From a virus, in the IMG/VR virus record IMGVR_UViG_3300042691_043022, positions 1-28,049 of that record: a DNA stretch of 28,049 nucleotides; one strand, written 5' to 3'. The notes below the pieces were generated by a model. It saw only the letters and a list, made by a program, of their open reading frames with translations, was not told where the DNA came from and searched no databases. A program made the position numbers and the translations under genes. This document shows, piece after piece, positions 1 through 28,049 of the stretch (within the stretch, counting starts at the first letter, position 1; each line of letters begins with the position of its first letter).

Positions 1-56
1 GCGACCAGAAGCTGTACGCGAACGTGCGGATGCGGTTCATCCGGTCGGGGCGGTAA
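1..56 (+). CDS. C-terminal end of an upstream gene (cut by window edge)
   Basis: Frame 3 is open from the window edge to a TAA stop at 54-56 and encodes the last 17 residues of a protein, ending RMRFIRSGR. A strong intrinsic terminator follows 28 bases later on the same strand, which supports this being the true end of a plus-strand gene. Too little is present to name a family. Confidence 0.6.
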   Translation, partial: DQKLYANVRMRFIRSGR

Positions 57-82
57 GACCGCCCACACGTTGGCTTGACTTG

Positions 83-116
83 AAGGCCCGGGGGACTACA
101 CTCCCGGGCCTTTTTT
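83..116 (+). terminator. Rho-independent terminator
   Basis: A 10-bp GC-rich stem (85-94 pairing with 101-110, one G-T wobble) closes a six-base ACTACA loop and is followed directly by six T (111-116). Two A-T pairs (83-84 with 111-112) can extend the stem. It sits between the cut-off upstream gene and the ribosome binding site (120-125) of the next plus-strand gene. There is no space for a promoter after it, so it may act as an attenuator rather than a full stop. Confidence 0.85.
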
Positions 117-132
117 CGTGGAGGGCACAGAC

Positions 133-525
133 ATGTGGGTGAGTAGCGACGGCATCAACGCAGGAAAAGTCCAACCCGTGGCGAGAGTCGCGTTGCGGTT
201 CATGAACGACGGGCGATCCAAGGAGGGGGCGTTTGTCCTGGAGCCCTTTTATCGCTGCGAGGTGTGGACGTGCCGGCGCAAGTGGGGGGTTGGCCCGAAG
301 GAGTGGGCATGGCGCCCGGTGTCGCGACTCCGCCACGAGAGGGTGGGGAATGTCGTTATTGACATGGTGATGCGCTTTGGGAACTCCCCCACATGTGCGC
401 ACACCCAGGGTCAAGGCATCACCGAGATGGCCCAAAGCCTCCAGCGTGAGAACAAATTCCTCGACCTGAATGTCCATCAGGTGGGGGACACTCTTGTCTA
501 CGCACAGCTGAACTTTGTGGTGTAG
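133..525 (+). CDS. Hypothetical protein, 130 aa
   Basis: I do not recognise the family. ATG at 133 is preferred over an in-frame GTG at 118 because GGAGGG (120-125) lies seven bases upstream of it. The protein is soluble-looking, with no signal peptide or membrane segment. It is basic and Trp/Arg-rich in the middle (residues about 45-70) and ends in a hydrophobic stretch, YAQLNFVV. It is the first gene after the terminator and lies eight bases before the DNA polymerase, so it is probably co-transcribed with the replication genes. An accessory replication or early host-takeover role would fit the position, but nothing in the sequence shows one. Confidence 0.7.
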   Translation: MWVSSDGINAGKVQPVARVALRFMNDGRSKEGAFVLEPFYRCEVWTCRRKWGVGPKEWAWRPVSRLRHERVGNVVIDMVMRFGNSPTCAHTQGQGITEMAQSLQRENKFLDLNVHQVGDTLVYAQLNFVV

Positions 526-533
526 AATTCCCC

Positions 534-3293
534 ATGGTCGTTACGGCGCTGCATCTGGAGAAGGCGCAAGCCAAGCCTGCACGTTGCCAGACCTGCCCGG
601 GCTATGCCTGGGGGACTCACGGTTACATGGCGAAGCCCGACGGGAAGTCCGACCTCGGGGTGCTCCTCGTCACTGAGGCATTGTCGGATGTTGATGCTGA
701 GCATGGCAAGCCCTTTCAGGGGCGGGCCGGCTTGGCACTAGACCAGATGCTCCAGCGGGGAGATCTCCGCCGGGAGCAGTTTCTCATCGACAGCACGTTG
801 AGGTGTGTGCCGCCCCGAGGGGAGAAAGGGGTGTTGCTGTATGGGCGTGACGAGGTCGCGGCCTGCGGGCATCACCTCGACGCCACTATCGCCCTGCACC
901 GGCCCCGGGTGATTGTCCCCCTGGGGGAGGCCGCCCTTCGCCGAGTGCTGGGGCTCGACTATCTCCCCAAGGGGGAGAAGTTCCTGACGCGTCGTGGCTA
1001 CCCCGAGTGGAGCATCCGCTACAACGCGTGGGTGGTGCCGACCTTCGCCCCGAGTTGGCTGATGTCGGGGCAGCGGCATCTGACACCGGTCTTTCTGGCG
1101 GATCTCCGCAAGGCGATGAGGATTGCGAAGGAGGGGTTCGCCCCCCTGCACGCCCGCCTCATCAGCGACCCGTCGCTGGACACGGTGGAGCGATTCGTTG
1201 GCGACTTCGAGCGAGCGCTCGCCGCTGGCGAGGATGTCTCCTTGGCCTATGACATCGAAACCCCCTACAAGGCGGACGCAGACGATGAAGGCAGTCTGGA
1301 AATCGACGACCCTACCTACATCATCCTCCGGATTGGCTTCGCCTGGAGAGACACCGAAGCTTTGTCGCTGGCTTGGGAGCCTCACTACCTGCCGTATATC
1401 GGTCGGTTGCTCTCCAGCCATGCCCGGAAGCTCACCTGGAATGGGCGGTATGACGCCCCCAGAGTGGCCCGGGCAGGTTTTCCTGCCGCGGGGGAAGAAC
1501 ACGACCTGATGTGGGCGTTCCACATCCTGGAGTCGGACAAGCCGAAGGGGTTGGGGTTTGTTGCCTCCTACCTACTCCATGAAGTCCCCCGGTGGAAGCA
1601 CCTCGCGAACAACGAGCCGGGGAAATACAACGCCCTCGACGCCTTGGTGACCAAGCGCCTGGAGGGCGCCATCATCCCGGCGCTGAAGGCGACCGAACAA
1701 TGGTCGGTGTTTGATCGACACATTGTGAAGCTCGACCGGATTCTGGACGCGATGTCGAAACGGGGGGTCAGGCAGAATGCGACCGCCCGCGTGGAGTTCG
1801 CACGGAGGTTTGCTGCCGAGCTGGATGTCATCACCGCCAAGATGGCGGCGGCGATCCCGCCTGCGGCTCGCCGTCAGAAGGTCTACAAGACGAAACCGAA
1901 GGACACGACCACCGGGGAGTTCATCACCCGGGAGGTGGTGAAGGCGCTGCCAGTGTGCAGCAGCTGTGGACTGGAAAAACCGAAGAAGGACCATTTCAAG
2001 CTCTACAAGAAGAAGGTCAACCCCTGCGCCGGGGCGGAAGTCGTGGCGTCGATGAGACCCAAGCAAGAGTGGGTCCGCTTGGAACCCTTCGTCCCGAGTA
2101 ACGACCAACTGAAGCGGTACCTGGAGTTCAAGGGCCACCAGGCGATCATCGACCGGGGGTCCAGGGCCCCGACGTTTAATCTCTTGGCGCTGAAGAAGTT
2201 GTGGGCGAAGTACGACACCGATCCGGTGTACCCGCTGGTGGCGGAGTATCGGGAGGTGGAGACCATCCTAGCACGGTATCTGGGGTGGCCCGTGCAGGTT
2301 GCGACGGGAGAGTGGGGAGTGCAGGGGGGTATGCCTGTCGGACACGATGGGCGGATTCACACCACCTTCCTTCATAACCCGTCGACGCTGCGCCTCTCAT
2401 CGCAGGCCCCGAACCTCCAGAACATGCCGCGAGGCGGGAAGAGTGAGGTCCAGAGCAGTGTCAAGAAACTCATCGTGGCTGACCCCGGAGAGGAACTCTT
2501 CGAGCTTGACTACAAGGCGATTGAGGCTGTCCTCGTGGGTTACCTGGCGAGGTCGGCGCGGTATGTTCGCCTGGCGAAACTTGGCGTCCACGACTTCCTC
2601 AACGCTCACATTCTCATCCGGGAAGGGAAGATCAGCGCAGAGTCCCGACCAGAGTTGGCGTGGAGTGACGCCGACCTCAAGGCACTCTTCAAAGACCTGA
2701 AGACACACTTCGACCACGAGCGGAATATCGCCAAGAGGATCGTGCACCTCAGCAATTACGGAGGGACCCCTCATCGCATCCGGGAGTCGAACCCGGAGTT
2801 GTTTCCGACGATCCGCCATGCGGCATCCCTACAGGGCCTCTACTTTGAGGTGTGTCCCGAGATCCGGCGCTGGCAGCAGGAGAGTGTGGAAAGGGCCGAC
2901 AACGGCGCCCAGATGCGCAATGCCTTCAACTACGTCCATCACTTTTTCCATGTGAAGGAGTGGTTCAGGCATGACGGGCGATGGGAGTGGAAGTGGGGAG
3001 AGGACGCCAAGGCGGTGCTCGCCTTCCAACCACAGAGTCTCGCCGCGGCTATCATCAAGGAGGCGATGATTAGGATCGACGAGGCGGGGTATGGGGACTA
3101 TCTCCTCCTGCAGGTGCATGACTCCCTGCTGGGGCGCGCACCGAAGACGCAGGTCGATGAGGTGCAGGCCACCATTCAGCGCATCATGGAAGAGCCAGTT
3201 CCCCAACTGCCGATGTCGGTGCTGGGGGACGAGGGCTATCTGCAAATCGAAGTCGAAGGGAAGAGAGGGACCGTATGGGGAGAGATGAAGTGA
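534..3293 (+). CDS. Family A DNA polymerase with N-terminal 4Fe-4S UDG-like domain and 3'-5' exonuclease
   Basis: Replicative phage polymerase of 919 aa. Residues ~1-205 resemble a family-4/5 uracil-DNA glycosylase: four cysteines placed like the iron-sulphur ligands (C18, C21, C91, C111) and a GKPFQGRAG motif at 58-66. The usual GE(A/G)PG motif reads TEALS (47-51), and the HPS motif reads APS (172-174), so glycosylase activity is doubtful. Residues ~230-395 are a DnaQ-like proofreading exonuclease with Exo I D240/E242, Exo II N303/D307 and Exo III Y365/D369. The polymerase domain has motif A D659 (ELDYKAIE), motif B R730, K734, Y742, G743, and motif C H862-D863. The position matching E. coli Phe762 is His738, and motif C is HDS instead of HDE. 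A C475-x2-C478...H487...C498 insert precedes the palm. A UDG-polymerase fusion is known from phage SPO1 and of similar size. The start has only a weak ribosome binding site. It overlaps the ATPase gene by 19 bases. Confidence 0.95.
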   Translation: MVVTALHLEKAQAKPARCQTCPGYAWGTHGYMAKPDGKSDLGVLLVTEALSDVDAEHGKPFQGRAGLALDQMLQRGDLRREQFLIDSTLRCVPPRGEKGVLLYGRDEVAACGHHLDATIALHRPRVIVPLGEAALRRVLGLDYLPKGEKFLTRRGYPEWSIRYNAWVVPTFAPSWLMSGQRHLTPVFLADLRKAMRIAKEGFAPLHARLISDPSLDTVERFVGDFERALAAGEDVSLAYDIETPYKADADDEGSLEIDDPTYIILRIGFAWRDTEALSLAWEPHYLPYIGRLLSSHARKLTWNGRYDAPRVARAGFPAAGEEHDLMWAFHILESDKPKGLGFVASYLLHEVPRWKHLANNEPGKYNALDALVTKRLEGAIIPALKATEQWSVFDRHIVKLDRILDAMSKRGVRQNATARVEFARRFAAELDVITAKMAAAIPPAARRQKVYKTKPKDTTTGEFITREVVKALPVCSSCGLEKPKKDHFKLYKKKVNPCAGAEVVASMRPKQEWVRLEPFVPSNDQLKRYLEFKGHQAIIDRGSRAPTFNLLALKKLWAKYDTDPVYPLVAEYREVETILARYLGWPVQVATGEWGVQGGMPVGHDGRIHTTFLHNPSTLRLSSQAPNLQNMPRGGKSEVQSSVKKLIVADPGEELFELDYKAIEAVLVGYLARSARYVRLAKLGVHDFLNAHILIREGKISAESRPELAWSDADLKALFKDLKTHFDHERNIAKRIVHLSNYGGTPHRIRESNPELFPTIRHAASLQGLYFEVCPEIRRWQQESVERADNGAQMRNAFNYVHHFFHVKEWFRHDGRWEWKWGEDAKAVLAFQPQSLAAAIIKEAMIRIDEAGYGDYLLLQVHDSLLGRAPKTQVDEVQATIQRIMEEPVPQLPMSVLGDEGYLQIEVEGKRGTVWGEMK

Positions 3294-4654
3294 GGCCTGG
3301 GGTGGCACCCGCAGCGGCGCCGGAGCAGGACACTGCGGCGGAGATCCGCGCCATCATTGCGAAGTCGAAGTCCACAGTGATTTCCAACTTCAGCCCGGCG
3401 GATGCTGACACTCGCTACGGGGGGTTGTTTGAGACGCTCGGCACACGTCGGGGATATATCTTCAACGCCACCGATCGGTGGGCGACAGTCGACAACTACT
3501 GGACGCCGAAGCTGACCCTCGGGAAGATCGACCTCGACACCGTCGACGATGACGATGACGACGATGACCCGTTTGCGAAGCTAGCGGAGGCGGTCGCCGC
3601 TAGTGCTGCCGAGCAAGCAGCAATGCTGGACCTCGCGAAGAAAGACCTCCACAACCCCACCCAGTGGCTGGTGAACAAGCTGGAGCTGTTGGGGTTTAAG
3701 GTCTTGGCGGCAGGGGTGCCGGGGCCACCACGCTATCCCAGTTCAGATCTCCTTCTGGAGACTCCTGGTGCGCTGATCGCCTTCAACCGTACGGGGGACT
3801 CCCTTAGTGTCGCCCTGCTGGCGGACAACCTCAAACGCCTCGACGAGGTGCATGGGAACCTTCGGGTGGCGTTCCCGGAGAAGGCTCGCCCGGCGATTGT
3901 CGCCGCTGATGGTACCCCCCGCTGCACGGTGTCGTTCTGGAGCTACGGGCAGCATGGGCCGGATGTCACGCCGCGGAATCTGGAGGTCGTGGACTGGGAG
4001 AAGTCGCGATTCAACTACCCGGTCGAGACCCAGAAGGCGCTGGAGAACCTGATGGCGTGGCAGCCGGCTCGTTCCGGGCAACTCCTCCTGTGGCATGGGC
4101 CTCCCGGCACCGGCAAGACCTGGGGAATCCGCGCCCTGGCGTGGGCGTGGAGGGAGTGGTGTACCGTGCACTACGTGATGGACACGGCGAACCTCCTGTC
4201 AGGTCCCCCGGCCTACACCAAGGCGTTGTTTCTCCACACTGACCGGGGGAGAAAGGAAGGTAAGGCGCAGCCCAAGTGGCGACTGGTTGTGCTGGAGGAC
4301 GCTGGGGAGTTGATCTCCCAGGATGCGCGGGAACAGGCCGGGCAGGGACTCTCCCGACTCCTGAACATCGCCGACGGGTTGCTCGGGCAGGGCAGCCGCA
4401 CTGTGATGCTGATCACGACGAATGAGAACATCGACGCTCTGCACCCGGCGATCAAACGCCCGGGAAGGTGCCACGCGAATGTCAACTTCCCGACGTTCGG
4501 CACCCGCGAGGCGAACACCTGGTTTCAGGCGAGTGGGGTGGACTACACCACGGCTCGTCCCATGACCTTGGCAGAGATGTTCGAGCAGCGGGATAGCCGC
4601 CTCCAGCAGGTGGAGGTGGGCAAGGTGAAGGAGAAAGCGATGGGGTTCAAGTGA
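3275..4654 (+). CDS. AAA-family ATPase
   Basis: ATPase of 459 aa with Walker A GPPGTGKT (275-282, Lys281), a Walker B ending in E341-D342 (VVLEDAGE), sensor-1 Asn383 (TTNEN) and an RPGR arginine-finger segment (395-398). The LED form of Walker B and the HPAIKRPGR block resemble BCS1-type AAA proteins. From memory they also resemble actinobacterial ATPases annotated with DUF5925 (GLSRLLN...DGLLGQG block). The N-terminal ~270 residues are a separate mixed domain with an eight-residue poly-Asp stretch near residues 91-98. The start codon lies inside the end of the polymerase gene and follows a good ribosome binding site (AGAGAGGG), so the two are translationally linked. A helicase-loader, clamp-loader-like or other DNA-remodelling role fits the position but is inferred. 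Confidence 0.9.
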   Translation: MGRDEVRPGVAPAAAPEQDTAAEIRAIIAKSKSTVISNFSPADADTRYGGLFETLGTRRGYIFNATDRWATVDNYWTPKLTLGKIDLDTVDDDDDDDDPFAKLAEAVAASAAEQAAMLDLAKKDLHNPTQWLVNKLELLGFKVLAAGVPGPPRYPSSDLLLETPGALIAFNRTGDSLSVALLADNLKRLDEVHGNLRVAFPEKARPAIVAADGTPRCTVSFWSYGQHGPDVTPRNLEVVDWEKSRFNYPVETQKALENLMAWQPARSGQLLLWHGPPGTGKTWGIRALAWAWREWCTVHYVMDTANLLSGPPAYTKALFLHTDRGRKEGKAQPKWRLVVLEDAGELISQDAREQAGQGLSRLLNIADGLLGQGSRTVMLITTNENIDALHPAIKRPGRCHANVNFPTFGTREANTWFQASGVDYTTARPMTLAEMFEQRDSRLQQVEVGKVKEKAMGFK

Positions 4655-5235
4655 GCGCACTGAGGATTGGAGTCGATGTCGATGGGGTCCTGGCGCAGTT
4701 CACCCGCGCCTACGCCCAGCTCATCAAGACCCGAACCATGAAGGTCATCCCGGAGGATGCCCATACGTGGAACTGGGCGCGCGCTCACGGCATCACCAAG
4801 CAGGAGGAGGACGACGCGTGGAAGTGGATCAAGGCGAATGGCTGGTGGTGGGGGACCTTTGACCCGTACGACACGGCGGAACTTGCGCCGCTGCTTCGGG
4901 CGTGGGAACACGCAACGGACCTCTATTTCATCACCTCCCGGCCGGGGGCAGGAGTACAGCGCACCACAGCGTTGTGGATTCGGGAGCACTTCGCTGTGGG
5001 GAACCCCCATGTGCTGATCGCCCAACGCCCGTCCGACAAGGCGGATATCGTGACGGGGCTGGGGTTGACCCACTTCGTCGACGACAAGGCGGAGACTGTC
5101 GTGGAGGTGATGGATGCCTATCCGCGTTGCGCTACGCGACTCCTCACCCGGCCGTGGAATGAAGAGGCCGGACAACTCGGTAACTGGCGTATTGCTCGCC
5201 TGAATGAACTAGTAGAAATTGAGGTGCCCGCATGA
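4651..5235 (+). CDS. HAD-superfamily 5'-nucleotidase (5'(3')-deoxyribonucleotidase type)
   Basis: Protein of 194 aa with HAD motif I DVDGV (nucleophile D9, acid/base D11), motif II ITSRP (T95/S96), a lysine-containing segment SDKAD, and motif IV VDDKAE (D144/D145). This is the layout of the NT5C-type phosphatases that remove phosphate from (deoxy)nucleoside monophosphates, and the length is typical of the family. GTG at 4651 overlaps the stop codon of the ATPase (GTGA), so translation is coupled. In a replication operon it would act on cytoplasmic dNMP pools, for instance to remove dUMP/dTMP or to recycle nucleotides. The precise substrate cannot be read from the sequence. Confidence 0.85.
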   Translation: MSALRIGVDVDGVLAQFTRAYAQLIKTRTMKVIPEDAHTWNWARAHGITKQEEDDAWKWIKANGWWWGTFDPYDTAELAPLLRAWEHATDLYFITSRPGAGVQRTTALWIREHFAVGNPHVLIAQRPSDKADIVTGLGLTHFVDDKAETVVEVMDAYPRCATRLLTRPWNEEAGQLGNWRIARLNELVEIEVPA

Positions 5236-5444
5236 TATGCTACCTGCAAATCCTGCGGACAGACGGCTTGGCGAAGGAAACACGCTTTAATGACTTCCCC
5301 CTCGCGGTTGCCGTGGCCCGCACTTACCTCGATGACCTGGAGTTCATCGAGACCCTAAAGGTGGTGGATGATGACCGACGACTCTTGTGGGCCTGGGAAC
5401 GAGGCGGTGGCGAGCGAACCACAACAGCTAACGCTGCCGTTTGA
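5232..5444 (+). CDS. Small hypothetical protein, 70 aa
   Basis: I do not recognise it. The start overlaps the nucleotidase stop in an ATGA, typical of coupled phage genes, and the last 77 bases overlap the next gene in another frame. The N-terminal ~55 residues look like a compact alpha/beta domain (MICYLQILRTDGL, then a helix AVAVARTYLDDLEF and a strand LKVVDDDRRLLWAWE). The C-terminus is low-complexity Gly/Thr and lies in the overlap. It could be a small accessory replication protein. Confidence 0.6.
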   Translation: MICYLQILRTDGLAKETRFNDFPLAVAVARTYLDDLEFIETLKVVDDDRRLLWAWERGGGERTTTANAAV

Positions 5445-5625
5445 GGCGCCGGCGACACCCGCCACGGCGATGGTTCGTGTGGAGGTGCAGCCCCTGGGGC
5501 CGTTTGTGCACTACTTCCCGGCAGGCCTCAGCAGCGAGGAGATCATCCGCCTCACTGCGACGCTCACCCAGTGGAAGTACACGACGAAGGTTGTGGAAGT
5601 GGCGCCGGTGGAGGAGAGGGCATGA
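5368..5625 (+). CDS. Small protein with a beta-clamp-binding-like motif, 85 aa
   Basis: I do not recognise a named family. ATG 5368 and ATG 5371 are both possible. AAGGTGG just upstream is better spaced from 5371. Residues 20-25 read QLTLPF, close to the bacterial beta-sliding-clamp-binding consensus (QL[S/D]LF and the six-residue QLxLxF form), within an otherwise disordered Ala/Pro-rich N-terminus. The C-terminal half (MVRVEVQPLGPFVHYF onward) looks like a small folded unit with a helix containing SSEEIIRLTATLTQW. Position next to the polymerase and ATPase makes a clamp or replisome contact plausible, but this is inference. It overlaps both neighbours. Confidence 0.65.
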   Translation: MMTDDSCGPGNEAVASEPQQLTLPFEAPATPATAMVRVEVQPLGPFVHYFPAGLSSEEIIRLTATLTQWKYTTKVVEVAPVEERA

Positions 5626-6026
5626 CCACACGGGAGTTTGATGTCACGCGCCAGGAGCTGCTTGACTACGCCGAGGGGGTGCAGATCGCCAAGCGCCCGG
5701 GCTACACCATCGGCGACACTGACGTGCTGAGGAACTTCAAGGCGGTGGGAGAGAGGGTGGGGATTACCCCCGGGCAGGTGTTGGCCGTCTACATGCTGAA
5801 GCATGTCGATGCTGTGACGGCTATTCTCTGCAAGCCGGATCTCCCCGTAGCGGAGGCCCCGCTGGGGAGGTTTGCGGACCTGATTAATTACGCGCAGCTG
5901 GGGTTTGCGCTGCACAAGGAGAGCGAGGGGTTTGAAGTTGAAGGACCTTACGCTGAAGACGACGTCTGCGGGTGTGTTGACTGTATCTGCGCGCCAGACG
6001 CTACTGGTTACCCTGGTGAAGGCTGA
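5622..6026 (+). CDS. DUF1599-like protein (nucleotide modification associated domain 1 type)
   Basis: Protein of 134 aa. ATG 5622 is chosen because it overlaps the upstream stop as ATGA and follows GGAGGAGAGGG. An in-frame ATG at 5571 would lengthen it with low-complexity sequence. The pattern LRNFKAVGERVGITPGQV (about 33-50), then MLKHVDAVTAIL, then LGRFADLINYAQLGFAL is the helical NF...KH...DLINY signature I associate with DUF1599, a phage-enriched family named as nucleotide-modification associated. The family's reaction is not established to my knowledge. The C-terminus is Cys-rich (DDVCGCVDCICAPD) and could bind metal, although it is overlapped by another possible reading frame. It closes the nucleotide/replication operon. 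Confidence 0.75.
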   Translation: MTTREFDVTRQELLDYAEGVQIAKRPGYTIGDTDVLRNFKAVGERVGITPGQVLAVYMLKHVDAVTAILCKPDLPVAEAPLGRFADLINYAQLGFALHKESEGFEVEGPYAEDDVCGCVDCICAPDATGYPGEG

Positions 6027-6111
6027 GGCGGATCGAGAGGCGCTGTTCGCCGCCTTGAACGGCGCGGCTTCGCTACAGGAGTCTCAGCCACGATCATACC
6101 CCTTGGAATGA
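5932..6111 (+). CDS. Possible small overlapping gene, 59 aa
   Basis: A TTG at 5932 follows GCGAGGGG and opens a frame reading LKLKDLTLKTTSAGVLTVSA, which looks like two beta strands, then a helix KAEADREALFAALN, and ends at 6111. The composition is protein-like, but the first two-thirds lie inside the DUF1599-like gene in another frame and the end lies opposite the minus-strand gene 6008-6310. The non-ATG start and full overlap make this a weak call. Confidence 0.3.
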   Translation: MKLKDLTLKTTSAGVLTVSARQTLLVTLVKAEADREALFAALNGAASLQESQPRSYPLE

Positions 6112-6310
6112 AGGTGACGCCGCGCAGGCCCCCGTCTTGGTCCTCCTCCTGCGCGATCGTCACCCCGACAGGGTCGGACAGCACAACAAGCCCGTAGGTG
6201 GTGAACCTCACGGGCTTGTGGTGTTTTTGGCGGAGTTCATCAGCGGTGAAGGCGCCGTCGGGAGAGTGGGCGTCATCCCACACAATGGCGAAGAGAGGAA
6301 GGCTTGGCAT
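6008..6310 (-). CDS. Small phage protein, same family as the 6779-7015 product, 100 aa
   Basis: The protein begins MPSLPLFAIVWDDAHSPDG and contains a beta-rich core with VWDDAHS, KPVRFTTYGLVV, VGVTIAQEED and VTFIPRGMIV, ending in a basic then Pro-rich tail. The core aligns by eye with the 78-aa product of 6779-7015 (shared [VI]W-x-DA, PV, G-x-[VL]V, [VI]T, IPR), so two copies of one unknown family lie here. ATG 6310 is preferred; an upstream in-frame ATG at 6382 would add a Asn/Ala-rich leader. No clear ribosome binding site is seen. The gene is convergent with the replication operon (19-base overlap of 3' ends) and its start codon overlaps that of a plus-strand gene. Confidence 0.65.
   Translation of the reverse strand: MPSLPLFAIVWDDAHSPDGAFTADELRQKHHKPVRFTTYGLVVLSDPVGVTIAQEEDQDGGLRGVTFIPRGMIVAETPVAKPRRSRRRTAPLDPPQPSPG
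6186..6228 (+). terminator. Terminator-like hairpin inside an antisense gene
   Basis: A perfect 10-bp inverted repeat, ACAAGCCCGT (6186-6195) and ACGGGCTTGT (6210-6219), extends inward by an AGGT/ACCT stem with a single bulged C. Four bases later there is a run of five T (6224-6228). On the plus strand this is a credible, if imperfect, intrinsic terminator for the replication operon ending at 6026 or 6111. It lies within the coding region of the minus-strand gene 6008-6310. Confidence 0.5.
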
Positions 6311-6536
6311 GGAAGGAAAGTTGTTCGCAGCGTTGGCGTTGCTGATCGTACTCACCGGAGGGATGGTGATTGCACAACCCAAGCGCTCCTGGCAGTATGA
6401 GTGTTACAACACCGTGGAGGAGATGGTGCGTAAGTTGAACCGCCTCAACGCGGTGGACCTCCACTTGATGTCGGTGCCGTCGGAACGCAACTTCATGGGC
6501 CTCATGGGGAGCCCGTATTGCGTGGTGTGGCGATGA
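6309..6536 (+). CDS. Small secreted or membrane-anchored protein, DUF4177-like, 75 aa
   Basis: ATG 6309 follows AGAGGAAGG seven bases upstream. Residues 1-23 form a signal peptide or membrane anchor: Lys4, then a hydrophobic run FAALALLIVLTGGMVIA with a possible cleavage before Gln23. The rest (WQYECYNTVEEMVRKLNRLN, then a strand LHLMSVPSERNF and a final strand YCVVWR) has the strand-helix-strand-strand pattern of small DUF4177-like proteins. The gene stands alone on the plus strand between minus-strand genes and ends three bases from the convergent gene 6540-6782. Its initiation codon shares the CATG at 6308-6311 with the opposite gene. A role at the host envelope is possible. Confidence 0.6.
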   Translation: MEGKLFAALALLIVLTGGMVIAQPKRSWQYECYNTVEEMVRKLNRLNAVDLHLMSVPSERNFMGLMGSPYCVVWR

Positions 6537-6539
6537 TAC

Positions 6540-6782
6540 TCACCTGCGCTCACCACCACCTCCCCACGGCATCCCGCGGCGTCCCACATGCCAGTGTGCA
6601 CAGAAAGCACATTCATACGTGTGATACCGCGTCTCTAGGTCCTCGCACTGCAGACGCCGGAGGAGGCTGCGCAGGTGTGCTGCCGCAGCGCCGGCTGACT
6701 TATGCCGATGCTTGTCCTTGCAAGAGCGGGCGTAGGAAGGTGGGCGCTTGAAGCGCGGACTCGACCTGGCCCGGGGGATCAC
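6540..6782 (-). CDS. Small Cys/His-rich putative zinc-binding protein, 80 aa
   Basis: GTG 6782 overlaps the stop codon of the upstream gene as GTGA and follows GGAG, so this start is favoured even though the frame stays open further. The sequence is strongly basic and contains SCKDKHRH near residue 22 and a C-terminal YECAFCAHWHVGRR. This arrangement (CxxK near the N-terminus, then YxCxxCxxWHxG at the end) occurs in many tiny phage proteins and suggests a single zinc-binding knuckle. The tail after it is Gly-rich. It is the last gene of the phosphoesterase cluster. Its function is unknown; nucleic-acid binding is a guess from charge and the Cys/His pattern. Confidence 0.65.
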   Translation of the reverse strand: MIPRARSSPRFKRPPSYARSCKDKHRHKSAGAAAAHLRSLLRRLQCEDLETRYHTYECAFCAHWHVGRRGMPWGGGGERR

Positions 6783-7015
6783 AGCTCCACGACCTCTTGC
6801 ACCCAGCTCCGGGGGATGGTGATGGAGTCGGTGCCACGACCTGCGGCGTTGAAAGTCTGGAGGAGTGTGAGGTGGGTGCGGGTTTTCTTCACCAGGAAGC
6901 CCACGGAATAGCACTCGACGGGGGTCTCCTCAGCGTAGACCTCAAGAGGCTTCCACCCACCCGCACACCACGCGTCATGCCAGATGACTTTCACAACAGG
7001 GCCGATTTTCGTCAT
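6779..7015 (-). CDS. Small phage protein, same family as the 6008-6310 product, 78 aa
   Basis: ATG 7015 overlaps the phosphoesterase stop as ATGA. The product is beta-rich with VVKVIWHDAWCAGGW, then VECYSVGFLVKK, HLTLLQTFN, and SITIPRSWVQEV. Proteins with this WxDA...SxGFLVK...IPRSWV pattern are common in tailed phages, without a known function. It is related to the 100-aa product of the gene at 6008-6310. Co-transcription with the phosphoesterase is likely. No membrane or signal segments. Confidence 0.75.
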   Translation of the reverse strand: MTKIGPVVKVIWHDAWCAGGWKPLEVYAEETPVECYSVGFLVKKTRTHLTLLQTFNAAGRGTDSITIPRSWVQEVVEL

Positions 7016-7797
7016 CCCCGGTACTCCTTGCCCTCGGCGGCGAAGCGGCCGTTGATCACCACTGGGGTGTAGAGAGTGAAGTCACCATTGGAGAAGAGAT
7101 ACCCGTAGGCGAAGCCCTGCGCCCACCGGTTGGGTGAGCGCTCGTTGTACCCGGGGTCCTTGGTGCAGAGGCACCCCACGGCCGTGCCGGTCTTGGGGAG
7201 TTCCGCGTCCAGCGCAGACGTCTTGGTGTAGGTCTGAGAGGTGTGAAAATGTCCGAAGATGATGTTCGTCTCATAGTTCGAGACCGCAGCTTTCGCTACG
7301 TTATCCGTATTGCGGAGAGTGTCGCCATGCATTACGGCCAGCTTCCCAAGCTGACTTACGCGCCCCTGGTCGACGACATCCCACTTCGCGTCGAGTCCGA
7401 GGAGACGCTCGACATTGACCAGGCCTTCGAGCGCCGGGTCAGTATCCACAAGGTCCTGAAGCCAGTCCTCGTGGTTCCCAATGTGGTAGCGAAGCGTTGG
7501 TCGGCCGCGGTGGGGCCGTATTACGACCGACTCAATTGGGAGAATGACTTCACGCCGAGTCTCCTCAACATCATGAAGCAGCTTGAGGCCCTCGGTTTTC
7601 CCCGGTTTACGCGCGTTGTGATGCGAGATAGCGCCACAATCTAGGACATCGCCGCCAAGGACGAAGTGGTGGGGTTTGAAGTCGGAGGCAAAGGCGAGGA
7701 CCGCCTGCCAGGCCCGGTCGTCGTGCAAGGGGCGCTTCTTGCCTTCCTCCCGTTCGTAGCCACGGTGAAGATCAAACGCCGCGATGAACCGCTCCAT
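7012..7797 (-). CDS. Calcineurin-like metallophosphoesterase
   Basis: Protein of 261 aa with all five metal-binding blocks of the family: D9-x-H11 (FDLHRG), GGDVLD (D50), GNHE (N108-H109), H157 (VMHGD) and GHFH (H183, H185). Such enzymes use two metals to hydrolyse phosphomono- or diesters; the phage versions include DNA-acting and protein-phosphatase types, and the substrate cannot be told here. ATG 7797 is preceded by AAAGGAG eleven bases upstream. A TATAAT box lies just before it, so this may start a separate transcript after the giant virion gene. It overlaps the next gene in an ATGA. Confidence 0.9.
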   Translation of the reverse strand: MERFIAAFDLHRGYEREEGKKRPLHDDRAWQAVLAFASDFKPHHFVLGGDVLDCGAISHHNARKPGKTEGLKLLHDVEETRREVILPIESVVIRPHRGRPTLRYHIGNHEDWLQDLVDTDPALEGLVNVERLLGLDAKWDVVDQGRVSQLGKLAVMHGDTLRNTDNVAKAAVSNYETNIIFGHFHTSQTYTKTSALDAELPKTGTAVGCLCTKDPGYNERSPNRWAQGFAYGYLFSNGDFTLYTPVVINGRFAAEGKEYRG

Positions 7798-7817
7798 GTA
7801 GGGGGAGTCTCCTTTGG

Positions 7818-7852
7818 GACTCCATTATATAGTGGATGGCGAATTTCTAGTC
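7818..7852 (-). promoter_or_regulatory. Candidate promoter for the phosphoesterase cluster
   Basis: Reading the minus strand, a perfect TATAAT (7829 down to 7824) lies 26 bases before the phosphoesterase start. A -35 element at the usual spacing is poor (GACTAG at 7852-7847). The AT-rich stretch stands out in otherwise GC-rich DNA and is one of the only gaps between genes on the minus strand. Just downstream, GGAGTC (7804-7809) and GACTCC (7818-7823) form a six-base stem whose loop carries most of the Shine-Dalgarno sequence, so the leader could fold over it. Confidence 0.4.
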
Positions 7853-7867
7853 GCGAATTTTCGCCAT
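7836..7867 (-). repeat. Inverted repeat across the stop codon of the giant gene
   Basis: ATGGCGAA (7836-7843) and TTCGCCAT (7860-7867) are a perfect eight-base inverted repeat. The 16-base loop contains the TAG stop (7849-7847) of the giant protein gene. There is no T run after it on the minus strand, so it is not a standard intrinsic terminator. It could protect the 3' end of the long transcript or weakly terminate it. Confidence 0.5.
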
Positions 7868-10800
7868 CACCTTGGCGGTCATCTCCTCCACGACATCCGG
7901 GAGGGGGCGCGCGCCGACGGCGTGCTGGTCCAGTTCAGCGTCGATGGATTTCTTCTCCTGCCACGACGGAGAGGCGTTGATCACCCCGAGGATGGCGTCG
8001 GTGGTATCCCACCGGGCGTCGCTTTTGCGAAGTTCCCGCATGGCCTCCACGGCGGCGCCGATCCAGGTCCGACCGGCGCTAGCGCTCTGCGCCTTCTTCA
8101 GCAGGGCCATCTTGATGGTGGCGTCGGGTCCGAGTGCGGCGAGATGCGGGATGGTGGGGACTTCCACGGCGCCGCCAGAGGCGGTGGGGAGCATCGACGG
8201 CGGGGGGACCCCCTCCCGGGGAATGTCCGTCGCCAGCGCCCGCTTGACGGTGGCCATCACTCGCTGGTTGCGGAAGACCTTTGCCAGCCAGGCGTCGTTG
8301 AGCTTCGTGGGGAGGACACTCAGGTCCGGCTGACCGTCGGGCATGTAGATGTCGCGGGGGAGTTCCTCACCCCCGATGACCCGCTCCCGGAGGTCGCTCT
8401 CGGCTTGCTCGCCGCGGGCGCGGCCCTCGGCGTAGGTGCGCGCCACGGCCCTCGCGGCATTGCGCTCGCGGTTGACGTTGTGGACAACCGAGCCGAAGAG
8501 CAGCCGGGGGACAATGCCCGAGTCGAGGCCGGACTCTTCCAGCTGTTCCCGGGCGCCGGCCGTGACCTGCGAGAAGGGGGGAAGGCTCCCGATAGCGTTC
8601 ACCGCGTGACCCACGACCTTCTCCCCGGCGCTCGCCGTGGGCGGCACAATGCGTCGGCCAGTGGCAAAGTCGGTGTTGGCGGCGATTTCAAACGGCATCA
8701 CCATCGCCGGATTGACGAGGCCCACCCAGAACTGCCGAGCCTGTGCCGCCATATCCTCGGCGATGTCGGCGGTGTCGCTCTTGCCCTTGATGTAGTCAGC
8801 CAGGCGGTTGAGACTCCCGGCGGCGCCGACCGAGCGCGCAGTGATGTTGGCGGGAGTCGGGAAGCCGATGTAGGTGAGATCCCACTCCTGGCGCTTTTCA
8901 TCCCACCCGGTGGGGACCAGGATGTGGAACTGCTCGCGCTCCCAGGTGGCGAGGTCGTTTTCCGCGTCGGGGAAGAAAGTCTGGTTCCACATCACCCCAG
9001 CCGCAGCGAAGGGGGCGATCCGCGCCCAGCGGTGGGCGGCGTCACGATTTGGTGTGAGATTCCCCGTGTCGGTCAGCCGCAGTGGCGCATAACTCTCAAA
9101 CGACTTCTTGGTGAAAGTCCAGAAGGGAACGAAGATCGAGCGCAGCCAGCGGGCTTCCCACGGGGTGAGGTCGTTGTAGTCGTAAATGGCGTTGAGGACG
9201 ACCTTCCCGGCCTGGGCGTCGGTCAACCCCTTGCTCACTTCGTGATTGAACCGCGCGATGCGGTTGATGCCTTCGGTGAAGTCACGTACCGAGTTGTAGA
9301 AGGCATTCATGCGCGTGAACTTCGTCTGGACGTCGTTCACGACATCCACAGTGAGGTCGCGAGCCGGCGACTGCGCCCGGCCAGGGAGGTTGGTGAGAGT
9401 CCGCAGGCGCGGGTCAGCCAACACCTGCTGACTCACATCAGCGGCGGCAGAGCGGATGCCAATGTTGGCGGTCTCCGCGCGGGAGGCGAAGTCCCACAGA
9501 TTCTGGCGAGGACCGGCACTCCCCGGCCGGTCGAAGCTGAAAGCCTTCATGCCACTGGCAGCGATGCCCTTCGGCATGTCGCGCAGGCCGAGGGTCAGCC
9601 ACTCCTGGTAGGGCGTCGAGGCGAAGTTGTTAGAGGTGTCGCCGAGGACGTTGTTGGCGAAGTAGCCCCCCAGGGTCGAGCGGATGAGGTAGCCCTTCTC
9701 GAAATTGGTAACGGCGCGGCTGATCCGTTCCCACGGCTGCGGGGCGGCGAAGCGCACGGTCAGTTCATCGGCCACCGGCTCCGGCAGCACATAGATCGAG
9801 TTGACATTCTGCGGATCGAACTGGAATTTCTTGTAGCCTGCAGGCACCGTCATCGCCGCAGGCTGAAGACCCTTGCCGTAATTCGGGTCGTACACCTGCG
9901 CGAGGTTGTCGATGAGGGTGATCTTCGCCGACTCGATGTGGTGCTGTACGAGGCGGGCGCCGACGGTCTTCGCGTAGTCGTTCCAGGTCTGCTTAATGGA
10001 GCCGGTGGTCGTGGAACGGCCCTCCGACCGGAACTGCGAGAAGCGCTTCTTCGCCTTGGCCCAGCGGCCCGTGGCGCCCCCGGGGGTGGTCTGCGCCTCA
10101 CTCGCGAAGTCGAGGACAATGTCGGGGAGGTAGGTGTCGTCGGCGAGGATCGACGCGGGTTGCTTGCCTTGCTGGACCTCGATCTGCGCGATGGCCTTCA
10201 TCGCCGCGAGGTGGCGGTCCATGGCTTCCTGCACCTGCGCTGCCCAAGGCTTCGACTTCAGGTCAGCAATCAGGCCGTTGAGGACGTTTTCAGTTTCCTG
10301 AACCGTCGCCCCCATGAGGTAGGTCTTGTTCTGGGTACCGGCAGCCAGGGCCCGCCGCTCCAGCGCCAGGTTCCGGCGCAGGCGAATGATCTCGAAGAAG
10401 GCCTTGTACTGCTCGGCGCTCTCCAGCGGGGAGAGGATGTGGCGCAGAGTCTCGCCGGACTTCTGGGCGCCGGCGTAGAAGTCGTCGTGGAGTTTGCTGA
10501 TGGCCCGCACAGCGTCGGCAGACTGCACGCCAAGACCGCGCATGCTCCGCGTCAGCTTCGCGAAGGGGACGAAGGCGTCGGCCACGGCGGCCTTCCAGCC
10601 GGCCACGACGGCGCCGGGCGTCCGCGCCGGGGGGTCGTTGGCTTCGATCTGCTGGAAGACCTTCTCCCCCATCGCCTTAATGCGGGCGTCGGTGTCGCGG
10701 AGGAGGTAGCGCTCATAGACGCCGATCGGCGTGGAGCCGACGAGGGCGCCGGCGAGGGCGCCGTAAAGCGCCGTGCGGCGCTTCTCCTCCGGCGTGGTAC

Positions 10801-13800
10801 CGAGCTGGCTGCCGATGGCGCCGCCAGCGACAGCTCCCACGGCCGTGGAGCCCATCTTCGCGGCAAGGCGTGGATCAACCGCCCCCCGCTCGAAGCCAAG
10901 CTTCATGACCGACTCCCGCATGGCAGGGGTGACGGTCACCATCTTGCCCTCGACGGTCGGGGAGGAGAAGTCGCCGCCCATGTAGGAGCCGCCGACAGGG
11001 CCGTCAAGCGACAGCTCGCGGATCACGCCCCGGGGGAGACTCGCATTCTGCAGCGACGCCCCGAAGCGCTTCAGGAGCTTGTTGACCCGGTCGGGCACGA
11101 CGGTGTCGTAGAAGTGGAGGTTGCCCTTTTGGGTTTTCGACAGGGCCTGCTCCACGTCCATGAATCCGCTCTGCGGTGCGTCAGGGTCTGCGTCTGCGGC
11201 AAGAATCGGGCGTGCAGCTTCACCAAACACCTCTGGGGTATCACCCGGGTAGTAGGTGTTGACGAGAATCTCCTGCCCCTGTGCGTTTGTGCTATAGACC
11301 TTCACCCCGTCGGGAGTGTTTTCCCAGCGCATGGCGATGCCCGGAGGCGCCCCGTAGCGCGCCGCCTGCTCCCGTCCCCCAGTGAAAAACACCCCATCGT
11401 AGCCTTCCTCCGCCGCCAGGCGGATGATCCGCTTCAGGGCGAAGTTCTGCCAGTCCATGCCGCCCGGGGCGGTGGAGAAGGGAGCGTCGACGACAGGATG
11501 ACCTGCGTGACCCTCGCGACTAGGGTCCCAGTCACCAGCCTGTTGCCGCAGCTTCGCGCCTTCGAGTGTAGCGATGGGTTCGCCAGTGCCGCGCCGCCGC
11601 CGCAGCTCCTGCTGCAGGTCGGACTGGATCTCCTCCACGACGAGGACCTTGCGCCCACTGGGGAGGATGCGGTCGGTGGTGCGGATGTGCAGCAGAGGGG
11701 CAGCGTTGTTTCGCCCAATAGCATCATTCACCGCTGCAGTAAACTCTGGAGAGTCAAACATCGCATCGGCGGAAACTCCCCGCATCTCGGGCTCAAGTCC
11801 CGAGCGTCCTGGTTCCCAATTGTGCGACTCGAAAAGCCCCTTGTGGCTCGGCAGCGTGGCAATGAACTCCCGGTAATTCTCGTCGCTGGTGCGGTAGCGG
11901 CTGTACCCACTCCCACCATAGACAGGAGCGTTCGGGTTTTCAATTGCGCGCTGAAGGTTCCACAACTCGCGCCCAAGGTCATCAGCGATGCCCCACAGCG
12001 TCGTCCCGTCAAGACGTGCAGTCGTCTCCAGGCCATCACGCAGGGCTTCTCCTGCAATGACGGTCATGTCCGCGCGCGTTTGTGCCCGCTGCGCACGCTG
12101 GAATGCTGACTCCAGCACATGATGCCGTTCGGCGAGTGGAATGCGCTGCACCGACGGAAGAGCGTAGGCGATGTCGTAGAATTCCTGCTTCTTGTTGTAA
12201 AGGGTCGTGCCTCCCAGGCGCACCTCCTCCACCTTGATCTCATTCAGGTCGAGGAACTGCTGGACCTCCTCCTGGGTGACCTTCTTCTGGCCGCGCTCGG
12301 CGAGCCAGTCGGCGAAGCCGGTCCACTTGATTTCCTCAGGTGAGGCGAGACTCTTCACCCGTGCGGCAAGGGACGCGGCATTGAGGGCCTTCGCGCCGGT
12401 CTTGGCGAAGACCGACATTGCGCCACGGGTCAGCCGGGAGTAGAAGCCTGGGATAGGGACGGCTGCGGCCATCGCCAGTTCCTTCTGGTCCTCTGGCGCA
12501 GCGGCGTAAGCCGCGGCACTGGCAACACCCCCACCGATCATGTCGGTGAGGAAAGCCCGCGGGCCGCGCTCATCCTCGGCAGCGATCTCCTTGATGTGCT
12601 TGATGACCTGGCCCTGGTCGTCAGGGGAGAGGTCGTCAAAGTTCGCGCCGCTACGGCGGTACTCCGCTCGCGCGGCGTCCTCCCACATCTTCGGAGGTGG
12701 GGGGCCGTCCACGACAGCGGGAGCCTTGGCCGTGCCCTCAACAGCGACACTGCCGTCGGGGCGACGCAGGGTGGGCTTCGCCGGCGGCTGCGCCGCAGGC
12801 GCAGCCTGCACCGTGGTGTCGTCGCCAAAACTGATCTCCCCGACATCCACGACCGCCTTGGGGTCACGCTTCGACTTACGCGCCTTTGGCGTAGCGTCAA
12901 CGCTGGGGACAGCACCGAGGTTGGCGGCAACTTGTGCCGCCGTGCCATCCATCTCGCCGGCGATCTTCGCCGCCAGGTATTTTGCTGGGAGTTGGGGGCC
13001 CATCCGACGGGCGTTTTCTGCACTCTCCATCAGGGCGCGCTGCGCAGCCTCCGCCGGGTCTTCGCCGAACTCTCGCGCCGGCTTCTGCTTCTGGATTGGT
13101 GCAGGCGCAGTCTGCGCCATCCCAGGGGCTTGCGCAGGCGTCGCCGCCGCGGCCTTCGACGCAGCGCGCTCCTGCTGGCGCATTGCCGTCGCGACGTCGT
13201 CGACGGCCAACTCATAGGGGGTGAGAGCCGCTTCCATCCGCTGGAAGTTGGAGTACGCGTCGGCAATCTCCTGGTGGTAGCCTTCGGGGATAGTCGCGAT
13301 GTCAGTCGTGACAGCAGCCTTGAGAGCTTTCGCCCGCTCGTAGTCCCCGGCATTGACCGCCGCCTGGAAAGCGCGGAACGACTCGAAGCCTTCCGGGTCG
13401 GGGCCTTCGACGATGCGTGGAGTCTCGGTCACCGTCGTGGGCGCCGCCACCCGTGGCTTGCTCCCCGCTGGCTGCGCCACCTCCTGCCCGGTCCACGACT
13501 CCCGCATCGGGTCGAAGATCTCGACCGTCGCCCCCGGCTTGGGAACACGACCATTCTTCGTCGGCAGGGCGGCGTCATCAGCCACCCTCACCAGCACCAG
13601 ACCATCACGGTAGGCCATGCCGGGGCCGACCTTCGCCTTCGCGGCGTCGATGTCGGAGAGGAACTCGAAGTGGGGTTTCTTCCCGCGCTCGGCGAAGGCT
13701 CGTAGCTGCGCCTCGGGGAGATAGGCGTAGGAGTAGCCAGCCTCGTGGCGAGTGTAAGGAAGGCGCCCGGTGCGGCGGTACCACGCGGCAGCGAGGGCGC

Positions 13801-15829
13801 CGGCAGAGCCCGCCATCAGACCGGCCCGGAGCAGGTCATCCTGCTCCGACTCCGGGTCGTCAGGCACAGCGGCGGCCAGGGCCGCCGGCGCCAGGTGCGC
13901 GCCGAACTCGAAGTCGGGAGGCACAACTCCCTGAGTCTTCTTCTTCTTCTTGGCCTGAGCTTCCTGAGCCATCGCCTCCAACGCCGCAACCGCACGGTCG
14001 TGACGAAGGTCTTCGTCGGTCCTGACCAGTTTCGGCGCAGCGCTCGCCGGCGCGAGGGCCTTCGCCTGGATGTTGTTGGCGATCAGCCGCTGGGCTTCGG
14101 CGCCCGTGAGGTCGTTGACTTGCGCAGGGGAATAACCCATCTTGGCGAGCTTGCGGGCCTCGCCGGCATTGGGCTTGCGCTCGGCGTCGAGGTTGATGGT
14201 CTCGGCCTGGAGTTGAGCCGGCTCCACAGCCAGTGGCGGCGCTTCAGGCGCAGGCCCGCCAGGAAGGCCCTTCTCCTTGGTGTTGCGGAAGGGTAGGCGG
14301 CGCTGCCCCTTCGGGGCCACGACATTGCCCACGACCGGGGGGACCTCTTCAGGAAAGAGCGGTCCCGAGGGAGGCGCCTGAGTCCGCCACACCTCGTCAA
14401 AGGGAAGAGGCTGCTGACCAGCCGGGGGCAGGGGGTCAGCGCTCGCAGGCGCAGCCACCGGCTGCGCCTCGTCAAAGCGCAGGGGGAGTTGCTCGCCCAC
14501 GACAGGGGGAGGTGCCGGCGCAGTCGGAGGCGCAGCCACCCGCTTGCCAAAGAGTGGCAGCTGCCAGGGATCCGGCGGCGTGACGAGATCGCGCGGGGGC
14601 ATGCCGGGGAGCAGCTGCTGGCCAGACGGCGGCGGCTGCACCCACTCCGGCGGTGCCTTCGACACCTCTCCCCCCTCGAAGGGGAAGGAGTAGTTGCCCA
14701 CGGCCCGGCCATTCTCCAGCCCCATACGGTGGAACTGTGCGACGGTGGTGTTGAGGTCAGCGCCCTCGGGGAAGGGCACCAGCGTGCGCTCACCCGACTC
14801 CAGAAGCAGCTCCAGCTGACGCCCCGTGCCGCTGGCAGCTCCAGGGGCGAGCACCCGCGTGGAGACAACCTTCGAGTTGTTGATTTGAGTGGGGGGCAGT
14901 GCGGGAGCAGCCCCAGAGGCGGCTACACCGCCCGAAGCAGCCGGAGTAGCTACCGGCTTGGGCGCCTTGAAGGCAGCGCCAGCGAGGCCCACAGCAGCGC
15001 CTGCACCCTCCGACATGGCGTAGATCGGCGCCCAGTTGGGGTCGCTGCGGTCCACCTTCCCGGTGGCAGCATACTGCTGCGCCGCGACTTGCGCATCATT
15101 CAGAGCGACGTTGCCACCCACCCCGGTGATGAGGCGCGTCAGCTTCGACGCACCGTAGGCGGGCTGCATGTAGCCCTGGGCAGCGCCGATCACCGCTTCG
15201 CCGGCCGCTAGCACGGGGTTGATCTTGCCTGCAGGCGCCGTGCCCGCTGCCTCCGCCTGCGCAATCTGCGCCGCGAGCTGAGTCTCGATGCTCTGGCCCA
15301 CGCCCTGGACAGCACCAATCACGGCGCTAGGGATGGCCGCGCCCTTGGCAGCAATGTAGGGCGCCGCGCCGCCGGCGAAGATCCCCGCCATGCCTTCGGC
15401 TGTGGTGTCGTCCGTCGTGCGCTCAAGGTTGAGCAGCCCACCGGAAGCACCATACGCAAGCCGCTTCAGTGGGTCCACGACCCCGACTTCAGCAGCAAGC
15501 GCCGCCTGAGCAGGGAAGCGCATCCCCGCACCCTGCGCCTCAACAAACGCGCTATCCACCTTCGGCGGTGCCGGAGGCGCCGACGGCGCCTTCGCAAACA
15601 CCGCCCCAGTACGAAGCGGCCCGGTGGAGCGTGTCTGGTCTAGCTGCGGCACAGGAGGCGCAGCCCCAGCCATCACCGCCAGGTCTTCATCGCGGTCGTT
15701 CACCCACGCCTTGTAGTCCGGATACTTCGTGGTGACCTGCTCAACCAGCCAATCGTCATCCCACGAGGCGTACTCCGCGTACTTCGCCTTGATCTGCTTG
15801 GCGAACTCCTGACGGGTATACTTTGGCAT
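7847..15829 (-). CDS. Giant polyvalent-type virion/ejection protein, 2660 aa
   Basis: One unbroken frame of 2660 codons, last gene of the virion operon. Residues 9-43 form a helical head with two KYxxYxxW units. Residues ~60-700 are largely low-complexity Ala/Pro/Gln linkers containing four QxxLxF-like motifs (Q423, ~Q447, ~Q472, ~Q509). Ala/Gly-rich membrane-like stretches occur near 680-710, near 1160 and as a glycine zipper at ~1658-1703 (AVGAVAGGAIGSQLG). Around 1290-1600 lies a block with VEEIQSDLQQE (about 1398), DWQNFALKRIIRLAAEEGYD and FYDTVVPDRVNKL, which I know from large polyvalent phage proteins. At ~2040-2330 another block (GYFANNVLGD, MNAFYNSVRDF, FVPFWTFTKKSFE) resembles the LPD38-type region. 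Such proteins are thought to be packaged and injected with DNA. The start follows the preceding stop by three bases. Confidence 0.85.
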   Translation of the reverse strand: MPKYTRQEFAKQIKAKYAEYASWDDDWLVEQVTTKYPDYKAWVNDRDEDLAVMAGAAPPVPQLDQTRSTGPLRTGAVFAKAPSAPPAPPKVDSAFVEAQGAGMRFPAQAALAAEVGVVDPLKRLAYGASGGLLNLERTTDDTTAEGMAGIFAGGAAPYIAAKGAAIPSAVIGAVQGVGQSIETQLAAQIAQAEAAGTAPAGKINPVLAAGEAVIGAAQGYMQPAYGASKLTRLITGVGGNVALNDAQVAAQQYAATGKVDRSDPNWAPIYAMSEGAGAAVGLAGAAFKAPKPVATPAASGGVAASGAAPALPPTQINNSKVVSTRVLAPGAASGTGRQLELLLESGERTLVPFPEGADLNTTVAQFHRMGLENGRAVGNYSFPFEGGEVSKAPPEWVQPPPSGQQLLPGMPPRDLVTPPDPWQLPLFGKRVAAPPTAPAPPPVVGEQLPLRFDEAQPVAAPASADPLPPAGQQPLPFDEVWRTQAPPSGPLFPEEVPPVVGNVVAPKGQRRLPFRNTKEKGLPGGPAPEAPPLAVEPAQLQAETINLDAERKPNAGEARKLAKMGYSPAQVNDLTGAEAQRLIANNIQAKALAPASAAPKLVRTDEDLRHDRAVAALEAMAQEAQAKKKKKTQGVVPPDFEFGAHLAPAALAAAVPDDPESEQDDLLRAGLMAGSAGALAAAWYRRTGRLPYTRHEAGYSYAYLPEAQLRAFAERGKKPHFEFLSDIDAAKAKVGPGMAYRDGLVLVRVADDAALPTKNGRVPKPGATVEIFDPMRESWTGQEVAQPAGSKPRVAAPTTVTETPRIVEGPDPEGFESFRAFQAAVNAGDYERAKALKAAVTTDIATIPEGYHQEIADAYSNFQRMEAALTPYELAVDDVATAMRQQERAASKAAAATPAQAPGMAQTAPAPIQKQKPAREFGEDPAEAAQRALMESAENARRMGPQLPAKYLAAKIAGEMDGTAAQVAANLGAVPSVDATPKARKSKRDPKAVVDVGEISFGDDTTVQAAPAAQPPAKPTLRRPDGSVAVEGTAKAPAVVDGPPPPKMWEDAARAEYRRSGANFDDLSPDDQGQVIKHIKEIAAEDERGPRAFLTDMIGGGVASAAAYAAAPEDQKELAMAAAVPIPGFYSRLTRGAMSVFAKTGAKALNAASLAARVKSLASPEEIKWTGFADWLAERGQKKVTQEEVQQFLDLNEIKVEEVRLGGTTLYNKKQEFYDIAYALPSVQRIPLAERHHVLESAFQRAQRAQTRADMTVIAGEALRDGLETTARLDGTTLWGIADDLGRELWNLQRAIENPNAPVYGGSGYSRYRTSDENYREFIATLPSHKGLFESHNWEPGRSGLEPEMRGVSADAMFDSPEFTAAVNDAIGRNNAAPLLHIRTTDRILPSGRKVLVVEEIQSDLQQELRRRRGTGEPIATLEGAKLRQQAGDWDPSREGHAGHPVVDAPFSTAPGGMDWQNFALKRIIRLAAEEGYDGVFFTGGREQAARYGAPPGIAMRWENTPDGVKVYSTNAQGQEILVNTYYPGDTPEVFGEAARPILAADADPDAPQSGFMDVEQALSKTQKGNLHFYDTVVPDRVNKLLKRFGASLQNASLPRGVIRELSLDGPVGGSYMGGDFSSPTVEGKMVTVTPAMRESVMKLGFERGAVDPRLAAKMGSTAVGAVAGGAIGSQLGTTPEEKRRTALYGALAGALVGSTPIGVYERYLLRDTDARIKAMGEKVFQQIEANDPPARTPGAVVAGWKAAVADAFVPFAKLTRSMRGLGVQSADAVRAISKLHDDFYAGAQKSGETLRHILSPLESAEQYKAFFEIIRLRRNLALERRALAAGTQNKTYLMGATVQETENVLNGLIADLKSKPWAAQVQEAMDRHLAAMKAIAQIEVQQGKQPASILADDTYLPDIVLDFASEAQTTPGGATGRWAKAKKRFSQFRSEGRSTTTGSIKQTWNDYAKTVGARLVQHHIESAKITLIDNLAQVYDPNYGKGLQPAAMTVPAGYKKFQFDPQNVNSIYVLPEPVADELTVRFAAPQPWERISRAVTNFEKGYLIRSTLGGYFANNVLGDTSNNFASTPYQEWLTLGLRDMPKGIAASGMKAFSFDRPGSAGPRQNLWDFASRAETANIGIRSAAADVSQQVLADPRLRTLTNLPGRAQSPARDLTVDVVNDVQTKFTRMNAFYNSVRDFTEGINRIARFNHEVSKGLTDAQAGKVVLNAIYDYNDLTPWEARWLRSIFVPFWTFTKKSFESYAPLRLTDTGNLTPNRDAAHRWARIAPFAAAGVMWNQTFFPDAENDLATWEREQFHILVPTGWDEKRQEWDLTYIGFPTPANITARSVGAAGSLNRLADYIKGKSDTADIAEDMAAQARQFWVGLVNPAMVMPFEIAANTDFATGRRIVPPTASAGEKVVGHAVNAIGSLPPFSQVTAGAREQLEESGLDSGIVPRLLFGSVVHNVNRERNAARAVARTYAEGRARGEQAESDLRERVIGGEELPRDIYMPDGQPDLSVLPTKLNDAWLAKVFRNQRVMATVKRALATDIPREGVPPPSMLPTASGGAVEVPTIPHLAALGPDATIKMALLKKAQSASAGRTWIGAAVEAMRELRKSDARWDTTDAILGVINASPSWQEKKSIDAELDQHAVGARPLPDVVEEMTAKVMAKIRD

Positions 15830-15832
15830 CGG

Positions 15833-16714
15833 CTACTTGATTCCGGGGGGTGGGGTAAGTCCGAGGAAGTTGCCGGGGCCACCCTGGGGGCGGGGGCCAC
15901 TCCGCGCCTGAGGACCCCTGGGGGGAGGCGGCGGTGCCTGTGGTGCCACCGGCTGGGGGCCAGCCGCCGGCGGGGCTACCGCCCCGGGCTGTCCTACCTG
16001 CCCCTGCATCAGCATCATCGTCAGCATGTCAACCTGGTTGGCGCCGTTCTGATCGTTGAACATGCTCACGCCACCGCGGTAGACCCCCATGTTGTAGTCA
16101 TTCTCAAGGGCGTCGTAGCCAAGGTTGATGCGGGCCGCAGCAGCACGCGCCTGTTCGAGGATCGCCATCCGGCGCGTGGCGTCGGTCACGCCAAGGCGCT
16201 TCCAGGCGGCTTCTGCCGCCGTCTGCGCGATGCGCTCGCGCGACTGCGCCTGGGTGTTGGCCACGCCTTGGCGCGCCATCGCATTGACCTGTGCGATGCG
16301 GAGCTTCTCCGACTCCGGCATCATCCAGCGCTCGCCGGCAACGGCAGCGCCTTCCCTCTGCGAGGGGATGACATCCAGCGCCCCCATCCCCGCCATCGGA
16401 TCCGTCTGCTCGGTGAAGAGCTTCGACACTGGGAAGCGGTTCATCAGGTCCTGCGCTCCGGGGGCCACCAGTTGCCCGCCGAAGTCACGCGACATGGCGG
16501 TGCCCACCGCCAAGCCCTGATTGACGTCCGCCCGCTCCTGGCTCAGAGCATCAAGCATCGCCTGGCGATCCATCTCCAGCTGCCGCAGCCCCAGCTCGTT
16601 ATTCCGCTGGCGCTCAGCGGCGTCACGATCCGACTTCTGCTGCTGGAACTGTGCCCACTGAGACAGCCCCTGCCCGGCGGCCTGCAGTCCCTGTCCCCAC
16701 GCCAAGTTACCCAT
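15833..16714 (-). CDS. Putative internal virion protein, 293 aa
   Basis: I do not recognise a defined family. ATG 16714 is chosen over an in-frame ATG at 16741 because GGGAG lies eight bases before it; the gene then overlaps the upstream stop by eight bases. Residues ~1-75 form a long Gln/Arg-rich helix (GLSQWAQFQQQKSDRDAAER onward). The middle is helical with Ala/Arg segments (AILEQARAAAARINLGYDAL), and the C-terminal 55 residues are a Pro/Gly/Gln-rich tail ending in FLGLTPPPGIK. Position directly before the giant protein and the T7-like gene order suggest an internal core or ejected protein. Confidence 0.7.
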   Translation of the reverse strand: MGNLAWGQGLQAAGQGLSQWAQFQQQKSDRDAAERQRNNELGLRQLEMDRQAMLDALSQERADVNQGLAVGTAMSRDFGGQLVAPGAQDLMNRFPVSKLFTEQTDPMAGMGALDVIPSQREGAAVAGERWMMPESEKLRIAQVNAMARQGVANTQAQSRERIAQTAAEAAWKRLGVTDATRRMAILEQARAAAARINLGYDALENDYNMGVYRGGVSMFNDQNGANQVDMLTMMLMQGQVGQPGAVAPPAAGPQPVAPQAPPPPPRGPQARSGPRPQGGPGNFLGLTPPPGIK

Positions 16715-17399
16715 TGCCACGCTCCCGCTCAATGGACCCATACGGGGCGCTGTACATCGAAGGCGACATCGCCGTCCCCAACGCCCCCAGCATGATCGCC
16801 TGCCGCTGCTGACGGCGCTTTTCCTCGTCCGCCTTCAGCTGCTCCTGGAGGGCGCTGACTGACGCCCCCGCCGTGGCCCCCGCTTGGGGACCATACACCG
16901 CCGCGTAGTCGGGGATTGCCATCCGACCCCCGGAAGCAATCTGCCCCTGACGGTCGAGATCCGTCTCCCCGGTGAGCATCGCGTTGTCGCCGAAGAACTT
17001 CAGCGTCGAGGGGGAGAAGCCACCCTCAGGGATGCGTAGTCCCCCGCTGATCTGGGGGATAAACGCATTCATCCCCGGGATGCCGCTCGACACCGAGGCG
17101 TTGCGCAGCTCCGGCATGATGGCGGCCAGCATCGCTTGATTCTGGCGCCAGCCGACCCGATTCGGCGTCTGCTGCTGCACCTCCAGACCAGTCTGTCCAA
17201 GCTGGTCGATTCGCGCCTGCTCGGTGTTGCCCTGCTGGAGGTTCGTCTGACGCTTGTTTTCCGCCAAGGTAGCGTCAAACTGCCGCGACTGTTGCGCGAG
17301 CTGCTCTTTGGTGAGCTTCTCCTGACTCCGGCCACCAAGGAACCCGCCAAGGGCGGAAATCCCCGTGCCGATCAGCATTGCCGTGCCTGGATCCACCAT
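16707..17399 (-). CDS. Internal virion protein, T7 gp14-like in layout, 230 aa
   Basis: The N-terminus AMLIGTGISALGGFLGG (residues 7-23) is a glycine-zipper membrane-insertion segment. A long polar Gln/Asn-rich helix (about 25-75) follows, then a Gly/Ile region (SSGIPGMNAFIPQISGG) and a second helix with VSALQEQLKADEEKRRQQRQ. This is the pattern seen in small internal virion proteins that enter the cell membrane during DNA ejection. No sequence identity with T7 gp14 can be claimed. ATG 17399 shares one base with the preceding stop (TAATG). Confidence 0.65.
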   Translation of the reverse strand: MVDPGTAMLIGTGISALGGFLGGRSQEKLTKEQLAQQSRQFDATLAENKRQTNLQQGNTEQARIDQLGQTGLEVQQQTPNRVGWRQNQAMLAAIMPELRNASVSSGIPGMNAFIPQISGGLRIPEGGFSPSTLKFFGDNAMLTGETDLDRQGQIASGGRMAIPDYAAVYGPQAGATAGASVSALQEQLKADEEKRRQQRQAIMLGALGTAMSPSMYSAPYGSIERERGNG

Positions 17400-18823
17400 T
17401 ACCGCGCCCCCGGGAACATGCTACCCATCCAGTTGAACATGCCGTTCTGGGCGTTCTGCTGGAGGCCAGCGAGGTTGATGCCGTAGTTCGCACGGCCCAT
17501 GATCATGTCATTCAGCAGCTGGAGGTAGTTGAGCCCATAGCCCTGGTTGAACTGCCAGTTGCTCTGGTTGAGGCGATCCTGGTCCAGCTTGAGACCGGCG
17601 TTAGCAAGTGCCGCCTGGAGCTGCGCCTGGTAGCCAGCCAACCCCTGGGAGTGCTGCTGCCCCATGCCCTGCCCGACGGTGTTGATCGTCTGGAGGTTGT
17701 CGTCAAAGTTGGTCTTCGCCGCGTTGATGTCGATCTCGCGATTACCGAGGGTCATCTGAGACGCCGCGGTGTCGTTGAGACGACGCTCATTCGCTGCGGT
17801 GACGCCGCCAGGGAGTGTGCCACGCCGCGCGGCGTTCTGCGCCATCTGCTGCTGCATTTGCTCCAGGTAGGAGAGCGTCTCCTCCCGCTGCTTCGCCTTC
17901 ATCGCTTCCACGACTTCAGGGGAGAGAGAAGTCGGATTCTTCAGCGCCTTCATCAGGGCCGTGTTGTAGCTGTTGGCGAGCGCTGGGTCGATGGGGTTCT
18001 TCCACACCGGCATCTGGTTGCTGTTGTTGCTGCCAGAGCCGCCGGAGCCCGTACCCCCAGCCGCCCCGCTTCCACCCCACAGCTGCAGCAGGTCCAGGGC
18101 ACTGTTCACCGTGCGGCCATTGACACTCGGCTGCCCGGCGAAGCCAACGAACTGCGCCACCTGATCCAGTTCCGCGGGAGTCAACGGCCGCCCGAACCAC
18201 TGCTGCGCGTGCTGCTGGATGATCGCCGTGGCGTTGGCGGTCGTGTAGGTCTGGATCGGGTCGATGTTGACGCGGTTGTTGGTGCCGTTGGGGGCGGTCA
18301 GCGGGGGCGGCGGGGCAGGTGCGGCCGGAGCCGCCGGCTGCTGCTGCACCTGCTGCCACCCCAGCTGGGGGGCATACTGTTGAATCGCCGACTTGGCGGC
18401 ATCCATCTGCTGCTGGGTGACATTGCCGTTGGTGTAGCCGACATACTCCGCCAGCTGCTGCCACTGCTCGGGCGACAGCTGCTTGCCGTAGGTGGACTGC
18501 GTCCACTGCGTCAGGGAATTCTGCGCATCAGGCAAAGCATACTGCTGAGGAACCTGTGCCGCAGCCACAGCCAGCGCCGAATTCCCTGCGATGGAGTTGT
18601 TCGACGTGGAGGTAGGCTGGGAGGCCGTGGGCTGGGAGGTGCTGGTCGTGGATGACCCCCCAGCCGTGGCCTTGGTCGTGGAGGTTGTGGGGGCCTTCGC
18701 CGGAGCGTTGGCGTAGTCCCCCGTCGCCGCCGGCTGGGAATTGGTGCCAGTCGCAAACTGCCCCTGGTAACCCTGATACCCCTGGGCGGCAGGAATCGTC
18801 GTGGTGTAAGGAGAAGTCGCCAT
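17399..18823 (-). CDS. Gln-rich virion-associated protein with a duplicated domain, 474 aa
   Basis: The N-terminal ~90 residues are Ser/Thr/Pro/Gln low complexity. Two related ~50-residue units follow, one at ~100-150 (STYGKQLSPEQWQQLAEYVG) and one at ~195-245 (QWFGRPLTPAELDQVAQFVG), separated by a Gln/Pro/Ala linker. They share [YF]G[KR]xL[ST]Pxxxx[QD][LV]AxxVG[YF]. The pattern resembles the short helical DUF4214-like repeats of some surface and phage proteins. Residues ~255-275 are Gly/Ser/Asn-rich. The C-terminal ~190 residues are a long Gln/Asn-rich helical region ending FNWMGSMFPGAR. It joins both neighbours through TAATG overlaps. A virion structural or ejection role is inferred from place and composition. 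Confidence 0.65.
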   Translation of the reverse strand: MATSPYTTTIPAAQGYQGYQGQFATGTNSQPAATGDYANAPAKAPTTSTTKATAGGSSTTSTSQPTASQPTSTSNNSIAGNSALAVAAAQVPQQYALPDAQNSLTQWTQSTYGKQLSPEQWQQLAEYVGYTNGNVTQQQMDAAKSAIQQYAPQLGWQQVQQQPAAPAAPAPPPPLTAPNGTNNRVNIDPIQTYTTANATAIIQQHAQQWFGRPLTPAELDQVAQFVGFAGQPSVNGRTVNSALDLLQLWGGSGAAGGTGSGGSGSNNSNQMPVWKNPIDPALANSYNTALMKALKNPTSLSPEVVEAMKAKQREETLSYLEQMQQQMAQNAARRGTLPGGVTAANERRLNDTAASQMTLGNREIDINAAKTNFDDNLQTINTVGQGMGQQHSQGLAGYQAQLQAALANAGLKLDQDRLNQSNWQFNQGYGLNYLQLLNDMIMGRANYGINLAGLQQNAQNGMFNWMGSMFPGAR

Positions 18824-19758
18824 TAGCGGAGTGCCTGGTCCATCGCCATTTGATTCGTCAGGTAGGCGAGAATCTGAGAGACATAGTCGCCACCAGCAGC
18901 GGAAGCACCCGGCATGGCGTAGCCACCGCTACCGCCGCCAGGTGCCCCCGCTCCGGCCATACTCATCGGCGCGTTCGGGTCGGGATTCTGCTCATCGAGC
19001 CACTGCCACCCGCGCTGCCCGCTGGACGCCAACACATCCACAACCCCAACAGGCACGCCACTCTCGAAGTCCGACAACTGCCCGCCGAAGTCGATCTTCG
19101 GGTCGGTCGGGTGATCCAGCAGCTTCGCGTTGGGGAATGCCGCCTTGAAGTCAGGGTCGGCCATCGCCTGGCGCACCCCCTCCGGGCTCGACGGATACCG
19201 GGAGAAAATCTTCGCCGCGGTGTTCTTCATCGAGGTCGAGGCTTTGAGATCGCCGCCGTAGCCGTCAGTGCGGAAACCCGAGAGCTGCCCGACGTTGCCG
19301 TACTGCAGGGCCGCCCGGCGCGCCTGGTCCATGCCCCCAGTTGTGGCCGCTGGCGCCGCTGGCGCACCAGCCGGATTCGCCGCGCCCTGAGGGGCCACCG
19401 CCGTGCCGTCAGGTAGGGTACCGCTCCCCCCTGGGTTTACCGTTGCCCCACTCGCAACCGTCGTACCCTTGAAGGCGGGGTTGTTGACACCACCAGGACC
19501 GTAGCCACTCTCGGGAGTCCCCATCGGCCCAGCCGGTACCGAGGGCGCTCCCACCCCGCCGGTGGGACTCGCCGCTGTGGGAGACCCCACCGGCTGACTC
19601 GACGCCGTGGGGGCGTTAGTTCCCCGCTCATCACCCCCCGGGGCGAGGGCCGAGTCAAGTGCAGCATTCTGCACCATCCCACGCTGACCGGCGCCGTAGT
19701 TCGCCGCCATTTGGGAATACCACGCCGGAACATTCCGCAGGTGAGAGTTAGATGCCAT
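18823..19758 (-). CDS. Virion-associated protein, 311 aa
   Basis: The start is placed at ATG 19758, where the sequence reads MASNSHLRNVPAWYSQMAAN; it overlaps the upstream gene's end by 11 bases and lacks a clear ribosome binding site, which suggests re-initiation. Residues ~25-150 are Gly/Pro/Ala/Thr-rich linkers. A folded region follows (SRYPSSPEGVRQAMADPDF, then KIDFGGQLSDFESGVPVGVV, then GWQWLDEQ). From memory this SRYP...DFGG...VGVVDV...WQW pattern recurs in metagenomic phage proteins of unknown function. The C-terminus is Gly/Ala-rich and helical (YVSQILAYLTNQM). Confidence 0.65.
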   Translation of the reverse strand: MASNSHLRNVPAWYSQMAANYGAGQRGMVQNAALDSALAPGGDERGTNAPTASSQPVGSPTAASPTGGVGAPSVPAGPMGTPESGYGPGGVNNPAFKGTTVASGATVNPGGSGTLPDGTAVAPQGAANPAGAPAAPAATTGGMDQARRAALQYGNVGQLSGFRTDGYGGDLKASTSMKNTAAKIFSRYPSSPEGVRQAMADPDFKAAFPNAKLLDHPTDPKIDFGGQLSDFESGVPVGVVDVLASSGQRGWQWLDEQNPDPNAPMSMAGAGAPGGGSGGYAMPGASAAGGDYVSQILAYLTNQMAMDQALR

Positions 19759-20206
19759 TGGAGGTGAGCAGAATGCGGTCTCCATCAAGAACCGCGGCGG
19801 AAAGGAACGTCCACTCGGGGGAAGTGCCGGGACCCAAGCACTGGCGCGTGAACCCTGTTTGCGCCAGGAGGAGCCTCCGCTCAAAGGGCGAGAGGATCTC
19901 CCCCTCGTCACAAATGTGCAGGAAGGGGTCGCGGTTGAAGGTCGCGAGCCGATCGAAGAAATCCCGGCGCTGGAGCGGAGAGAGACGCTCCAGGCCGGTG
20001 CGAGACAGGATCACGGCGAGACCCAGGTCGGTGCAGACATCCCAGACAGTTGCGACCTGCTTGGAGTCCGCCAGTCTGCCACCCACCATGTCAAAGACCG
20101 CGACAGCATGGTAGCACAGATGAGGCAGAAATGCAAGATTTCTCTTGACTTCCTCGGGGTTCTGGGTATACGCCCAGACCAGGTCAGGGAGTCGGAGGGC
20201 CCGCAT
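19748..20206 (-). CDS. Hypothetical protein, 152 aa
   Basis: I do not recognise it. It is a compact, non-repetitive protein of normal composition, unlike its low-complexity neighbours. It is helical at the N-terminus (ALRLPDLVWAYTQNPEEVKR), then VAVFDMVGGRLADSKQV, a helix TDLGLAVILSRTGLERLSPL and a C-terminal beta stretch FLSAAVLDGDRILLTSN. No signal peptide. The ATG overlaps the preceding gene by 23 bases and has only a weak AAGAGA site. It separates the lysis cluster from the internal-virion cluster, so it could belong to either. Confidence 0.65.
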   Translation of the reverse strand: MRALRLPDLVWAYTQNPEEVKRNLAFLPHLCYHAVAVFDMVGGRLADSKQVATVWDVCTDLGLAVILSRTGLERLSPLQRRDFFDRLATFNRDPFLHICDEGEILSPFERRLLLAQTGFTRQCLGPGTSPEWTFLSAAVLDGDRILLTSNGI

Positions 20207-20375
20207 TCTCTTGAGGGCGGCGGCGCCGCTTCTCTGCCTCCGCCTTGAGATCCACCAGTTTGTGCAGGTTGGTGGCGGGGCCTCGCTGAGGAAAAGCTTC
20301 GTTTGCGTCTATCGCGACTTTCCCAGCAAAGCCGATGATCTTCAACAGGAGGGTCAGCCATCCGGGCTTAGGCAT
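20184..20375 (-). CDS. Small membrane protein, 63 aa (lysis-cluster candidate)
   Basis: ATG 20375 follows GGAGAAG. The product has a short N-terminal hydrophobic helix (WLTLLLKIIGFAGKVAI, residues 6-22) and a charged soluble tail with a helix LHKLVDLKAEAEKRRRR. A single N-terminal anchor and charged helical tail resemble inner-membrane spanin subunits and other small lysis proteins, but it is short for a spanin, so this is only a suggestion. It is the third of three tiny membrane proteins in a row after the lysozyme and secreted protein. Confidence 0.6.
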   Translation of the reverse strand: MPKPGWLTLLLKIIGFAGKVAIDANEAFPQRGPATNLHKLVDLKAEAEKRRRRPQENAGPPTP

Positions 20376-20538
20376 TGGGCTTCTCCGTGAAGATGGCGCC
20401 GATCTGGGTAGCGACGAGGACCAGTAGCCCGCCCGCAATCTGGGGTTTCGCCAACTCCTCCCACGACTGCAACCCAGAGACGATGGACCCGAACGCCGCT
20501 ACGGCAGTAGTGAGAATCACAACATGCTTCGTCTGCAT
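20368..20538 (-). CDS. Holin candidate, 56 aa, two transmembrane segments
   Basis: ATG 20538 directly abuts the preceding stop (TAG then ATG) and follows AAGGAGAAG. Residues ~6-23 (VVILTTAVAAFGSIVSGL) and ~36-51 (AGGLLVLVATQIGAIF) are hydrophobic helices joined by a short polar loop QSWEELAKPQ. It starts with charged MQTKH and ends with EKPNA. Two membrane helices, small size and position near the lysozyme match class II-type holins, which form the membrane hole that releases an endolysin lacking a signal peptide. Holins have little conserved sequence, so function is inferred. Confidence 0.65.
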   Translation of the reverse strand: MQTKHVVILTTAVAAFGSIVSGLQSWEELAKPQIAGGLLVLVATQIGAIFTEKPNA

Positions 20539-20652
20539 CTACTTCTCCTTCTTCTTTGGGGGTTTCTCGGGGCGTGGATGGTGGGGCCCGCCGTAGCGGA
20601 ACTTCCAGGCGATCCAGCCGATGCCGGCGAGGATGAGCGCTGTCTCGATCAT
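20539..20652 (-). CDS. Tiny membrane protein, 37 aa
   Basis: ATG 20652 overlaps the stop of the secreted-protein gene as ATGA. The product is one N-terminal hydrophobic helix (MIETALILAGIGWIAWKF) followed by a basic, Pro-rich tail ending KKKEK. There is no lipobox cysteine, so it is not an Rz1-type lipoprotein. It fits tightly between two coupled genes, which supports it being translated. A holin partner, antiholin or tail-anchoring lysis peptide is possible. Confidence 0.6.
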   Translation of the reverse strand: MIETALILAGIGWIAWKFRYGGPHHPRPEKPPKKKEK

Positions 20653-21389
20653 GGCTGCACCGGCCGCAACACAACGCGCGCCCCGAAGACGCGGCCTTCG
20701 AGCGCCCACGGCGCCACAGCGCAGACTGGTGCCGGCTGTGCCGGGTCAGTGGCGTTCCAGACCTGGGCGGCCCACTCCTCGGTCAACCGTCGGTTCGCCA
20801 GCGTGTCGATCGTGGCGCTCTGCCCCGCCGTGAGGTCGCGCAGCGCAGCGACCGTGGCGGTGAGGGCCTGGACGTGCGCGAGGAGTTCGTTGAGCTTCGC
20901 GCCCACGTCACTGGTCGGCGGCGGGGGCGTGACGGGCAAGCCGCCGCTCGCGTAGACGCCGCAGTTCGAGCGGCCCGGCCGGCAGGCAATGAGGCGGCCG
21001 ATCGCGTTGGCGGCCGCGGTCGCCGCGGTCTGGTCGATCCAGGCGGGCGCGGGCCGGCCACTCACCGGGCAGTGGTTCCCGATGATGTCGAAGATGGCGA
21101 CCTGGGACGAGCCCTCGCCGTCGCCGCCGCTGCCGACGTAGTAGGCGATGGCGTCGTGGCTCGGGTCGTTCATGTTGCCGCGCTTGGCGTTGTAGCCCCA
21201 GCGGGGATCCTGCGCGCGGAGGGCGTCCACCACGCGGTCCATGAATTCCCAGCCGCCGCACGACGCCAGCAGCGCGCCTGGGTGTGCTTCCGCAACCGCC
21301 TCAACCGTGCTGAACCCATTCGGCGCCTGCGCCGCGGCGGGGGCTACCGCCATCCACGCCACCAGCGTGGCAACTGCCGTGACCTTCAT
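20649..21389 (-). CDS. Secreted protein of unknown function with signal peptide, 246 aa
   Basis: ATG 21389 overlaps the lysozyme stop as ATGA. The mature start is shown by a clear signal peptide (MKVTAVATLVAWMAVAPAAA, cleavage near residue 20-22). The mature domain contains SCGGWEFMDRVVDALRAQDP, GYNAKRGNMNDPSHDAIAYY, an FDIIGNHCP strand and PAWIDQTAATA, ending around C-x-x-GRSNCGVY. Residues ~160-205 are a probable coiled coil (LNELLAHVQALTATVAAL), and the C-terminal part is VCAVAPWALEGRVFGARVVL. I recall similar DPRWGYNxKRG...DAIAY...HC...WID proteins in many phages, with no function known to me. Envelope or periplasmic action is implied by the signal peptide. Confidence 0.75.
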   Translation of the reverse strand: MKVTAVATLVAWMAVAPAAAQAPNGFSTVEAVAEAHPGALLASCGGWEFMDRVVDALRAQDPRWGYNAKRGNMNDPSHDAIAYYVGSGGDGEGSSQVAIFDIIGNHCPVSGRPAPAWIDQTAATAAANAIGRLIACRPGRSNCGVYASGGLPVTPPPPTSDVGAKLNELLAHVQALTATVAALRDLTAGQSATIDTLANRRLTEEWAAQVWNATDPAQPAPVCAVAPWALEGRVFGARVVLRPVQP

Positions 21390-21805
21390 CGCGTGTAGTC
21401 CTTTCCACTCGCCATCATCTCTGCCAGGCGCTGCGCTCGCTGTCCGACTTGCTTCGCCCACAGCGACTTCAGCATCTGTGTTGCGGCGTCTTCATACCGT
21501 CCGTGTTTCACCAGGGTGAGCGTGACCCGAAACCCGAGGAGTCGTGTAATCCCCAGGTTGAAGCACATGTCGATCAACACCCGCTTGCGGATAGAATCGA
21601 GCCTGGCGTACCAGTCAAAGTTCTGTGCCAACTCCCGCTCAACAACGGCGAGATCCTCCCAGAAGATGAAATTCCGGGCTGTCTCACTCAAGCCGTTGTC
21701 GGTGAGGTTATGACCAATGCCGATAGTGAGCTTCCCCACGGTGTCTTCGTAAGGAAACCGTCGGTTCCCTTCGTGCAATTCCAACTGTTCCTTGATGGTC
21801 GGCAC
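21386..21805 (-). CDS. Endolysin, T4-type lysozyme (GH24)
   Basis: Muramidase of 139 aa that cleaves the glycan strands of peptidoglycan. The catalytic triad has exactly the T4 lysozyme spacing: E12, D21, T27 within HEGNRRFPYEDTVGKLTIG, followed by GIGHNL. The rest (VLIDMCFNLG, a conserved helix; AKQVGQRAQRLAEMM at the end) matches the helical lobe of the family. It has no signal peptide or anchor, so it needs a holin. Start choice: GTG 21805 forms TAGTG with the upstream stop and has GGTGGG nearby; GTG 21814, three codons earlier, is also possible. Confidence 0.92.
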   Translation of the reverse strand: MPTIKEQLELHEGNRRFPYEDTVGKLTIGIGHNLTDNGLSETARNFIFWEDLAVVERELAQNFDWYARLDSIRKRVLIDMCFNLGITRLLGFRVTLTLVKHGRYEDAATQMLKSLWAKQVGQRAQRLAEMMASGKDYTR

Positions 21806-22113
21806 TATACCCACCCGAAGAATTTCGCCAATGCCCCAAGCAGCACGTTGACCGCGCCGGTGAAACCCGCCGCCTGCACCGGTGACATCCGCTCCTCAAC
21901 CTTCGCGAGCCGCTCTTTCAGGTCTTCCGGCACCTGCTCCCTCAACACCAACACCTGGCCGTTCGTGGCTTTTGCCTCCCGTAGAATCTCAACCAACGTC
22001 GCCATTACTTCCTTGTGGTGAGCATCAGCCAGGTTCAACCGCGACTCTAGGTATAGCCGGTAACTCGGATCCGATTCAGGCATTCCCCCGCCAACCTCCT
22101 TCACTACCGCCAT
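21805..22113 (-). CDS. Coiled-coil membrane protein, XhlA-like, 102 aa
   Basis: ATG 22113 forms TGATG with the upstream stop, with GAGGTG just before. Residues ~15-75 form a charged coiled coil (YLESRLNLADAHHKEVMATL and LREQVPEDLKERLAKVEERM). The last ~25 residues are hydrophobic (FTGAVNVLLGALAKFFGWV). A coiled coil followed by a C-terminal membrane helix directly upstream of an endolysin is the layout of XhlA-type holin partners. Sequence identity to XhlA is not claimed. A spanin or holin accessory role is an alternative. Confidence 0.65.
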   Translation of the reverse strand: MAVVKEVGGGMPESDPSYRLYLESRLNLADAHHKEVMATLVEILREAKATNGQVLVLREQVPEDLKERLAKVEERMSPVQAAGFTGAVNVLLGALAKFFGWV

Positions 22114-22967
22114 CACTGCACCTCAAACGTGATCGTGAAGTAGACCCAGGTGTTATCGCCGGACGTGGTCGTCCAGTTGGCGACACTGTCGCGGATCAGG
22201 GAGACATACGTCCCACTCGGTACCACGGAGGCCCGCACGTCCGTGACCACCGTCCCGGCGTCCTGCGCGTAGTAGGCACGACACCCCGCCTCCGCGTTGG
22301 CGGTGAAGCTACCGGGGATGGCGATTCGCAGTTCCGCGGGCGTGGACGACACGTCGGTTTCCTTGAGCGCCACCGTCCACGCCATTGTCTTGCCCACGAG
22401 CGTGTAGCGGTTCCTCACCACATCGCCGCTGTCCACCGTCCACGAGCCGGCCGAGGCCGTGAAGTTGCCGCTGCTGTAGCTGACGGTGATCCACTCGCCC
22501 ATCTTCACACTACGCCCACGCTCGTAATACCCAGACGTGGAGGAAATTGACCCCCCGACACTAACAGCCTGACTCCCGCTGCCGATGGTGCTGATGGGGT
22601 CGAGTTCCCGCAGCCCAAGCGAACTCGGCCGGGTGAACAACCGCAAGATGGCGATCAATCCCGGGGTGTTGGTCCGCAGCACGACGTAGTTACTACCCCA
22701 CGCAACACGCGTCGGCGAGAGGTCACGATACACTGCAGGAGACACCCCGCTCGACAAGGGGTTCTCCAACCCCACCACCTCCCACAGCACATCGTCAGGC
22801 TTTGATACCGGAAGGGAATGCGTGATCAGCGTGTCGATGTTGGGCTCGCTTGCTGGGAAAGTCACCCGGACGTATTCAAACCGCCCGTAGGGAGACTGCC
22901 GCTGGCGTTCCGACTCCGCTGTGTTCTTCTCCTGCTCTTGCCGGCGCTGGTAGTCGGTTGACGGCAT
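22113..22967 (-). CDS. Tail fibre/spike-like structural protein, 284 aa
   Basis: The first ~25 residues are a charged helix (YQRRQEQEKNTAESERQRQ), then a beta-rich domain (FEYVRVTFPASEPNIDTLIT; VYRDLSPTRVAWGSNYVVLR; GLIAILRLF). From ~residue 125 a Gly/Ser-rich second domain of short beta strands ends in TWVYFTITFEVQ, a typical termination for phage receptor-binding or fibre domains. Position after the beta-propeller tail gene and before the lysis genes fits an adhesin or tail fibre. TAATG junction with the upstream gene. No specific receptor can be named. Confidence 0.7.
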   Translation of the reverse strand: MPSTDYQRRQEQEKNTAESERQRQSPYGRFEYVRVTFPASEPNIDTLITHSLPVSKPDDVLWEVVGLENPLSSGVSPAVYRDLSPTRVAWGSNYVVLRTNTPGLIAILRLFTRPSSLGLRELDPISTIGSGSQAVSVGGSISSTSGYYERGRSVKMGEWITVSYSSGNFTASAGSWTVDSGDVVRNRYTLVGKTMAWTVALKETDVSSTPAELRIAIPGSFTANAEAGCRAYYAQDAGTVVTDVRASVVPSGTYVSLIRDSVANWTTTSGDNTWVYFTITFEVQ

Positions 22968-25039
22968 TACTGCTGTCTCCCATCGCGCGTCTCAAACTGG
23001 ACCGCTGCGCGCACCAGCATCTCGCGGTTCGGCGTGGCTGCCGTGTTGAAGAACTTCAGCTGAATAGCCTTCGCCGAAAACCCACAACGCACACGGGTAT
23101 TCTCCGTGGTGATTTGCTTGGTGACCTTCGGGGTGGCGGTGTTTTCGTCGCTGTAGATTTCCAGCGTGCCATCCCAACCGCCTTCCACGAAAACAAACTG
23201 GAAGCGCTTCATGGTGAAGGGATCCCCAAACGACAACCACTGCGTCGTCCAGGAGAAGTTCGGCACCCCAACGGTGTAGGTGTAGCTCGCCCCGCTTGTG
23301 ACAGCAACCGGAGTAGACCAATTCAACTGCGTTGCCGTGAACGACGTCAGGGGTCGTTCAGCGACCAGGGTGGTCCCAGTCCAGATGCGGACAATCGGTC
23401 CCCCCACCAACGACCCAGTCCCGGTGGTGAAGCTTGCCGACAGGTCAGTAAGGCTAGTGATCGAGCTACTTGCCGCGGTGAATGCCCCGGCGGCGGTTCC
23501 GACAAACCCGTCGCGCGTGGCGCTGGTCGACAGCTTGAACACACCCCCGCGCACTTGCAGACCGGCATACAGGGTGGGCTCTCCGCCACGGTCTCCCAGG
23601 ATTGCCGCACCAAATGCCGCGATCTGCAGCGGATACCAACGACTCGCCTCGAAGCGCTGAAGCTTGTAGTTGAACGGAAGCACAACCGTGTTTTCGCTGC
23701 TATTACCGTCCAACGACACCGCCCAGAGGATCAGGTCCTGCACTTCGGCTACGCCACAGGCTACGGTTGTTGCCGCGCTAAACTCCAGCGTCTGCATCGT
23801 GTCGGCGAGGAGTTCCTGGCCCAGGAGCGAGAACTCTTCCTCACGCACCAGCGCCGGGCCGCGGTGCGTCCACACGTACAGCATGTTGTTGCCAATCCCC
23901 CAGGCGTTGTGGTTTACACACCCCAGCGATCGGTTGAAGTCGCGGATCTCCCAGGTGTTGGGGTCGTCGCCGATGAGCGCATACGTCGCCCGCTCCTTGA
24001 AGATGAGCAGGTCGCCGTTGTACGGCACCAGCGCCATGATGCGCTGTCCATCATCGGTGTTCACGACTTCATAGGAGTCGGGGTCGAAACTCTCAGGATC
24101 CCCCAGCTTGGAGAAGTACAGATACCGCCCGTCGCTGGTGAACATCCGCGACTTGTGCCACGCGAGGGTGTAGATGTTGGTGGCCGGGGGGTCGTTCTCC
24201 GCGGTGTCAGGCCCGGCGATAATCAGCAAGGAGTCGGCGACGTCAGTCGTGGCGGTCGTGGCCGTGTTGTTGGCGATCTCCGCCACCTTGTAGAACTGCG
24301 TCATGGTATTGGCATTTCGCAGGTAGAGGTAGCGATGGGTGACCTGACTGTCTGACGACACCGGCACCGACGACCACGCGATGTCCTTGTTGGTGATCGT
24401 GAGCTGGCTTGACGTTGGGCCAGCGGAGGACTCGTGGCCGGTGTTGGAGTTGTAGAAGGTGACGCGCGCTTCGTACTTGCCTGAGTGGGCACCGGCTGTT
24501 CCAGCATCGGCAATCGTCGGGGCCGTGGATGGGCGGTCAATCCCCCACCGCTCCAGGGTTGTCCCGCGCACCTTCCACATGCCGGAAATCACCCCATTGC
24601 TCAGCGTTATGTCGCCGCCAGCGATGTAGAGGATGTTGTTGGCCTGCGCCGCCCCGGGGTAGTCATCGGGCAAACTGCCACTACCAGGGGACAACGTCCC
24701 GAGCGAAACAAAAGTATTGTCACTGAGCCGAAGGCGCCCTAGCTCATATGCGCTGGGAGATGTGGCTTTCCGAACGGTGATGAGATACGAAGACCCATAG
24801 TAGGAATTCGTGATCGAGTCGAAGTGGCGATACGGGAACAAGCCCCGCAGGGGGCTAGTGATGTCGTAGATGAACTCCCACCCCGGGCGCACGCTCACCA
24901 CAGCATTGCCTGCACCGTCGCGGGTCAAGGTGCTGTCCTCTGCGGTTCGCGCAGAGTCAGTCGGCCCCGCATCGGCGTAGAAGGTGTTGACAACGCCGTT
25001 CGCCCAGCCGGGAATCAACTCCTTCCGGACCTGGCCCAT
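22967..25039 (-). CDS. Beta-propeller tail/nozzle protein (T7 gp12 / P22 gp10-like), 690 aa
   Basis: ATG 25039 lies one base after the upstream stop (TAACATG); longer in-frame starts would add an Arg-rich leader that is clearly shadow sequence. The middle (about residues 270-420) has LAWHKSRMFTSDGRYLYFSK, DPESFDPDSYEVVNTDDG, IMALVPYNGDLLIFKERATY and SLGCVNHNAWGIGNNMLYVW. These are the propeller-blade repeats of podovirus tail nozzle or plug proteins that close the portal tube. The N-terminus (QVRKELIPGWANGVVNTFYA) and an extra beta domain of short Thr/Ser-rich strands at ~520-620 flank it. The C-terminus is FETRDGRQQ. Next to a gp11-like adaptor, a tail-tube B role is the best reading. Confidence 0.82.
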   Translation of the reverse strand: MGQVRKELIPGWANGVVNTFYADAGPTDSARTAEDSTLTRDGAGNAVVSVRPGWEFIYDITSPLRGLFPYRHFDSITNSYYGSSYLITVRKATSPSAYELGRLRLSDNTFVSLGTLSPGSGSLPDDYPGAAQANNILYIAGGDITLSNGVISGMWKVRGTTLERWGIDRPSTAPTIADAGTAGAHSGKYEARVTFYNSNTGHESSAGPTSSQLTITNKDIAWSSVPVSSDSQVTHRYLYLRNANTMTQFYKVAEIANNTATTATTDVADSLLIIAGPDTAENDPPATNIYTLAWHKSRMFTSDGRYLYFSKLGDPESFDPDSYEVVNTDDGQRIMALVPYNGDLLIFKERATYALIGDDPNTWEIRDFNRSLGCVNHNAWGIGNNMLYVWTHRGPALVREEEFSLLGQELLADTMQTLEFSAATTVACGVAEVQDLILWAVSLDGNSSENTVVLPFNYKLQRFEASRWYPLQIAAFGAAILGDRGGEPTLYAGLQVRGGVFKLSTSATRDGFVGTAAGAFTAASSSITSLTDLSASFTTGTGSLVGGPIVRIWTGTTLVAERPLTSFTATQLNWSTPVAVTSGASYTYTVGVPNFSWTTQWLSFGDPFTMKRFQFVFVEGGWDGTLEIYSDENTATPKVTKQITTENTRVRCGFSAKAIQLKFFNTAATPNREMLVRAAVQFETRDGRQQ

Positions 25040-25040
25040 G

Positions 25041-25358
25041 TTAGTAGGCGCCTCCGGCAGGCGGAGCCTGCGGCATCGGCGCAGGCGCCTGCGGCGCCTG
25101 CTGGGGGGCCCCCGCCATCGGACCCATCGGACCGCCACCCCCCTGCCCAAGCATCTGCAGGAGGATCATCAGCTGCTGGGGGTCGCGGATGTCGAGGCCC
25201 AACTCAAAGGCGATCTGGACCAGTTCCGGCGGAAAGCCCGGCATAGGGGTGGAGGCCATTTCAGGGGAAGCCGCAACCGGCCCCGCCTGCATAGGGGCCT
25301 GACCGACGTCATCTGCCAGGGCCTGATCCATCGCGCGTGCCTGCATGTTGGTGTTCAT
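25041..25358 (-). CDS. Small Pro/Gln/Gly-rich protein, 105 aa
   Basis: ATG 25358 overlaps the preceding stop as ATGA. The first ~30 residues are a helix (NMQARAMDQALADDVGQAP). A short folded element follows (FPPELVQIAFELGLDIRDPQ and LMILLQMLGQG), then a low-complexity Gly/Pro/Gln/Ala tail ending APPAGGAY. No known family. Its position between the peptidase-like gene and the tail beta-propeller, and the collagen-like tail, suggest a minor virion component or assembly chaperone. Confidence 0.6.
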   Translation of the reverse strand: MNTNMQARAMDQALADDVGQAPMQAGPVAASPEMASTPMPGFPPELVQIAFELGLDIRDPQQLMILLQMLGQGGGGPMGPMAGAPQQAPQAPAPMPQAPPAGGAY

Positions 25359-25999
25359 CGCCGAAATCGCCTCTCATCTTCAAATTCTTCACCACGCAAC
25401 TGTGCGTGGGCGAGTTCCCGCATCATGTCGTTGCGGCCTGGGATACCGTTTCGTTGTTCTGCGATACGGAGTAACTCACGGACACTCGGCGCTGGAGGAC
25501 CCATCCGCGGCGGTTGAAGGCTTACCTGCCGCGATGCCGCCAGCCGCGCATCAATCTCCCGCGGATTCCGCATGTAGCTGTCACCAATTCCAAGCTGGCT
25601 TGGCAGGGGGAGATCTGACAGCCCTAGAAGCCACGGCTGCGTGGCATGCCGTGTTTCATGCGCCAATATGGCTGCCGTTGCTCGCAGGGGATTAGTCGCT
25701 CCCATTCCGTACATCGCATTACTAGCGAAGTCTGGGCTGAAGTTCATGTTCCCAGTAAATGGTTCGTGATACCCCCATGTAACGCTATCCGCAAGTTCGA
25801 GGTCCAACCCCAGCTTCCCCTCATTAGCTTTGCGCTGAAGGGCATTCCGGGTACCTTGGTCCAAGAGCATTGTGGCCGTGTCAAACGTCGGCCCCAGACC
25901 GGTGTTGATTGGGCGGTTGGGCGGCGGTGCCACAGTTGGCATTTCTTCTTCTAATGCCCGCATCATAGCGAGCTGTTCAGGTGTGGGCTTGATTGGCAT
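25355..25999 (-). CDS. Putative zinc metallopeptidase in the tail operon, 214 aa
   Basis: ATG 25999 forms TGATG with the upstream stop; an in-frame GTG at 26011 is the alternative. Residues 114-118 read HETRH (context AAILAHETRHATQP), an HExxH zinc site. A NPREIDARLAA segment supplies a candidate third ligand, E148, 30 residues later, as in gluzincin-type peptidases. Upstream is FTGNMNFSPDFASNAMYG; the C-terminus is a charged helix with MRELAHAQLRGEEFEDERR. It could process virion proteins or attack host cell-wall or protein material on entry. The substrate is unknown and activity is inferred from the motif only. Confidence 0.65.
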   Translation of the reverse strand: MPIKPTPEQLAMMRALEEEMPTVAPPPNRPINTGLGPTFDTATMLLDQGTRNALQRKANEGKLGLDLELADSVTWGYHEPFTGNMNFSPDFASNAMYGMGATNPLRATAAILAHETRHATQPWLLGLSDLPLPSQLGIGDSYMRNPREIDARLAASRQVSLQPPRMGPPAPSVRELLRIAEQRNGIPGRNDMMRELAHAQLRGEEFEDERRFRR

Positions 26000-26964
26000 C
26001 AGGGCATCCACACCGAGGGGCCCCAGTCGCCGCCCCCATCAGTGACCCGGACATACTGCGGTTCGGCTTCAACTCCCTGCGACTCCAGGAACGCCAACCG
26101 CATCGCGGTGTCGAGTTCAAACTGCCACTTGGAGAATTCCTGCATTCGTGCCGCCTCTGCCTGGTTGTCGTAGGCGAAGAGCATCATCAGGGCATCCCAG
26201 ACGAGGACCTTGGCGAAAGGCGGCGGGATGTCGGGGAGGTCGTTGTCAGACGTCAGGGGGCGGGGGCGCCGATAGAAGCGATACTCCACGACATCGGCGG
26301 TGCTTGGTGACGCCAGGAGATACAACTGCTGGTAGCTTCGCCCCCACTCGTCGCTGTTGAGGGTCAGGAGGGTAGTGCCCCCGGAGGTTGAGAGGGTGAG
26401 GGTGCCCGCCCAGGCCGCCCCTTTGGTGACCCCCAGGACCTTGGAGAAGCTCAAACTGCCCGTCACCGGCGTGGTGCCATTGGGGGTCAGGCTCTCGGTC
26501 GTGATGGCGCCGTTGACTACCCCGCGGATGGTGATGGCCTTCCCGACAGTGTTGTCACTCGCGCTGCTGCTGACGATGCGGAGGGTTGTGGCGGCAGTAG
26601 GCTGACTAAGCACTGGCGAGCGCCCCCAGAGGGCAAAGGTCGCCCGGTCGCGATCCTGGTTCCAGTCGGCACCCGAGGGCGCCAGCCCCCTGGCCGGCAC
26701 CTCTCGGAGATACTCCCGCCGCGTCTGGTTGTAGAAGTAGTAGGGGCGGTGGAACTCCGGATGAAGACCATACGTCTGCACGCCGGCCGTGAGGGAGAAA
26801 GTCTCCGCCGAATCCCACAGCATAAACGGCCAGAGTTCTTTTGTCAAGCGATTGAAGTGCGCCTGATTCAGCGCATTCTTCACATTCGTGAGGGTCGTGC
26901 CTGTGTCGCCGCTTTCGTCAAGCCACGCCAGGACTTCGTCCTGCAGTTCTTTGTAAGTCGTCAC
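25999..26964 (-). CDS. Tail-tube adaptor protein (T7 gp11-like), 321 aa
   Basis: The N-terminal TYKELQDEVLAWLDE...NVKNALNQAHFNRLTKELWP region and following ETFSLTAGVQTYGLHPEFHR are typical of podovirus head-to-tail adaptor / tail tubular A proteins. An inserted Ser/Thr-rich beta domain occupies ~120-225 (TTLRIVSSSASDNTVGKAIT). The C-terminal helical part carries VEYRFYRRPRPLTSDNDLPD, IPPPFAKVLVWDALMMLFAY and QNQAEAARM-like segments. It would join the portal ring and the tail nozzle. Start is GTG 26964, immediately after the preceding TAA. GGGGGTTGG upstream is a possible ribosome site. Confidence 0.78.
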   Translation of the reverse strand: MTTYKELQDEVLAWLDESGDTGTTLTNVKNALNQAHFNRLTKELWPFMLWDSAETFSLTAGVQTYGLHPEFHRPYYFYNQTRREYLREVPARGLAPSGADWNQDRDRATFALWGRSPVLSQPTAATTLRIVSSSASDNTVGKAITIRGVVNGAITTESLTPNGTTPVTGSLSFSKVLGVTKGAAWAGTLTLSTSGGTTLLTLNSDEWGRSYQQLYLLASPSTADVVEYRFYRRPRPLTSDNDLPDIPPPFAKVLVWDALMMLFAYDNQAEAARMQEFSKWQFELDTAMRLAFLESQGVEAEPQYVRVTDGGGDWGPSVWMP

Positions 26965-27438
26965 TTAGCCAACCCCCAACAGCAGAAGGTAGAATGAGGT
27001 GCCACTCGGTGCTGGCGGCTCCGGCGCCACACCATCCCGCACCGTGAAGCGCCGGTTGAACTGCACCACCGCCCGGGTACGATAACCATCCCGCACATAG
27101 TGCACGGTGCGGGTGATTCGCGGCTGGGTGATGGTCGCTGCCGGCGGAGCCGATGCGGTGGAGACTGCAAATCGGCGCTGGTGGGTGACCACCACGCGAC
27201 TGCGGTAGCCGTCGCGCGTGACCCGCACTATCCGCGCAAGGCGTGGTTGGGTGGTGGTCGCTGCCTGCGCCTGTACCGAGACGGCGAATCGCCGCTGGAA
27301 GGCCACCACCTGGCGGTAGCGATAGCCATCCCTGACAATCCGCACCACTCGAATAAGGCGTGGCTCGGTGTCGGTCGCGGGGGTTTCAGGCGGGGGCTCG
27401 CCCCCGCCGCCACCGCTAAACAGCAGGAGCAAGCTCAT
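26965..27438 (-). CDS. Protein of three tandem basic beta repeats, 157 aa
   Basis: The product starts MSLLLLFSGGGGG, continues with three tandem ~39-residue repeats (starting at residues 24, 63 and 104), and ends in SFYLLLLGVG. Each repeat is [TQ]PRxxRxVxxxRDGYRxRxVVxxxRRFxV: very basic and strand-like, alternating small and charged residues. I recognise no family for it. The Leu/Gly ends resemble short motifs that cap other phage tail proteins. The ATG follows the preceding stop by three bases, with no ribosome binding site, so it may be coupled. A virion surface or DNA-contacting role is guesswork. Confidence 0.7.
   Translation of the reverse strand: MSLLLLFSGGGGGEPPPETPATDTEPRLIRVVRIVRDGYRYRQVVAFQRRFAVSVQAQAATTTQPRLARIVRVTRDGYRSRVVVTHQRRFAVSTASAPPAATITQPRITRTVHYVRDGYRTRAVVQFNRRFTVRDGVAPEPPAPSGTSFYLLLLGVG
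27040..27369 (-). repeat. Three tandem protein-coding repeats
   Basis: Three copies of a ~39-codon unit begin at 27369, 27252 and 27129 on the minus strand (periods 117 and 123 bases). The protein copies share R-D-G-Y-R-x-R and R-R-F blocks. The DNA copies have diverged in third positions and in the linker, so they look old and kept by selection rather than freshly duplicated. Confidence 0.8.
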
Positions 27439-27441
27439 AGC

Positions 27442-28049
27442 TTACAGTCCGACGCCAAGCAACATGCCAGTGGACGGGGGGATATACCGCACGATCAGTT
27501 GCCCGTTCGCGCCGCCCCCGCCGACCATGTTGGTGCCCTCGCCCGATCCGCCGCCGCCGCCGCCAGGCGCCGACCCCGCCGCCCCGTTCGCGGCGTTGCC
27601 GCCGTTCCCGCCCGCGCCACTCCCCGCAGGATTACCCCCGGGAAAGTTCTGCACGTACACCTGCGTGCTGGTCGTGGACACGCCGGCCGCACCGATCCCG
27701 GCGCTCGACCCGCCGTAGCCCCCGATGCCCGCGGCGTTATCGCGCCCCTTCGCGCCGTAGCCGCCGTTGTACTTTCCGCGCCCGGTAGAATTCGCGGCCA
27801 ACCCTGGCGCCGCGTTGGCGCCAGGCGTGCCCGTGGATTGCGTGCCGCCGTCGCCGCCCTCGGCCACCACCACGGTCGTGCGCCACGTCGTATTGCCGCC
27901 GTCGTTGCCCTTGCCCAGCGGCGAGCCGGCATTGCCCGCCACGCCCGTGCCGCCCGTGCCCACCGCGTAGGCGTAGGTTGTGCCCGGTGACACGTCGTCC
28001 AGCCCTTCCGCGAACGCCCCGCCCGAGCCGCCGTTGCCGCCGTCCGAGG
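27442..28049 (-). CDS. Glycine-rich tail/adhesin protein (start beyond the window)
   Basis: The frame stays open to the right edge; the last ~202 residues are visible and a possible GTG at 27993 is only an internal codon. The sequence is Gly/Asn/Ala-rich with polyglycine-like stretches (GIGGYGGSSAGIGAAG; GAGGNGGNAANGAAG), punctuated by short strands (YAYAVGTG, TTVVVAEGGDGG, TQVYVQNFPGG) and ends GANGQLIVRYIPP...MLLGVGL. This is the layout of glycine-rich phage adhesins and minor tail proteins whose polyglycine helices pack into a sandwich, with host-receptor binding at loops. The upstream part, which may contain the attachment domain, is missing. Confidence 0.75.
   Translation of the reverse strand, partial: SDGGNGGSGGAFAEGLDDVSPGTTYAYAVGTGGTGVAGNAGSPLGKGNDGGNTTWRTTVVVAEGGDGGTQSTGTPGANAAPGLAANSTGRGKYNGGYGAKGRDNAAGIGGYGGSSAGIGAAGVSTTSTQVYVQNFPGGNPAGSGAGGNGGNAANGAAGSAPGGGGGGSGEGTNMVGGGGANGQLIVRYIPPSTGMLLGVGL

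Follow-up and report, generated by a model that had tools for sequence, protein, structure and literature searches.

A likely pseudo-glycosylase at the N-terminus of a phage family-A DNA polymerase

The stretch of DNA analyzed here (the window) is an incomplete virus record of 28,049 bases. Positions 534 to 3293 on its plus strand encode a protein of 919 amino acids, in which a UDG-like domain is fused to a 3'-5' exonuclease and a family-A DNA polymerase. The UDG domain is of the family-4 type and spans residues 11 to 201 approximately (564–1136, plus strand). It is followed by a DEDDy 3'-5' exonuclease domain (1149–1691, plus strand), in which the catalytic residues D240, E242, D307, Y365 and D369 are present, and by the polymerase domain (1701–3290, plus strand), with D659 and E664 in motif A, R730, K734, H738 and Y742 in motif B, and H862-D863 in motif C. 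Downstream on the same strand lie an AAA ATPase (3275–4654) and an NT5C-like phosphatase (4651–5235).

The original prediction that a UDG-type domain forms the N-terminus of a polymerase is confirmed by profile searches. Residues 37–189 match Pfam UDG better than the cut-off (4.6e-19), and the C-terminal half of the same ORF matches Pfam DNA_pol_A with 100.2 bits (cut-off 34.3). PHROG 17 (DNA polymerase) covers both parts, with residues 36–918 aligned to profile positions 475–1233. Hence, the fusion belongs to an established phage family. The full-length predicted model matches Klenow over residues 206–919 (Z 33). The DNA_pol_A match, the motif A and C aspartates and the DEDDy residues are those of a proofreading family-A polymerase. 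Since all exonuclease and polymerase catalytic residues are present and the model is Klenow-like, these two parts look functional.

The polymerase has two further features of note. An insertion at residues 440–516 or so (1851–2081, plus strand), placed in the thumb region by its position relative to Klenow, carries a CxxC...C pattern (C475, C478, C498) and could be a zinc knuckle. The insertion is common to the window and loci L026 to L031 (CxxCGK...HPC in L026–L029 and L031, CxxC in L030). T7 polymerase binds thioredoxin at the corresponding place of the thumb. In the O-helix, H738 takes the position of Klenow F762. L026, L027, L028, L030, L031 and L099 also have His at this position, and the other polymerases have Phe or Tyr. 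Elsewhere in the window, an ORF of 2660 amino acids on the minus strand (7847–15829) presumably encodes a virion protein, for which the phage collection contains hardly any relatives.

The nearest solved structures by sequence are those of the Thermotoga UDG TM0511 (1l9g/1vk2, E 2e-19), followed by the family-4 UDGs of S. tokodaii and T. thermophilus. We built an AlphaFold2 model of the domain from 60 aligned viral domains (mean pLDDT 90). This predicted model has the UDG alpha/beta fold, in line with the UDG-type domain that had been proposed, with Z scores of 21–23 to family-4 UDGs across about 178–180 residues. TM0511 gives Z 23.4 and 23.2 (the 1vk2 match covers residues 11–200), T. thermophilus UDGa 21.3–21.5, and the S. 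tokodaii and T. thermophilus enzymes together 21–21.5 over residues 11–201. The model also resembles UdgX (Z about 22) and the polymerase of Thermus phage phiLo (PDB 9qhs, Z 15.3).

The four cysteines singled out previously as ligands of a 4Fe-4S cluster are all in place. C18 and C21 form a CxxC (585–596, plus strand) in columns that are 97–100% Cys, C91 lies at 804–806 and C111 at 864–866 on the same strand, and the four columns together are 95–100% Cys in the family. As judged from these aligned positions, the domain probably binds an Fe-S cluster. The score for NCBIfam TIGR00758 (family-4 UDG) is 67.6 bits, below the cut-off of 125.3 bits. This cut-off alone does not separate intact from degenerate domains, because the intact fused domain of L026 also falls below it (77.8 bits), while the intact fused domain of L004 passes.

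The active site has changed extensively (numbering after T. thermophilus UDGa, PMC5387724). Motif 1, GE(A/G)PGExE, reads TEALSDVD (672–695, plus strand; G40 to T47, P43 to L50, G44 to S51, E47 to D54). The uracil-recognizing Asn (N80), present in 58 of 59 relatives, is S87 (792–794, plus strand), and the water-coordinating Asn (N89), present in 53 of 59, is G96 (819–821, plus strand). Motif 2, HPSxLLR, reads APSWLMS (1047–1067, plus strand), so that the catalytic His (H155; 58 of 59 relatives) is A172 and the motif-B Arg (51 of 59) is S178; most of the window's clade reads HPS(Y/F)I(M/L/Q)RG here. Thus, the window has neither the family-4 motif 1 GE(A/G)PG (TEALS, residues 47–51) nor the pair of recognition Asn and catalytic His. 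The change from P to L in motif 1 also occurs in intact relatives (GEALG) and is uninformative by itself. E48 (E41 in T. thermophilus), A49 (for G42) and F61 (F54) are retained. TEALS and APS (172–174) had been read correctly and taken as a loss of catalytic residues. That part stands, and D54, S87, G96 and S178, which had been missed, extend it.

What such losses cost has been measured in UDGa, where N80 recognizes uracil with two hydrogen bonds (N3/O4) and H155 stabilizes the leaving uracilate (PMC5387724). The k2/Km of 2.4e5 decreases to 5.5e3 in N80A (about 44-fold), 3.5e4 in N89A (about 7-fold), 2.0e3 in E47A (about 120-fold) and 94 in H155S (about 2500-fold) (PMC5387724). The motif-B Arg corresponds to R184 in UdgX, which is implicated in substrate binding (PMC10359453). 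Going by these point mutants, uracil excision by the window domain is very unlikely, because N80, N89 and H155 are lost jointly.

The changes concentrate in the active site, a pattern not expected from undirected decay across the whole domain. Of the columns with 95% conservation or more across 59 relatives, five of the six in the active site are altered in the window and none of the nine elsewhere (hypergeometric p 0.002; counts are small and active-site membership is taken from the UDGa literature). At conservation thresholds of 90% and 85% the concentration is similar (p 0.0034 and 0.0036), and at 80% it is weaker (p 0.036). The frame of the UDG region is open, and its GC3 resembles that of the rest of the ORF. 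Sequencing error is an implausible source of the changes, as a minimum of 15 nucleotide substitutions separates codons 47, 50, 51, 54, 87, 96, 172 and 178 from the family residues, or 13 if the two for L50 are left aside.

A motif-based scan of viral contigs yielded 80 loci, most with the UDG domain ahead of an exonuclease. In the fused loci the polymerase either follows within one ORF, or the ORF stops after the exonuclease. Almost all of these loci retain G-E-A-(P/L)-G, Asn and His-Pro. As such a scan is biased toward an intact motif 1, it was rerun with exonuclease patterns only. This yielded 26 loci with both Asn and His (many near-identical), and L205, L206 and L210 without. Single-protein scans of viral contigs with the window polymerase and with the 2660-amino-acid virion protein returned no close relatives, a scan of genome contigs by polymerase patterns returned generic family-A polymerases only, and a scan with the UDG domains of the window and L026 recovered L026 alone. 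L026 is the closest relative by UDG identity (39–40% in the UDG domain; 45% in the polymerase). It shares the thumb CxxC insertion and the NT5C-like gene beside the polymerase. It differs from the window in having GEALG, Asn and HPS...R intact and the polymerase on a separate ORF. Its UDG-exonuclease and polymerase ORFs (L026:4983–8101) lie inside a clade of otherwise single-ORF enzymes; in the same clade, the UDG-exonuclease ORF of L203, L208 and L210 stops at about 515–580 amino acids.

Motif loss in the window is lineage-specific, as its clade is mostly intact. In a tree of the exonuclease region, the window groups with intact domains in a clade supported at 95/92, without a single defined sister; a tree of UDG and exonuclease together places it beside L026–L031 (support 92). 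In the exonuclease tree, the sister of the degenerate L205/L206 is an intact locus, L030 (94/92), and that of L210 is the intact pair L203/L208 (100/98). Degenerate domains also occur elsewhere: in an SPO1-like group (L014, L016, L007 and L022/L023), a PMBT14/Serbin/STP9 group (L017, L018, L015), a Triscuit/KimJongPhill group (L020, L021), a BSTP12/Youna2 group (L009, L019) and a Vibrio phage (L008), with the window as a group of its own. By parsimony, the recognition Asn changed at least six times among the fused rows, including SPO1, and the motif-2 His at least four times over all rows. Alignment against the other UDGs of the locus tables shows, as had been asked of the original prediction, that TEALS and APS are shared by none of them, and in these tables only the window has lost Asn and His with the four cysteines retained. 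The other fused domains without Asn and His (L008, L020, L021) are without the cysteines too.

Several known systems resemble the window in part. SPO1, a phage with hydroxymethyluracil DNA, had rightly been named as carrying a comparable fusion: its gp31 also has an N-terminal UDG domain on an exonuclease and family-A polymerase, and its uracil-reading Asn is likewise replaced by Ser. Unlike the window, gp31 has lost the Fe-S cysteines, retains the motif-2 His and belongs to another lineage. The phiLo polymerase, solved with a modified template, also has a UDG-like N-terminus on a family-A polymerase, but there CxxC, GEAPG, TN and HPS are intact. TM0511 (1l9g/1vk2) and T. thermophilus UDGa (1ui0) share the fold and the four cysteine positions with the window, but stand alone with intact catalytic motifs. 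UdgX shares the fold, but the window has TEALS instead of GEQPG and no KRRIH loop in residues 92–110, and it scores 44.3 bits against the UdgX profile TIGR03914 (cut-off 189.95).

To explain a domain with a preserved fold and a lost active site, we propose that it is a pseudo-glycosylase retained as a non-catalytic module of the polymerase, a reading we hold with moderate confidence. A family-4 UDG would have been fused to a proofreading family-A polymerase of a phage. In the lineage of the window, uracil excision and uracil-specific recognition would then have been lost, with the fold and probably the Fe-S cluster kept. The module may serve as a structural platform for the polymerase; alternatively, it may hold on to the single-stranded template or to partner proteins at the exonuclease end. 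Our computations support this reading with the fusion, the model fold, the cysteines, the focus of changes on the active site, the intact relatives, the repeated losses and one constrained pair of degenerate domains (below). From these we infer an inactive protein, a bound cluster and a particular non-catalytic role.

The domain could instead be a decaying passenger. Once excision is useless the domain would drift, and it would persist because a clean deletion ahead of the exonuclease is rare. Losses of this kind occur in the same clade. L210 (around 4521–5000) has lost the N-terminal half of its fused UDG, including CxxC and motif 1, and keeps a truncated remnant with the HP of motif 2. In L205 (from 2732) and L206 (from 4398) the first 200 or so residues of the family-A polymerase are a weakly recognizable UDG-fold remnant without any motifs or cysteines. 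Because L210 deleted half of the domain, the domain may be dispensable. However, the window keeps its four cysteines and all nine conserved columns outside the active site. In L022/L023, a degenerate pair of another lineage and the opposite case to L210, the UDG domain has a dN/dS of 0.026 at dS 0.26 (adjoining exonuclease 0.18). Hence, strong purifying selection acts on at least one fused domain whose motifs have degenerated. In L015/L017 the UDG dN/dS is 0.136. The motif-free remnant of L205/L206 has a dN/dS of 0.19, near the 0.17 of its exonuclease, though dS is near saturation. Dead but used domains therefore exist, and the window's domain may be one of them; its best relative, at 40% identity, is too distant for a dN/dS of its own. 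Taken together, we consider mere decay unlikely.

We give still less weight to a non-cutting base sensor, which would stall or guide synthesis on binding a modified pyrimidine or uracil in the template. This is the role that had been suggested originally, on the grounds that the cluster is kept while catalysis is lost. E48 and F61 are retained in the pocket, and the Km of the T. thermophilus H155S mutant is near normal (PMC5387724). Yet the uracil-reading Asn is replaced by Ser, N89 by Gly and the motif-B Arg by Ser. With the recognition Asn missing, the case for uracil sensing in particular is weaker. Nor do the cysteines say much about sensing. The fused domains L033, L091, L099 and L207 lack the Fe-S cysteines with catalytic motifs intact, SPO1 has lost them as well but keeps the His, and the window, L007 and L017 show the reverse. 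Because either feature can disappear without the other, retained cysteines are not diagnostic of sensing, and fold stability explains them equally well.

A version of the sensor idea draws support from gene neighborhoods, as several degenerate fusions adjoin thymidylate-synthase homologues (SPO1, LysYB1, PMBT14, Serbin, Triscuit, KimJongPhill). SPO1 also has a dUMP hydroxymethylase as a neighbor; nothing similar is seen in the window fragment. Genes assigned to a deazaguanine-type pathway adjoin the BSTP12 and Youna2 polymerases. Thymidylate-synthase homologues occur in 10 of 14 degenerate records and 3 of 44 intact ones (Fisher 4e-6 on raw counts, where degenerate cases are mostly isolated phages and intact ones mostly metagenome fragments). 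Under phylogenetic control the association is not significant: four independent pairs on supported branches leave the sign test powerless. Hence, the link between inactivation and thymine-modified genomes is suggestive and unproven. L004 is a counter-example, as its intact UDG-polymerase fusion (L004:313–5759, MW202455) has both a thymidylate synthase and a predicted pyrimidine hydroxymethylase as neighbors. Furthermore, neither thymidylate synthase nor dCMP deaminase is found in the 28-kb window fragment (an incomplete genome) or in the 54.7-kb record of L026. Downstream of the L026 polymerase, L026:9049–9387 gives a weak match (5.6e-5, narrowly missing the cut-off) to the Pfam 'nucleotide modification associated domain 1'. 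Bacillus phage SP-15, which has hypermodified thymine, encodes a stand-alone UDG (L005:3959–4537) with the uracil-reading Asn changed to Ser (SSVLPC).

Finally, it is highly improbable that the domain still works as a glycosylase, with its chemistry rewired or on a different substrate: although UDG-superfamily families vary in motif residues and E48 and F61 persist, both Asn, the His and two motif-1 glycines are lost in combination, and no compensating pattern such as the R-loop of UdgX is seen in the window.

The fusion of a UDG to a phage polymerase is itself already known, from SPO1, from the family-4 name 'phage SPO1 DNA polymerase-related protein' and from PDB 9qhs. In the open-access literature searched, we found no description of a set of intact and disabled glycosylases in related polymerases; papers on Thermus phage polymerases, the phage YerA41 polymerase and phage polymerase swapping do not mention the UDG domain. 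A broader reading can be ventured, which we regard as speculative and on balance improbable: phages would repeatedly have turned a tethered uracil glycosylase into a non-cutting module, inactivation being favored where genomic bases are uracil-like or altered and so open to attack by such an enzyme, and the window would mark a phage of this kind. The intact and disabled lineages allow testing whether disabling predicts a modified genome, and what a repair fold gives to replication without excision.
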